A stretch of 64,000 nucleotides of DNA. It comes from Fulvivirga sp. Lineage in GTDB: Bacteria; Bacteroidota; Bacteroidia; Cytophagales; Cyclobacteriaceae. Under the pieces are notes generated by a model. That model worked only from the letters and a program-made list of their open reading frames with translations, searched no databases and was not told where the DNA came from. Each line of letters begins with the position of its first letter. The first letter of the stretch is position 1. The position numbers and the translations under genes were made by a program. Below are positions 1 to 64,000 of the stretch, in pieces. The stretch lies in the NCBI GenBank assembly GCA_028280565.1, contig JANQLQ010000083.1, positions 62,001-126,000 on the forward strand, in the 5' to 3' direction.

Positions 1-92
1 AAGGTAGATTTTTCGGCAAAATTCTCCTCGTTCCTTATAATAAGAAGATACCTGTTCACCAGCCAGCTGGAAAGTGTCTTTCTCGCCCTCAA
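1..92 (-). CDS. Partial CDS at window edge, possibly the N-terminus of an M23-type metallopeptidase-like protein (TTG start)
   Basis: Reverse-strand reading frame open to the edge: LRARKTLSSWLVNRYLLIIRNEENFAEKST. It resembles the N-terminal 'xxRYLLIIRNEENFAEK' region I associate with Bacteroidota M23 peptidases. Truncated, so weak. Confidence 0.35.
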   Translation of the reverse strand, partial: MRARKTLSSWLVNRYLLIIRNEENFAEKST

Positions 93-172
93 AATGCCAT
101 AGAATTAGTAATTACTTATCCAAAAATAGAGATAATAAACTATTATTGTATTAAATACTACACTTTTTACGT

Positions 173-2788
173 TTGGTGAATAATATCTGTAAGTACAAGT
201 TTCTCAGAGTATTTAAAATGCGTTTTCTACAACAGGTGGTCTTCATAACTGCGGGGGTATATTTGCTGGGCTGTTCGGCCGAACGTAAGAATATTATTAG
301 TAAAGCCTATCATAATACCACGGCTCATTATAATGCTTATTTCTACGCCAAGGAAAGCGTGGACGAAGTAGAGGGCATCATAGAGGATAACCGGGATAAT
401 GATTACAATAAAGTACTCAAGATCTACCCGGAACCTGACTCTACCCTAGCGGAATCGTACAGCACCCAAATTGAAGAGACCATAAAAAAAGCGTCTATCG
501 CCATAGAAAGACATAAAAACAGTAAATGGGTAGACGATAGCTATATACTCGTAGGATTGGCAAGGTATTACAGTTTAGACTATGTAAACGCCATCGAAAC
601 TTTTAAATATGTAAACAACAAAAGTGAGGATGACAATGCGCGGCATCGTGCCCTTATTCACCTGCTGAGGACATTTACGGATTATAAAGAATTTAACAAC
701 GCTGTTGAAGTATCTGATTACCTCAAGAAGGAAAAAATAGGCCCGGCAAACGAGAAATTCCTTCATCTCAATCGTGCTTATTATTATGAAGTGACCGGTG
801 ATATGGACCGGAAATTGGAAAACCTGGTAAAGGCCGCTCCTCTCTTAAAAAAGAGGGATGGCAAAGGCAGGATCTATTTCATGATAGGCCAGATCTACCA
901 AAAGTTAGGATTTGATGCCGAAGCTTATAACAATTACAAAAAATGCATTGCCAGCCACCCGGAATACGAGCTGGATTTCTATGCGCGGCTAAATATGGCA
1001 CAAGTAGCCGATATTGGGAAGTCGCGCGATGCCCGGGCCACACGCCGGATGTTTGAAAAGCTTTTGACCGATAAGAAAAACCGGGAGTTCAAGGATAAGA
1101 TCTATTATGAGATGGGCGAGTTCGAACTGAAACAGGATAACTTGGAGACGGCCATTGAGCATTACAAATCCTCAGTCCGTGAAGCTATTTCTAATGAAAG
1201 ACAAAAGGGACAATCTTACCTAAGACTGGGAATAATCTACTACGACAGCCTGAAAAATTATGAACTTGCCAAGTCCTATTACGATAGCACCATCACGAGC
1301 TTACCCGAAGATCATGACAACTACGAGAAGATAAAGGCCCGGCAGGAGATCTTGGCTGATTTTGTGAAACAACTGAACACCATACAAGAACAAGATAGTT
1401 TACTAGCGTTAGCCGAGCTAGACAGTGTCGAGATCCGGGCGCGGATTGACCAGGTACTGGAAGAGGAAGCGCAAAGGAAACGACTGGAAGAAGAAAGAGC
1501 AAAAAAAAGGCAGCGGAGGGCGAACAACTTCAACGCTTTCAACGAAAATACAGGTATTGCCGGCACAAGTTGGTATTTTGGCAACCCTTCCGCTGTAGCG
1601 TTAGGACAAACTGAATTCCAAAGGATATGGGGCGACCGGGTACTAGAGGATAACTGGAGGAGATCCAATAAGGAAGCTGTACAACAAGTAGCTGAATTAG
1701 CCGAAGAAAATACTACGAGCGATCCGGGCACGGAACAGGCGGACCCTAGCTCTCCGCCGGGTGAAACAGGTATTTCACGCGCAGATGCCATGTATAGCCA
1801 AGTACCCTTTTCCCCAGAAGCACAAGAGGCGGCCTTAAAGAAGGTCGAAGATGCGTACTATGCCTTAGGAAACATTTACAAGTATAACCTGGAAGAAGAT
1901 AAAAATGCCGTAGAGGCATTCGAAACGCTACTGGTACGCTTCCCTGTCTCCGAATATGAACCGGAAGTGCTCTACCAGCTCTACCTGATCTACAAGGGCA
2001 TGGAAGACAGCCGGATGGAGCAATACAAAGAGCTCTTAACCAGCGAATACCCCAATACTACGTATGCAAAACTTGTCTTGAACCCGAACTATACCGAAGA
2101 AAGCACGGCTGCCAACGAAAAACTGAAGAAGATCTACCAGCAGGCCTATGCTGTATTTGAAAAAGAGCATTACGATTCGGCGCTGGCCATACTCAACGAA
2201 AGTTTGAAACAATACCAAGAGACCGTATTCACTCCGCGGCTCAAGCTCCTCAAGATCTTAATAACAGGAAAAACGGAAGATATTAACATCTACCAGTACC
2301 AGCTTAACGAATTCATAGAAAAAAACCCCGATACGGATATTACCCCTTATGCGAAAGACCTGTTAGAAGCCTCACGTTCCTACCAAGAACGGCAAAGGAG
2401 GATCATTGGTACGGAGTACATCAAATACTTCGAAGAAAAGCACTATTTCATATTGATCTTCGAAGCTGGAAAGGGCCTGAGTGACCAGTTAAGTCCGAAG
2501 GTGGAACTCTACAACCAAGAAAGTTTTGGAGAAAATACCTTCCAGACCAGTAACCTCATCCTAAATGATAAATACGTGATGGTGATGGTCTCTGACTTCG
2601 GTACCAAGGCCGAAGCGCTTTCTTATTATGAAAAATACATCAGCAGTGATCCGATATCAGAAAACACTTTAAACTCAAAATTTTTTAAATTTGTATTGAC
2701 CAAGAGCAATTTTAATATTTTTTACGATAGCAAGGACCCCGAGTCCTACTTAAGATTTTTTCAAAAACACTATGCCAATGGGTCTTAA
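173..2788 (+). CDS. sprE: SprE/PorW-like TPR lipoprotein, type IX secretion/gliding motility (likely true start at 218, MRFLQQ...)
   Basis: Lipoprotein signal (VYLLGC), 'NIISKAYHNTTAHYNAYF' motif typical of SprE/PorW, TPR-like repeats, 871 aa. Confidence 0.85.
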   Translation: MVNNICKYKFLRVFKMRFLQQVVFITAGVYLLGCSAERKNIISKAYHNTTAHYNAYFYAKESVDEVEGIIEDNRDNDYNKVLKIYPEPDSTLAESYSTQIEETIKKASIAIERHKNSKWVDDSYILVGLARYYSLDYVNAIETFKYVNNKSEDDNARHRALIHLLRTFTDYKEFNNAVEVSDYLKKEKIGPANEKFLHLNRAYYYEVTGDMDRKLENLVKAAPLLKKRDGKGRIYFMIGQIYQKLGFDAEAYNNYKKCIASHPEYELDFYARLNMAQVADIGKSRDARATRRMFEKLLTDKKNREFKDKIYYEMGEFELKQDNLETAIEHYKSSVREAISNERQKGQSYLRLGIIYYDSLKNYELAKSYYDSTITSLPEDHDNYEKIKARQEILADFVKQLNTIQEQDSLLALAELDSVEIRARIDQVLEEEAQRKRLEEERAKKRQRRANNFNAFNENTGIAGTSWYFGNPSAVALGQTEFQRIWGDRVLEDNWRRSNKEAVQQVAELAEENTTSDPGTEQADPSSPPGETGISRADAMYSQVPFSPEAQEAALKKVEDAYYALGNIYKYNLEEDKNAVEAFETLLVRFPVSEYEPEVLYQLYLIYKGMEDSRMEQYKELLTSEYPNTTYAKLVLNPNYTEESTAANEKLKKIYQQAYAVFEKEHYDSALAILNESLKQYQETVFTPRLKLLKILITGKTEDINIYQYQLNEFIEKNPDTDITPYAKDLLEASRSYQERQRRIIGTEYIKYFEEKHYFILIFEAGKGLSDQLSPKVELYNQESFGENTFQTSNLILNDKYVMVMVSDFGTKAEALSYYEKYISSDPISENTLNSKFFKFVLTKSNFNIFYDSKDPESYLRFFQKHYANGS

Positions 2789-5075
2789 AGAAACACTTGA
2801 CCTGCAACACAAAGCATTCAAGATCGGCGTAAAAGTACTTTGGATCGTACTCATCAGTATTTTAGCGCTGGTACCCGTATATGTTTTAACCGTAAGCCAT
2901 AACTTTTTAGGCCTTTACGGGGGAATGCCCAGTCTAAGGGCTCTTGAAAACCCGGAAAACGACCTATCTTCAGAACTGATCTCGGTGGACGGGGTATCCT
3001 TGGGCAGGTATTACAGGCATAACAGGCTCCAGGTGACCTACGACGACCTGTCCCCGGAGCTGGTAACTACACTCCTCGCCTCAGAAGATCACCGTTTCCA
3101 TGATCATTCCGGGATTGATTTTATCGGCTTGATTCGGGCCACCGTGGGGGTATTAACGTTCAACTATGCCGGGGGTGGAAGTACCATTACCATGCAGCTA
3201 GCGGAAAATCTTTTCAAAGGCATGACCGAAACCGAAGGCAAACTATTAAAGCTGCCGGGGGCACGACAGCTGGTCATTAAAACCAAAGAATGGATCATTT
3301 CAGTACAACTGGAGGCTAACTTCACCAAGAAGGAGATCATTGCCATGTACCTAAATACCGTTCCTTTTGGCAACAATGCTTTTGGGATAAAATCAGCGGC
3401 CGAAACGTATTTTGGCAAAGTGCCAGATAGCCTTAACTACCAGGAATCTGCCGTATTGATAGGGCTTCTCCAAGGAAACACCGCCTTCAACCCCGTGATC
3501 AATTACGACCGATCGTTCGCCAAGCGGAACGAAGTGCTGAATAAACTCGGCCGCTACGGGCACATAAGTCTCATCGAGTTGGACTCGTTGCGGGAGCTTC
3601 CTATCGATCTGTCCAACTATGAAGTCACCAATCAAAACACAGGACTAGCTACTTATTTTCGCAGCGTGATACGTAATGATCTCATGACGTGGTGTGATGA
3701 AAATGGCTACGACCTTTGGGAAGACGGCCTGAAGATCTACACCACCATCGACAGCCGTATGCAAAAATACGCTGAGGAAGCGGTGGCTGAGCACATGGCT
3801 GGGCTACAGGAAATATTTTACGAAAGCTGGAAAGGACGTGATCCTTGGAGAGATGATAAACGGCGGGTGATCCCTAACTTCTTGGAGAACAGTTTTAAAA
3901 AGACCGACCATTACAGGCAATTGGTAAAAAAGTATGGCAAGGGCGATGATTCTATCAAAGTGGTGATGAATACCCAGAAACCCATGCGGGTCTTTAGTTG
4001 GAAAGGTGAGATTGATACTTTACTGAGCCCACTCGATTCCATCAAGTACTACAAGCATTTTTTACACGCCGGCATGATGTCTATGGACCCTAGAACTGGG
4101 CATATTAAAGCTTGGGTAGGTGGCATCAATCACAAGTATTTCAAATACGATCACGTTAGGCAAGGGAAGAGGCAGCCCGGCTCTACGTTTAAACCTTTTG
4201 TGTATGGTACAGCCATAGAGCAAGGATACCCACCCTGCTACGAGGTGGTAGACGCCATGGTGACGGTTCCCTTAGCAGAAGGAGGCACATGGTCACCTCC
4301 TAATTCTGATGGCAAGTACGGTTCTGGCGAAAAAATGACCATTCGACAAGGTATGGCACGTTCTGTCAATACTATAACCGCCGCCATGATGAAAGCTGTA
4401 AAACCGAATAACGTTGTCAGGTTTGCACAAATGGTAGGCATTGAAAGTGAGTTACAGGCGGTTCCCGCCCTCGCCCTAGGGGTAAACGACGTATCTATTT
4501 TTGAACTGGTCGGCGCCTACAGTACTTTTGCTAATTTAGGCATTTACACTAAACCCTATTTCATTAGCCGGATAGAAGATAAAAATGGTAACGTTATTGC
4601 CAATTGGATACCGGAGACCCGGCAAGCCATTAGCGAGCAAGATGCCTACAAGATGTTATATATGCTCCGTGGAGGGGTAGAAGAGGATGGCGGCACGTCG
4701 CAGTATTTACCGCTGGAGCTTAAAATAGACAACGAAATAGGGGGTAAGACCGGTACCACTAACAATGCCAGTGATGGGTGGTATATGGGAGTGACCAAAG
4801 ACCTGGTCACTGGCATTTGGGTTGGGGGTGACGAGCGCAGCATTCACTTCGAAAGCTGGTATGAAGGCCAAGGAGCCCGGACCGCAAGACCCATATGGAG
4901 CAATTACATGCTAAAAGTATATGCCGATGAAGAGCTGGGCTATGAAAAAGGTAAGTTTCAAACTCCAGTGAAGGGAATAGACGTAGTGCTGGACTGCAGC
5001 CGGTATAAAACAAACGATGGATCCGACAGTACTTCCGTAGAGCCTCAAGCCTGGGATCCGGAAGATTATCAGTAG
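2772..5075 (+). CDS. Penicillin-binding protein 1A family (transglycosylase/transpeptidase)
   Basis: GT51 motifs (LLASEDHRFHDHSGID, GGSTITMQLAENLF) and transpeptidase motifs (QPGSTFKPFVYG, KTGTTNNASDGWYMG). Confidence 0.93.
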   Translation: MPMGLKETLDLQHKAFKIGVKVLWIVLISILALVPVYVLTVSHNFLGLYGGMPSLRALENPENDLSSELISVDGVSLGRYYRHNRLQVTYDDLSPELVTTLLASEDHRFHDHSGIDFIGLIRATVGVLTFNYAGGGSTITMQLAENLFKGMTETEGKLLKLPGARQLVIKTKEWIISVQLEANFTKKEIIAMYLNTVPFGNNAFGIKSAAETYFGKVPDSLNYQESAVLIGLLQGNTAFNPVINYDRSFAKRNEVLNKLGRYGHISLIELDSLRELPIDLSNYEVTNQNTGLATYFRSVIRNDLMTWCDENGYDLWEDGLKIYTTIDSRMQKYAEEAVAEHMAGLQEIFYESWKGRDPWRDDKRRVIPNFLENSFKKTDHYRQLVKKYGKGDDSIKVVMNTQKPMRVFSWKGEIDTLLSPLDSIKYYKHFLHAGMMSMDPRTGHIKAWVGGINHKYFKYDHVRQGKRQPGSTFKPFVYGTAIEQGYPPCYEVVDAMVTVPLAEGGTWSPPNSDGKYGSGEKMTIRQGMARSVNTITAAMMKAVKPNNVVRFAQMVGIESELQAVPALALGVNDVSIFELVGAYSTFANLGIYTKPYFISRIEDKNGNVIANWIPETRQAISEQDAYKMLYMLRGGVEEDGGTSQYLPLELKIDNEIGGKTGTTNNASDGWYMGVTKDLVTGIWVGGDERSIHFESWYEGQGARTARPIWSNYMLKVYADEELGYEKGKFQTPVKGIDVVLDCSRYKTNDGSDSTSVEPQAWDPEDYQ

Positions 5076-5084
5076 TTTTGATCT

Positions 5085-6890
5085 ATGAAAGGTTCCCGCT
5101 TTTCAATAGATCAAAGATCTCAACTCCCGACGGACCCCGGGATCTACCGGTTCTACGACCGCCAAGGGGAGTTGATCTACGTGGGCAAGGCCAAGAACAT
5201 ACGGAAAAGAGTTGCCAGCTATTTTACAAAGAAGTACCATGTCAATAGGAAAACCCAGCAACTCGTAAAAGAAACGCTCCAGATCGAGTTTACCATTGCC
5301 AATAGCGAATTCGATGCATTGCTACTGGAAAATAACCTGATCAAGGCGAACCAACCCAAATACAATATCCTTCTAAAAGATGATAAGACGTTTCCTTACA
5401 TCTGCATCGTAAAAGAACGCTTTCCAAGGATCATTTCCACACGTACTTATAGCCCTGCCACCGGGGAGTATTTCGGTCCCTACACCAGCGTGGTGGCTAT
5501 GAACAGCGTGTTAGACCTGATCCGGAAACTTTACACCATTCGTACGTGTAAGCTGAACCTCTCTGGTAAAAACATCGCGGCAGGTAAGTTCAAAATATGC
5601 CTTGAATATCACATCGGTAACTGCTTAGGGCCATGCGAGGGGCTACAGCAAGAGGATGATTATATACATGAGATAGACCAGGCACGGAATATCCTGAAGG
5701 GAAACCTTTCTATCGTATCCCGGTATTTCAACGACAAAATGAAGTTGGCGTCAGAAAAGCTTGAATTTGAGCGTGCCCAGAAGTATAAAGAAAAACTTGA
5801 ACTGCTCAATAAATTCCAAGCCCGGTCCACCATTGTAAACCCAAAGCTTACCGGGGTGGATATTTTCACTATTGTTACTGACGATTCAAAATTGGCAGTG
5901 ATCAATTACCTTCAGATAAAAAACGGGGCGATCATCTTAGCCCGTACGGTGGAAGTCAAAAAGCAAGAGGAAGAATCAGATGCAGATATCTTGAGCTACG
6001 TAGCCCATGAACTTCGCAATAGGCATGAGAGCGGTAATAAGATCATTTTTTCCAACCTGTCGTTTGCCCATGAAGAGGGCCTGGAGGTGATCGTTCCAAA
6101 AATCGGGGACAAGAAAAAGCTGGTGAGCCTGTCTCTAAAGAATGCATTCGAATACAAAAAAGATCGTGCCTCCCAAACAAAACCTAAAAAGCCCAAAAGT
6201 GAGATCCTAGTACGATTGCAGCAAGATTTAAAGCTAACACAGCTCCCGGACCATATTGAATGCTTCGATAATAGTAATCTGCAAGGAAGTAACCCCGTGG
6301 CCTCCATGGTGTGCTTTAAAGACGGTAAACCTGCCAAAAAAGAGTACCGACACTTTAACATAAAAACCGTTGTAGGCCCGGATGATTTCGCCTCGATGAA
6401 GGAGATTGTCGGGCGAAGATACAAACGGTTACTGGAGGAAAACCGTGATCTTCCTAAGCTGATCGTCATCGACGGCGGAAAAGGCCAACTCAGCAGCGCA
6501 TGTGAAGCGCTTAAGGAGCTGGCCCTCTATGGACGTATCCCTATCATTGGTATTGCAAAAAAACTGGAGGAGATCTATTACCCAGGAGATTCGCTCCCGT
6601 TACACATCAGCAAAAAATCACCCTCTTTGATGCTTTTGCAGCGTGTAAGGGATGAAGCACACCGGTTTGCCATCACTTTTCACCGGGTGAAACGGAGCAA
6701 GTCTACCTTCAAAACGGAACTGGAGGAAATACCGGGCATTGGCGCTAAAACTGCCGATACGCTCCTAAGACAGTTCAAGTCGGTCAGTAAAATACGCGAG
6801 ACCTCGAGGGAACAGCTTATTGCAGCCATAGGCAAAACAAAAGCGGAACAGGTACTCACCTATTTGAGCGAAAACAAAAAAGGAGGATAA
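5085..6890 (+). CDS. uvrC: Excinuclease ABC subunit C
   Basis: GIY-YIG N-terminus (GIYRFYDRQGELIYVGKAKNIRKRV), UvrC RNase H-like region (CFDNSNLQGSNPVASMV...VIDGGKGQL), C-terminal HhH (IPGIGAKTADTLL). Confidence 0.97.
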   Translation: MKGSRFSIDQRSQLPTDPGIYRFYDRQGELIYVGKAKNIRKRVASYFTKKYHVNRKTQQLVKETLQIEFTIANSEFDALLLENNLIKANQPKYNILLKDDKTFPYICIVKERFPRIISTRTYSPATGEYFGPYTSVVAMNSVLDLIRKLYTIRTCKLNLSGKNIAAGKFKICLEYHIGNCLGPCEGLQQEDDYIHEIDQARNILKGNLSIVSRYFNDKMKLASEKLEFERAQKYKEKLELLNKFQARSTIVNPKLTGVDIFTIVTDDSKLAVINYLQIKNGAIILARTVEVKKQEEESDADILSYVAHELRNRHESGNKIIFSNLSFAHEEGLEVIVPKIGDKKKLVSLSLKNAFEYKKDRASQTKPKKPKSEILVRLQQDLKLTQLPDHIECFDNSNLQGSNPVASMVCFKDGKPAKKEYRHFNIKTVVGPDDFASMKEIVGRRYKRLLEENRDLPKLIVIDGGKGQLSSACEALKELALYGRIPIIGIAKKLEEIYYPGDSLPLHISKKSPSLMLLQRVRDEAHRFAITFHRVKRSKSTFKTELEEIPGIGAKTADTLLRQFKSVSKIRETSREQLIAAIGKTKAEQVLTYLSENKKGG

Positions 6891-6902
6891 AATATCCTCC
6901 TT
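6880..6902 (+). terminator. Hairpin overlapping the uvrC stop
   Basis: AAGGAGGATA-aaa-TATCCTCCTT inverted repeat at the 3' end of uvrC. Confidence 0.6.
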
Positions 6903-6931
6903 CCTCTTATGCGTAATTAAGATCTTTCGTT

Positions 6932-7834
6932 CTAATATTCCCAAAGGTTATGTTCCTTTTCCATCAGCTGCATTTCCCACCATTCGGAAGCTAATACTGC
7001 CTCCATCCGGTTCTTATACATATCTATGATAGGGTCATTATCCGGATTTTCAAATTTGAATAATGTAGATCGGAACAATCTCAAGGTAAGCGCATCTGCA
7101 AAATTCTTGTTTTCTGCGCTGTTGTATCGATTTACCCAAATGGCTTTGTCAGGATTATCCAAAAACAGCTGGTGAAGATCCTTATATTTAAATACAGCCA
7201 AAGGCAATTCTACCTGGTCCAAAGTTTCAGACCCAGGGATCAACAACTCAATGGATTGGATCTTGTGGTATAACCTCGATCTTCTTTTATCGAAGATCAC
7301 ATCTTCCATGATCCGTAATTTGCTGATCTGCCTAGGCAAGAAGTAGACAGCGTCTCCTACTCCCGGGGTTTCTTCCCAATCATCGGGAGCATCGGAAGGC
7401 ACAGAGGTGATTTCATCGAAAATCGCGGTATATACCTTGCCGTTGTACCTGACTTGGTCGCCCTCATAATACTCAATACCCGGCTCCCATACGTCTATCT
7501 GGATCCCCTCTTGGTAAACCATCTTGGCCAAGAAGTCATCTTTACTCATCTTAGTGGTCAAAGAATCGTTGACATAAATGTCAAACAACTCTCCGGATCG
7601 CACTGCATCCAGCATGAAAGCAGTGACCTCTCCGCCGCGGGCAAAAAACCCTTTATTTTGTTTTTCTTTAAGGTCTACCGTTCTCCATACCCTTCTTTTG
7701 AACAAATGCTCATAACGTGGTATGGGTTCGATAGAATTTGGGTTATACTGGTCCAACTCACTCAATTGACCGAATGAGGGGACCACAAAAATCCCTGCTA
7801 AGACAACTAAAACAAACTTCTTTACATTAGCCAT
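6932..7834 (-). CDS. gldN: Gliding motility protein GldN / PorN-like
   Basis: Position immediately after gldM in a gldKLMN order; 'KRRVWRTVDLKEKQNKGFFARGGEVTAFMLDAVRSGELFDIYVNDSLTTKM' and C-terminal 'WEMQLMEKEHNLWEY'. Confidence 0.92.
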   Translation of the reverse strand: MANVKKFVLVVLAGIFVVPSFGQLSELDQYNPNSIEPIPRYEHLFKRRVWRTVDLKEKQNKGFFARGGEVTAFMLDAVRSGELFDIYVNDSLTTKMSKDDFLAKMVYQEGIQIDVWEPGIEYYEGDQVRYNGKVYTAIFDEITSVPSDAPDDWEETPGVGDAVYFLPRQISKLRIMEDVIFDKRRSRLYHKIQSIELLIPGSETLDQVELPLAVFKYKDLHQLFLDNPDKAIWVNRYNSAENKNFADALTLRLFRSTLFKFENPDNDPIIDMYKNRMEAVLASEWWEMQLMEKEHNLWEY

Positions 7835-7842
7835 TACTCACC

Positions 7843-9444
7843 TTAATTAATTGGAATACTGTAGATGGTTGTTGCAGGAACGGACCTTTCACTTTCTCCT
7901 TGATACGTCCTCCTGGTCACTCTTTCTATTTTAACAATCAGGTTATCACCTTTTCTATACAAACTCCTCCATGATCTCAGGTCAACATTTTCCGAAGTAA
8001 ATGTTTGAGCTTTGATCTGCCTGCCGGCACGTGCTAATTTTACGCTCAGCTTTTTCACACGGTATCGCGCATCTTTAGGCACTTCCCTAGCGAAGTTCTC
8101 TTCCGCCTTAGCACTTACCTTCAGGGTAGTTAACGAAGCAGCGGCTACACCTTTTTCATAATTCACACCTTTGCCCCTAGCCGTGATATCAATCGTCGGC
8201 GGCGGTACCTTCTTCACATCAAAAACCTCTGTACCGAGTGTACTACCGGCGTTAGATACCGTAAGCTTCACTTTGCTTCTTCCTTTAGGAATAACGGTCA
8301 CCAACCCTGTTCTATTGCCTTTGACCACGGAAGCTTCCCTAGAAGAAAAGCTAGGGTTATAGGCGGTACCTAATGCAGGAACTTGAACGTCTAACTGGTT
8401 ACCACAGTTCATGTAAAGGGCAGAAAGTGCTGCGGACCTTACTTGGATCACCGGCTTCACTACGAAGTAGTCATGCTTGATCTTGTAGGTAGAGTCGTTT
8501 AACTCGATCTCCGCCTCAAAACTAGCCGGGGCCAAAAGCGTTTTTGGATCGTACTTGGAAGCTGAAGCCGTGAATTCGATCTTTCCATATTTAATCCCGT
8601 TTACGGTTTCCTCGGTAGGTACGCTTTTTTTGTTGTACATAAACACAGGATTGGTACCGGATGCAGCAGCCGTGATAAATAGCTGTGCTTCGAATTTTCC
8701 ACCGGACGCCACCGTATTGGATACCGGGCGTACCAGGGGAACCACCTTATCAAATTCCACATCCTTAGCCCCTACCTCGTTGGCCAAGTTATCCAAGGCC
8801 AGCGCTTCATAGTTTAAAACCTCGGTTTCTAAGTAGCTCATTGTAGCCATACCGGCCGCTGTTGGCGTATTGCCAAAATAATACTCGGAAAAAGACTTAT
8901 TCTTTTGATCTGGATCATCTTTTGCCATAGGTATATCTTTGGCATCATTCGCTAAGGGCTTAAAATCAGCACCCGTCAAGGCATTCAGCTTCTCTACATA
9001 AGCATTCAGTTTGTCTTTCAGGATCTTACCATTCTCCTTTTTGATCATGTAGTTACCTACTATATCATAATCCTTAGCGCCAATAAGTTTTCCATTTTCA
9101 TCATAGCCATCATCATCGCCACCGCCTGTTATTTTAGCCATGGTAGCCCTAGTTTCATCCAAATAAGATAGCACCTCTTGGGTCGACTGACGCACATCTT
9201 TAGCCTTATTTAGAGCCCTCACATCAGCTTCTCGTTTCCCTTTTTTTGTTACTTCGGCATCTATTTTTGAAAGTATCTTACTATTCTGCTCTTCAACTTC
9301 ACGTGCTTGCCTATTCAAGGCTGTGTCGATGAAGACGAACTTCTCCAGCACCGCGTTACTCACTTGGAGCGCCAGTAAGGCCGTGAGCACCAGGTACATC
9401 ATCCCGATCATCTTTTGCCTCGGGGTTTCTTTTCCTCCAGCCAT
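7843..9444 (-). CDS. gldM: Gliding motility protein GldM / PorM (T9SS motor)
   Basis: N-terminus MAGGKETPRQKMIGMMYLVLTALLALQVSNAVLEKF is characteristic of GldM. Confidence 0.96.
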   Translation of the reverse strand: MAGGKETPRQKMIGMMYLVLTALLALQVSNAVLEKFVFIDTALNRQAREVEEQNSKILSKIDAEVTKKGKREADVRALNKAKDVRQSTQEVLSYLDETRATMAKITGGGDDDGYDENGKLIGAKDYDIVGNYMIKKENGKILKDKLNAYVEKLNALTGADFKPLANDAKDIPMAKDDPDQKNKSFSEYYFGNTPTAAGMATMSYLETEVLNYEALALDNLANEVGAKDVEFDKVVPLVRPVSNTVASGGKFEAQLFITAAASGTNPVFMYNKKSVPTEETVNGIKYGKIEFTASASKYDPKTLLAPASFEAEIELNDSTYKIKHDYFVVKPVIQVRSAALSALYMNCGNQLDVQVPALGTAYNPSFSSREASVVKGNRTGLVTVIPKGRSKVKLTVSNAGSTLGTEVFDVKKVPPPTIDITARGKGVNYEKGVAAASLTTLKVSAKAEENFAREVPKDARYRVKKLSVKLARAGRQIKAQTFTSENVDLRSWRSLYRKGDNLIVKIERVTRRTYQGESERSVPATTIYSIPIN

Positions 9445-9486
9445 TTTACAATATTTTTAGTAATGAATAAATCATGTCTATCTCAA

Positions 9487-10329
9487 TCATCCCTGTCCAC
9501 CTTGCTGTGGGGGATTGCCTCCACCTCTCATAGCGGTAAGCATACTTCCATACACTTTGTTGAGTGAGGTTAGGTTATTAGTGAGCTTGCCCAGTTCATT
9601 TGCGAATGTTTGGGTCTTCTCACCCGCCTGCGTCATACCCTGTAATGCATCAGCCATGTTCGTGTAGAATTTGTTCATTGCTTTCACGTGACTATCCGCA
9701 TCTTTCAACTCCATTTCATATACAGCATTCAACGCACTTAGATTTTTAGTAACATTTTGCACTTGTGCATGGTACTCTTTTGAATCTTTCGTGGCGTCAG
9801 CCATAGAAGCCATCGCTTGGGCGGTAGAAGCGTAGGACTGGTTCATATCTGACAATGATTTAGAGGCGGTCTTTACATTGTTAGCATAGTCGTTCGTGGC
9901 CACGGCGGCGTCAGCCAAGTTCGACATTTTTGAAGCAGAATCGGCCATATTGCGCATTCCCTTGCCGAGACTTTCAATTAACTCAGGGCCTATTTTGGCT
10001 TTTTCCATCATCTTATCCATCTGCTGCGTAGGTGATGCACCACCTGACTTGTTAGAGATCCTGGGAGCCGCTACGGGTCCTTCATAATCTTCTGCTAGCT
10101 CAGGATAAACTTTTGACCAATCTGGCTCTGAGTGAGGCGGTTCAAAGGCACTTAAAAAGAATATGATCGCTTCTGTTGTTAGCCCGATCATAAGCATTTG
10201 GTTGGCGCCCTCCAAATGGAGGATCTTAAACATAGCACCAATAATTACGACTGCAGCTCCTATGCCATAAACCTTAGGCATTATGGTCCTAAACAGTAGT
10301 TCTGCAAATCCGCCTTTTTTTCTACTCAT
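9487..10329 (-). CDS. gldL: Gliding motility protein GldL / PorL (T9SS motor)
   Basis: Two N-terminal TM helices, 'MPKVYGIGAAVVIIGAMFKILHLEGANQMLMIGLTTEAIIFFLSAFEPPH', coiled-coil C-terminus, genomic context. Confidence 0.96.
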   Translation of the reverse strand: MSRKKGGFAELLFRTIMPKVYGIGAAVVIIGAMFKILHLEGANQMLMIGLTTEAIIFFLSAFEPPHSEPDWSKVYPELAEDYEGPVAAPRISNKSGGASPTQQMDKMMEKAKIGPELIESLGKGMRNMADSASKMSNLADAAVATNDYANNVKTASKSLSDMNQSYASTAQAMASMADATKDSKEYHAQVQNVTKNLSALNAVYEMELKDADSHVKAMNKFYTNMADALQGMTQAGEKTQTFANELGKLTNNLTSLNKVYGSMLTAMRGGGNPPQQGGQG

Positions 10330-10387
10330 TGTCTTAAGGTTTTAGTTAAATGATTGTAATTCTCACTTGTTAGATTAAAAAATATAA

Positions 10388-11464
10388 TTAAAATTCGGTT
10401 CCTGACGAGCGTCCAAGGTGGGTCATAGCATTTCTAAATCCAATATAGGCTCGTGTGGAATCTTTGTATTCGTATGTTCTTGTACCTGTTTCTAAGTAAT
10501 ATGCAACATCCTTCCAGCTACCTCCCCTGATCACTTTCTTAGGGAAAATATTCGGATCGTACTTACTGCTGTTAGGATCAGTCCTAGGATCAATAAATTG
10601 CGGGTTAAGGTCCCATACAGTAGGCACAGATACCGCACTAAAGTCATCCAGTACCCACTCTGAAACATTACCTGCCATATCGTACAGCCCGTAATCGTTA
10701 GCAAAATAAGAAGCTACAGGCGCTGAATAAGCAAAACCATCATCGTAAAAGTTACCTCTACCCGGTTTAAAGTTGGCTAGCATACACCCTTTAGAGTTCC
10801 TGATGTACGGGTTACCCCAAGGATATTTGGCCATATCACGTCCACCTCTTGCGGCATACTCCCATTCTGCTTCATTAGGCAACCTAAAAGATGGCATCGG
10901 CACCTCTCCTATACTTCTCCGGTAGTCTGCCCAATAAGAGGTTCTCCACTCGCTAAAGTATACTGCCGCTTCCCAGTTTACCCCTACCACGGGATAATCA
11001 TCATAGCCGGGATGCCAGTAGTAATAATCCATGACAGGGTCACCCATGTGGTGCGCGAAGTCCTTCACCCATACAGTAGTATCGGGGTAGTAGTCCTCCA
11101 TGATCCTGTCTTCTCCCAGGACACTGATAGAGTCTTCCAATAGGTGATCGATAAACTGCCTGTATTCGTTATTAGTGATCTCAGTTTCATCCATGTAAAA
11201 TGAACCGATCGTAACTTGCTTGTTAAAATTGATTTGAGTTGATGCAGGATCTTCGTCTGCCTGCCCCATATGAAAAGTTCCGGCTGGGATAGGTACCATA
11301 CCATAGGGCTGCACCATGGTCCATCCTTCTCTTCCCGGTACACCCACCAATTCTCCCTGGTCACCTCCGCCACCACTGCCGAGTCCTAAGAGTCCACAAC
11401 CTCCACATAGCGCTGAAGATAACATTAACAGGACGTAGGAAAATCTTCGATTAACTTTACGCAT
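10388..11464 (-). CDS. gldK: GldK / PorK lipoprotein (formylglycine-generating-enzyme-like fold)
   Basis: Lipoprotein signal, FGE-sulfatase-like motifs (RLPNEAEWEYAARGG, YGLYDMAGNVSEWVLDDF, KVIRGGSWKD), upstream of gldLMN. Confidence 0.94.
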   Translation of the reverse strand: MRKVNRRFSYVLLMLSSALCGGCGLLGLGSGGGGDQGELVGVPGREGWTMVQPYGMVPIPAGTFHMGQADEDPASTQINFNKQVTIGSFYMDETEITNNEYRQFIDHLLEDSISVLGEDRIMEDYYPDTTVWVKDFAHHMGDPVMDYYYWHPGYDDYPVVGVNWEAAVYFSEWRTSYWADYRRSIGEVPMPSFRLPNEAEWEYAARGGRDMAKYPWGNPYIRNSKGCMLANFKPGRGNFYDDGFAYSAPVASYFANDYGLYDMAGNVSEWVLDDFSAVSVPTVWDLNPQFIDPRTDPNSSKYDPNIFPKKVIRGGSWKDVAYYLETGTRTYEYKDSTRAYIGFRNAMTHLGRSSGTEF

Positions 11465-11652
11465 AACACTTTTTTCTTTAATATTTTAACTTACTGACTA
11501 AGTTAAAACCAACCAGAATTTTTAAGTTTTGAAAACAGAAATATATAAAAAAAAATCTATTTACCTTTTAAAAAAATAATTCAGACTATTTACTATAAAA
11601 TTAATCTCGTCCAAATTGAGTATTTTATATCTATTTGCAAAGTAATTTCACT

Positions 11653-12612
11653 TTAATATCTATACCTAGGGGTTCGTACCACCTTTTTACCACTGCCAGG
11701 ATTCACCGGCAGTTGGTAACTCAGTAATACTTCATGAGTAGTGGGCTGCTTGGCTTCCTGCTCTGCCACTATGTAACCGAACGAGTAGCCAAAACTTAAC
11801 GATTTATCTTTCAAAAAATTGTACCCTAGCAGCACATTAATGTCGTCAGACTGCCTAAAGGTAAACCCTCCCCACATTCTATCTTTATAATAGGCTAGTC
11901 CTCCCAACGCAAAAGCATACTCATTGAAATCGGTTTGTATTAAAACGGAGGGCTCTAATTTAAGGTCAAAATTAACGGTGTGAATGTAGCCTAAGGTCAA
12001 GTAGGCGTGGTTTTCCAAGGCATTTCGGACATTATTTAGACCAAAGTTAAACTCTGATTGAAGGATGTGATTAAAACTCAAGCCGACATAATGTTTTTCT
12101 GCCCGGTAAAACATTCCCAGTGCCATATCGGGCCTGACTTGGGAGTCCCTGCCCGACTGGTTTTGGATGATCGGATCTTCAGGGTTGATGGCCCGGTAAA
12201 GATCGAAATCAAAGGATTGGGAAAATACACCTGCTCGTATTCCAAAACTCAATTTGGAATTTTTGATCCCCAGGTGATAAGCATAAGACATTTGAACCTG
12301 TAAGTTGTTCTGCGGTCCTTGGGTATCATTAACGATCATGGCTCCGAAACCACTTCTTAACCTATATATAGGTGTCGTCATGCTGACCATTTGCGTTATC
12401 GGCGCGCCACCATCATCAAAAGTAGGCTGGTATCCTGCCCATTGATTCCGGTAAACAGCTGTAATCTGTGTTATCCCCTCTGTTCCAGAGAACCCAGGGT
12501 GATAATACAGCATATTTTTCATGTGAAACGTAAAGGGCGCATCCTGTTGAGCCTTTGCCGTAAAACTAAAAAATAAGGCTGCCGCAAATATGTAAAAAAA
12601 TGACTTATACAT
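11653..12612 (-). CDS. PorP/SprF family type IX secretion outer membrane protein
   Basis: 'MKNMLYYHPGFSGTEGITQITAVYRNQWAGYQPTF' and beta-barrel pattern typical of PorP/SprF. Confidence 0.88.
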   Translation of the reverse strand: MYKSFFYIFAAALFFSFTAKAQQDAPFTFHMKNMLYYHPGFSGTEGITQITAVYRNQWAGYQPTFDDGGAPITQMVSMTTPIYRLRSGFGAMIVNDTQGPQNNLQVQMSYAYHLGIKNSKLSFGIRAGVFSQSFDFDLYRAINPEDPIIQNQSGRDSQVRPDMALGMFYRAEKHYVGLSFNHILQSEFNFGLNNVRNALENHAYLTLGYIHTVNFDLKLEPSVLIQTDFNEYAFALGGLAYYKDRMWGGFTFRQSDDINVLLGYNFLKDKSLSFGYSFGYIVAEQEAKQPTTHEVLLSYQLPVNPGSGKKVVRTPRYRY

Positions 12613-12715
12613 AGCCTAATTGTCAAAAGCAGTCTTAAAGATAAAGCTTTTTTGACAATAGATTCAAACTCAAAGTACTAAAAACCTTTGTTACTTGTAA
12701 GTTTTATAGAAAAAA

Positions 12716-13492
12716 TTACTTTAAACCGTTAGCTTTTTTTATATATAACTCGATAGCGCCGGTCATAGAAGGCGCATTTGGTAATGGGGCCTCTATATCT
12801 AAAAATAATCCTGCATCACGCACCGCTTTGGAGGTAGTAGGCCCAAAAGCAGCGATCCTTGTATTATTCTGGCTGAAATCAGGAAAATTTACCAGCAAAG
12901 AGTTGATCCCGGAAGGGCTAAAAAAAGCGAGTATGTCATAATACACATTTTCCAGGTCAGAAAGATCACTGGCCACGGTCCGGTATATGATGGCCTCCGT
13001 GTAATTAAACCCGTTAGATTTAAGGAAATTAGGAATGTCGTCCTTCCTGATATCCGAGCACGGGAAAAGATATTTTTCGTTCTTGTGCTTTTTCAGTATC
13101 TCTAAAAGGTCTCCCGCAGTACGATGTCCTGTGAAGATCTTTCTTTTCCTAATGATGATGTATTTCTGCAAATAGTTAGAGGTTTGCTCGGATATACAGA
13201 AATACTTCATATCCGCGGGCATCTCTATTTTCAGTTCTGAACAGATCCTAAAAAAATGATCTACTGCATTTCGGCTAGTAAATATGATCGCGGTATGATT
13301 AAGAATATCTATTTTTTGTTTCCTAAATTCTTTGGTCGATACCGGGTCTACCTGTATAAAGGGCCTGAAATCGATTTTGAGATTATACTTCTCTGCCAAC
13401 TTGAAATAGGGTGAATTTTCATCAGCGGGCTTAGGTTGGGAAACTAGGACGCTCTTAACGGCCCGCATCCTTTCTTTCACTTTGTCTGTCAT
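12716..13492 (-). CDS. hemD: Uroporphyrinogen-III synthase
   Basis: 'VKSVLVSQPKPADENSPYFKLAEKYNLKIDFRPFIQV' N-terminus typical of Bacteroidota HemD; C-terminal AAFGPTTSKAVRDAGL. Confidence 0.85.
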   Translation of the reverse strand: MTDKVKERMRAVKSVLVSQPKPADENSPYFKLAEKYNLKIDFRPFIQVDPVSTKEFRKQKIDILNHTAIIFTSRNAVDHFFRICSELKIEMPADMKYFCISEQTSNYLQKYIIIRKRKIFTGHRTAGDLLEILKKHKNEKYLFPCSDIRKDDIPNFLKSNGFNYTEAIIYRTVASDLSDLENVYYDILAFFSPSGINSLLVNFPDFSQNNTRIAAFGPTTSKAVRDAGLFLDIEAPLPNAPSMTGAIELYIKKANGLK

Positions 13493-13515
13493 TACTTCTC
13501 AACTAGTCTTTTTTT

Positions 13516-14673
13516 TCAGAATGGTTGATTTAAACCCGAACTGATAATTACTCCAAATGGAATCAATTCGGTGGCGCAAAGGTAGGAAAATAAATGCACA
13601 TTTTTGAAGTTGCCCGCATTCATTAGCTTCAAATAAATCACTAATATCCCTAGGGCGATTAAAACCAAGGATAGGTAAAACAGGGCTTGATAAAAACTCT
13701 CTGCAACAGTATGGAAAGAAAAATAGGACAGGACGATAACAGCTAAAATCACTAACAAAATGACTAGGTTGATACGGATATGGTTGTAGAAATGATTATT
13801 GTTAAAGCTGCCTAATTTGAAAAGCCACGCCATGTTGTTAATTAAGATGAATTTGATCACCAACCAGGCAAACACCGCCAGTATAAGCTTACTCCACCGC
13901 CATATCCCTTCCCCGAGGCTGTTGTAAATGAAGGGTCCCGGGTGGGAAAGCCTAATGTCCCCCAAGTGTGCAACGGTCATGAGCACTAGCGCCACCAAGA
14001 GGCAGAAGAACAAGTAGAAATAGAAGTTCACCTGGGATATGGGCCGGCTTTTCAACAGGTTTTCTTCGGTCTCGCGGAAGGAAAAGGCCCGGCTTATTTT
14101 GAAATATTCCATGAAAGTACGTGGAAAGTAATAGTATAATATCGCTGTAAAGATTAAAATAACGACCAGTGCCAAGGTAAAAAAGCCGGCAAACGATGAT
14201 CTCTCTCTTTTGAAGGTAAGCGGCACCTCACCAATTTTACCGGGTGGCCGCCCTGTAATGGTCACCATTTCCGTTTTAATGGAACCTGCTGTAAGCCTCG
14301 GGCTATACAGGGTAAATTGCAGGGGAAAGCCCACATAACTTTTCACATCCCGCAAGGAAAACAACAGGGTATCTCCCTTTAGCGTACTTAACAGTTGGTT
14401 ATTGACAAAAAGCGATACTTCTTGGATACTACTTACTTTCAGATAAGTATCTATTTGCTCCGGGTCTGATATTTGAAAATGGATGGTCTTACCCCGTAAT
14501 TCCCGGTGATCCACTAAGGGCAGGTATTGCTCTTTCCCGGGGTGATAAAAGATCCACTCTTCGGATAGGTCTTTGACTAGCAGGGTATCAGAAGCCGTAG
14601 CCGGAACGGCTGCCAGCAGTAAAAAGACCAGCAAGAAATGAATGTTTTTAATCACTGCCCAATAGGTTTTCAC
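13516..14673 (-). CDS. DUF4271-type multi-TM membrane protein
   Basis: Multiple TM segments; position next to hemD is typical for DUF4271 proteins. Confidence 0.65.
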   Translation of the reverse strand: MKTYWAVIKNIHFLLVFLLLAAVPATASDTLLVKDLSEEWIFYHPGKEQYLPLVDHRELRGKTIHFQISDPEQIDTYLKVSSIQEVSLFVNNQLLSTLKGDTLLFSLRDVKSYVGFPLQFTLYSPRLTAGSIKTEMVTITGRPPGKIGEVPLTFKRERSSFAGFFTLALVVILIFTAILYYYFPRTFMEYFKISRAFSFRETEENLLKSRPISQVNFYFYLFFCLLVALVLMTVAHLGDIRLSHPGPFIYNSLGEGIWRWSKLILAVFAWLVIKFILINNMAWLFKLGSFNNNHFYNHIRINLVILLVILAVIVLSYFSFHTVAESFYQALFYLSLVLIALGILVIYLKLMNAGNFKNVHLFSYLCATELIPFGVIISSGLNQPF

Positions 14674-14681
14674 GCAATTTA

Positions 14682-16463
14682 TCAGAATTTAGCTACATAA
14701 CCGAAATGAAATTTAGAAAGGCTTAAGCTCAAGGGTTGATCTTGGGAGCGACCCAACCCGTACGCCAAGCTGACTAGGCCTGAAGCCACGGGCAGATTTA
14801 GCCCTACCCCAATACCTAAAGGATAATCTTCAAATTGATTTTGACTTACATCGTAGTACAAATAGGACTGGTCATAGAAAGCAAAAAAATAGGCGCCGGG
14901 TTGAAAATGGAATTGTACTTCGAAGTTAGAAAGCACGTAATCCGAGGCGAAAAAAAAGTTTTCGTTGAAACCCCTCAGGGACAACAATCCACCGACACGA
15001 TAAAGGTCGTTCAAAAAGAGCCGGTCATTGATGATCTTAGCTGCCCTGAGCTGGTGATACAAAATAAAATAGCGGTTTACACGCCGGTAAGATTTTAACC
15101 CCGCTGACAAGGTATACTGGACGGAGTTAAGGTCCAGTCCTTGGTAAAGCTCCGCGGGAAGATCAGCATTTCTTTGGATACGCTTAGATCCTACAGCTGC
15201 GTCTATGAAGGCACTGGTGCCTGACGTCGGGAGTATAGGATCATTGAGCCCCCTGTAATCATAACGGATCCCGTAATAGTCAACGGAGAAGTCGGATATC
15301 TCGGGCAGCTCTGTAGCGTCTTCAAAAGCGCTGGCGCTGAGCAGGTTGGATGAACGGAACTGGGAAAATAAGGAAAGGCTATGCTCCGAAGGCCGGTAGC
15401 TAAAATTGATCTCCGCCTGCCGGGTGATGAAGGTGGTGTCCTCCCGGAGTAGGTTAAAAGAGCCATGGAAATCCAAGGTAGAATGAAACAGCCGAGGATG
15501 GTCATACTGGATATCCAAAAGCTGCGACCGTGGCCTCAGACTCTGCCAACGAATATCCAGGCCTTTGCCGCTGTTGAAGAGATTCCGCAGGGAAAGGTCG
15601 AATTGGCCCGTGATCAGCAGCCTGCCTTCTTCTTCCTCGTTGGGTAAAAACCCGATAATGCCGTCGATCCTACTTGCTCGCTTTGGGGCCAGTTCCAATC
15701 TTAAGGTAGCCTCCTTGTTTTGAAAGGTGAGCTTGGGTTCCGCGTCAAGCTGGGCAAAACCCAAGCTATTTATCTTACTGCGAATGGCAGAGATATCCCG
15801 TTGGGAAAAAGGCTTGCCGACCGTCACGCCCAAGTAAGTGGCCAGCCACGATCTTTTTATTTTTACCGGCCCTTTCACCTGCAAGCTGTCATAAGTGATT
15901 TTAGGCCCTTCGTGGTATACTAACTTTGCGGAAATCGCTTTATCATTGATCGATACAGAGTCCAAATAGATGGAAGCAAAAGGAAAGCCATTGTTCTCAC
16001 TGTGTATGACCATCTTCTTAAACAGTCTCCGGATCTCCTTGTTATTGAAAGGATAATGAAGGTAATCTTTTTGACGGAAACCACCCCGGTTTAATACCTG
16101 GCCAGGTATATCGGTTGTATTTAGTTTGGCCCAGGTAAACTGCTCTCCAAGGTAGACATTGATCACTAGGGTGTCATTCCTACTAAGGTCTAGCTGGTAA
16201 GATGCCAGTAAGTATCCCTTTTGGTGGAGCTGTTGGACTCCCGCTGAAAGGCGCCTTAAAGCCTGGATCGAATCGCAGGTGATTATCTCCCGTGTCACCG
16301 ACTTGAACTGGGTGATATCTCCGGCAATTCCTTGCCATTGGACTTGGCAGTCCTGCCCGGCCAGCAGATATGGCGAAGCTAGAATAATCCAACACAGGAA
16401 TAATGTTCTCAAAGAATGACCTAATTTTGAACGAATTGTTAAAGATAAGCACTTGGCAGGCAT
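14682..16463 (-). CDS. BamA/TamA-like outer membrane protein with POTRA domain
   Basis: POTRA-like N-terminal half, C-terminal Omp85-type barrel (RVGGLLSLRGFNENFFFASDYVLSNFEVQF ... FHFGYVAKF). The ORF start overlaps hemW, so the true start may be downstream. Confidence 0.8.
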   Translation of the reverse strand: MPAKCLSLTIRSKLGHSLRTLFLCWIILASPYLLAGQDCQVQWQGIAGDITQFKSVTREIITCDSIQALRRLSAGVQQLHQKGYLLASYQLDLSRNDTLVINVYLGEQFTWAKLNTTDIPGQVLNRGGFRQKDYLHYPFNNKEIRRLFKKMVIHSENNGFPFASIYLDSVSINDKAISAKLVYHEGPKITYDSLQVKGPVKIKRSWLATYLGVTVGKPFSQRDISAIRSKINSLGFAQLDAEPKLTFQNKEATLRLELAPKRASRIDGIIGFLPNEEEEGRLLITGQFDLSLRNLFNSGKGLDIRWQSLRPRSQLLDIQYDHPRLFHSTLDFHGSFNLLREDTTFITRQAEINFSYRPSEHSLSLFSQFRSSNLLSASAFEDATELPEISDFSVDYYGIRYDYRGLNDPILPTSGTSAFIDAAVGSKRIQRNADLPAELYQGLDLNSVQYTLSAGLKSYRRVNRYFILYHQLRAAKIINDRLFLNDLYRVGGLLSLRGFNENFFFASDYVLSNFEVQFHFQPGAYFFAFYDQSYLYYDVSQNQFEDYPLGIGVGLNLPVASGLVSLAYGLGRSQDQPLSLSLSKFHFGYVAKF

Positions 16464-17580
16464 ATATATTCATATCCCATTTTGTAAGCAGGCTTGTTTT
16501 TACTGCGACTTCCATTTTAGTGTCAATCCATCCTACCGGAAAGAAATGGTAGCGGCTATTATCAAAGAGCTTTCATTACAAAGGGATTACCTGCACAACG
16601 AAGAAGTAAACACGCTTTATTTTGGCGGGGGCACCCCTTCCCTGTTAGACAACGAAGACCTGGCAGCGATTTTGCACCAAGTATACGACTTGTACAACGT
16701 GACACCTGGCGCTGAAGTGACTTTAGAAGCCAACCCGGATGACCTCTCGTACTCCAAGCTAAAAGAATTAAAGGAAAGCCCAGTCAATCGTCTTAGCATA
16801 GGAGTACAAACTTTTGACGAAGAGGTTTTAAAACTACTTAACCGTGCGCATACCCGCCTACAAGGGGAAGAATGCCTAGCACTGGCCCGGCAACTTGGGT
16901 TTGACAATATTAGCTTAGACCTTATCTACGGCATTCCCGGCCGAGGTGAGGCACAATGGGTAGAAGATCTCGAGCGCGCCTTACACCATCGACCAGGCCA
17001 TATTTCCACTTACAGCTTAACCATAGAGCCAAAAACCGTGTTCGGCCGACGGCAGGCACGGGGCAAATTCCCTGCTATTGACGAAGAACAGGCAGCGCAT
17101 CAATTCGAGCTCATGCTGGATATACTGGGTAAAGCGGGGTATGAACAGTACGAAATATCTAATTTTTGCCTTCCGGGCTATTATTCTCGCCATAACTCCA
17201 GCTATTGGAAACAACAGGAGTATTTAGGTATAGGTCCCAGTGCACATTCCTACGACGGGAAGAGCCGGCAATTCAATATCAGCAATAATGGTAAATACAT
17301 GAAGTCGATAGCGGCAGGTGTGGTCCCTTATGAACGAGAGGTCTTGGAGAAGAAAGACAAAGTAAACGAATACTTGCTTACCACCTTACGCACAAAATGG
17401 GGTACCGACCTAGCGAGGTTAAAGGATGAGTTCAATGTAAACCTGTTGAAAGACAGGGCTACCTATATCCGTGACTTATTAGATTCCAAGCTGGCAAAGA
17501 TTACAAATCAGCATTTAGGGTTGACTAATAAGGGTAAGTTATTAGCAGATAAAATATCTTCTGATCTTTTTATTGATTAG
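16453..17580 (+). CDS. hemW: Radical SAM heme chaperone HemW
   Basis: MAGIYIHIPFCKQACFYCDFHF (CxxxCxxC), NTLYFGGGTPSLL, LIYGIPGRG..., 'QYEISNFCLPGYYSRHNSSYW'. Confidence 0.95.
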   Translation: MAGIYIHIPFCKQACFYCDFHFSVNPSYRKEMVAAIIKELSLQRDYLHNEEVNTLYFGGGTPSLLDNEDLAAILHQVYDLYNVTPGAEVTLEANPDDLSYSKLKELKESPVNRLSIGVQTFDEEVLKLLNRAHTRLQGEECLALARQLGFDNISLDLIYGIPGRGEAQWVEDLERALHHRPGHISTYSLTIEPKTVFGRRQARGKFPAIDEEQAAHQFELMLDILGKAGYEQYEISNFCLPGYYSRHNSSYWKQQEYLGIGPSAHSYDGKSRQFNISNNGKYMKSIAAGVVPYEREVLEKKDKVNEYLLTTLRTKWGTDLARLKDEFNVNLLKDRATYIRDLLDSKLAKITNQHLGLTNKGKLLADKISSDLFID

Positions 17581-18342
17581 TTGGCTATGAAAATTCAATT
17601 TGTGCATCACGGACCTGGCTACGAAGCGGACCTGGCCAAGCCTATCGATATCTCTATTCCCGTAAGGAGTGGGGGTGAAAACCCAAACTGTTATTACTCA
17701 AAAGATATAAAGTTTGAGCCTGTAAGGTCCGGTGATTTTGTCGGGGACACACGTGAGGGGGGCGTAGTAAATCATAAAGAGATCTTCATCACACCTCACG
17801 GTAATGGCACCCACACCGAGTGCTTTGGGCATATCTCGAGCGCAGCGGATGGTACGATCAATCAATGTCTTCTCACCTTCCATTTTATGGCGCAATTAAT
17901 AACATTAACGCCACGGAAGATGGAAAATGGTGACCGGGTCATCACCTTAGCCGACTATGAAAAGCTACCCTACCTGGGCACGGAAGCGGTCATTGTAAGA
18001 ACTATGCCGAATGGCAGGGACAAACTTACACGGAACTATTCAGGGACCAATCCACCCTTTTTCGAACCTGCTATTACACAGCTTATGAGAAGTCGTGGTG
18101 TAAAACATGTTTTGGTGGATCTACCTTCTGTAGACAAGGAGGTAGATGGGGGAGCGCTGGGCGCTCATCGTAATTTTTGGGGATTTCCGGGCGAGTTATC
18201 AAAGTCCTCTACCATAACCGAACTGGTCTATGTAGACGATACTATAGTGGATGGCCTGTACCTGCTGAACTTGCAAATTGCCAGCCTTGAATTGGACGTG
18301 AGTATGAGTAAACCTGTTCTTTTTAAGTTGGAAAGAGTATAG
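17581..18342 (+). CDS. Cyclase family protein (KynB-like metal-dependent hydrolase)
   Basis: Cyclase motif HGNGTHTECFGHI, VDLPSVDKEVDGGALGAHRNFWG. Confidence 0.85.
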   Translation: MAMKIQFVHHGPGYEADLAKPIDISIPVRSGGENPNCYYSKDIKFEPVRSGDFVGDTREGGVVNHKEIFITPHGNGTHTECFGHISSAADGTINQCLLTFHFMAQLITLTPRKMENGDRVITLADYEKLPYLGTEAVIVRTMPNGRDKLTRNYSGTNPPFFEPAITQLMRSRGVKHVLVDLPSVDKEVDGGALGAHRNFWGFPGELSKSSTITELVYVDDTIVDGLYLLNLQIASLELDVSMSKPVLFKLERV

Positions 18343-18387
18343 TTTTTGATAAAATATTTTATTTTTTTGTACGGAATTTTAACCGAT

Positions 18388-18771
18388 ATGACAAGCGAAG
18401 AAAAAAAGGCTTACCTTCTACTGAAATCCGTTATATTTCATTACCATGGCCTTGATGACGTGGAAAGAGCTGATCTTCAAGCAACTGCAGACGAATTGGA
18501 TGGCCACAAAGAGCTAGAATGGGCCAATGCATTCATAGCAGAAGATTATTTTAATTCGTTTGAGCGGGCTAGGGAGTACCTAGATGGTGTAGTAGGGGAC
18601 TATCCCAAAGACAAACGCGTCATGTTTATAGAGACGGTATGGCAAGCCAATAATCTCAAGGGTTATGTCACTGAATTAGAGGCTACTGCCATGCTAAAAT
18701 TTGCCCGCGATTGGAACGTGGAGCAAGAATTGATTGAAATTCTTAAGAACCAATCCAAAGGATCTTCATAA
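18388..18771 (+). CDS. Conserved hypothetical protein
   Basis: ORF 18346-18771; internal ATG MTSEEKKAYLLLKSVIFHYHGLDD is the likely start. Confidence 0.6.
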   Translation: MTSEEKKAYLLLKSVIFHYHGLDDVERADLQATADELDGHKELEWANAFIAEDYFNSFERAREYLDGVVGDYPKDKRVMFIETVWQANNLKGYVTELEATAMLKFARDWNVEQELIEILKNQSKGSS

Positions 18772-19479
18772 ACTCATCATTTCTTTAAACTTAGCGGCCT
18801 GCCTGCGGCTCACCTCCACTTTATCGCCACCTTTCAAGCGCACCATCAGTCCCCCGTTAAACCAAGGTTCTATACCCTCTACCCAACTGAGATTCACAAT
18901 GTGCTTCCGGCTGGCCCTAAAGAAATGTCGAGGATCAAGTTTTTCATCTAAAGCGTTCAGTGATTTATGGATCATAGGCCGGTTGTTGTCAAAGTAAACT
19001 TTGATATAGTTACCGTCGGACTCGAAAAGCCGGATGTTTGAAAGGCTCACGAACCAGCACTTGTCCCCGTCCTTGACAAACACCTGGTCTTCCAGGGTAA
19101 GTCTTTTTCCCGTGGTATCTTCAGAAGTAGCCCGGGGTTCCGGCAGTTTACTGATGCTGTCCTTCAAGCGCTCAGGCTGGATAGGCTTGAGTAAGTAGTC
19201 CAAGGCGTTGACTTCAAACGCTTTTAGCGCAAATTCATCGTAAGCGGTGGTAAAGATCACTTTAGGGACATTATCGAGCATTTCCAATAACTCGAAGCCT
19301 GTCTTGCCCGGCATTTGAATATCCAAAAAAAGTAAGTCGGGGTTAACCGTATTGATCAATTCCAGTGCCTCATCGGCATTAGCGGCCTCGCCAACGACTT
19401 CAATCTCGTCATAGTCTTCCAGTAATGAGTTGAGTTCTTTCCTGGCCAGTCTTTCATCATCTACAATAAGTGTTCTCAT
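18766..19479 (-). CDS. LytTR-family response regulator
   Basis: REC domain (MRTLIVDDERLARKEL...LLFLDIQMPGKTG...KVIFTTAYDEFALKAFEVNALDYLLKP) and C-terminal LytTR domain. Confidence 0.95.
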   Translation of the reverse strand: MRTLIVDDERLARKELNSLLEDYDEIEVVGEAANADEALELINTVNPDLLFLDIQMPGKTGFELLEMLDNVPKVIFTTAYDEFALKAFEVNALDYLLKPIQPERLKDSISKLPEPRATSEDTTGKRLTLEDQVFVKDGDKCWFVSLSNIRLFESDGNYIKVYFDNNRPMIHKSLNALDEKLDPRHFFRASRKHIVNLSWVEGIEPWFNGGLMVRLKGGDKVEVSRRQAAKFKEMMSL

Positions 19480-19483
19480 ACAT

Positions 19484-20509
19484 TTATGTTTGTTGAGGGA
19501 TTATTAATTCTGTGAGCACGATATCCGCGGATTCGTTGAATATTTTAAACGAAGCTTCTTCCCCGTACAGCAAACTCAATCGTTGTGCCGTATTACGAAG
19601 TCCAAGCCCTTCTTTATCTTTTTTACTGGCACCATCCAGGTCCAAGGTACCTGTGTTCCTGATCTGTACTTTGAGCTTATTATTTTCGATGGTAGTCTTC
19701 ATATTGATGGCCCCTCCTTCTTTAAGTTTTGATATGCCATGTTTTATCCCATTCTCAACGAGGGTTTGGAACATAAGCGGGGGGACCAAAAAATTATAAG
19801 AGTCCGGGTGGATATCAAATTCAGTTTTGAGCCTTTCTTCAAAGCGGATACTTTCTAACCCCAAGTAGTCTTTTACCGTCCTGAGCTCATCTTCGAAGTT
19901 GGTAAGCTTCTTTTTGTTAGAGGCTAGGGAATTCCTAAGGATATTCGACAGCTGGGTGATCGCATTTTTTGACTTCTTGGGATTCTCATCCACTAATGCC
20001 CGTATGCTGTTCAAAGCATTAAAGATAAAGTGTGGGTTGAGCTGTGCTTTTAGATTGTTCAATTCGATCTCGTTAACTGCCGCCTCGTGTTTCAGGGAAA
20101 GGTTATAGCGTTCAAAATAGTGATAAATAAAGTACAGTACGGACCACACAAAAATAGTCAAACCATAGACTGCCGCCAGCCCCAACACTGTATTGCGGCT
20201 CCATGCCACCTCGGGGTCATAAATATTTAGAGGCAAAGCCACTAATAATCGCGTGCCGTAGATCACAAAACTCAAGATGAACACGGCGATCAGCACCCGG
20301 GGGATCAGCTTGTTCATATCGTAATCCAGCCACCGGTTCCTGACTATGAAGTTCCTAAAAAGGTGGGTGAACAACAAAAAGATACAAGCTTCTGCTAGCC
20401 AAAATATGATCTGCCTGGAACTGGTCGTTTGGAAAACTACGATCTGCCCGAGGGCATAGGCCATCCACCCCCCTACCTGCAGTGTCCAGTAAAGTTTGAT
20501 CTTATTCAC
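19484..20509 (-). CDS. LytS/YehU-like sensor histidine kinase
   Basis: His_kinase motif LKAQLNPHFIFNALNSIRALV, HATPase region TLVENGIKHGIS, adjacent to LytTR regulator. Confidence 0.94.
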   Translation of the reverse strand: MNKIKLYWTLQVGGWMAYALGQIVVFQTTSSRQIIFWLAEACIFLLFTHLFRNFIVRNRWLDYDMNKLIPRVLIAVFILSFVIYGTRLLVALPLNIYDPEVAWSRNTVLGLAAVYGLTIFVWSVLYFIYHYFERYNLSLKHEAAVNEIELNNLKAQLNPHFIFNALNSIRALVDENPKKSKNAITQLSNILRNSLASNKKKLTNFEDELRTVKDYLGLESIRFEERLKTEFDIHPDSYNFLVPPLMFQTLVENGIKHGISKLKEGGAINMKTTIENNKLKVQIRNTGTLDLDGASKKDKEGLGLRNTAQRLSLLYGEEASFKIFNESADIVLTELIIPQQT

Positions 20510-20599
20510 TCTTACTAATCCGGCTTTATAAAGTTAATGAATAAATTGGGTAGGGTCTTTTGGTCATTACATCAATGGAAAAAAGCCCCTATAAAAGGA

Positions 20600-20845
20600 T
20601 CATCCATCCGTCCTGAACAAAAATAAAAGCAAAAAACCAGCGGTGAAGATCAATATCCATGAAAGGATGTTTAAAAACCTTTCGTATTTCACAAACCGTT
20701 TATCTCGTATGACCCCCATCGTAATAAAGGCGGCCCCGGCGGTGATGTACAATGAAAATTCAACGTATTCCCGGAGATAAAATTGGTATGCTGAAAATCC
20801 TAAAAGCAGTATCCCTACTAAATATTGGGTGTAAGATGGTTTCAT
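20600..20845 (-). CDS. Small membrane protein, unknown function
   Basis: 81 aa with three hydrophobic segments; 4-nt overlap with the upstream ndh gene. Confidence 0.6.
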   Translation of the reverse strand: MKPSYTQYLVGILLLGFSAYQFYLREYVEFSLYITAGAAFITMGVIRDKRFVKYERFLNILSWILIFTAGFLLLFLFRTDG

Positions 20846-22197
20846 TTGGTAACTTCCAGTTCCTTTTGTTGCATTCGCAATCTTTTAGGAACGAATTTAC
20901 GAATGATCAGCCGTGTTCCTTTATCGTAGGTAAAGTAGTTCCATACCCAGTTCAAAAACACGACGAGCTTATTTCTAAACCCAATAATAGAGATCAAATG
21001 CACGAACATCCAGATCCCCCAGGCCATAAACCCACCCAAACGGGCATTGCCAGGTAGGTCTACCACGGCCTTATTCCTGCCTACGGTAGCCATAGATCCT
21101 TTATCGAGGTACGTAAAGGGCTTGAGCTCTTCACCTTTCAAAAGTCGCTTAAAATTTTTCGCGAGGTGATTTCCCTGCTGGATCGCCACTGGGGCCAGCA
21201 TCGGGTGCCCTCTTTGGTACTCTTCGCTTTTCATAGAGGCAATATCCCCCGCAGCAAAAATATTGTCATATCCCTTTACCCTATTACATTCATCTACCAA
21301 TATACGGTCCCTTTCTAAGGAAGAGGGAGAGAGCCCCTCGGGATAGTTCCCTTTTACCCCGGCAGCCCAGATCAGCGTGTGAGTATTGATCTCCTCACCG
21401 TTGCTCAACTTCGCTCCGTGGCCGTCATAGTCCTCCACTAATGTATTGAGGTACACTTGCACGTGGAATTTTTCCAAATATTTCATGGCCCGCTCTGAAG
21501 ATACCTCTGACATACCTCCTAAGAGCCTTGGAGAGCCTTCAAGTAAAATGATCGACATCTTTTCAAAATCAAGCTCGGGATAATCTTTCGGGAGGATCGT
21601 TTTCTTGAGTTCCCCCAGGGCCCCGGCTACTTCCACCCCCGTAGGCCCACCGCCTACGATAACGATGTTCATCCTTGACTTTTTTTCCATTAAGTCCTCG
21701 GTGATGGTAGCCGCCTCGAAATTTTGTAAGATATGACTCCTCAGGTCTAGGGCCTGTGGGATCTGTTTCAGGGGAAAAGCATGCTGCATAATCGATACAT
21801 TCCCAAAAAAGTTGGTCCTTGAGCCGGTGGCAATCACCAGGTAGTCATAATCCAACTCCCCGATCTCCGTAAATATCTTGTTATTTTCACTATCTATAGT
21901 GTGTACTTCTGCCATCCTGAAGAAAAAATTCTTTACAGGCTCCAACTGCTTCCTGAGTGGATCGGCTATCGAGTCGGGTTCTAAGCCTGCTGTTGCCACT
22001 TGGTACAGGAGTGGTTGAAAGGTATGGTAGTTATTCCTATCAAATAGTACAATCTGTACAGGCAGGTTCTTTAGTTTTTTCACAAGCTTCACCCCTGCAA
22101 AGCCTCCACCTACAATAATCACCCTGGGAAAATCCGAACTTGGTATTGGTATCATGATCCACGTTTGTTTGCTTTCAAAAGAACAACTTATTTTCAA
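20842..22197 (-). CDS. Type II NADH dehydrogenase (NAD(P)/FAD-dependent oxidoreductase); start probably ~22155
   Basis: RVIIVGGGFAGVKLVKKL, FQPLLYQVATAGLEPDSIADPLR, GGGPTGVEVAGALGEL, NIFAAGDIA; NDH-2 type. Confidence 0.93.
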   Translation of the reverse strand: MKISCSFESKQTWIMIPIPSSDFPRVIIVGGGFAGVKLVKKLKNLPVQIVLFDRNNYHTFQPLLYQVATAGLEPDSIADPLRKQLEPVKNFFFRMAEVHTIDSENNKIFTEIGELDYDYLVIATGSRTNFFGNVSIMQHAFPLKQIPQALDLRSHILQNFEAATITEDLMEKKSRMNIVIVGGGPTGVEVAGALGELKKTILPKDYPELDFEKMSIILLEGSPRLLGGMSEVSSERAMKYLEKFHVQVYLNTLVEDYDGHGAKLSNGEEINTHTLIWAAGVKGNYPEGLSPSSLERDRILVDECNRVKGYDNIFAAGDIASMKSEEYQRGHPMLAPVAIQQGNHLAKNFKRLLKGEELKPFTYLDKGSMATVGRNKAVVDLPGNARLGGFMAWGIWMFVHLISIIGFRNKLVVFLNWVWNYFTYDKGTRLIIRKFVPKRLRMQQKELEVTK

Positions 22198-22361
22198 GGA
22201 AGTTAACCAAAGGCCATGATAATCTGCTGATTAGGAGAATAAATCAATATCCTTCTTTCTTTTTTGTGCCTATGGAACTCTTTTACTCAAAATTCTCTTA
22301 ACTATAGAGTAAGTAATTTATTCATAGTTGATAAATTTCAAGGTTTTGGTTGATGAATGAG

Positions 22362-22392
22362 AATGCCGCCCAAATGGGCGGCATTTTTTTCT
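22362..22392 (+). terminator. Strong rho-independent-type hairpin with T-tract on + strand
   Basis: AATGCCGCCCA-aa-TGGGCGGCATT followed by TTTTTT; T-tract is on the + strand although flanking genes are on the - strand. Confidence 0.75.
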
Positions 22393-22408
22393 ACAGTCTT
22401 ACAACCTT

Positions 22409-23302
22409 TCATTTCAAAGAATCAAAAAAGCTCACCGCACTTTTTCCTAAATGCCTGGTGATTATCTCCTTATATTCCATACTATTTAAGAACCCGGAGC
22501 TCATAAACTCTGCTAGCAACGGGGCCCAATCATTATTTTTAGGCATAATGATCCCAAATTCTTCAGTCCTATCATCTCCTGCAGGGTGTCTTTTTACCGG
22601 CTGCCGGCTTTGGATAGCGTCAAAGTAATACGTAAAGTCTAGGTGGGTGAATTTTTTGGGGTTGCTCAAAACCATATCCATGGCCTCCCGGAAAGAAGGC
22701 ACATATTCAAGGGTGAGCGCCGGGTAGTATTGATTTTTGATTTCTAGTATTCTTTTTTCATTCGTCGAGTTTTTGACCGTAACAGCGGTCATCCCTTTAA
22801 ATGACTGTGCAATATCCTCTATATCCATTAGGGTACGAACGGAGTTGCGGGTGAGGATCATACTGATGTTGGTGATATAGGGAGGACTAAAAGCATAGCT
22901 CTTTTTGCGGTCCTCGGTAATGGTGGTGTTGCTTAACCCGAATACCCCGCCTGAACTTGTTTTTACCTGGTCCAGGAACAAGGTGAAATTTCCAGGGTCT
23001 TGAGCCTCAAATTTCAAAGCAATTTTTATTTTCTCTTTCTCTTGAACATACTCCCGGAATTTTTCCATAATATCGATCGTGATCCCCGATATGCCCTTTT
23101 CGGTTTCGGCAGCGAACCCGGGCGCTTCCGCATAGGTGAGGGTCCAAGTGGCATAGCCCGCGGACTTTGCTTCTTGGTAGGTATCTCCATTTAGCTGCCC
23201 GCGTACCGGGGAATGGGTCATACTCAAAAAGATAACCATCCAACTGACTGTGATAAGCAACTTGTTCATGATCTTAAGCTCTATATTACCATGAATGTTC
23301 AA
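22409..23302 (-). CDS. Transporter substrate-binding-domain protein (SBP_bac_3-like), periplasmic
   Basis: Signal peptide, 'ISGITIDIMEKFREYV', 'YAFSPPYITNISMILTRNS', 'TAVTVKNSTNEKRILEI'. Confidence 0.75.
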   Translation of the reverse strand: MNIHGNIELKIMNKLLITVSWMVIFLSMTHSPVRGQLNGDTYQEAKSAGYATWTLTYAEAPGFAAETEKGISGITIDIMEKFREYVQEKEKIKIALKFEAQDPGNFTLFLDQVKTSSGGVFGLSNTTITEDRKKSYAFSPPYITNISMILTRNSVRTLMDIEDIAQSFKGMTAVTVKNSTNEKRILEIKNQYYPALTLEYVPSFREAMDMVLSNPKKFTHLDFTYYFDAIQSRQPVKRHPAGDDRTEEFGIIMPKNNDWAPLLAEFMSSGFLNSMEYKEIITRHLGKSAVSFFDSLK

Positions 23303-23443
23303 TACTTTGTTATACGAGAACTTTGGACCGAGGTATTAGTAAAAGCTGTTAACTTATTCCCAGGCCATATCTTATGTAAGAAGTCCCCTTATATTCTCCG
23401 CGTCCCTGCCATTCATCAAGAAAATGTGGTAACTCAACCTGGA

Positions 23444-26311
23444 TCAAGAAGTTTTACCTGCTAATTCATCCGCTAAAAAGCGCGCGGTATGGCTTTTTTT
23501 GTTTTTCGCCACTACTTCCGGTGTTCCTTTGGCTACAATTTCACCGCCGGCTTGCCCACCCTCGGGACCAAGGTCTACAATGTAATCCGCCACTTTGATC
23601 ACATCCAGGTTATGTTCGATCACCAATACAGTGTTGCCTTTGTCTACCAAGCGGTTCAATACATCCAGCAGGTGTTGTATATCTTGGAAATGAAGACCGG
23701 TGGTGGGTTCATCCAGTATATACATGGTTTTACCTGTATCTTTTTTAGAAAGCTCAGTGGCCAGTTTTACCCGTTGCGCTTCACCACCAGAAAGAGTAGT
23801 GGCATGCTGCCCCAGCGAGATGTAATCGAGCCCTACGTCAAGCAGCGTCTTGATCTTTCTTAAGATCTTGGGCTGATGTTCGAAAAAGCCTACGGCTTCT
23901 TCTACGGTCATTTCGAGCACATCGGAAATGGATTTCCCTTTGAAGCGTACTTCCAGTGTCTCGCGGTTGTAGCGTTTCCCCTTGCAGGTTTCACAGGGCA
24001 CATGTACATCAGGGAGGAAATCCATTTCTATCAGTCGAAGCCCGGCCCCTTCACAGGTTTCGCAACGCCCTCCTTTTACGTTGAAAGAAAATCTTCCCGG
24101 CCGGTATCCCCGGATCTTAGCTTCTGGGAGCTCCGCGAATAAGGCCCGGATGTCAGAAAACACCCCAGTGTAAGTAGCGGGGTTGGAGCGTGGTGTTCTC
24201 CCTATGGGAGACTGGTCCACTTCTATCACTTTGTCCAAATGCTCTAGCCCGCTGATGCTGCTGTAAGGCATCGGCTCTTTTCGTGACCGGTAAAACTTTT
24301 GGTTGAGGATAGGGAATAGCGTTTCATGGATAAGCGTAGACTTGCCGCTCCCCGAAACCCCGGTAATGAGCGTCATCGTGCCCAAAGGCAATTGAAGGTC
24401 TACTTTTTTGAGATTATGGCCTGATGCTCCTTTTAAAACGAGTTTTTTTCCGTTTCCCTTTCGTCTCTTTTTTGGTATTGCTATTTCTTTGGAGCCCTTT
24501 AAATACTGTGCAGTGGTGCTGTCCAGGCTCAAGAAATCTGCCGGGCTGCCTTGGGCCACGATGATTCCGCCGTGCCTACCTGCGCCAGGGCCTATATCTA
24601 TCACATGATCGGACTCCATCATCATATCTTTGTCATGCTCCACCACGATGACCGAGTTTCCTAAATCACGCAAGTCTTTTAGTGCGCGGATGAGTTTCAC
24701 ATTATCACGCTGGTGAAGACCAATGCTAGGCTCATCCAAAATGTACAATACCCCTACCAACTGCGTCCCGATCTGCGTGGCTAAACGAATACGCTGGGCC
24801 TCCCCACCCGACAAAGACCTGAGCGACCGGTTTAGTTGTAAATATTCTAATCCTACATCCAGCAAGAAGCCGATCCTTTTTCGTAATTCTTTCAATATCT
24901 CTGACGCGATCCGTCGCTGCTTTTCATCCAACCTGGACTCCAAGCCTTCGAACCATTGCCCCAGCGACCGGATATCGAGCATGGCCAGCTCGGCGATGTT
25001 CTTCTGATCGATCAAAAAGTGCAGCGCCTCTTTCTTCAGGCGTGTGCCGTTACATTCCGGGCAGGTCTTGGTCACGGTAAAATCATTCACCCACTTTTGG
25101 ATCTTTTCCGAACCACCCTCTTTTTGTTTTTCCAAGAATTTTATGATGCCCTCAAACTTTGTGTGCCAGTCGGTACCCGGGTACTTGACGGATTTAACGG
25201 CTACAGGTACGGAATCCCCATGCAGCAACACACCTAACACTTCCCGGGGGATGTCCTTGATGGGTGTGGACAAGTTTACTTTGTGCCGTTTGAGAATGGC
25301 TTCAATTTTCTTAAAGATCCAAATATCCCTGAACTCGCCTAGGGGAAGGATCCCACCCCGGCTGATGCTCAAGGAGCGATCGGGTATAATGGAATCTTCT
25401 GTGATCTCTTCGATCTGCCCCAGCCCGTTGCATTTCGGACAAGCGCCATAAGGTGAGTTGAAAGAAAAAGTATTGGGCGCAGGCTCATCATAGGAAAGAC
25501 CCGTTTTAGGGTCCATTAAATATTTTGAAAAATGATAGGTATCCCCGGCTTCGTCGAGCAACATCAGGATGCCTTTCCCTTCCTTAAGTGCCGTACCTAC
25601 CGATTGGCTGATCCGGTAGCGGTCCTTTTCATCCACTAAGATCCTGTCGATGACGATCTCAATGTCATGTGTTTTATACCGGTCCACCTGCATTTTAGGG
25701 GTAAGTTCGAGTACCTCTCCATTCACGCGCACGCGTGAATATCCCGATTTCCGGGTCTGCTGGAAGAGCTCGCGATAGTGTCCTTTACGGCCTTTCACTA
25801 CCGGCGCCAAAATGGATAACTTTTGCCCACTGAACGTAGCTAAGATATGATCCAAGATCTGGTCTTCGGACTGGCGCACCATTTTTTCCCCGGACAGGTA
25901 GGAATACGCTTCCCCGGCGCGAGCAAAAAGAAGCCGCATAAAATCGTAGATCTCCGTAACGGTACCTACCGTAGAGCGGGGATTCCGGGAGGTAGTTTTT
26001 TGCTCAATGGAAATAACCGGGCTGAGCCCGTTGATCTTATCTACATCAGGCCGTTCCAGGTTACCGATGAATGACCGGGCATAGGCCGAAAAGCTCTCCA
26101 TATACCGGCGCTGCCCTTCGGCATAAATGGTATCAAAGGCCAGTGAAGATTTACCGCTACCGCTTATCCCCGTGATCACGATGAGTTTGTTCCTGGGAAA
26201 AATTACGTTGATATTCTTTAAGTTATGTTCCCGGGCCCCTAAGATCTCAATGGTTTCATGCCCTACGAGATCCACTGCTCCTTCTTCCTGCACTTCTTCT
26301 GTATTTATCAT
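23444..26311 (-). CDS. uvrA: Excinuclease ABC subunit A
   Basis: IEILGAREHNLKNINVIFPRNKLIVITGISGSGKSSLAFDTIYAEGQRRY, zinc-finger CxxC motifs, two ABC signatures (LSGGEAQRIRLATQIG, LSGGEAQRVKLATEL). Confidence 0.98.
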   Translation of the reverse strand: MINTEEVQEEGAVDLVGHETIEILGAREHNLKNINVIFPRNKLIVITGISGSGKSSLAFDTIYAEGQRRYMESFSAYARSFIGNLERPDVDKINGLSPVISIEQKTTSRNPRSTVGTVTEIYDFMRLLFARAGEAYSYLSGEKMVRQSEDQILDHILATFSGQKLSILAPVVKGRKGHYRELFQQTRKSGYSRVRVNGEVLELTPKMQVDRYKTHDIEIVIDRILVDEKDRYRISQSVGTALKEGKGILMLLDEAGDTYHFSKYLMDPKTGLSYDEPAPNTFSFNSPYGACPKCNGLGQIEEITEDSIIPDRSLSISRGGILPLGEFRDIWIFKKIEAILKRHKVNLSTPIKDIPREVLGVLLHGDSVPVAVKSVKYPGTDWHTKFEGIIKFLEKQKEGGSEKIQKWVNDFTVTKTCPECNGTRLKKEALHFLIDQKNIAELAMLDIRSLGQWFEGLESRLDEKQRRIASEILKELRKRIGFLLDVGLEYLQLNRSLRSLSGGEAQRIRLATQIGTQLVGVLYILDEPSIGLHQRDNVKLIRALKDLRDLGNSVIVVEHDKDMMMESDHVIDIGPGAGRHGGIIVAQGSPADFLSLDSTTAQYLKGSKEIAIPKKRRKGNGKKLVLKGASGHNLKKVDLQLPLGTMTLITGVSGSGKSTLIHETLFPILNQKFYRSRKEPMPYSSISGLEHLDKVIEVDQSPIGRTPRSNPATYTGVFSDIRALFAELPEAKIRGYRPGRFSFNVKGGRCETCEGAGLRLIEMDFLPDVHVPCETCKGKRYNRETLEVRFKGKSISDVLEMTVEEAVGFFEHQPKILRKIKTLLDVGLDYISLGQHATTLSGGEAQRVKLATELSKKDTGKTMYILDEPTTGLHFQDIQHLLDVLNRLVDKGNTVLVIEHNLDVIKVADYIVDLGPEGGQAGGEIVAKGTPEVVAKNKKSHTARFLADELAGKTS

Positions 26312-26417
26312 GGATTATAGGTGAGCGGTTTGTGAAATCGCAAAGTTCGTTTTTTGCTTACTTAATTACAAAAGACAATGTTATATTACCTTCAAAAGTT
26401 AAAAGCGAGAAATTGTT

Positions 26418-27047
26418 TTGAATAGTATTAAGTTTTTAGGTGCTCTGCCCATCCTGTTGCTCTTCCAGTTCCAGCTAAATCTTTATGCACAGGACAATAT
26501 TGCTTTAAAAGACGGCATTTACTTGAATTGGGAAGAATTTAAGAATAACAAGCCTTCTATTGAAGCTATAGAAATCACTTTTGTTGACGCGGCATCTTCT
26601 CAAAAGTATTCCTGTGCACCATTTTTGCGATATGTGGAGAATGACGTTGAAAGACACATAAGGTCAAGCGCGGTTTGGGGGCTAAGTATGCATGGTAAGT
26701 CCTACGTCAGGATCATTGCCGATGATTGGGCCCCATGGACCGATAAGAATTGCTTTTTTCCATTGTTTGGTGTTCAAGCACTTTCAAAATTTTTTGTAGT
26801 GGAAGGAGACCTGGCACTGCAAAACGTGGTCCGAAGAAAGAGCCCTCCTACGTTCCGAGAGTATGTCTTGGACTTTGGATCTGGAAGGGTCTATAACCTC
26901 AAGAAAGAACTAAAGGAGATTGTAGGAATCATTAAAACCGATTCATTGCTCGCAAATGAAAAAATCAAACGGAATAACATACACTTGTACATTGAGAAAT
27001 ACAACAGGAACAATCTATCTAACCCTGTTGATACATTAGCAAAATAG
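26418..27047 (+). CDS. Hypothetical secreted protein
   Basis: 209 aa ORF with TTG/ATG alternative start, hydrophobic signal-like N-terminus; no recognised family. Confidence 0.55.
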   Translation: MNSIKFLGALPILLLFQFQLNLYAQDNIALKDGIYLNWEEFKNNKPSIEAIEITFVDAASSQKYSCAPFLRYVENDVERHIRSSAVWGLSMHGKSYVRIIADDWAPWTDKNCFFPLFGVQALSKFFVVEGDLALQNVVRRKSPPTFREYVLDFGSGRVYNLKKELKEIVGIIKTDSLLANEKIKRNNIHLYIEKYNRNNLSNPVDTLAK

Positions 27048-27350
27048 GATAAAATTTAACCCGGGCATCTTTAGCTGTTCCACCCAGTGCTTTCGTCGTT
27101 AACATGTCTTAAACACCAGGTGTCCTAGGCTAGATATCGCTTAAACCTCGAAGACCCAGGTAGTGGAAGCTCACACGATCCATCCCGTGGATGTCCATTT
27201 GAGAGAAATTGGGGAATACTACCCGATTGAGCCCAATATTATTTTTACGACAGGTCCAGGGAACCTGCGTATAGGATGGCACGGGTTTGGAAAACCCGCG
27301 CCAAGTAACAAATATGTGAGTACAACCCAGTACAGTGTTGTGAACCTAGA

Positions 27351-28325
27351 TCAACAACACCCGCCGCCATCGTAAAACCAGGTACTACCTGAGATAAACA
27401 GGTCATCCCGCTGTAGGTCAGCCAAGGCAGCAGCGGTCTTATCGCATATAGCCAACGGTTGGTTGGGAGTTAGCACATGTCCTTTGTTATCGTCAAAATA
27501 CGCTTCGTTCCCAAAGTAAATGGCCGTTTTACCGGTAAATACACAGGGACCATCGCTTGGCATGGGATCTTTAATGGCGCATACTTCCACACTTTCAATA
27601 TATACCTGGCGCGGGGAGTCATAATGTGCCGGATCCAGTACCCGGTAGGGCCGCCTGGCGCGTATTTCTACGGTACCAAAACCTACGCTTGTGATCATGG
27701 CTAGGTACTCCTGTAGTGGTAAAGCACCACTTAGGCATAAAGCACGCAGTCGCTCGTCTTGCTGTAGATTTGCCGGCATGCCTTGGTCACAGATCGGATC
27801 AGAGAGTACTAAGCGGCCATGGGGCTTCAGCACACGGTACATCTCTTTCAAGGCTTGCTGAAGGTCTTGCGGGTTGAATATGTTAAAGAGACAGTTCTGG
27901 GCCGCCACATCGATGGTCTCGTCTTCTACCGGGAGAGATAAGGCATCTCCTTTTCTTAGATCTACAAAGGCACTATTGAACCATGGGTTTAAAGCTTCGG
28001 CTTCTTTAAAGTTTTTACGACTGGCCTCGAGCATTTCATCCACGACATCAAGTCCTATAACTCCCCCTGCCTTACGACTGAAGTAGGAGAATTGGAGAAG
28101 CTCCATGCCCCCGCCTACCCCCACATATAAAATGTTAGGGCTATTGACCAGGTCTCGTGGGTTAACTGTGCTCCCACACCCGTAGTTCATATCCAGCATG
28201 ATCTTGGGGATCTCCAGCCCGGGCAGTTGCCAAACAGGAGTAGTAGTACAGCAGAGCCCTACATCTGGCTGTTCAGCTGCTTTTTTATAGATGTTTTTCG
28301 TAGTTTCTAAGTAGGTCTCCATCAC
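27351..28325 (-). CDS. arsM: Arsenosugar-pathway arsenite methyltransferase ArsM-like (SAM-dependent)
   Basis: Methyltransferase fold (ILYVGVGGGMELLQFSYFSRKAGGVIGLDVVDEML), conserved Cys and C-terminal GGGCC; operonic with ArsS-like radical SAM. Confidence 0.85.
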   Translation of the reverse strand: MMETYLETTKNIYKKAAEQPDVGLCCTTTPVWQLPGLEIPKIMLDMNYGCGSTVNPRDLVNSPNILYVGVGGGMELLQFSYFSRKAGGVIGLDVVDEMLEASRKNFKEAEALNPWFNSAFVDLRKGDALSLPVEDETIDVAAQNCLFNIFNPQDLQQALKEMYRVLKPHGRLVLSDPICDQGMPANLQQDERLRALCLSGALPLQEYLAMITSVGFGTVEIRARRPYRVLDPAHYDSPRQVYIESVEVCAIKDPMPSDGPCVFTGKTAIYFGNEAYFDDNKGHVLTPNQPLAICDKTAAALADLQRDDLFISGSTWFYDGGGCC

Positions 28326-29137
28326 AATTTCTTTATCAATTCTACATATAATTCAGCCAACTTCTCTTCTGCTTTACCGGCAATGGCGATGATCTCTTCG
28401 ATATTCACTGGCTGGAGATCATCGGGGTCACAGTCATCGGTGAGTACGGAAATAGCACAGCAAGGCAGGCCTACATGGTTGGCCACGATCACCTCGGGTA
28501 CGGTAGACATGCCTACGGCATCGGCACCAATGCCTTTTAAGAACCTATATTCTGCGCGAGTCTCCAAGTTTGGGCCGGTCACGGACACATAAACTCCTTT
28601 GCGCAAGGTAATGTCCTTACCCGCCGCTATTTCAAGGAGTCCTGCATTCATTTTTGGATCGTAGGGAGCACTCATATCAGGGAATCTAGGGCCCATTTCG
28701 TCCAAGTTCTTTCCCCGCAAAGGGTTATCCGGCTGTAAATTGATGTGATCGTCGATGAGCATGAGCTCTCCCTTGGACCAATCACCATTGAGATTTCCGG
28801 CAGCATTTGAGATCAGCAAGTGTTGTACGCCCAGCAGCTTGAGTACCCTTACCGGGAGGGTTACTTCTTGCATACTGTAACCTTCGTAGTAGTGAAACCG
28901 CCCCTGCATGGCAACCACTTTTTTGCCCTGCACTTCGCCAAACAGCAGCTTGCCACTGTGAAACTCTACCGTAGCCACGGGAAAATGTGGAATAACGGCA
29001 TAATCGATGCTCACCTCTACTTGCATCTCTTGCAAGAAACCCTTGCCCAACCCGGTACCTAAGATCACCCCGATGGCTGGATCGGTCACTCCTTTATCTT
29101 TGATGAAGGCAGCAGCCTCCTTTATTTCTTTCATCAT
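28322..29137 (-). CDS. Purine-nucleoside phosphorylase (arsenosugar cluster member)
   Basis: GVILGTGLG, HLLISNAAGNLN, GVYVSVTGPNLETRAEYRFLKGIGADAVGMSTVPEVIVANH: PNP family motifs. Confidence 0.93.
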   Translation of the reverse strand: MMKEIKEAAAFIKDKGVTDPAIGVILGTGLGKGFLQEMQVEVSIDYAVIPHFPVATVEFHSGKLLFGEVQGKKVVAMQGRFHYYEGYSMQEVTLPVRVLKLLGVQHLLISNAAGNLNGDWSKGELMLIDDHINLQPDNPLRGKNLDEMGPRFPDMSAPYDPKMNAGLLEIAAGKDITLRKGVYVSVTGPNLETRAEYRFLKGIGADAVGMSTVPEVIVANHVGLPCCAISVLTDDCDPDDLQPVNIEEIIAIAGKAEEKLAELYVELIKKL

Positions 29138-29143
29138 AAATTA

Positions 29144-30214
29144 TCAAGCTACTGTGCCTTGGCAGCTCGACCCGGCGCCTGCGGTACAGCCGTAGCAATG
29201 TTGATTAATGGCAATACTACGATCTTCTAGTTTTTTAATATCAAATTCGCGAATATGCTGGCCTGCATCTTTTGCTACTTTCAACCCCAGCATTTGGTTG
29301 AAATCACAATCGTACATATACCCGTCATAGTCGATGGAAATGGTATTGCGGCACATCACCCCGGCTACGGCGGCAGGATTGAAGGCCATCACCAATTTTT
29401 CCATATACTCTTCGTAATTCTCCGTGCGTACCAAGAATTCTAAAAACCGACTTATCGGCATGTTGGTGATGGTAAAGAGCCCATTGAAGTCAATATCGAA
29501 ATGTTCTTTCAGCTCTTTTTTGAAATCTTTTTCAAGTTCCGCCTGGTTGCCAGGCAAGAAAGCGCCGCTAGGATTATAGACCAGGTCCAGCGTCAGTCCT
29601 GAACCCTCTTTCCCATAACCCACGGCGTTCAGCATTTCCAGGGCTTTGATGGAGCGTTCGAATACCCCCTGTCCTCGCTGCCGGTCCGTTTTAGCGGCTT
29701 GATAGAAAGGCAGGGAGGAAACTACTCTCACCTTGTTTTCCTTGAAGAAACCGGGCAGATCGTGATATTTAGGGTTCGCCAAAATAATCGTAAGGTTTGA
29801 GCGAACAATGATCTCTCTTACGCCCCTTTTATTGGCTTCCACCACGAACCACCTGAAATCAGGGTTCATCTCGGGCGCGCCGCCGGTAAGATCCAGGGTA
29901 TGGATCCCTGTGTTGGCGATCACATCCAAGCACTGTTGCATGGTCTCGCGGGTCATGATCTCCTTCCTGTCCGGGCCTGCATCCACATGGCAGTGTTTGC
30001 AGACCTGGTTACACATATAGCCTACGTTCACTTGAAATATCTCTATCTTCGAAGGCTTTAAAGGAAAATGCCCTAAAGGAGCTATTTTATCTGCGAAGGT
30101 AGGCAGTAGCCCTTCTTTAAAAATACCATTAGAAAGGATATTGAGCTGCGTAGTTTGATCAGCAAGGTCATGATGCCTTGCCTGTAGCGACTTGATCATA
30201 GCTTCTGCCCCCAT
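29144..30214 (-). CDS. arsS: Arsenosugar biosynthesis radical SAM protein ArsS-like
   Basis: VGYMCNQVCKHCHVDAGPDRKEIMTRETM (CxxxCxxC), LDLTGGAPEMNPDF, C-terminal Cys cluster HCYGCTAGAGSSCQG. Confidence 0.9.
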   Translation of the reverse strand: MGAEAMIKSLQARHHDLADQTTQLNILSNGIFKEGLLPTFADKIAPLGHFPLKPSKIEIFQVNVGYMCNQVCKHCHVDAGPDRKEIMTRETMQQCLDVIANTGIHTLDLTGGAPEMNPDFRWFVVEANKRGVREIIVRSNLTIILANPKYHDLPGFFKENKVRVVSSLPFYQAAKTDRQRGQGVFERSIKALEMLNAVGYGKEGSGLTLDLVYNPSGAFLPGNQAELEKDFKKELKEHFDIDFNGLFTITNMPISRFLEFLVRTENYEEYMEKLVMAFNPAAVAGVMCRNTISIDYDGYMYDCDFNQMLGLKVAKDAGQHIREFDIKKLEDRSIAINQHCYGCTAGAGSSCQGTVA

Positions 30215-30215
30215 T

Positions 30216-30551
30216 TCACATGGAAAGTTTCTTCACTTTATTCATCATCTGCACTCCATGTACCAGCGAGGCTCCTCCACGAATGGCCGTTGCCACGTGA
30301 ACAGCTTCCATCATCTGCTGCTCAGTAGAGCCTTTCTCTAAGGAATCCGAAGTGTAGGCATCAATACAGTAAGGACATTGGATCGTGTGCGCTACCGCTA
30401 ACGCAATGAGCGACTTTTCACGGGCTGTAAGCGCTCCTTCTTTGAAAACATCTCCATAATAATCAAAAAACTTCCCTGCTAACTCCGGGCCGAATTCTGC
30501 CACATTACCAAATTTCTTAAGATCAGCCGGGTCATAATACGTCTTTTCCAT
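30216..30551 (-). CDS. Carboxymuconolactone decarboxylase/AhpD-like protein (arsenosugar-associated)
   Basis: CMD family signature ALAVAHTIQCPYCIDAYTSDSLEKG; directly upstream of arsS-like gene. Confidence 0.88.
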   Translation of the reverse strand: MEKTYYDPADLKKFGNVAEFGPELAGKFFDYYGDVFKEGALTAREKSLIALAVAHTIQCPYCIDAYTSDSLEKGSTEQQMMEAVHVATAIRGGASLVHGVQMMNKVKKLSM

Positions 30552-30907
30552 ATCTCACATCATGTTTTACGGCTTTAATCTAAGCAATAAAATAGTTTTC
30601 CTGTGAGAGGGAGCAATGATTTATTCGATCATACTAGGGAATTGGTCAATGGGATGACAGTATTAGGCAGAATTAATGAATACGGAGGGATGATCGTTAC
30701 TATCCAGCCGAACTTCGCCATATTAAAAAAACTTTAGCTAAGTCTAAAAATCGGCGACTAGGTACAAGGAAAACAGGAAATATCGATCCAAAGAAAATGA
30801 CACGTTGATTTCATATGTCCGCTTTCATATTTTTAGTCACCTTTCTACAAAATGTACTTCATACAAAGGCTTGAAAAAAGCGACTCATGATCATCCACCG
30901 AAAACGA

Positions 30908-31897
30908 CTAAGGCGCGCTATCTACCGGGATGGCGATCCTGTACGTTTTATTGCGGCTTACATCCAGCTGATCATCCCTCAGCCAGGGGTTATGCCGTTT
31001 TAAGAGTTTATAGTTGATCCCCTGGTCCTTGGCAAATTTTACGAGGTCGTTTATGTTTTTATCTACTTCTACATAGCGAAGCTTTTCCTGTTCGTAAAGA
31101 TGTCCTTCATCAATATTGAACCCGTACTTTGCAGGGTGCTCAATGATCTCTTTGATCGCCAATATCCTGAACACATACCGCGAGGTTTCGGAGTTTAACA
31201 GTAGATCGTAGTAAGAATCGACCTGTTGGTTATCCAGCGCCCTTTGCAGTCCTCTCATACCCCGGTTGTAAGAGGCTGCGGCATTGGTCCAATTGTTAAA
31301 TTTTCTATGAGCCTTTTTCAAGTATTTACAAGCCGCCTCTGTGGATTTCAGCGGGTCATAACGCTCGTCTACTGAGCGAGTGATCTCTAGCCCGTTCTCC
31401 TTACCAGATGATTTCAATATTTGCCAAAAGCCGACGGCATTTTTAGGAGACACGCCATTTACAAATCCACCTTCGATGGCAGTGAGGTATTTAAAATCAT
31501 CGGGAATACCATGTTCTCTTAGGATCACTTCCATCTGCGGCAACCAGCGGTGCGCCCTTTTGATCAAAAAGATGGTGCTGCTATGCCAGTATGTATTGAT
31601 ATGAAGTTCCCGGTCCAATCTTTCCCTTACATCGGGGATCTCCAACGGTACCCGCTCCCCGGCAAAGTATAATTCTTCCGGGAGTTCGAGGGATACGGCA
31701 TTAAGGTAGCCTGCATATTCTCCTTCCGGGGGATTATCTACCCGGTAATAAGGTACTTGGGCATTGATCGCCTCGTGCTCATCTGTAGTGGCCTCTACTT
31801 CTTCTTTATTTTGGTCAAACTGGATATATCCCAAGATGATGACCAGCGCCATAGACGAAATGAAATGCGGAAAATATTTCATATCCTTAAAAATCAA
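30908..31897 (-). CDS. Lytic transglycosylase (SLT/MltD-like) with LysM-like tail
   Basis: SLT motifs LTAIEGGFVNGVSPKNAVGFWQIL, AAASYNRGMRGLQRAL; C-terminal 'LVKFAKDQGINYKLLKRHNPWLRDDQL'. Confidence 0.88.
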   Translation of the reverse strand: MIFKDMKYFPHFISSMALVIILGYIQFDQNKEEVEATTDEHEAINAQVPYYRVDNPPEGEYAGYLNAVSLELPEELYFAGERVPLEIPDVRERLDRELHINTYWHSSTIFLIKRAHRWLPQMEVILREHGIPDDFKYLTAIEGGFVNGVSPKNAVGFWQILKSSGKENGLEITRSVDERYDPLKSTEAACKYLKKAHRKFNNWTNAAASYNRGMRGLQRALDNQQVDSYYDLLLNSETSRYVFRILAIKEIIEHPAKYGFNIDEGHLYEQEKLRYVEVDKNINDLVKFAKDQGINYKLLKRHNPWLRDDQLDVSRNKTYRIAIPVDSAP

Positions 31898-31968
31898 AAA
31901 ATGGTATTATAATAATTAATATCAATCAAAAAACGTTCGCCAAGGCTACAGGGGAGTAAGGATATATA

Positions 31969-32727
31969 CTAAAAATTGGGTGAAAGTAAATACTTAGAGT
32001 AAAATTCATCGATCACCGCCACTGCTTCCGAGGCTGTTTCTACTATCTTAAAAAGGTCCAGGTCTTCCTCGTTGATGTTCTTTTCATTTTCTAGGAGATA
32101 GGTTTTGATCCAGTCGATCAAGCCCCCCCAAAAATCCTTACCTACCAAAACGATGGGGAATCTACCAATTTTTTTGGTTTGGATCAATGTTAAAGCCTCG
32201 AAGAGTTCATCCAGCGTACCAAAGCCGCCTGGCATTACAATGAAGCCTTGGGAATATTTCACAAACATCACCTTGCGGACAAAGAAGTAATCGAAGGTGA
32301 TAAGTTTATCTGGGTCTATGTAAGGGTTTCCTTGCTGTTCAAAGGGCAGGATAATATTCAGGCCTACGGACTTGCCTCCCTCCGAGCGAGCTCCTTTATT
32401 GGCAGCTTCCATGATCCCTGGGCCACCCCCGGAGATCACCCCGTACCCATGGCGAACTAGCTTAGCGGCAATTTCCTCGGCCATTTGATAATACGCGTGT
32501 GATGGCTGGGTACGGGCAGAGCCAAAAATAGTGACGCACGGACCGATTTTCGCGAGCTTTTGGAACCCCTCCACAAACTCCGACATGACTTTAAAGATCA
32601 CCCAAGAATCGCTGCTTTTGATCTCGTTCCAATCTTTTTCCTCGAAGGCCTGGATAATTTTTTGTTCGTCATCCGTAAGGTCTTTCATTCCTTTTATATG
32701 ATCTAATTTGGTTTGTTTTGTATCCAT
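31969..32727 (-). CDS. LOG family protein (TIGR00730-type Rossmann fold)
   Basis: VTIFGSARTQPSHAYYQMAE, GYGVISGGGPGIMEAANKGA, FIVMPGGFGTLDELFEALTLIQT. Confidence 0.93.
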   Translation of the reverse strand: MDTKQTKLDHIKGMKDLTDDEQKIIQAFEEKDWNEIKSSDSWVIFKVMSEFVEGFQKLAKIGPCVTIFGSARTQPSHAYYQMAEEIAAKLVRHGYGVISGGGPGIMEAANKGARSEGGKSVGLNIILPFEQQGNPYIDPDKLITFDYFFVRKVMFVKYSQGFIVMPGGFGTLDELFEALTLIQTKKIGRFPIVLVGKDFWGGLIDWIKTYLLENEKNINEEDLDLFKIVETASEAVAVIDEFYSKYLLSPNF

Positions 32728-32966
32728 GATCTGTACTATTTTAGTAACGTCAGCTTTAGCCCGGCTTTGTTACGTTTTTTCTTAAAAATGTAGTTTTGTC
32801 AATCTTTATTAAAAAATATAAAATGTGAAATCGGAAATATGAAAATACTCAGACATTCTGCCAGCTAATATTTCCTCGATTCCACTTCTGATTATTAAAC
32901 AATTGGCCATAGTTTATTAATACCCTTCAATTTTAAGCGCTAAGGGTCTCAAACATTTCTACCACC

Positions 32967-33878
32967 TTATTTCGTCAAGAGATCGTTCAGTGCAGGCTCT
33001 ACTTCCGGGTAGGTAAACGTAAATCCATCGTTTTGAATTTTTTCACTTGACACCCTATTACCGCCTAATACCATGGAGGCCATTTCTCCTAGCGCCAATT
33101 TAAGAACAAAGCCGGGAACATTGGGTAGGAAGAAAGGTTTTCCCAGCACTTTGGCGCTCAATTTTGAGAGCTCCTTGTTCGTTACCGGGTTAGGCGCTAC
33201 GGCGTTATAAATGCCTTGTATCGTGTCGTTTTCTAACGCATGGATGAACATCTTGCAAAGATCGTCCAGGTGTATCCAGCTCATATATTGGTCTCCTTTA
33301 CCCAATGCTGCGCCAGCGCCCCATTTGATGGGTTTAGTAAGTTCCTTCAAAGCCCCTCCTTTATCGCTTAAAACAATGCCAATGCGAAGCATAGCTACGC
33401 GTATCCCCAGTTTCTCCACCTGGTCCACCTCTGCTTCCCACGATTTGGTCACGGTGGCTAAAAAGTCGTCTCCAAAACGGCTGTCTTCCTTCTTCCATAC
33501 GCCACCGGTATCCCAGCCATAATATCCTACTGCGGAGGCAGAAATGAAGGCTTTTACTTGGTGATCTTTGTTTGCGAGGGCTGATCGTAAGACTTCGGTA
33601 GACTTTGTGCGGCTCTGTAAGATCTCTTTTTTGCGTTGGGTGGTCCATTTTTTATCCGCTACACCGGCACCGGCCAAATGAATAATGTAATCCACACCGT
33701 CCAATGCTTTTTCGTCGATCGTTTGGCGGTCAATATCCCATGAAAAGGATTCTACTTCGCTCACCTTGCCAGGGTTACGCGAAAGATAACGCACTTGGCA
33801 CCCTTTTTCTATCAAAAGCGAGGTAAGACGCGTGCCCACCAGCCCGGTACCGCCAGTGACGAGTACGATTTTAGACAT
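32967..33878 (-). CDS. TIGR01777-type NAD-dependent epimerase/SDR-like protein
   Basis: VLVTGGTGLVGTRLTSLLIEKG, YIIHLAGAGVADKKWT, FISASAVGYYG, MSWIHLDDLCKMFIHAL. Confidence 0.92.
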   Translation of the reverse strand: MSKIVLVTGGTGLVGTRLTSLLIEKGCQVRYLSRNPGKVSEVESFSWDIDRQTIDEKALDGVDYIIHLAGAGVADKKWTTQRKKEILQSRTKSTEVLRSALANKDHQVKAFISASAVGYYGWDTGGVWKKEDSRFGDDFLATVTKSWEAEVDQVEKLGIRVAMLRIGIVLSDKGGALKELTKPIKWGAGAALGKGDQYMSWIHLDDLCKMFIHALENDTIQGIYNAVAPNPVTNKELSKLSAKVLGKPFFLPNVPGFVLKLALGEMASMVLGGNRVSSEKIQNDGFTFTYPEVEPALNDLLTK

Positions 33879-34017
33879 AGTATGATTTTTATACCCAGTA
33901 AAACAACGGGCAATGAAGTGAAAGGTTTAATTTATGAGCTGGTTTTTGGGGGGAAGGCTAAACGGGTTAGTGATTGGATTTGCTTCGCTTAAGGTAAGAC
34001 TCACTGGAACCCTGCTC

Positions 34018-34257
34018 CTAAAATAATAATTTCACCAATTCATCCTTCGATACATTAAGATGACTTGCTACATCCTTCAAAATGGATGATAAAGTGCCAA
34101 TTTTTAATGGATTATGTGCGGGGATGGTAATATGATGTATACCGTTCTTTTTGGTAGTTAGACGAATATGACTCCCTACCTACCTTGTTGGACTATAACC
34201 AAGTTTTGCCAGCTTTTTGATAAAATCTTTGCTTGATAAATCACGTGGGATTTTCAT
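34018..34257 (-). pseudogene. HicA-like toxin frame interrupted by an in-frame TAG (codon 26, plus-strand 34180-34182)
   Basis: Manual translation: MKIPRDLSSKDFIKKLAKLGYSPTR*VGSHIRLTTKKNGIHHITIPAHNPLKIGTLSSILKDVASHLNVSKDELVKLLF*. HicA/YcfA-like; ATG overlaps hicB stop (ATGA). Confidence 0.8.
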
Positions 34258-34457
34258 GCTGCAAATACCTCCTCACGCACAAAATGTAAGCGTACCATCT
34301 TGGGGGAATTAGTCTCAAAATGACAATGAATAGCCTCTCTTACATTTTGCCTCAACTCTTCAATCGTATCGCCATCTGTAAAAATAGATTGATCTAGTGC
34401 CCTGGCCTCATACCCACCTTCAGGTGACTCTTCTACAATAAAAATGATTTCGGTCAT
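34254..34457 (-). CDS. HicB-like antitoxin
   Basis: 'FIVEESPEGGYEARALDQSIFTDGDTIEELRQNVREAIHCHFE' HicB-type fold; directly upstream of HicA-like frame. Confidence 0.85.
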   Translation of the reverse strand: MTEIIFIVEESPEGGYEARALDQSIFTDGDTIEELRQNVREAIHCHFETNSPKMVRLHFVREEVFAA

Positions 34458-34534
34458 CGTTATTTTTATTTCAAAAATAACAATTCCTGGTTTCTTTCCA
34501 GTTCAAATTCCCTCAAGATAGGATCTTGAAAAGA

Positions 34535-35737
34535 TTATTTCCCTTTCGTGATCTCAATTTCCAACCGGTCATTTAACCCACCCAGTGGCCCATTTTGGGG
34601 AAAGAGCATAGTGCTTCCGCCCTCTGCCTTGGTTTTGATGCGATTAGCTTCTATACCATTGCTCACCAGGTAGTCTTTAAAGAGTTGGGCACGATGGTCG
34701 GTAAGCTTTTTCGCTGAAACCGAAACCTCCTGCGTCCCCTCTCCCCGCGCAAAAAAGTTTTCGCTAGCGGAACGGATCGTAGCATTACGCTCGAACTTTC
34801 CATTACAGTGACCGTGTACCCTGATCCGGTATTTTGGATTTTTACTCAACAAGTCTACAAAAGCATCTAGCTCCGGTTGGGATGCCGGGGTAAAAATGGC
34901 GGAGTTGGCCAGGAAATTCACATTGTTGAACTCTACATAATGCCCGGTCCGTGACCTTTCCAGGTCTACCTTTACCGTTGTATTATCGCTTTGGCCTAGG
35001 TCTGTCGTATTGGCATAATTGATCTCTGTAGCTATGGGATAATAGCCCGGCGCATTGACCCGTACAAAATAAGTTTGCTTTGCATTCGCCGGTTTACCGA
35101 GTCCAATAAGCTGGTTCCCGCGATAGGTTTGGTATTGGTTGGCTTGCTCATTTTCAAATAAATAGACCTGGCCACTCACCTCTTCTCCCGTGGAAGAACT
35201 GACCAATTTAAAATAATAAGGACTTTTATTGGGGTCAAAAGCAGGTTCTTTCTCTTCTTGGGGTACTTGTTGTTCTGTCACTTGTTCTGCTACCACAGGC
35301 TCTTCCTCTAGAGCTTCTTCCTGCTTTTCTACAACCTCTTCCTCTGCGGCAGGTTCATTAGGTGTGACCTTGGGCTGCTCAACGATCTCTGTACCCTGTT
35401 CTACGTTCTGCTCCAAGGTAGCCAAGCTCCCGGAAAATACCCATGCATCTTTATAATCCGTATCTTTGCGAATGCGAGCGCCAAAGCTATAGGCTGCTTT
35501 TCGATTTTCTGTATCCAGTACATAAACATAATATACCCCGCGCGCTTCGTTACGAGCGTAGTTCACCGTTAGGCCTTGCGGGACGGCTTGGCTCCCAAAG
35601 CGCTCAGCATTTTCCAGCGAAGAAAACGCCCCTATGATCACATAGTGCCGGGTGCCTGCCCCGGACTGGCCATAACCAGTGAAAAAAAACATTGAACATA
35701 CCAACAACCATAGACAGATAATAAAGGTTTTGCCCAA
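34535..35737 (-). CDS. OmpA-family protein with SPOR-like N-terminal region
   Basis: N-terminal HYVIIGAFSSLENAERFG; C-terminal OmpA-like 'NFLANSAIFTPASQPELDAFVDLLSKNPKYRIRVHGHC...LVSNGIEANRIKTKAEGG'. Confidence 0.85.
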   Translation of the reverse strand: MGKTFIICLWLLVCSMFFFTGYGQSGAGTRHYVIIGAFSSLENAERFGSQAVPQGLTVNYARNEARGVYYVYVLDTENRKAAYSFGARIRKDTDYKDAWVFSGSLATLEQNVEQGTEIVEQPKVTPNEPAAEEEVVEKQEEALEEEPVVAEQVTEQQVPQEEKEPAFDPNKSPYYFKLVSSSTGEEVSGQVYLFENEQANQYQTYRGNQLIGLGKPANAKQTYFVRVNAPGYYPIATEINYANTTDLGQSDNTTVKVDLERSRTGHYVEFNNVNFLANSAIFTPASQPELDAFVDLLSKNPKYRIRVHGHCNGKFERNATIRSASENFFARGEGTQEVSVSAKKLTDHRAQLFKDYLVSNGIEANRIKTKAEGGSTMLFPQNGPLGGLNDRLEIEITKGK

Positions 35738-36264
35738 TTCTACTTTTGCTTAACCAGGTATTGAAATAGTAAGTTGAATACAAAATAGCTAAGTGCTGTT
35801 ACCTGTTTTTCAAACAATAAAAACACAAGTGCAACACCTCTACACTCTCTGCTACCCCCAAAGAGAGTTTTTTTAAAGCTACGTTACATTTTGAAAAAAT
35901 CATACAATTATTAGTAGAAGGTTTTACGAATTTATGATTCGCCTATAATCGTTTCTCTTACAGTTCATTATCCTATCTTTTTCTCCCGGTTAATAACCGG
36001 TCGGCTTCGGGATGGCAGTCACACGAGGATTGAACCCAGGTGACTATACAAAGCGTTAGAGACAATCATTTACATCAAAAAGCTAAAAACATTATTAACT
36101 AATAATCAGGATGTTAAATATTACTATATGTCAATATTATTAATTTATAATTATATTATATAGAGTCAAATTTACTTTTATGTTAAATTCTTAATGCTAT
36201 GTTTTTCAGCCATATAATTTTATTAACTTGAAATAGTCATTTTAAAACTTAAATACTAACCAAC

Positions 36265-36789
36265 ATGAAAAAATCAGCATTTCTTCCCCTCGTGTCATGT
36301 TTATCCTTTTTATTCTTGATAAGCTGTCAAGAAGACATGGATGAAGCCGAAGCCCCAAGCCCGGCCGTAGAAAGTTCTCTTGTCCCTTTTAAAGTGGAAG
36401 TTGTTCCTTTCAACGGCACAATAGATGATATCCCGTCTAAAGAAAGCCCTTTTGCCCGGGTATCTTGTTCGTTAAGCAGTGATCAAGGCTGTAGCGATGT
36501 TAATGCCGATGGCATCGTCGATGATTTCATCCGGTTTTGTACTACTTATCCCTACACACCTGTTTTCACTGGGACAGTTGTAAATTACTATTTCTTCCTC
36601 ACGTATTATGTAGACTCGGATAACGACATCAATTTGGATCGCTACGAGGATGATATCCAAGCACAGGTAGATGCCGTCTCCGCTATTGTAGGCAGGCCGA
36701 TGTTTTTAGTGCTAGGTGACGTCCAATCCTGGCCATGCCGCGATCGCCAGGACAACTCGGGCTTGATCAAGTATACGGTTTATTATTGA
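36265..36789 (+). CDS. Hypothetical lipoprotein with Asp-rich EF-hand-like loops
   Basis: Lipobox LFLISCQEDMDEAEAP; 'DVNADGIVDDF' and 'VDSDNDINLDRYEDD'. Confidence 0.65.
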   Translation: MKKSAFLPLVSCLSFLFLISCQEDMDEAEAPSPAVESSLVPFKVEVVPFNGTIDDIPSKESPFARVSCSLSSDQGCSDVNADGIVDDFIRFCTTYPYTPVFTGTVVNYYFFLTYYVDSDNDINLDRYEDDIQAQVDAVSAIVGRPMFLVLGDVQSWPCRDRQDNSGLIKYTVYY

Positions 36790-37031
36790 TCACCTAATCT
36801 CGTTTATCAACCAATACATAAGGTCCCGGGAGTCTTGAAGATTGCCGGGATTTTGTTTTTGGTGGTCAATAGACTGGGCATAGCCCGACATAGGTCATGC
36901 GTCGTAGCATCAAAATTTCCAAATCTGCTTTGTTTTATACAAAACCTCTTTAAAACGGCTTTAAAATCTCTTTTTTTGGCATATGTAAAAGGGGGTACAA
37001 TGAAATTTATAGGTCATTTATAAGGCGACCT

Positions 37032-37168
37032 ATTCACGGCCGGTCATCTCTAGCCAGCTACTGTTTTACTGCATGACTACGTGGCGAGGCGTGTGAGTAT
37101 TGGAAGAAGGCCTGTGTGGATAACGGTCGCTCGCGAAACGCAAACGACTGTTTTTAGTCTTTTCGGCA
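37032..37168. repeat. 137-bp direct repeat, left copy, flanking YoeB/YefM module
   Basis: attcacggccggtcatctctagcc...gtttttagtcttttcggca; matches 38024-38160 with one mismatch (attGgaag vs attAgaag). Confidence 0.97.
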
Positions 37169-37197
37169 GCCGATCGACAGGGGAAATAAAGCCTGGA

Positions 37198-37476
37198 CTA
37201 TTTATCCCCATAGTGTGACCATACACTCAATATATGTACTGTAACGATCTGTTCGCTGATGGAGTAAACTAATCTGTGTTTTTTATTGATCCTACGTGAG
37301 TACAAGCCCGCTAGATCATATTTCAGCATTCCAGGTTGCCCTGTTCCAGACGTAGGGTGCTCCATAAGTTCATTAAGCAGTTTTTCTATTTTCCTAAGTG
37401 TGGGCTTGTCTCCCGATTTCCTATGTTTTTCAATATCTTCTAAAGCAGTTTTGGAAAACTCTAAAGTATAACTCAT
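37198..37476 (-). CDS. yoeB: Txe/YoeB-family toxin
   Basis: SYTLEFSKTALEDIEKHRKSGDKPTLRKIEKLLNELMEHPTSGTGQPGMLKYDLAGLYSRRINKKHRLVYSI...VWSHYGDK. Confidence 0.94.
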   Translation of the reverse strand: MSYTLEFSKTALEDIEKHRKSGDKPTLRKIEKLLNELMEHPTSGTGQPGMLKYDLAGLYSRRINKKHRLVYSISEQIVTVHILSVWSHYGDK

Positions 37477-37757
37477 AGACCGAGTAAATCACTTATTTCC
37501 TTAGAAGTGGATACCTTTTGAACTTCTCCCTGTTGAACCTCTAAAATGCTCTGCTTGATTTTATTGACCATTTCCGCATTGAAGTACATGTCATCTTCGG
37601 TTACAGGGGTTAAAGCGTATGCCTTGTCTTTTCCCCTTTGAACAATAATATGTTCTCCTTTATCAACTTTTTCAAAATATTTCCTCTGATTTTGTCTAAA
37701 CTCCCTGCTACTTATTACCAGCATAATTTTACATTTTGATGTACCAGTATGGTACAA
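37473..37757 (-). CDS. YefM/Phd-family antitoxin
   Basis: 'MLVISSREFRQNQRKYFEKVDKGEHIIVQRGKDKAYALTPV'; stop overlaps yoeB start by 4 nt. Likely start at the internal Met (MLVISSREFRQ). Confidence 0.92.
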   Translation of the reverse strand: MYHTGTSKCKIMLVISSREFRQNQRKYFEKVDKGEHIIVQRGKDKAYALTPVTEDDMYFNAEMVNKIKQSILEVQQGEVQKVSTSKEISDLLGL

Positions 37758-38023
37758 ATATACTCAATGTAACGAAAACCGCATAGATGTTGTTTCATGG
37801 CAATGAGTCGGTTTGATTGGCCTGAAGTTCATTTTCGTATAAGTGGATCACGATCGCCCCATCTCGAATTGTTGTCCCCACTTTACGACCTATTGCATTA
37901 ATCCTATTTCCGGTAGCAACTTCGACACTAAGTCTGTCCAAAAGTTAAGATGCTCAAAGAACGACCTATTTCACTCTCCTCGCCGCCTCTCGCAGAGGAC
38001 TCTGCTAAGGCATAGAACAATCC

Positions 38024-38160
38024 ATTCACGGCCGGTCATCTCTAGCCAGCTACTGTTTTACTGCATGACTACGTGGCGAGGCGTGTGAGTATTAGAAGAA
38101 GGCCTGTGTGGATAACGGTCGCTCGCGAAACGCAAACGACTGTTTTTAGTCTTTTCGGCA
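38024..38160. repeat. 137-bp direct repeat, right copy
   Basis: 136/137 identical to 37032-37168 at an offset of 992 bp. Confidence 0.97.
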
Positions 38161-38492
38161 ACTGAGCGACTGGTAGAGAATCCCAATATCCCTTTGTTAA
38201 GCTCTAGTTGCAACTAACGGATCAAAATCACTCGTTACACTTTCTCTAATTGGTCAAACATCAATCTCAATTTGGCATGTACTCTATCAACTGGCCTAGA
38301 TAGTCAAAGAATAAGACGTTGGTTTTGAGCAGATTGACATTAATTTCATACTGACTTAACTATTACATAAATATTAATTAATTGTCATTTATCAAGTCAA
38401 TATTAGCGAACACTTAACTTGACTAAGAGAATGTGTAACCAGAACTTCTCAATCCCCTTTCGTATTCAATTTTTAACAAAACCCGATAAACC

Positions 38493-40013
38493 ATGACAAA
38501 CATTAAACTATCCAGGCTAAGCAAAATTATACTAGGTATAACATTTTGCTGGCTAGCTTTTACACCAAGTTACAGCCAGTTATTCCAGACGCCGGGAGTG
38601 GATAATACCACTGTAAACATCGCGCGACAAGGACGTGTGGGCCTTGGTATTCCTTTCACTAATTTTTCTGCTTTCGATGGGAGTTCCGGGCCTTATGCCA
38701 CGGCTAACCGTGTAGGTTTCTTAGTACAGGGCCAAAACTTTAATGATGTTTTTAACATTGGCCACTTGCTCACAGGGAACTACGGAAACGAAAATACAGG
38801 TGACGTTTGGACTTCCATCGGCGGACCGGGAAGTCAAGGGATTTCAGGCCTTCCACTGTATGGCACCCGTCACCAGTTTGACCGCTACTCGGTGAATATG
38901 GCATTGGCTGACCGTAATATAATCGATGGAGTGGCTGGCAGCAGTGGGATACGTGACGCGATCCTTTTTTATGATGCTAGTCCTAGTAATAACAGTCGGA
39001 TGGTACTAGGTAAGACACTAGGAGCTGGGCGGATAAGTCCAGACGTTGTTATAAGCCCAGATGGAAATGTAGGTATTGGCACATTTAATCCTTCGCAAAA
39101 ATTGACAGTTGATGGTAGGACTATTATTTCGGATGGCAACTTCAGTGCTGATTTTGGAAAGAGCATCAGGCTAACATCTGGTTCAGGAAGCGTTAATGGT
39201 GGTGATATTGTGCTTCTAGCAGGCAGTGGAGATGATGGAGACTCTGGAGATATAGAGCTTATTACCCAAGCAGGCGACCGGAGTGGATCAATTCGTTTTA
39301 GGTCGGCCAGGGACATCATATCTACCCCTGGAATTTCTGGCCGTAATATACTTCAAGGTGTCACCGTTATTAATAATTTACAGATGAGTTCTGATCTCCG
39401 GCTCAAGACAAAAGTAGAGGCCATGGAGGATATGAATTCACGTTTATTACAACTGGAGCCTTCAACTTACTACTACAAGGAGACCGATCAAATCAAAAAT
39501 GAGATCTTAACAAAGCGCTTGCAATTTGGCTTTATCGCGCAAGAAGTAGAAAAGGTATTCCCAAATTTAGTGATGACCGATGAAGATGGCATAAAAAGCA
39601 TGGACTACATTGGGATGATCCCTGTACTGGTGCAAGCTCTTCAAAAGCAACAGCAGGATATAGATGCTTTGACAAAATTATTGGCTGAATTGACCCGTCC
39701 GGATTCTCGAAACGGGCTTGACGAGGGATCTATCAATGCGGAACAACTCGATGAAAGTGGCTCACAGCTCTTTCCTAACCAACCGAACCCTTTTGACCAG
39801 CAGACTACCATACGATATACAATCGCTGAAGATGCCGAAAAAGCCGCATTGTATGTTTATGACATGAATGGGCAGCAATTGGCCAATTTTGACTTGGATG
39901 AATCCGGGCAGGTAGAGATCAGGAATGATCGGTTTACCCCCGGGATCTATTACTATACTTTAGTGGTAGATGGCGTTGAGATTAATACATACAAAATGAT
40001 TTTGACAGATTAA
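38493..40013 (+). CDS. Secreted protein with S74/ICA-like tail-fibre chaperone domain and T9SS C-terminal sorting domain
   Basis: Signal peptide; 'SSDLRLKTKVEAMEDMNSRLLQLEPSTYYYK...FGFIAQEVEKVFPNLV' (S74-type); C-terminal 'LFPNQPNPFDQQTTIRYTI...LYVYDMNGQQLANFDL...GIYYYTLVVDG...YKMILTD' (T9SS type A CTD). Confidence 0.9.
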   Translation: MTNIKLSRLSKIILGITFCWLAFTPSYSQLFQTPGVDNTTVNIARQGRVGLGIPFTNFSAFDGSSGPYATANRVGFLVQGQNFNDVFNIGHLLTGNYGNENTGDVWTSIGGPGSQGISGLPLYGTRHQFDRYSVNMALADRNIIDGVAGSSGIRDAILFYDASPSNNSRMVLGKTLGAGRISPDVVISPDGNVGIGTFNPSQKLTVDGRTIISDGNFSADFGKSIRLTSGSGSVNGGDIVLLAGSGDDGDSGDIELITQAGDRSGSIRFRSARDIISTPGISGRNILQGVTVINNLQMSSDLRLKTKVEAMEDMNSRLLQLEPSTYYYKETDQIKNEILTKRLQFGFIAQEVEKVFPNLVMTDEDGIKSMDYIGMIPVLVQALQKQQQDIDALTKLLAELTRPDSRNGLDEGSINAEQLDESGSQLFPNQPNPFDQQTTIRYTIAEDAEKAALYVYDMNGQQLANFDLDESGQVEIRNDRFTPGIYYYTLVVDGVEINTYKMILTD

Positions 40014-40030
40014 AGTATTCTAAACCATTG

Positions 40031-40069
40031 ATGATACCTTGGAAAGGGCTTTTCCAAGGTATCATTTTA
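40031..40069 (+). terminator. Rho-independent-type terminator of the T9SS cargo gene
   Basis: 15-bp perfect stem ATGATACCTTGGAAA / TTTCCAAGGTATCAT followed by TTTT. Confidence 0.85.
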
Positions 40070-40404
40070 AGTATACCTCACAATAAAGCTAGCAAGGCTA
40101 GGCGATCACCTGTTGTAATGATTATTGTTAGAGTAACATTTGATCCTGTAGCCAAAATGAATGATACCTGGCGGTTACCTCCTATTATTAGTTTATACAA
40201 AAAATCGTTCCCATGCCAGGTGCATGTCATTAGACATCGGTATCTCTATACTTTTTACAGCCTTGGAGATTGCCACCATTTACCACGTATTAAGAAGTCT
40301 TTTTTCTTTTTTCACTGGACAATTTTAATTTTTTATCGAGAAGTGAAAAACATTTGCATCGCTATTTAAAAATCCTTCTTTTTGAGAATTAAACTGTTAA
40401 AAGC

Positions 40405-40821
40405 ATGAATTACTTCTCAAATTTACCACTTGTAATAGCTCTTTATTTATGTCTAATTTTATCTGCCTGCGAAAATCAACCTAAGAATGTCGACCCCTGC
40501 ACCGAATATGATCAAGTAGAAAAAGAAAGGCTCGACCTGGTTGCATCTATTGAAACCAAGTTTGAGAAAAACGGATTTTTCAGAAAAAGATTCACAATGT
40601 CCCAGGTGTATTGGATACAGTATCGAAACCGGCACATGAGAGCTCTTTATCCGCAAGATTGGGACCGGCAGTATCGTAAGGAGCACGGTGAGGAGGTATT
40701 TAATACATGCAAGTGTAAAGAGCTTACAAGAATGACAAAAGCACGGATTAGCGAGCTAAAAATGTGGATTGAGGGTGGACCGACGGATCAACAAGAGTGT
40801 CCAAGCACTTGGAATGAATAG
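40405..40821 (+). CDS. Hypothetical lipoprotein
   Basis: Lipobox LILSACENQP; 138 aa; no recognised family. Confidence 0.55.
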   Translation: MNYFSNLPLVIALYLCLILSACENQPKNVDPCTEYDQVEKERLDLVASIETKFEKNGFFRKRFTMSQVYWIQYRNRHMRALYPQDWDRQYRKEHGEEVFNTCKCKELTRMTKARISELKMWIEGGPTDQQECPSTWNE

Positions 40822-40913
40822 AAGGTCCATATAGTTTTATATTATGTGATTAAGAAAAGACCTACAACAACAAACTTTCCAAAGTTGATTCTGGCTGACC
40901 GGATGTGAACTTA

Positions 40914-40948
40914 TAAAAAAAGCTCCTGTAACCCGGGAGCTTTTTTAT
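40914..40948 (-). terminator. Bidirectional-looking terminator downstream of TonB receptor
   Basis: aaaaaaagctcc-tgtaaccc-gggagcttttttat hairpin with A/T tracts. Confidence 0.8.
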
Positions 40949-40964
40949 AAGATTAGTTTTTGTT

Positions 40965-43900
40965 TTAAAACTTGTAAGAAGCACCAACTCCAATTGTGGT
41001 ACCCGGGGAAAACCCTGTAAAAATTTGATCCTCCGCATTGTGACCTACAAAAAATTCTTCTCTTCTATCATTCAAAATATTTTCAACACTTAGGTTCAAA
41101 GACAGGTTATCTTTAGGCCCAAAAGATTTGTTCAAGTTAAAATTCAAGCTATGGAACGGTTCTGTGTAAACATCTGGAAATAAGCTAAGACCAACGACCG
41201 ACAAAGCCCTGCCCTGTACATTATAGAAAACCCCGGCATCCAGGCCAATAGATGTATTCTCATAAGCCAATCCTCCATTAATCACATAGGGCGCTTGTCC
41301 CGCCATATCACGTGTATCATCAATGTTTTCACCTTCCCTAGCAAACCCTTGGCGGGATGTAAATTCTGACTCAGCCATCTGCAAAACGGACTCCGTCAAC
41401 GTGACATTGCCATTGATAAAAAACTTATCTAGAGATGCGTTAATTAACCCTAAGGAGGTTCTAAATTCAAATTCTGCCCCGTAGATATAAGAATCACCTA
41501 CATTCCTGATTTGAAGTTCGTTCGTCGTTAATTGAGTGGATAATCTTACTAGCTCCAGTGGAGCCTCAAAGGTCTTGTAAAACGCACTTACGGAGTAGGT
41601 CTGTCCTTTATTCAAAAATATCTCCCAGCGCAGGTCAAAATTGTTTATGTGCGTTTCCCTTAAATTTCCATCCCATTCATCCCCTTCGCGGATAAGGGGG
41701 ATCAATCCTCCATTGAAGGCCCGGTTACTCAAAGGGTCAAAAATTTGGGCAAAAGATGCTTCTTTAAAGGATGGCCTGGCAATAGTCCTTGAATAAGATA
41801 ACCGTAGATTTTGCTCTTCTGTTAAAGCATAGGTAGCATTTAAGGAAGGGAAAAAGTCTAATGCATCCAGCACCTTGTCATCTTGTAGCACGCGCCCGAC
41901 CAGGGCCGGATCACCATCTTTTACCACTTGAATGGCTTCGTCCAAAGTAGCGCCTGCACCGAGTTCAGCATTAATGCGGAAGGCCGCCGCTTGGTCCCTA
42001 CCTGTATGTCTCTGGACATAATTTTCTGCTCTTAGACCGATTATGGTTTTAAGCTTTGGCAGGGGTGAGAGCTCCGTAGATACATAAAATGCGGTGTTAC
42101 TTACAGTGGAATTATATTGGTTAGGGTTTACGTCTATGTTATCTACATCGTTGGTATAAAATATACCCCCGGGATTAGGAAAAAGATTTTCTTCGATCAG
42201 TACATCGCTGAGGTCAGGGGTCTCCCATTCCGGCTGGTCTTCAAAGTTTACAAATTGCAGGTTGTACTGGAGAATTTCATAATCTCTCTCCTTAAACACA
42301 TAACTTCCTCCAAACTTGATTTTTGCGTCACGGGAAAAAAGGTCGAGGTTATAGGTCAGGTCTAACCGTCCTACAAGGTTAGTTTCATCTAAAAATCGCC
42401 AGATCCTACTTGGTAAACCTCCGGCTCCTGGGTTAAAGTCGAGTCCAAATTCATCCGTCAATGCAGCTACACGGATGTCAGGGTCCTCTTGCCTTGAAAA
42501 AGTAGGGCTAACTCTCCAATCAATCGTCCATTGTTTTCCATTGAAATAATGCTCTCCGCCAAGCATCAAATTGGTTAATGATCTCTCGGAATACTCCAGG
42601 TTCTGGGCGTTAGGCGCAACAAAGTTTGATTTTCCGGCGGCATTTTGATTAGGATCTTCAAGAATAGTGAACCCACCGGACTTCCGTTCGCCATTTTGTA
42701 ATCTTAAGGCCGTAAACCTAAATTTCGATGAATTAGTTTTAAAAGCAAGGCCTGCCAAGCCTCCTAAAAATCGGTTGTCAATACCAACAACACCTTCTTT
42801 TAGTGAGGCAGTTATTAATTCATCACTGCTCGCTTGTTGGCTAGGAATTTGAAATTCCCCAAATTGCTGATCATCATAAAACGTTTGTTGGGTTTTATAC
42901 GTCAGGGAAAACAGGTAGCCGAGCTTATCGGAACTAGTAAGCTGGACCTGGTCACCTACTGAAACTCCTATGTTGTAATTCATTAGGCTGGTCTCTTGAC
43001 TGCTTTGGAGTACCGGTGAAAATTGCCGTGTGAAATTAAATACGTTCTGGTCCGGAGCTATGCCTGGTAGCGGAATATCTCCCCGAGCACCGTCCGGTAA
43101 CTCTCGCAAATCCGAGTCCAAGCCCAGCCAATCTGTATTACTGCCCTCATGATCAATAAAGTCTGGGTTAAAATGCATAGAAGGATTATAAGAAAGGCCA
43201 AACGACACATCCAGAATCTTTTCTTCAGGAAAATCCACGGTTTCAATATTGACCACCCCCCCGGCAAAGTCTGCCGGCATTTCTGCCAGCGCCGTTTTTG
43301 ACACGATCATATTTTGTATCAGGCTGGTTGGAAAGATGTCTATCTGGATACTGTTTCGGTCAGGATCTAAGCCCGGGACATCGACAGAATTTAGCATCGT
43401 CTTGGTATACCTATCTCCCAAACCTCGTACATACACGTACTTATTCCCCTCTATGGAAACTCCTGTAACCCGCTTTACCGCGGCAGCCGCATCAGAATCC
43501 CCGATCTTTCGGAAATTTGCCGCGGATATTCCGTCTAGCAAATTTGCTGATTTCCTTTTTATGGTAAGCAGCGCGGTTTCAGAATCCCGGAGTGCCTCTG
43601 CAGTAACCACCACTTCATCTAGCTGCTCTACATTTTCCTTCAGCCTGATGTTGTCAACAATAGTGGTTTCTCCAGACTCCACCTGCACACCTGACACGGT
43701 GATGGTCTGGAAAGATATAAATGAGGCTTTGATCGTATGTGTCCCAGCGTCTAAAGATATTTGGAACTTGCCATCAAAATCTGTAACACCTCCTGTAGTC
43801 GTACCTTCTACCACTACTGTTACGCCAATCATAGGTTCCCCTGTCGCGTCTTCAATGATCGTGCCCCTGACTATACCTTTTTGAGCTGTTACCGATGTTA

Positions 43901-43979
43901 CAGAAAAAGCTAAAAAGAGAACCAAACAAATAAACATTAAATATCTCATACCAGCGAGGATAAAATTTTTGCAAAGCAA
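40965..43979 (-). CDS. TonB-dependent outer membrane receptor with carboxypeptidase-like regulatory domain
   Basis: 'VRGTIIEDATGEPMIGVTVVVEGTTTGGVTDFDGKFQISL', plug domain 'YVYVRGLGDRYTKTMLNSVDVPGLDPDRN', beta-barrel to terminal 'GASYKF'. Confidence 0.94.
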   Translation of the reverse strand: MLCKNFILAGMRYLMFICLVLFLAFSVTSVTAQKGIVRGTIIEDATGEPMIGVTVVVEGTTTGGVTDFDGKFQISLDAGTHTIKASFISFQTITVSGVQVESGETTIVDNIRLKENVEQLDEVVVTAEALRDSETALLTIKRKSANLLDGISAANFRKIGDSDAAAAVKRVTGVSIEGNKYVYVRGLGDRYTKTMLNSVDVPGLDPDRNSIQIDIFPTSLIQNMIVSKTALAEMPADFAGGVVNIETVDFPEEKILDVSFGLSYNPSMHFNPDFIDHEGSNTDWLGLDSDLRELPDGARGDIPLPGIAPDQNVFNFTRQFSPVLQSSQETSLMNYNIGVSVGDQVQLTSSDKLGYLFSLTYKTQQTFYDDQQFGEFQIPSQQASSDELITASLKEGVVGIDNRFLGGLAGLAFKTNSSKFRFTALRLQNGERKSGGFTILEDPNQNAAGKSNFVAPNAQNLEYSERSLTNLMLGGEHYFNGKQWTIDWRVSPTFSRQEDPDIRVAALTDEFGLDFNPGAGGLPSRIWRFLDETNLVGRLDLTYNLDLFSRDAKIKFGGSYVFKERDYEILQYNLQFVNFEDQPEWETPDLSDVLIEENLFPNPGGIFYTNDVDNIDVNPNQYNSTVSNTAFYVSTELSPLPKLKTIIGLRAENYVQRHTGRDQAAAFRINAELGAGATLDEAIQVVKDGDPALVGRVLQDDKVLDALDFFPSLNATYALTEEQNLRLSYSRTIARPSFKEASFAQIFDPLSNRAFNGGLIPLIREGDEWDGNLRETHINNFDLRWEIFLNKGQTYSVSAFYKTFEAPLELVRLSTQLTTNELQIRNVGDSYIYGAEFEFRTSLGLINASLDKFFINGNVTLTESVLQMAESEFTSRQGFAREGENIDDTRDMAGQAPYVINGGLAYENTSIGLDAGVFYNVQGRALSVVGLSLFPDVYTEPFHSLNFNLNKSFGPKDNLSLNLSVENILNDRREEFFVGHNAEDQIFTGFSPGTTIGVGASYKF

Positions 43980-44044
43980 ATAGTTTAATTAGGAAAAAGC
44001 GACCCTTGCATCATTAATTAAATATTAATGAATTGTTAACTAAA

Positions 44045-44075
44045 CAAAAAGACCCACGCTGGGGTGGGTCTTTTA
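44045..44075 (-). terminator. Terminator downstream of the lipoprotein gene
   Basis: aaaaagaccca-cgctgg-ggtgggtctttt hairpin. Confidence 0.75.
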
Positions 44076-44098
44076 TTATTTTACGTTAGATTTTATGA

Positions 44099-45982
44099 CT
44101 ATAGACCGAGGGTACCAAGTGTTCCGTTTGATCCCGGCCAAGTCCACTGGAAGTTATCATCATTCAGAACTCCAACGCTATTGTTGTTCTCTGAGACTTC
44201 AGTTACAATAGCACTTGCACCATCGTTGAAGATTCCTGTTAGTGTACTTCCACCGGGAATAGTGGCTTCCCAGCTAGCAGAGGTTCCTGAACCATCTCCT
44301 TGGAATGCATCGATACCATCAGCGTATCCACTTTCAATTCCGTAGAAATAGAGATTGGTCAATTGGGCATTGGTAGGTAAGTCACCCGCGTCCCAATCTA
44401 CAAGAAATCCTATTTCTGTTCCGGCATAAATAGTTCCAACATCGAAGGAATGGAAACCACCGTTACGCGATGCAGGTCCTTCAGGTCCATCAAGTTCAAA
44501 TGCAGAGCCAAATGGAGTTACAATTAAGAAATTGGAACATGTACCTTGCCAGTCTTGGTCTGTGTCCATTGAATCATCTCCACTATTCCAAATCAATGCA
44601 CCGTCTATATCTACATTACCACCGAACCATTCGATGCCGTCGTCCGCATTGGCAACAACCTCTATATTCGCGATCGTAGTGCCGGAACCTACACCACCCA
44701 GTGACAACCCGTTTATCTCATTCCCTTGGCCAATGTTTGAACCGCCATGACGAATAGATACATAGGTGATCACACCGGAATTGTCAGTGGCATCGGTTCC
44801 ACCGTAAATTCCATCTGTATCTGTTCCAGGGATACCTTCAATCCCTACTTCGGCTTCAGCCGCTGATATAGGTGCATTTCCCAATATGATCAATCCACCC
44901 CAAAGGCCATTCGTACCTGCATCTAGGGTTCCCACAAAATTACCATCGTCTATGTCTTGCATAGTCATTCGATCACTGATCGCCGTGAATATGATCGGTT
45001 GAGTAGCAGTACCTTCAGCCATTAATGTAGAACCCCTGGTAACAAGAAGTGTTGAAGCACTAGCTCCTCCACCTGTTCTTGCCTTAAGTAAAGAGCCTGC
45101 CGGAATCGTGAAAGTAGCACCGTTGGTTACCTTAACTCTCCCTGCAAGTACATAATACGCAATTTCCTCCCCATCGTCGCCTACTACAGGTAATTCAAAG
45201 TCAGCATTTATACTTCCTGAGATCTCTAAGAAGAAAAGATCATCAGCAGCATTATCAGGAGTGCCATTATCATCGGTATCGATCTGGCTAAAGAAAGTGA
45301 TTGGCTCAACGGTTAGGATGTGCAAGAAAGTAGCTGACTCATTATCAGTATCCGTGAGCGTGAATAAGATTTCATATGTGCCAGGCTCTAGATCACTCGT
45401 AGGCAAGGCTACATTTGTTAACTCAACGGGAGATGTAGCAGTTCCTGCAACTCCTAAGTCTACCGCAGGTCCACCATTAACAGATAAGGTGAAAGCATTT
45501 GTGGCTGCAAACCCATCTTCAGAAGTTAAGGTAATTGGACCGGGAACAGTAAGCGTCTGTCCGTCAACAATTGAAGCAGCAGTTGGTATACCTTCAATGG
45601 TAGGTACAGCACTGGCAGTAATGCTAAAAGAGACTGTAGCTTCGTCCGTATCTCCCTCTGCATCTGTTACTTCAACCGTGATAGACCCTGTAGTTACCGT
45701 TGAACCGGCAGTGAATGAAACCACAATATCACCAGAAGTTGCACCAGCAGCTGGTTCAGTTTCGGTAGCCGTGCCACCTTGTTCTGTAACAGTAACACTA
45801 GCATACCCTGCCTCGGCAGTAAAAGTAAATGTAAATTCTTGCGTAGTCTCCACTTGTACGGCTGTTGCTGTAGGAGCCGTAACTTGTGGTTCGGCTAGAT
45901 TCGGGTCGTCATCATCATCCCCACAAGAAGATAAATAGAACATCACCCCAAATGCCGCCATTAGCATTAATAGTTTTTTCAT
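44099..45982 (-). CDS. Large surface lipoprotein, beta-helix-like C-terminal domain, linked to the TonB receptor
   Basis: Lipobox FYLSSCGDDDDDPN; Ig-like repeats; 'GLWGGLIILGNAPIS...ISIRHGGSNIGQGNEINGLSLGGVGSGTTIANIEVVANADDGIEWFGG'. Confidence 0.75.
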   Translation of the reverse strand: MKKLLMLMAAFGVMFYLSSCGDDDDDPNLAEPQVTAPTATAVQVETTQEFTFTFTAEAGYASVTVTEQGGTATETEPAAGATSGDIVVSFTAGSTVTTGSITVEVTDAEGDTDEATVSFSITASAVPTIEGIPTAASIVDGQTLTVPGPITLTSEDGFAATNAFTLSVNGGPAVDLGVAGTATSPVELTNVALPTSDLEPGTYEILFTLTDTDNESATFLHILTVEPITFFSQIDTDDNGTPDNAADDLFFLEISGSINADFELPVVGDDGEEIAYYVLAGRVKVTNGATFTIPAGSLLKARTGGGASASTLLVTRGSTLMAEGTATQPIIFTAISDRMTMQDIDDGNFVGTLDAGTNGLWGGLIILGNAPISAAEAEVGIEGIPGTDTDGIYGGTDATDNSGVITYVSIRHGGSNIGQGNEINGLSLGGVGSGTTIANIEVVANADDGIEWFGGNVDIDGALIWNSGDDSMDTDQDWQGTCSNFLIVTPFGSAFELDGPEGPASRNGGFHSFDVGTIYAGTEIGFLVDWDAGDLPTNAQLTNLYFYGIESGYADGIDAFQGDGSGTSASWEATIPGGSTLTGIFNDGASAIVTEVSENNNSVGVLNDDNFQWTWPGSNGTLGTLGL

Positions 45983-46208
45983 GTGATCAAGATTTTTGGT
46001 TTAGAATAAATCATTATAGAATAACTCGAAAATCGAGACACAAAGCTTACTATTAATTGTTAAGTCAAGCGGACGCCCCTGTTAAGGGTTTGTTAAACTA
46101 TGTAAAGGAATCTTTAACGCTATGTTAAGAAAAAACCATCGTAAAATTACGATGGTTAGGTAAAAGCAAGATTTTTGAAACGTATGAAATGTTTTTGTTT
46201 TATGTTAA

Positions 46209-47198
46209 TTAATTGTTAATAGGCACCTTATTCAGGATTGTTTTGATCAAATCTTTGGTGTCTACATTGTCTGCCTCAGCCTCATAATTTAGTATTATTC
46301 GGTGATTAAGTACGTCTGAAGCCACTTCCTTGATATCTTCTGGCAATACAAAGTCCCTTCCTTCGAAGTAAGCAGAGGCTTTGGCAGCGAGGTTCAAATT
46401 GATGGAAGCCCTGGGCGACACGCCAAATTGAATGTAACCGGCGGCTTCTTCCATTCCATACGACTTGGGATCGCGTGTAGCATACACTAGCTCTATAATG
46501 TACTTTTCCAATGATTCGGAGATCGTAACTTGGTTGATCTCCTCCCGGATGTCAAAAATATCTTCTTTGGTCAAAACCGTATTGACGGTGTAATCGAATT
46601 TCATATTGGAGATCCGGCGCATTACCTCCAGCTCTTGGTCTTTGGAGGGATAATCTACGTGTACCTTCATCATGAACCGGTCCACCTGGGCCTCCGGGAG
46701 CGGGTAAGTACCTTCCTGGTCTACTGGGTTTTGGGTAGCCAGCACCAAAAAGGGCCGGTCCAGCTCGAAAGTAGTCTCTCCAATGGTCACCTGCTTCTCT
46801 TGCATAGATTCTAAAAGCGCCGACTGCACTTTAGCCGGGCTCCGGTTGATCTCGTCGGCCAAGATGATGTTGGCAAAGATCGGCCCTTTCTTTACTTCGA
46901 ACTTCGCTTGTTTTTGATTATAGATCATCGTGCCAATCAGGTCGGCAGGAAGCAGGTCCGGGGTAAATTGAATGCGCTGGAAATCTAAGTGCAGTACTTT
47001 GGCCAGCGTACTTACGGTCAAGGTTTTGGCTATGCCCGGCACCCCCTCTAACAGGATATGACTTTGGGTAAATAGTCCTGTTAGCAGCCTGTTGATCATG
47101 GCCTCTTGCCCCACCACTACTTTACCTACCTCGGTAAAAACTTGCTTGATCTTTTCTTGGTGCTCTTTGCGTTTGTCAGCTGTTAATGATTCTTCCAT
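46209..47198 (-). CDS. MoxR-family AAA+ ATPase
   Basis: VVGQEAMINRLLTGLFTQSHILLEGVPGIAKTLTVSTLAK, LLADEINRSPAKVQSALLESMQEKQVT, ATQNPVDQEGTYPLPEAQVDRF. Confidence 0.95.
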   Translation of the reverse strand: MEESLTADKRKEHQEKIKQVFTEVGKVVVGQEAMINRLLTGLFTQSHILLEGVPGIAKTLTVSTLAKVLHLDFQRIQFTPDLLPADLIGTMIYNQKQAKFEVKKGPIFANIILADEINRSPAKVQSALLESMQEKQVTIGETTFELDRPFLVLATQNPVDQEGTYPLPEAQVDRFMMKVHVDYPSKDQELEVMRRISNMKFDYTVNTVLTKEDIFDIREEINQVTISESLEKYIIELVYATRDPKSYGMEEAAGYIQFGVSPRASINLNLAAKASAYFEGRDFVLPEDIKEVASDVLNHRIILNYEAEADNVDTKDLIKTILNKVPINN

Positions 47199-47612
47199 TT
47201 GTCCATTATTTCCCCCCGATGTTAGTACGGCGGATTTTCAAAACTATTGCAATTATATGTATTTCAGTCCAAATTTTCTTCTAAGGGAAGATGATCCCCT
47301 TTAATAGGTTAAAACCGCTTGTGGATCGCCAGCGAGGAATGGCCCCCACCCTCAAGCCCGGGGCTTAGTATCCAGTCACACCTCAAATGATATAAGATAG
47401 ATGATGAATTCCATTGGCGGTATTGGTAAATTCTCCACCAGCCAGCAAGAGGCAAAGGGTAGTAGCTAAAATATGGCGTTGCCGATGGTTTAGTGCCGAT
47501 TGCCGACTTTAAAAACGAAACCGAAAAAATAGTTTTAACGTCATTTAATAATTGACACGACACGGGTTACACCGACACTTTTTCCCATTTTTTCATTGCA
47601 GGTTTTAGTAAG

Positions 47613-50036
47613 GTGCAACCTTTTTCCCCAAGTTGTAGTCTCACCTTAAAGTCAAAAACAACACTACGCATGGTCAAAAACTTTATCAAAACCGCCTTTC
47701 GGAACCTGGCGAAGAACAAGCTTATTTCATTCATCAACATTTTTGGGCTTTCTATGGCCCTTTCTGTGGGCTTGGTAGTCTACATCTTCATGGATTTTGC
47801 TTACGGTCAAGACGAATTTCATGAAAATAAGGAAAGTATCTTTTTACTTCATAATGTGGTAGCACGTGATGGCGCGGAAGAAGTATGGGGCGATTCGCCT
47901 GCTCCTATCGGGGAAATGTTAAAGACCGACCTGCCCCAGGTCAAAGATGTGGCCAGGGTAGAGAGTCGCAGGGTGGTAGTGAAATACGAGGATGAGGTGT
48001 TTAACGAATATGTGCGATTCGTAGACCCGTCTTTCTTGGAAATGTTCACCTTCCCCACTACCCTAGGAAGAAAAGAGGCACTACAAGATCCTTCGCAGGT
48101 AGTGATCAGCCAGCTCATGGCAGAAAAGTATTTCGGGGAGCGAAATCCCGTGGGGGAACAGATCGTGATCATCGCCAACGACAAAAAAGAATCCTTCACG
48201 ATCGGAGGCGTGGCTGCTCCATTTCCTAAAAATGCCAGCTTTCGTTTCGATATGCTGTTGAATTTTGACAAGAAAATCACGATCTACGACGATGAAGACC
48301 CTAATGACTGGACCAAGTTCATTGACGCTACTTTCGTTCAACTGAATGACCCACAGGACATCGATCTTATCCGCTCTCAAATGGACAAATACATAGCCTT
48401 ACAAAACGCGGCGGATGAAAACTGGCCGGCGAAGGCCTATGTATTTGAACCCTTAACTACATTATCTCAAAATTCTTATAAGATCCGGGGAGATATTTCA
48501 GGGGGGAATGACCCGGCCGGAAGCATCGTACTGATCACCATAGGTACTTTTATGATGCTGCTGGCCTCTTTTAATTATATCAACATTTCCATTTCATCGG
48601 CCACTAAGCGGCTCAAAGAGATTGGGATACGTAAAGTGGTGGGCGGTACCAGGCGCCAGTTAGCTTTACAATTTATAGGAGAAAACCTCATCACCTGCTT
48701 TTTTGCTTTGCTGCTCGGTGGGATTTGGGCACGAACGATCATCGCCCCGTGGTTTGACTCCCAGTTTTCCATAGGGCTGGAGCTTAACTTTTACCAAGAG
48801 CCGGAAGCGTGGGGCTTTTTAATTGTGTTACTACTGATCACAGGCATTGGGTCCGGGGCTTACCCCGCTCTTTATATCTCCTCTTTCAGGCCGGTGAATA
48901 TTCTAAGAGGGCGGCAAAAGTTCGGTAAGAAAAACACATTTACCCGCCTGCTTTTAACGTTCCAGTTTGTATTGTCGATGATCACCATCGTATTTGGGGT
49001 GGCGTTTCTTCAAAATGGACAGTATCAGCAGGACCGGGATTGGGGGTATGACCAAGCCCAAACACTGGTGGTACCGGTCGACAATGGGAAAACCTACTCA
49101 GCCTTAAAAAATGAGCTTTTGCAACGTCCCGGTGTGCTGGAACTAGCAGGCTCCGTTAATCATATCGGTCGCTCGGTACGATTGGCCGTGATTGATATTG
49201 ATGGCCAAAAACACGAGATCCGCCAGTTAGATGTGGGATATGATTATTTGGAAACACTGGATGTCCGCCTCCAAAAGGGCAGATTTTTTGACGAAGCCCT
49301 GGTCACCGACCTAGAGGAAAGCGCCGTGGTCAACCAAACCTTTGCCGATAATATGGGCTGGGAGGATCCTATTGGCCAGTCCTTCGGCCTGGACTCACTA
49401 ACGTATACTGTAGTAGGAGTAGTCGCTGATTTCCACTATTACAATTTCAACAATGAAATTGAGCCGGCATTTTTCAGGATGGCCAAAGAAGATAAGTTTA
49501 GATACCTTTCATTAAAGGTCGGGGAAGGCACCATATCCCGTACCGAAGCGTATGTAAAAGAGCTATGGAAAAAATATGTTCCCGATAAGCCCTACGCAGC
49601 CTTTTTCCAAGACGAAGTATTCGACGAATATTTCCACCAGTTGGAGGGTCATGGTAAGGTTATGAGTTTTACGGCAATATTGGCCACTATCTTGTCTTGC
49701 ATGGGCCTTTTCGGGTTAGTTTCTTTAAACGTGGCCGCCAGGATGAAAGAGTTTAGTATACGAAAAGTATTGGGCGCCGGGCTGGCCGCTATTTTTAATG
49801 GTATTAATCGCCAATACCTGCTACTGCTGGTCATTGCCAGTATACTTGGCTTACCTGTAAGCTATTGGCTGCTAGGCTTATTCTTTGAGGAAGTATACAC
49901 CTACCATATGCCATTGACCATGATCCCCTTACTCGTTTCAGCCGTTTGCTTGTTCGGCGTGGCGCTGATCACCGTTTCCAGCCAGATTTATAAGGTCATG
50001 GCCTCTAACCCGGTGGAGGCCTTGAGGAATGAATGA
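47613..50036 (+). CDS. ABC transporter permease, FtsX/MacB family (start probably 47670, MVKNFIKTAFRNL)
   Basis: MacB-PCD N-terminal and two FtsX domains ('ATKRLKEIGIRKVVGGTRRQLALQFIGE', 'RMKEFSIRKVLGAGLAAIF'). Confidence 0.93.
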   Translation: MQPFSPSCSLTLKSKTTLRMVKNFIKTAFRNLAKNKLISFINIFGLSMALSVGLVVYIFMDFAYGQDEFHENKESIFLLHNVVARDGAEEVWGDSPAPIGEMLKTDLPQVKDVARVESRRVVVKYEDEVFNEYVRFVDPSFLEMFTFPTTLGRKEALQDPSQVVISQLMAEKYFGERNPVGEQIVIIANDKKESFTIGGVAAPFPKNASFRFDMLLNFDKKITIYDDEDPNDWTKFIDATFVQLNDPQDIDLIRSQMDKYIALQNAADENWPAKAYVFEPLTTLSQNSYKIRGDISGGNDPAGSIVLITIGTFMMLLASFNYINISISSATKRLKEIGIRKVVGGTRRQLALQFIGENLITCFFALLLGGIWARTIIAPWFDSQFSIGLELNFYQEPEAWGFLIVLLLITGIGSGAYPALYISSFRPVNILRGRQKFGKKNTFTRLLLTFQFVLSMITIVFGVAFLQNGQYQQDRDWGYDQAQTLVVPVDNGKTYSALKNELLQRPGVLELAGSVNHIGRSVRLAVIDIDGQKHEIRQLDVGYDYLETLDVRLQKGRFFDEALVTDLEESAVVNQTFADNMGWEDPIGQSFGLDSLTYTVVGVVADFHYYNFNNEIEPAFFRMAKEDKFRYLSLKVGEGTISRTEAYVKELWKKYVPDKPYAAFFQDEVFDEYFHQLEGHGKVMSFTAILATILSCMGLFGLVSLNVAARMKEFSIRKVLGAGLAAIFNGINRQYLLLLVIASILGLPVSYWLLGLFFEEVYTYHMPLTMIPLLVSAVCLFGVALITVSSQIYKVMASNPVEALRNE

Positions 50037-50067
50037 TAAAACGAAATCTAGAAATTGTACCTAATCA

Positions 50068-51036
50068 TTAAAACTGGTCTTTCAAGAAGTTTATCACCTG
50101 TTGCCTCTCCCTGGCACTAGGAAGCCTGCCTAAACCTGCCCCCAGGTTATCAACCATGTGGCGGGGGTTACTGGTGCCGGGGATCACGCAAGTGACTGCC
50201 GGGTGGGATAAGATATACTTCAGGAAAAATTGGCCCCAGCTGTTACAGTCAAATTCAGAAGCCCAACCCGGTAGTGCTTGTCCATTCACTTTTCTAAACA
50301 GGGAGCCTCCCTCGTAAGGGCGGTTAATGATCACCGCGATGCCTTTTTCTAGGGCCAAAGGCAATATTTTATTTTCTGCTGCCCGGCTGGTCACCGAATA
50401 GTTGAGCTGGATGAAATCGAGCGGATAGTTTCTCATGATGTGCATCATTTCATCGTAGGCGCTTTCGATGTAATGCGTGATGCCGATATAGCGGATCCTA
50501 CCGGATTGCTTCCAGCTTTGCAGGGTTTTAATATGGGTTTTCCAATCTACTAAGTTATGGATCTGCATTAAATCCATGGGGCGCTTTTGCATACGGTCCA
50601 TCGAGCGGTTCATTTGGTCGATGCCTGCCTGCCGCCCACTGGTCCATACCTTGGTAGCCATGAAAAGCTCGTTGACTCTATTGAGTTTCGTAGCCAGGTC
50701 TCCCACTACCTCCTCGGAGCGGCCGTACATGGGAGAAGAATCGATCACACTGCCGCCATGAGCCAGTAATTTTTCCAATACTTTTTCTAGCGGGGCCCTT
50801 GCCTGTCCCGAGCTGCCGACATCGAACGTGCGCCAAGTACCTACGCCAACGACAGGGAGTGATTCCCCGGATGAAGGAATACTACGCACCTTGATGGTAG
50901 ACCAAAGAGATGACAGGTTAAGGCCGTTCGTAGAGGGCAGCATTGCCAGCCCAAGAACGCTTTTCAAAGATTCTCTTCTTGTCACAGTAAATTGGACTTT
51001 AAAGACCCTTAAGCAATTTACGTAGACGATAAGCAA
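50068..51036 (-). CDS. Aldo/keto reductase
   Basis: 'LPVVGVGTWRTFDVG', 'HGGSVIDSSPMYGRSEEVVGDL', 'DLMQIHNLVDWKTHI', 'TCVIPGTSNPRHMVDNLGA'. Confidence 0.9.
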   Translation of the reverse strand: MLIVYVNCLRVFKVQFTVTRRESLKSVLGLAMLPSTNGLNLSSLWSTIKVRSIPSSGESLPVVGVGTWRTFDVGSSGQARAPLEKVLEKLLAHGGSVIDSSPMYGRSEEVVGDLATKLNRVNELFMATKVWTSGRQAGIDQMNRSMDRMQKRPMDLMQIHNLVDWKTHIKTLQSWKQSGRIRYIGITHYIESAYDEMMHIMRNYPLDFIQLNYSVTSRAAENKILPLALEKGIAVIINRPYEGGSLFRKVNGQALPGWASEFDCNSWGQFFLKYILSHPAVTCVIPGTSNPRHMVDNLGAGLGRLPSARERQQVINFLKDQF

Positions 51037-51216
51037 GGGTTTGCAGCCAGGTAACTACAAGGTCATACACCCTTAAACACTGGACGAACAGCAGGTTACC
51101 CTATGCCTGCTGGCTTATGGGACTACGGGAATTACCCGGTCCTAATGGCTGACATATCCTGTGCCCACCAAAGCTTGCTGCTCGTTTTAGCGGCTATTTT
51201 CCAAGGGAATTACCCA

Positions 51217-51537
51217 TCATTCATAATCCTCTCGCCTAGGATTAAAAACATCCAGTATCCTGCAGTAGGTCAAAGCCTTGCCGGAATGCGGAATGTTAGA
51301 AGGGAGTACCACCACGTCACCGGCCTTGCAAAGCTTTACTTCACCATTTACCGTAAATTCGAATTCTCCCTCGAGAATATTAGCCACCTGCTCATGCTCA
51401 TGCTGGTGTTCTGGTAAAGAACTGCCCGCGTGAATATCCCAATAGGCAAAAGTCATATTCTCCGAATGAATGAACTTTCCATGGAACCCGGGTATGGGTT
51501 CTTTGGACTTTAAATCTTTTAGCGTTTTATGATCCAC
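51217..51537 (-). CDS. Cupin-domain protein
   Basis: Cupin motif 'WDIHAGSSLPEHQHEHEQVANILEGEFEFTVNGEVKLCKAGDVVVLPSNIPHSG'. Confidence 0.9.
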   Translation of the reverse strand: MDHKTLKDLKSKEPIPGFHGKFIHSENMTFAYWDIHAGSSLPEHQHEHEQVANILEGEFEFTVNGEVKLCKAGDVVVLPSNIPHSGKALTYCRILDVFNPRREDYE

Positions 51538-51539
51538 TT

Positions 51540-53168
51540 TTATTCTTTTTTACTTGCCTTTACCTGCCGGCCCGACTGGTGAATTATTAACCCCTGGGTA
51601 ACTCCCTGATGGGTTTCGAATTCAATGTCAACAGCCATATCCTTCATGAAAAAACGGTTCTTTGATGTGGGAAATATCCGGGCCTTAGGTTGACCACTTA
51701 CCTGAGCAAAAAAAGCGCCATCTTCTTCCCACACAGATACCTCTTGTCCCATGAGATCGTATTTACCGGTATAATTATCAAAGACACCCGCCTCTAGGGT
51801 AATGGCTTGCCGTGCTTTAAGTTTCATCGCCTTGAACTCGCCTCCTCCCTGTTTGTGCATAGCAGCCGTCACCTGGCCACGTTCCATGACAAACTTCACC
51901 TCGGCAGGTACTACCTTCCAAAAAAAGGTATGATCCTCCTTAGGAAAGATCTCGTACCCATTTTGACCCGTTAATTGAGCAAATAAATGCTCCCCCTCCC
52001 TGGAAATGGTCATGATCGCGCTTCCCGGGTATTCGTATTGCCCCACATACTGGTCCAAAACAGTGGAATCCAATGGTATGGCCTTGTTTTCCTCTAAATG
52101 TTCCTTAAAAAAGATATCTGTCAATTTCTCGGCAAAACTCCCGGGTACCACGTTCTTTGGCGGGGAACAGTTAGACAAAACCACTATTGAACCTTCAATA
52201 GAAGGATAGTAGACCAGGTAGGACAAAAATCCATGTAACCCGCCGCTGTGCCCGATCCTGCGAAGCCCACGGTATTCATTTAATCCCCAGCCATAGCCAT
52301 AGGGATGTTCAGAGCCATCGTTTAGCTTTACCTTGGCATGGGCCTTTTGTAAACTTTCTTTAGAGAGGACCTTTCCACTGAATAAGGTACGGTTCCATTT
52401 TTCCAGGTCTTCTGCCGTACTGTATAGATTGCCCGCCGCACCGGCCCATGACATTTGCCAATCCAATGCTTTTTTAATACCACCTTCTACTTCCATGGCA
52501 TAACCAAGGGCCTCGTTGCTGTGTGATTTCTTGTTGTTATAAACCCCTGTATTTTTCATACCCGCAGGCTTGAACAAGTGTTTGGATAAGAATTTTCCGT
52601 AACTCATTTTTGAAACGTGTTCCACGAGATAGCCCAATAGGTAGTAGGCAGAATTATTATATTTCCACTGCTCTCCCGGCTCGAAATCATAGCCAAGCTC
52701 TTGGATTTCCTTTATTAATTCCGCTGGTGTTACCGGGGAAGTCACTCTCTTTAAGAAGCTGGGCTGGTCCGTATAACTTTTTATGCCACTTGTATGGGTC
52801 AGTAAATGATGGATAGTGACTTCATCGCCTTTAGGAAAACCCGGGATGAATTTCTCCAAAGGATCGTCCAGTTCAAGTTTGCCCATCTCCACCAGCTTCA
52901 ATATTGCCGAAGCTGTGAATTGTTTGGTAACAGAGCCTATCCTAAAAAGAGTTTGCCCATCTACCCATGTTTTGCCTTCTACATCAGCATAGCCGGCTTG
53001 CCGGTGGTAAAGGACCTCATCGCCCCGGGTTACCAACACCGATAAGCCGTGCTCTTGCAGCGGTAGGGCTTTGGCCACTAGGGAATCTGCTTGACGAAGG
53101 GCATCCTGACCGTACACTAGGACTGGAAAGACGAAGATAAAAAATGTGCTTAGCCCGGGTCTTAACAT
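51540..53168 (-). CDS. Serine hydrolase (class C beta-lactamase-related) with C-terminal DUF3471-like domains
   Basis: SxxK (GSVTKQFTASAILKL), YxN (YNNSAYYLLGYL), HxG region (IGHSGGLHGFLS). Confidence 0.92.
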   Translation of the reverse strand: MLRPGLSTFFIFVFPVLVYGQDALRQADSLVAKALPLQEHGLSVLVTRGDEVLYHRQAGYADVEGKTWVDGQTLFRIGSVTKQFTASAILKLVEMGKLELDDPLEKFIPGFPKGDEVTIHHLLTHTSGIKSYTDQPSFLKRVTSPVTPAELIKEIQELGYDFEPGEQWKYNNSAYYLLGYLVEHVSKMSYGKFLSKHLFKPAGMKNTGVYNNKKSHSNEALGYAMEVEGGIKKALDWQMSWAGAAGNLYSTAEDLEKWNRTLFSGKVLSKESLQKAHAKVKLNDGSEHPYGYGWGLNEYRGLRRIGHSGGLHGFLSYLVYYPSIEGSIVVLSNCSPPKNVVPGSFAEKLTDIFFKEHLEENKAIPLDSTVLDQYVGQYEYPGSAIMTISREGEHLFAQLTGQNGYEIFPKEDHTFFWKVVPAEVKFVMERGQVTAAMHKQGGGEFKAMKLKARQAITLEAGVFDNYTGKYDLMGQEVSVWEEDGAFFAQVSGQPKARIFPTSKNRFFMKDMAVDIEFETHQGVTQGLIIHQSGRQVKASKKE

Positions 53169-53415
53169 ACTCTTTTCATCAATAATGGAAGTTATTAACT
53201 ATGCCCGTTTGAATTTGGCCAAATCGCATGAGTTCAACAAGCCCCCTACAGATTTAATTCTTTAAATGGACCTAATTTGTTGTTAGTTAGCAGGGCAGTG
53301 CCACCTGGGAGTAACAGGTTACGATTATTTTATGTCTTTTATAAATCATTAATTACGAGTACTAACTTCGAATTTCCTTGTTTTTGCTATTAATCTGAAA
53401 CTAATAAACTACACA

Positions 53416-53574
53416 AACGTCATTCCTGGCAGCCTGCGTGTTAGGTAAACGTGCGACCAGGAATCTCTTATGTCGCCGAACGAAAACCTGGAAGCGGGTT
53501 CACTTTCGTTTCTCAACAAAGCAGATTCCTGTTCTCCCACTGCCCTGTGCTCAAGGCCGGACAGGAATGACGTT
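53416..53574. repeat. Nested inverted-repeat element in an intergenic region
   Basis: Outer AACGTCATTCCTG ... CAGGAATGACGTT (13 bp perfect); inner CAGGAATCT ... AGATTCCTG. Confidence 0.75.
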
Positions 53575-53767
53575 AAAAAAGATTTTTTCGTTTTTGAGGA
53601 TTTGATTGAACCGTAACGGAAACATATTTTTTATGATTGACTATTTGATCCCTAAGGAGTTAAACCTGGTCAAGCAGGATTATCTTTTGATTCTTCGATA
53701 AATTTTCGCCAAAAAATGGCGGGTATTATGTGTCGACTCGCTATAAAATAAACGTATCTTCAACCCA

Positions 53768-54748
53768 ATGAGGCTTATTCCACACCCGGTTTTATGCAAT
53801 TACTACGTCACTTATCGCTGTAATGCGAAGTGTGGGTTTTGCGACATCTGGGAGAAGCCATCACCTTATGCAAGTCTTGAAACCGTAAGGGTGAACCTCG
53901 CGCATTTAAAAAAACTGGGAGTAAAAGTCATTGACTTTACAGGGGGCGAACCATTGCTGCATCGTAAGATCGACCAGCTTTTGGAAATGGCAAAAAGGTC
54001 TGGATTTATCACCACCCTCACCACTAACGGTCTTTTGTATCCCAAATGGGCGGAAAGGCTAAAAGGCAAGGTGGATATGCTGCATTTTTCACTGGATTCG
54101 GCAGATAAAGAAGAGCATGACACAGGCCGAGGGGTAGCTTGCTTTGATTTCGTAATGGAGTCGATCCGGGTAGCGAAGACGCTGGGCGAACGGCCCGATA
54201 TCCTTTTTACAGTGTTTGAGCATAACCTGCACCAGGTGGAGCAGGTCTACCGCGACATTTGCCTTCCTAATGGCTTGGTCCTGATCCTGAACCCGGCTTT
54301 TGACTACAATGGCGTAGACACTGGGAACCCCATTTCTATGAAGAGCCTCGATCGATTGTCACGCTGGGGAAAGAAAAAGGGAATTTATCTTAATGATGGT
54401 TTTATCCAGCTGCGAAAAGATGGGGGTAACCATGTAGACAATCCCGTCTGCAAGGCGGGAAGCTCCACCATAGTCATCTCCCCGGAAAATAAGCTGGTGC
54501 TACCGTGCTACCATCTTGGACTTAAGGAATTTGAGATCAATGACGACCTGCAAGACCTGTACCGTTCCGATGAAGTACAAAAGCTAGTAGCCCTGGAAGG
54601 GAGGTTACCGGCATGTGAAGGTTGTACCATTAACTGTTACATGCAACCCTCTTTTGCCGTGGAGATCAACAAATACTGGTGGAAAGCCTTACCGAGCACG
54701 GTTAAATACAACTGGATGAAAGGGACCTGGAAGGGTATGCTCAAATGA
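53768..54748 (+). CDS. Radical SAM protein (SPASM-like C-terminal Cys motif)
   Basis: YYVTYRCNAKCGFCDIWEKP; VIDFTGGEPLLHRKIDQLL; C-terminal ACEGCTINCYMQPSF. Confidence 0.9.
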   Translation: MRLIPHPVLCNYYVTYRCNAKCGFCDIWEKPSPYASLETVRVNLAHLKKLGVKVIDFTGGEPLLHRKIDQLLEMAKRSGFITTLTTNGLLYPKWAERLKGKVDMLHFSLDSADKEEHDTGRGVACFDFVMESIRVAKTLGERPDILFTVFEHNLHQVEQVYRDICLPNGLVLILNPAFDYNGVDTGNPISMKSLDRLSRWGKKKGIYLNDGFIQLRKDGGNHVDNPVCKAGSSTIVISPENKLVLPCYHLGLKEFEINDDLQDLYRSDEVQKLVALEGRLPACEGCTINCYMQPSFAVEINKYWWKALPSTVKYNWMKGTWKGMLK

Positions 54749-54820
54749 AGCGGTGGAATAGTGATAAGAGATCCTTCTAAAATTGATACCCTATAAATAG
54801 CAAGACATTAAGAACATAAA

Positions 54821-55060
54821 ATGACAGACCCTCACCCACTCTCTCCCGACCCGGCCATCTTAAGGCAATTGGTGACCATGAAAATGCCTTTCGGAAAACA
54901 CAAAGGTACTTTACTTTGTGATCTGCCCCTTTACTACTTGGAATGGTTCCACCGAAATGGATTTCCAAAAGGAAAAATGGGTATGCTTCTATCCACAATA
55001 TACGAGGTTAAGGTGAATGGGCTGATGCCGCTGTTAGAACCTTTACGAAAGGTAGACTAA
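54821..55060 (+). CDS. DUF3820 family protein
   Basis: 'VTMKMPFGKHKGTLLCDLPLYYLEWFHRNGFPKGKMGMLLSTIYEVKVNGL'. Confidence 0.88.
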   Translation: MTDPHPLSPDPAILRQLVTMKMPFGKHKGTLLCDLPLYYLEWFHRNGFPKGKMGMLLSTIYEVKVNGLMPLLEPLRKVD

Positions 55061-55217
55061 AATGATCCCTGGGTAAATCCCCCCAGTATCCCCTAAGGTC
55101 CATCACCATTCCATCATTAAAGTACAGCCCTGGATAGTGACCACACCTCTTAAATAAAATTCGAAAGATTTTTTAATATCACTGGCTAACTTGGCACTTT
55201 GACCAAAAGACGATACT

Positions 55218-58016
55218 ATGATTGCCGGGACATTAAGAATTTTACTCCCATTACTCGTGATTTCTACCTCCTTATTGGCTCAAAGGCCTATGGAGCATGA
55301 TGATTTTGATCGCTGGAACAGGATCCGGCAGGAAAAGATCTCCAATGATGGCAAGATAGCCGTCTATCATCTTGCCCCGGGAAAAGGAGACGTAACCCTA
55401 TATGTCACCTCTACGGGGGGGAAAAGGGTCTTCACTTACCCAAGGTCGGAAAATTCACAGGTCACACCGGATTCGCGCTACGTAATTTTCACCATAAAAC
55501 CGGCGTTGGATTCTCTTAATGAGTTAAGACGTAAAAAGGTTAAAGAGGATAAACTGCCTAAAGACAGCCTTGGTATCTACGACATCGCCAATAACGATCT
55601 CCAAAAGATCGGGAGGGTGAAAAATGTAAAAGTGCCGGAAAAATGGAGCGGTTATATTGCTTACCAATTGGAGGAAAAGCCTGCCGAAAAAGATACCACG
55701 AAAAAGAAGGAGAATAAGAAGGCCAAAAAACAAAAAAAGGCTAAAAAAGTAAGCAAGAAGAACGGCTATCACTTAGTGGTGCGTAATTTGGCTACCCAAA
55801 CGCAGGATACTCTTAAATATGTTTTACACTATGTTTTTGCCGAAGAGGGAAAAGCGATGCTGTACACCACCACGGGAGCGGATAGTACAGTCCTGCCTGG
55901 GGTATACTACTATAACCTCGATAACCCGTCTGTAACACCGCTTACACGCTCTAAAGGAAAATATGAAATGCTGGCTTTGTCCAAGGATGGGCTACAGGCC
56001 AGCTTCCTTTCCGACTTGGATACCACCAAGGCCTTATCCCGTAATGTTGAGCTACGGTACTGGAAGGCCGGCATGGATTCTGCCCAAGTAAAGGCAGACA
56101 ACAGCAGCGATCTACCGGACGACTGGGTAGTGAATATCCATGGAAAACTGTCCTTCTCCGACAATGGAGAGCGTTTGTATTTTGGCGCATCGCCGCGCCC
56201 TGTCGTACAAGACACCATGCTTTTGCCGGAAGAGATCATCAAAGTAGAAATATGGAACTACCAGGACGGTCGTCTCCATACCCAGCAGAATGCCGAGCTG
56301 GAAGATGACGAGGCAAAGACGTATTTGGCGGCGATGAACACCGCTACTTTTGAGATCAAACCCTTAGGCACCGCCGAGGTACCGGAAGTGAGAACAGCGG
56401 ATAAAGGAAATGCCGATCACGCACTTGGGATATCTAACCTGCCCTATCAAAAGTATATTTCATGGGAAGGATGGCCGCAACACAACGATTTCTACCATAT
56501 TGACCTCAACACAGGACGGCAGACCCCGATAATAAAAGATGTCAGGGGCACAGGCAATATCTCTGCGGGGGGTAATTATGCTTATTGGTACAATGCTGAA
56601 GACTCTACCTGGTATACCCATAATTTTAGCACGGCAACCACACAGGCGGTCACTTCGGAAATAAAAACATCTATGGCCAATGAGCTCAATGACACTCCTA
56701 ACCTGCCTTCTTCATACGGGATAGCCGGCTGGACCGAGGGCGATAGCTACCTGCTGGTGTATGATCGCTATGACATTTGGCAAGTAGACCCGGGTAACAA
56801 AGCAGACCCCATCAACCTGACCAAGGGCAGGGACAGCAAAACACGGTACCGCTACCTTGACCTGGACCGGGAAGAAGAAGCGATCAACTACAAGTCACTG
56901 CTCTTGAGCGCCTACAATGAAACTACGAGGGACGCCGGGTACTATGAACTAAAGCCCGGGAAATCCTTGAAAAAATTAGTGATGGATAATCATCGATATA
57001 CGGCACCTGTTAAGGCCATGGATGATGACCAAGTTCTTTTTACAAAAGAAAGCCAACTTGTATTCCCCGATCTCCTTACGACTGACCTGTCCTTTAAAAA
57101 AGTTACTCCCCTAAGTAATGCCAACCCCAATAAAGATGATTTTTCCTGGGGCTCCGTTGAGCTTTACAAGTGGACATCCCTGGATGGTATTGAACTCGAA
57201 GGTCTTTTGTATAAGCCTGCTGGCTTTGATCCTCAGAAGAAATACCCGATGATCACCTACTTCTATGAGCGAAACTCCCATAATTTGCACCGTCATTGGG
57301 GGATAGTGCCGATCCGGTCTATTGTAAACCCCACTTTCTACGCCAGCAGGGGATACTTGGTGTTTATCCCGGATATCGTCTACCGTACGGGCTATCCCGG
57401 GGAAAGCTGTTATAATGCCGTGATCCCCGGCGTTACCCAGCTGATCAGTGAGGGCTTTGTAGATGAGGATAATATCGGGGTACAGGGGCATAGCTGGGGC
57501 GGTTATCAGACGGCCTACTTGGTGACCAAAACCAACATTTTCGCAGCTGCGGAGGCAGGCGCTCCCGTGGCGAATATGATCAGCGCCTATGGAGGGATAC
57601 GCTGGTGGACAGGGTTAAGCCGGATGTTCCAGTACGAACATACCCAGAGCAGGATAGGCGGTACGTTATGGGAGTACCCGTTAAGGTATATAGAAAACTC
57701 TCCTATTTTCTTCGTAGATAAAATACAAACCCCTCTTTTACTGATGCATAATGATGCTGACGGTCATGTGCCTTGGTACCAGGGCATTGAATTTTACGTG
57801 GCCCTGCGCCGGCTTGGTAAACCCTCTTGGATGCTTAATTACAACGAAGAGCCGCACTGGCCCACGAAATGGGAGAACATCCGCGATTTCAACATCCGCA
57901 TGCAGCAGTTTTTTGATCATTATTTAAAAGATGAGCCCATGCCGAAATGGATGGCAGAAGGGATCCCAGCGATCCGCAAAGGGATTGATAAAGGGTATCA
58001 ATTGATGAAAGAATAA
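55218..58016 (+). CDS. Prolyl oligopeptidase (S9) family peptidase
   Basis: Signal peptide, beta-propeller, catalytic GHSWGGYQTAYLVTKT, HNDADGHVPWYQGIEFYVALRRLGKPSWMLNYNEEPHWPT. Confidence 0.94.
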   Translation: MIAGTLRILLPLLVISTSLLAQRPMEHDDFDRWNRIRQEKISNDGKIAVYHLAPGKGDVTLYVTSTGGKRVFTYPRSENSQVTPDSRYVIFTIKPALDSLNELRRKKVKEDKLPKDSLGIYDIANNDLQKIGRVKNVKVPEKWSGYIAYQLEEKPAEKDTTKKKENKKAKKQKKAKKVSKKNGYHLVVRNLATQTQDTLKYVLHYVFAEEGKAMLYTTTGADSTVLPGVYYYNLDNPSVTPLTRSKGKYEMLALSKDGLQASFLSDLDTTKALSRNVELRYWKAGMDSAQVKADNSSDLPDDWVVNIHGKLSFSDNGERLYFGASPRPVVQDTMLLPEEIIKVEIWNYQDGRLHTQQNAELEDDEAKTYLAAMNTATFEIKPLGTAEVPEVRTADKGNADHALGISNLPYQKYISWEGWPQHNDFYHIDLNTGRQTPIIKDVRGTGNISAGGNYAYWYNAEDSTWYTHNFSTATTQAVTSEIKTSMANELNDTPNLPSSYGIAGWTEGDSYLLVYDRYDIWQVDPGNKADPINLTKGRDSKTRYRYLDLDREEEAINYKSLLLSAYNETTRDAGYYELKPGKSLKKLVMDNHRYTAPVKAMDDDQVLFTKESQLVFPDLLTTDLSFKKVTPLSNANPNKDDFSWGSVELYKWTSLDGIELEGLLYKPAGFDPQKKYPMITYFYERNSHNLHRHWGIVPIRSIVNPTFYASRGYLVFIPDIVYRTGYPGESCYNAVIPGVTQLISEGFVDEDNIGVQGHSWGGYQTAYLVTKTNIFAAAEAGAPVANMISAYGGIRWWTGLSRMFQYEHTQSRIGGTLWEYPLRYIENSPIFFVDKIQTPLLLMHNDADGHVPWYQGIEFYVALRRLGKPSWMLNYNEEPHWPTKWENIRDFNIRMQQFFDHYLKDEPMPKWMAEGIPAIRKGIDKGYQLMKE

Positions 58017-58044
58017 GAATACCTGCAACAACACCACCCCGACT

Positions 58045-58539
58045 ATGAGATATATCATCATGATCAGCGCTCTTTTGTTCAACGCCTGTACGGTAAGTGT
58101 TGAAACCGGGGAAGACCCGCCTGACGAAAACGAGCTGCAAACGTTGTTGGACGACTGGCACCAAGCCGCTTCCGATGCTGACTTCGAACGTTACTTTGGC
58201 TATTTTCAAAGTGATAGTTCTATATTCATGGGCACGGATGCCACCGAGCGCTGGACCATAGCTGAATTCAAACCCTGGAGCAAACCTTATTTTGATCGTG
58301 GAAAGGCCTGGAGCTTCACTGCCGAGGAGCGATACATCTATTTTTCAAAGGATGGAAAAACAGCATGGTTCGATGAAGCCTTGAATACACCTAACCTAGG
58401 GCCTAGCCGTGGCACCGGGGTACTCGCGTATACCTCACAAGGGTGGAAAATAGTGCATTACAACCTAACGGTGCCTATTCCTAACGAGATCGTAAGCGAT
58501 GTGGTACAACAGATCGATAGTGTATTGACACAGCAATAG
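58045..58539 (+). CDS. SnoaL/NTF2-like lipoprotein
   Basis: Lipobox LLFNAC; 'LLDDWHQAASDADFERYFGYFQSDSSIFMGTDATERWTIAEFKPW'. Confidence 0.85.
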   Translation: MRYIIMISALLFNACTVSVETGEDPPDENELQTLLDDWHQAASDADFERYFGYFQSDSSIFMGTDATERWTIAEFKPWSKPYFDRGKAWSFTAEERYIYFSKDGKTAWFDEALNTPNLGPSRGTGVLAYTSQGWKIVHYNLTVPIPNEIVSDVVQQIDSVLTQQ

Positions 58540-59064
58540 TTTAGTGTCAAGTTAAGCCTTAAATGACGTACCGGGGGGTACAAAATGGTTATGCTTGAGG
58601 TATTGGAAGATTCTCGATCAGTAGGCAATGGGCAAAGGGCAGTAGGCAAAAAAATAGGGGGTAGCCGATTGCTCATTACTGACTTTAAGAAGGGCATCAT
58701 CGAAAATTTCAAATGGCGTGTAGAGGGGAGACATCCAGGAACAGCGTGGCCCATTTGAGCCCTGTGGGCAAGCAGCCTATAAGGGCCGGGCAGTGCGTTT
58801 TGCGCGGAAAATGGGCTTTGTTGCTGACGCCCTTTTCTTTTGTTTCGTTTTCTTTTGGGCGTGCAAAAGAAAATGAAAACCGGGCTTAGAACCACAAAAT
58901 CCCGCTTAAACTGCGCATTTAGAGGATTGTACTACCCGAAACATTTTGAAAACGTGCCCTAATTTGCCAAAATTAAACGTTTTACTATCAAAGCTAATTT
59001 CAAGGGACACCCTCAATAACCATCTACCACTTTAATGCTATCCAGGGTAGTTTTAGCTGGTAAG

Positions 59065-59146
59065 CTTGGTGACCCTTAGTGCATTTGCGTCTTAGTGGCC
59101 GGGGAAGCGTCGCCACCAAGTCACCAAAGCTCAAAGAATCACAAAG
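59065..59146. repeat. Imperfect inverted repeat (CACCAAG/CACAAAG-type)
   Basis: 35-nt arms 59065-59099 and 59112-59146, 25/35 complementary by hand alignment. Confidence 0.6.
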
Positions 59147-59250
59147 AGGCCTTATTTACTATTTAATCCAGCCCTATTTTTATACCAAGTTGGAAGAAAC
59201 ATTTGACAATCCAAATGTTTTATCTTCGTTAAGTAATTAAACGAGGCGCC

Positions 59251-60021
59251 ATGAAAAACATAGGGATAATTATACTATCGTTCACCCTAGTCTCCTGTTA
59301 TGGGCAAAATTCCAACTCGGCATTAGTTCAACCAACGGGAGAAACGATCGAAACCCGGTTCATCCCACCAAAAGGCTATAAAAGGGAGAACGCCTCGGAA
59401 GGCTCGTTTGCACAGTATTTGAGAACACTGCCCCTAAAACCGGGTGGAAGCAAAGTACATTACTATAATGGGCTTCCGAAGGTCAATAGAAATGTCTATG
59501 CAGCCGTGGTAGACATGGAACTCGACAAACAAGATCTGCAGCAATGCGCCGATGCCGTTATGCGGCTAAGGGGAGAATACTTATACGCACAAAAAGACTT
59601 CGGATCGATCCATTTTAACTTTGTTTCCGATGGTAAGCCACGCTACTACGAAGATTATGCCAAAGGAGATCATAGCTATACAAAGTTCAGGAAATATATG
59701 CGCTACATTTTCTCCTACGCCAATACACGATCTTTGCACCAAGAAATGAACCCGGTCAACATTATGGACATGCAGATCGGTGATGTGTTCATCCAAAAGA
59801 AAAATCCCTATGGGCATGCCGTGATCGTTGTAGATATGGCCGTTGATCCCACTACCGGCAAGAAAGTCTACCTCCTAGCCCAAAGCTATATGCCCGCACA
59901 AGACACCCAAATATTATTAAACCCAATGAATGACCGGTTAAGCCCATGGTACGAGCTAAACAAAGAAACCATCAACACTCCTGAATGGACCTTTGAAACT
60001 AGTGATCTAAGGCGGTTTTAA
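59251..60021 (+). CDS. DUF4846 domain-containing lipoprotein
   Basis: 'IETRFIPPKGYKRENASEGSFAQYLRTLPLKPGGSKVHYYNG...QQCADAVMRLRGEYLY...IQIGDVFI...GHAVIVVDMA'. Confidence 0.9.
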   Translation: MKNIGIIILSFTLVSCYGQNSNSALVQPTGETIETRFIPPKGYKRENASEGSFAQYLRTLPLKPGGSKVHYYNGLPKVNRNVYAAVVDMELDKQDLQQCADAVMRLRGEYLYAQKDFGSIHFNFVSDGKPRYYEDYAKGDHSYTKFRKYMRYIFSYANTRSLHQEMNPVNIMDMQIGDVFIQKKNPYGHAVIVVDMAVDPTTGKKVYLLAQSYMPAQDTQILLNPMNDRLSPWYELNKETINTPEWTFETSDLRRF

Positions 60022-60057
60022 GCATTAGTTTTTCCCGGCCACCCTTACGCCACTTGA

Positions 60058-60563
60058 TACTGGCTGGAGGTTAAACGAAGTGGTCCTCCGACCTAAAATT
60101 AACTAGGGCGTCCGCCCGGTTTTCTTCGCTAGCGACCACTTAGCTAGCTAAAAGCAGTTGATCATCGAGAAACCAATAGCCGCTTACCTTTCTCCATAGC
60201 TGCCAGTTTAACCGTCCCTGTTAAATCGTAAAGGGGCGGAAATATTGTGGATTACGGGAAATTCCTACAGTGATACCTCGTTGGTGGTATTATTTCACCC
60301 CTTTGGGGTTGATATATTAGGTATTTATCTTTCCTATTATAATACCATCCCTTCGGGATTTAAAATACAGGTTAAACTCAATGTATTTCTTTAAACTAAC
60401 GGCTATGACCTTTTGCGAGTGACTGTCCGTTGGGGTCAACTACAAATTAATACCAAAGCAGTATCCCATTTGAAAGTATACGTTCCTAGTCGAATACGAG
60501 CGGACGCTCTTCCTATAGGGTAGGTCGTAGGAACGCTACCGCTAAACCTACGACCAGTGCGTT
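60058..60563. repeat. ~506-bp direct repeat, left copy, flanking DUF433/DUF5615 module
   Basis: tactggctggaggttaaacgaagtggtcc ... gaccagtgcgtt; closely matches 61447-61953 over the whole length. Confidence 0.95.
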
Positions 60564-60802
60564 TTCATCGTTAAGGACAACTTAGTTCTCTTAAAATAGT
60601 TATTTTTTTATCGAGAAATCAGTGTGCTCCGAAAAAACCAAGAACAGTCGCTTGTGTTTCGCGAGTGACGACCATCCTTGATGCCTCCGGTTGACTTATA
60701 CACAAGTGCCACGAGGTGAGTGATCGATCTTACACCGGCCAGAGGCCTAGGGATAGGGGTCACTCGGCTGAGGAGCCGAGCGACTGTTTTTGGGGATTCA
60801 TT

Positions 60803-61156
60803 TTATGAATACTCAATGAGCCCTTCATTATTGAGTTCCAAAAAATTACTTCGATTCAAAGCATTTTTAATGAGCAAAATATTGGTACGAAAAAGATCGA
60901 ACAGTTGCCGGTTTTTAATGTTGCCGGTGGTAACCAAGAATAGCCTGCGGGGTCGGTCCAATCCCATATGAGAATGATAAAAATCAAAATCCTTAGTAAG
61001 CACGATCAAATCGTTATCATCGGCATATGCCGAAACTTCAAAATCAGGCGTTTCATCTCCTTTTGGAAGTTGATCCACATGGATAGACTCAATTCCCAAT
61101 TGGTTTAATATTTCACAAAGCTTCGAGGGTAGTTGAGCATCTATGATCAACCTCAT
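60803..61156 (-). CDS. DUF5615 PIN-like protein (putative toxin)
   Basis: 'MRLIIDAQLPSKLCEILNQLGIESIHVDQLPKGDETPDFEVSAYADDNDLIVLTKDFDFYHSH'. Confidence 0.92.
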   Translation of the reverse strand: MRLIIDAQLPSKLCEILNQLGIESIHVDQLPKGDETPDFEVSAYADDNDLIVLTKDFDFYHSHMGLDRPRRLFLVTTGNIKNRQLFDLFRTNILLIKNALNRSNFLELNNEGLIEYS

Positions 61157-61389
61157 GTGGAGAATTTCGTGTAGCTGGAATACTTGGTCAGCTTTGTAGC
61201 GTAGGCCAAGCAGGCCAGGATGTCGGCTTCTTCCAAATTAGGATAGTCTTCCAAAATCTCTTCATGGGTTGACCCGGCGGAAAGAAGGTCAAGGACCAGG
61301 TCAACGGTATATCTTTTATTCCTGATCGTAGGTTTCCCGTGACATATATTCGGATCGATCGTGATCCTATTTAAAAGTTGATTATCCAT
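61153..61389 (-). CDS. DUF433 family protein (putative antitoxin)
   Basis: 'ITIDPNICHGKPTIRNKRYTVDLVLDLLSAGSTHEEILEDYPNLEEADILACLAYA'; overlaps DUF5615 gene start by 4 nt. Confidence 0.93.
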   Translation of the reverse strand: MDNQLLNRITIDPNICHGKPTIRNKRYTVDLVLDLLSAGSTHEEILEDYPNLEEADILACLAYATKLTKYSSYTKFST

Positions 61390-61446
61390 ACAGTAAAGTT
61401 ACGAAATCTTAGACTTTTGTCACGGATGCTGATTGGGGGGATGAGC

Positions 61447-61953
61447 TACTGGTTGGAGGTTAAACGAAGTGGTCCTCCGACCTAAAATTAACTAGGGCGT
61501 CCGCCCGGTTTTCTTCGCTAACGACAGTTTAGCTCGCTAAAAGCAGTTGATCATCGAGAAACCAATAGCCGCTTACCTTTCGCCATAGCTATCAGTTTAA
61601 CCGTCCCCCTGTTAAAATTCTAAAGGGGTAGAAATATTGTAGATTACGGGAAATTCCTACGGTGAAACCTCGAAAGCGGTACTATTTCACCCCTTCGGGG
61701 TTGATATATTGGGTATTTATTTTCCCTATCATAATACCATCCCTTCGGGATTTAAAATACAGGTTAAACTCAATGTATTTCTTTAAACTGACGGCTATGA
61801 CCTTTTGCGAGTGACTGTCCGTTGGGTCAACTACAAATTAATACCAAAGCAGTATCCCATTTGAAAGTATACGTTCCTAGTCGAATACGAGCGGACGCTC
61901 TCCTTGTAGGTAGGTCGTAGGACCGCTACCGCTAAACCTATGACCAGTGCGTT
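61447..61953. repeat. ~507-bp direct repeat, right copy
   Basis: See left copy; scattered substitutions and small indels only. Confidence 0.95.
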
Positions 61954-62197
61954 GGTACTTTTTTGAGCTGTTCTACATTGTTTATGGGCTTCTATTTTTA
62001 CTGATCATAGTTAATTTAGTTCAGTGGTACCTAGTAGATCGATCTCCTCCAGGGGGGATCATCTTTATAAGTATTAAAACACTTATAATCTATATAAAAA
62101 GAACTAATAATGGTACAAATACCAATTCACGAACCGGTTTTTCACACACTTGTAACCAACTTGTATATTTACATAACTAAAATCAGTACAAATTGAC

Positions 62198-62413
62198 ATG
62201 ACAAGGCTTGGTGAGTATTTGGAAAAAAAACTAGCAAATAAGGCGGGTATAGCTCGAAAAACGGGAATTAGCAAAAACCGTTTGAGCCAACTCTCTATCA
62301 ATCATACGACAGTGCTGTCCGTTAAAGAACTATATTTAATTGCATTGGCGATAGAAGTAAATCCACACGAAATCTTAGACTTTGTTTGCCAAGACTTATC
62401 TCTTCCTAGTTAA
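62198..62413 (+). CDS. Small XRE/Cro-type HTH protein
   Basis: 'AGIARKTGISKNRLSQLSINHTTVLSVKELYLIALAIEVNPHEILDFV'. Confidence 0.8.
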   Translation: MTRLGEYLEKKLANKAGIARKTGISKNRLSQLSINHTTVLSVKELYLIALAIEVNPHEILDFVCQDLSLPS

Positions 62414-62485
62414 TGGTCACCTAATAAATAGTATCCTTAAAAGTCAATTGCCTGCATTACCTTTAATTTTAATAATAAGTTCAGG

Positions 62486-62692
62486 ATGGAAAAAGTTGTT
62501 TACAATAGAGTTAAGGCGGTTTTGGCGGAAAAAAGTAAAACCAATAATTGGCTTGCCGACAAGCTCCAAATGAATCGTACAACCGTCTCAAAATGGTGTA
62601 GAAATGAGATGCAGCCAAGAGTTGAAACCCTTTTCCAGATTGCCGATGTCTTAGACGTGGATGTAAGGGAACTTTTGGTCTCGACGAAATGA
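62486..62692 (+). CDS. Small XRE/Cro-type HTH protein
   Basis: 'NNWLADKLQMNRTTVSKWCRNEMQPRVETLFQIADVLDVDVRELLVSTK'. Confidence 0.9.
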   Translation: MEKVVYNRVKAVLAEKSKTNNWLADKLQMNRTTVSKWCRNEMQPRVETLFQIADVLDVDVRELLVSTK

Positions 62693-62888
62693 TCTGTATT
62701 CTTGGTTGTTGATTTGGGTTGAGATATTACATTCTATTTAGCCGACCAGGGACTCTCTCCATTGCTCGGCTATCAAAAGAACTCTAAAAAGAGTCGCTCA
62801 CGTTCTTCGCGAGTGACGACTATCCTTGAGGTCACCCAGCGGAAGCCAAGCGACTGTTTAGCATGTCAGTTTACAATATTTTAGCAAG

Positions 62889-63103
62889 ATCGGCTCAATA
62901 TGACACAATGTCAGTTGGAGGCGCTGCAAAGTCCGCTGTCACCCTTGCAAAGTCCATTGGAAGTATTGCAAAGCCCGTTGTTACCCCTGCAAGGTCGGCT
63001 GACTGGATTGCAAGGTCCGTTGACAGGGCTGCTAAGCACATTGAATATGCCACAATGTCAGTTGGCAGGGCTGCAAGGTCCGTTGGCAGCATTGCAAGCT
63101 TGG
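62889..63103. repeat. Degenerate 21-bp-period tandem repeat (minisatellite-like)
   Basis: Units such as GCTGCAAAGTCCGCTGTCACC / CTTGCAAAGTCCATTGGAAGT / ATTGCAAAGCCCGTTGTTACC / CCTGCAAGGTCGGCTGACTGG / ATTGCAAGGTCCGTTGACAGG; about ten units. Confidence 0.9.
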
Positions 63104-63210
63104 TTTAGCCCTAGAAACAGTCGCTTGCATTACGCAAATGATTGTTTTTATAGCTATTGTTCTTGAAATACCTTGACCTCCCGGCCTGGTCTCTGCTCAC
63201 CTACCGGGCC

Positions 63211-64000
63211 TCATTCTTTAGGCACCACGATATGTTTCCCAAAGAACAGTGCATTTAAAAACAGCCGGTTAGTACCATACCATGACCCCCTGAAATTAGG
63301 ATTGTCTGCGAACATCACCACCCTGCCGCTGCCTAGTGGGCTTACGATGAGAGAGGCAGAAGGCTTTAGAAAAGTGTTTAGATTTTCCTGGGTTATAAAT
63401 CCATCGATGTGTGGATCGGGCGTATATTTCGCTACGGTAGCGTAAGCATTTGTACTGGGTTCCAGCCACACCTCGCTGTTGCAGTAAACGGGTAATCGCC
63501 TCCTTGTAAAGCCAAAGCCTAAGGGGTGTGTGAGGTCCAGGTCCACTTCGAAAATGGCGCCACCCACCTCTTTCTTACCGATGTGTTCCGGGGCGGTAAC
63601 GTAAGGCAAACGTTTTACGGGCCGGTCCTGCTTTTTCTCATCGTTGTCATCCTCTTTTTCTTTTTTTACCAGCTTTTCCTTGACGAGTTTTTTCTCGATG
63701 GCCCACTTGGATGCCTCCCGGATGGTGACCAGTGTGTTTCCTTTGGACACCCAGCGGCTTATCTTTGCTCTTTTTACCGAATCCAGCCCCCGGTAGCTTC
63801 CCGAGATCATCACCATGGTGTTATATTTTGACAGGTCCACACGATCAAATTGGCGTAATTGTGCCTTTGTCACCGGCATATTCATGCGCGTGTCCAGCAG
63901 GTGCCATACTTCACCTGCTTCGTAAGAAGAGGTGCCTTCCCCTATCCAAAGGAGTGCCTTTGGCTTTTCCATAGCCCTGAAGGAAAAGCTGCCAAGGTCA
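63211..64000 (-). CDS. C-terminal part of an M14-type zinc carboxypeptidase-like protein, truncated by window edge
   Basis: Reverse frame is open to the window edge (DLGSFSFRAMEKPKALLWIGEGTSSYEAGEVWHLLDTRMNMPVTKAQL...). Resembles the C-terminal region of Bacteroidota M14 peptidases; no catalytic domain within the window. Confidence 0.65.
   Translation of the reverse strand, partial: DLGSFSFRAMEKPKALLWIGEGTSSYEAGEVWHLLDTRMNMPVTKAQLRQFDRVDLSKYNTMVMISGSYRGLDSVKRAKISRWVSKGNTLVTIREASKWAIEKKLVKEKLVKKEKEDDNDEKKQDRPVKRLPYVTAPEHIGKKEVGGAIFEVDLDLTHPLGFGFTRRRLPVYCNSEVWLEPSTNAYATVAKYTPDPHIDGFITQENLNTFLKPSASLIVSPLGSGRVVMFADNPNFRGSWYGTNRLFLNALFFGKHIVVPKE

What the first reader, a model, noticed from the sequence alone, without database searches (positions are those of the whole stretch)
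37032..38160. YefM/YoeB toxin-antitoxin module bracketed by 137-bp direct repeats with one mismatch
Seen directly: attcacggccggtcatc...cttttcggca occurs at 37032-37168 and 38024-38160, identical except one base, and the only recognisable genes between are yoeB and yefM. No transposase or integrase lies between or near. Such close identity implies recent duplication or ongoing conversion. This could be a transposase-less cassette, a circularisable unit excised by recombination between the repeats, or an insertion into one pre-existing repeat.
Basis: partly seen in the sequence, partly recalled or inferred. Interest (0 to 1): 0.68.

Follow-up and report, generated by a model that had tools for sequence, protein, structure and literature searches.

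The report
Toxin-antitoxin operons bracketed by REP repeats
In this Fulvivirga-group genome a toxin-antitoxin gene pair sits between two nearly identical copies of a short intergenic sequence, and several unrelated toxin-antitoxin pairs elsewhere in the same genome are bracketed in the same way, which hints at how such gene pairs settle in chromosomes even though none has its own transposase.

Summary
In detail: 37032-37168 and 38024-38160 are direct repeats with one mismatch (150 bp at 97% in all), and only yefM/yoeB lies between them. The site is not isolated. In 2.47 Mb (27%) of this Fulvivirga-group genome, eight gene-bearing intergenic direct-repeat brackets (60 bp or more, 90% or more, spacing up to 3 kb) were found. 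Five hold toxin-antitoxin (TA) modules of unrelated families (YefM/YoeB, ParDE, HigBA, HipA-like, DUF433/DUF5615; the last is in this window at 60058-61953), and two hold small XRE regulators. TA modules are bracketed in 5 of 11 cases, against 3 of about 2,000 other genes. The repeats contain REP-type elements related to those beside the genome's RAYT transposases. The two repeat pairs in this window also duplicate DNA found nowhere else in the genome, so they are local duplications. Orthologous TA operons in other species share only promoter plus genes and lie among different repeats. Best reading: bare TA operons enter REP-bearing intergenic DNA by homology-driven recombination, leaving reversible R-TA-R brackets. 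No empty site, circle or deletion allele was found, so mobility is inferred. An E. coli control (ccd at folA-apaH) shows no bracket.

The parts
37032..37181 (.). Repeat copy A (137 bp with one mismatch, 150 bp at 96.7%)
38024..38173 (.). Repeat copy B, direct orientation, start 992 bp downstream
37032..37107 (.). Part of the repeat found nowhere else in the genome apart from copy B: shows duplication of unique DNA
   Evidence: all other hits fall in query 89-169
37122..37152 (.). REP-type hairpin, same family as the repeats flanking the RAYT gene on contig C194; second copy at 38114-38144
   Evidence: single-strand DNA fold -7.3 kcal/mol, weak against shuffles
37198..37476 (-). yoeB toxin gene, 92 aa; Gly at the column of catalytic Glu46 of E. 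coli YoeB
37473..37724 (-). yefM-like antitoxin gene, 83 aa, overlaps toxin start (ATGA)
   Evidence: below Pfam cut-off but syntenic and conserved in relatives
37738..37765 (-). Promoter/operator: TATATTTG overlapping a TGTACCATACTGGTACA palindrome, conserved upstream of orthologous operons
   Evidence: sequence comparison
37195..37797 (-). Block shared with other species: promoter plus two genes and nothing else
37798..37938 (-). 47-codon open reading remnant beside the operon, possible captured gene fragment (weak DUF7352 match, E=0.005)
60058..60563 (.). Repeat copy of the second bracketed TA module in the window
   Evidence: 509 bp, 92.7%
61447..61953 (.). Second repeat copy of that bracket
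60803..61156 (-). DUF5615 (PIN-like) putative toxin
61153..61389 (-). DUF433 putative antitoxin

Best explanation
This is a horizontally acquired, bare YefM/YoeB operon lodged in an intergenic stretch (R) that carries a REP element, with R present once on each side. It is one of several such sites in the genome. Shown: the direct bracketing, the duplication of unique DNA, the excess of TA modules inside near-identical brackets, the REP content of the repeats, and the absence of a transposase or integrase nearby. Inferred: an incoming DNA molecule carrying TA plus R recombined by homology with a single resident R (Campbell-type, or two crossovers from a linear R-TA-R fragment), producing R-TA-R. 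Also inferred: recombination between the two R copies can reverse this, looping out the TA and leaving one R, and toxin addiction makes such losses costly, so TA-filled brackets outlast brackets around dispensable DNA. Gene conversion between the copies may keep their centres identical.
For: Bracketed TA modules at 90% identity or more: YoeB, ParDE, HigBA, HipA-like, DUF433/DUF5615. With partner antitoxin genes removed, 5 of 11 TA modules against 3 of about 2,015 other genes, Fisher p=9e-11; without the index locus and the TA-selected C56 locus 3 of 9, p=1e-6. Random 530-bp windows are bracketed 0.53% of the time. The only HigB-type module and the only intact ParE-family modules not at a contig end are bracketed. 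Repeats carry dispersed REP families, but a pair is more alike (93-97%) than its other copies generally are (about 70-88%), and the pairs of YoeB and DUF433 include DNA unique in the genome. Mismatches cluster towards the ends in YoeB and XRE, as expected of recombination or conversion tracts. The orthologous operon in other species shares no flank. TA interiors have lower G+C (35-43%) than the genome (44.8%). A second copy of the bracketed XRE gene, at C219, is also in a direct bracket of the same REP family, and only gene plus promoter are shared.
Against: No empty site, deletion allele or circle was seen. Three of four DUF433 modules and one ParE pseudogene are not bracketed. YoeB in this window has lost the Glu46-equivalent, so addiction here may be weak. 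Among 14 orthologous YoeB loci 5 are bracketed against about 10% of control windows, mostly by diverged repeats, which is only suggestive. The E. coli ccd insertion at folA-apaH has no repeats. Part of the sample was chosen by REP or TA hits.
Confidence: 0.42

Rival explanations
1. No mobility through the repeats. REP-rich intergenic regions keep duplicating locally, and TA operons arrive in the same permissive spacers by any route. Brackets around dispensable DNA are lost by repeat-repeat deletion, while those around addictive modules survive.
For: 27% of non-coding bases are repeats. 27 brackets at 85% or more exist, many around ordinary genes or no gene. Enrichment is strongest at the highest identity, as survivorship predicts.
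Against: Brackets around essential genes should then be equally common and were not seen at 90% or more. YoeB's catalytic Glu is replaced, which weakens addiction at the index locus.
Confidence: 0.3
2. REP-TA-REP units are moved by the genome's RAYT (TnpA_REP) enzymes acting in trans on same-strand REP hairpins, as IS200/IS605 transposases act on their two ends.
For: A RAYT on C194 (NF047646 over cut-off) is itself flanked by direct copies of the REP family found in the YoeB repeats. On C96 the order is repeat, RAYT, repeat, HTH/PIN pair, repeat. Repeats within 20 kb are mostly in the same orientation.
Against: REPtrons are reported not to transpose as a unit (PMC6006769). Single-strand transposition does not predict long near-identical repeats with unique DNA. 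No shared ends between TA loci.
Confidence: 0.12
3. One-step insertion with long target duplication: staggered break repair captured a TA fragment and duplicated 65-509 bp of local DNA.
For: Unique DNA is duplicated. Length varies from 65 to 509 bp. A possible captured gene remnant lies beside the operon.
Against: No bacterial transposase known to me gives such long target duplications, and it does not explain why REP elements are in the repeats or why TA is preferred.
Confidence: 0.1
4. Integron-type gene cassettes with attC-like sites.
For: Repeat length (about 140 bp) and TA cargo resemble chromosomal integron cassettes.
Against: None of six bracket repeats has paired RYYYAAC/GTTRRRY core sites at attC spacing. 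Each bracket has a different repeat. No integrase among genes near the YoeB site.
Confidence: 0.02

Closest known systems
Type II toxin-antitoxin YefM/YoeB (Txe/YoeB, TIGR02116)
   Same: Gene order, overlap, operator palindrome, family score above cut-off, dN/dS 0.03-0.07 for the toxin against its nearest relatives
   Different: Gly in place of the catalytic Glu46; bracketed by near-identical direct repeats
REP/REPIN elements and RAYT (TnpA_REP) systems, Bacteroidetes subclass 2.6
   Same: Dispersed hairpin-bearing intergenic repeats beside RAYT genes, atypical hairpins as described in PMC6006769
   Different: Known REPtrons flank the RAYT gene; here pairs of such repeats bracket TA and XRE genes
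pdif modules (XerC/XerD dif modules) of Acinetobacter
   Same: Small discrete units, including TA pairs, between recombination sites and without their own recombinase (PMC6449649)
   Different: pdif sites are short (about 28 bp, from memory) and inversely oriented Xer sites; these are 65-509 bp direct REP-bearing repeats, different at each site
TA insertion at E. coli folA-apaH (ccd O157)
   Same: Bare operon occupying an intergenic slot that holds a REP in other strains (PMC7167474)
   Different: No direct repeats flank the ccd insertion
Integron TA cassettes
   Same: Promoter-bearing TA operons between repeats
   Different: No attC core sites, no integrase nearby

Membership tests
YefM/YoeB type II TA | Toxin scores over YoeB family cut-off | tested here: met
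   TIGR02116 79.3 against 51.8 bits; PF06769 69.8 against 27
YefM/YoeB type II TA | Phd/YefM antitoxin directly upstream | tested here: inconclusive
   PF02604 26.7 bits, cut-off 29.8; order and conservation fit
YefM/YoeB type II TA | Catalytic Glu46 (general base) of the active enzyme | tested here: not met
   Gly at that column; Glu in 10 of 13 aligned sequences, Lys in two. A feature of the active enzyme, not of family descent, so the family assignment stands while activity is in doubt
REP elements of a RAYT system | Dispersed hairpin repeat shared with the flanks of a RAYT gene | tested here: met
   3' half of R matches repeats flanking the C194 RAYT; the hairpin itself folds only weakly
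REP elements of a RAYT system | Cleavage by the cognate RAYT | not testable with these tools
   Needs biochemistry
Integron cassette | attC core sites | tested here: not met
Integron cassette | IntI integrase in the genome | not tested
   Only genes from 27 to 47 kb of the window were scanned
Composite or MITE-type transposon | Conserved ends that travel with the cargo | tested here: not met
   Orthologous TA blocks share no flank; each bracket has a different repeat
pdif module | Short inverted Xer sites | tested here: inconclusive
   Brackets are long direct repeats, unlike pdif modules; Xer motifs themselves were not scanned
Recombination-made R-TA-R insertion | Empty site with a single R | tested here: inconclusive
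   No relative searched keeps the flanks

The most novel reading that the evidence does not exclude
REP elements serve as general landing and release sites for small addictive operons: a transposase-less class of R-TA-R cassettes, possibly helped by RAYT enzymes, through which TA modules of unrelated families spread within and between Bacteroidota genomes.
Probability: 0.22. Interest if true: 0.8.

Novelty: new variant of a known kind. Interest (0 to 1): 0.56.

Why it matters
[quoted passage not shown] A genome in which unrelated TA operons lie between near-identical REP-bearing direct repeats gives a concrete, testable route (homology at dispersed repeats plus addiction) and a system in which loss and gain can be measured. 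No paper in the held library was found that links REPIN or RAYT repeats with TA brackets, though the library lacks most subscription journals.

Tried and rejected
Whole repeat as one hairpin: rejected, it folds no better than shuffles. Known RNA family: none in the window. High-copy element flanking genes at random: rejected for the 137-bp unit, true only for its 3' REP part. attC or integron: no core sites. Orientation as proof of duplication: dropped, because same-strand orientation is favoured at all distances up to 20 kb. High identity alone as proof: dropped, because distant pairs of 92% or more also exist. Empty site in relatives: searched, not found. General rule for TA insertion: E. 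coli ccd at folA-apaH replaces a REP without any bracket. Brackets at YoeB orthologues: 5 of 14, but one locus (L082) is so repeat-rich that its bracket means little, and the L081 repeats look like RHS core sequence, so these count as weak support.

Full report
Check of the observation. They extend to 150 bp at 96.7% and end abruptly on both sides. Between them lie yoeB (37198-37476, minus) and yefM (37473-37724, minus), identified by TIGR02116, PF06769 and, below cut-off, PF02604. The operator palindrome TGTACCATACTGGTACA and a TATATTTG box precede the antitoxin gene and are conserved in orthologous operons. No mobile-element gene was found among the main ORFs between 27 and 47 kb.

What the repeat is. 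A search of the 9.05-Mb draft genome finds the whole repeat only at these two places. About 16 weaker matches cover only its 3' part from about position 77. That part is a hairpin-bearing dispersed element; the same family brackets a gene on contig C194 that NCBIfam names a REP-associated tyrosine transposase, above cut-off. Such RAYT genes of Bacteroidetes are described as flanked by atypical hairpins with copies elsewhere in the genome (PMC6006769). The first 76 bp of the repeat exist nowhere else in the genome, so the bracket is a duplication of local DNA and not two insertions of a dispersed element. The second repeat pair of the window (60058-60563 / 61447-61953, 92.7%) likewise contains stretches without other copies.

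The pattern. I read 2.47 Mb of the genome (141 stretches; part chosen by REP or TA hits, most of the rest blind) and listed non-coding direct repeats of at least 60 bp at 90% identity or more that enclose ORFs within 3 kb. The enclosed genes are YefM/YoeB, ParDE (contig C56), HigBA (C34, in a blind stretch), a HipA-like pair (C135), DUF433/DUF5615 (this window), two small XRE regulators (C314, and C49 beside a RAYT) and one DUF695/RraB gene. Of 11 TA modules located by family searches and readable in the sample, 5 are bracketed, against about 3 of 2,015 other genes (p=9e-11). Leaving out the index locus and C56 it is 3 of 9 (p=1e-6). Random windows are bracketed 0.53% of the time. At lower identity a sixth case appears, C96, with the order repeat, RAYT, repeat, HTH_17/PIN_3 pair, repeat. 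One XRE gene family has 8 copies (seven at 77% identity or more, one at 49%); a second copy, at C219, is also in a direct bracket of the same REP family, and the two loci share only gene and promoter.

Other species. The nearest named relative is Fulvivirga sp. M361 (L076; it appears to be the same genome as same-genus G013). Orthologous YefM/YoeB operons in Fulvivirga, Marivirga, Ekhidna, Marinoscillum and others were compared; the blocks aligned consist of promoter plus two genes and no flank. In M361 the operon is bracketed by diverged repeats that look like the same REP superfamily (79%), and in L077 by a different repeat. Overall 5 of 14 orthologous loci are bracketed against about 10% of control windows, which is suggestive only. 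So the operon seems to travel as a bare unit and the repeats are acquired locally.

A control in another phylum. In E. coli the ccd operon between folA and apaH has thousands of empty alleles to compare with. It occupies the slot of a REP present in K-12, is again operon-sized, and has no direct repeats. Bracketing is therefore not an automatic result of TA insertion.

Mechanism. Best supported, but inferred: a DNA molecule carrying the operon next to an R copy recombines with a resident R, giving R-TA-R, and the reverse reaction deletes the operon. Addiction would select against the deletion, which explains why TA modules are the usual content of near-identical brackets. Mismatches lie towards the ends of the repeats in the YoeB and XRE brackets, which fits crossover or conversion tracts. 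The main rival keeps only the survivorship part: repeats duplicate locally at random and brackets around addictive genes last. RAYT-driven movement is possible but does not predict long identical repeats with unique DNA, and REPtrons are reported not to transpose as units (PMC6006769). The index toxin has Gly where E. coli YoeB has its general base Glu46 (PMC3814384), so addiction at this site may be weakened, although dN/dS of the operon is low.

Limits. The genome is a 337-contig draft, repeats often coincide with contig ends, only 27% was read, and TA calls rest on a handful of families. No strain-level comparison was available, so neither an empty site nor excision was shown.

Noticed in passing
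window 60058-61953: A second TA-type pair (DUF433/DUF5615) in the same window is bracketed by about 509-bp direct repeats at 92.7% identity.
   Followed up: yes
window 37198-37476: YoeB carries Gly at the catalytic Glu46 column and Tyr where nearly all relatives have His (column 53): possible loss or change of activity.
   Followed up: partly
window 37798-37938: 47-codon open remnant next to the operon with a weak DUF7352 match, possibly a captured gene end.
   Followed up: partly
window 34254-34457: Small orphan HicB-like protein (weak PF15919 match) without an evident HicA partner.
   Followed up: no
window 62198-62692: Two small XRE regulators in tandem beside the DUF433 bracket; a similar 78-aa XRE (L229) is bracketed beside a RAYT.
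   Followed up: partly
L148 3314-5503 (contig C96): Order repeat, RAYT, repeat, HTH_17/PIN_3 pair, repeat: a TA-type pair next to a RAYT in one repeat array.
   Followed up: partly
L061 1831-2123 (contig C56): Right repeat of the ParDE bracket is broken inside a REP hairpin by what looks like a group II intron end, close to the contig end.
   Followed up: no
L108 11358-11780 and seven other places: A 140-aa XRE gene is present in 8 copies (seven at 77% identity or more, one at 49%); both copies that could be read are in REP brackets.
   Followed up: partly
L231 (E. coli B27 folA-apaH): The ccd operon replaces the REP found at this site in K-12, without flanking repeats.
   Followed up: yes
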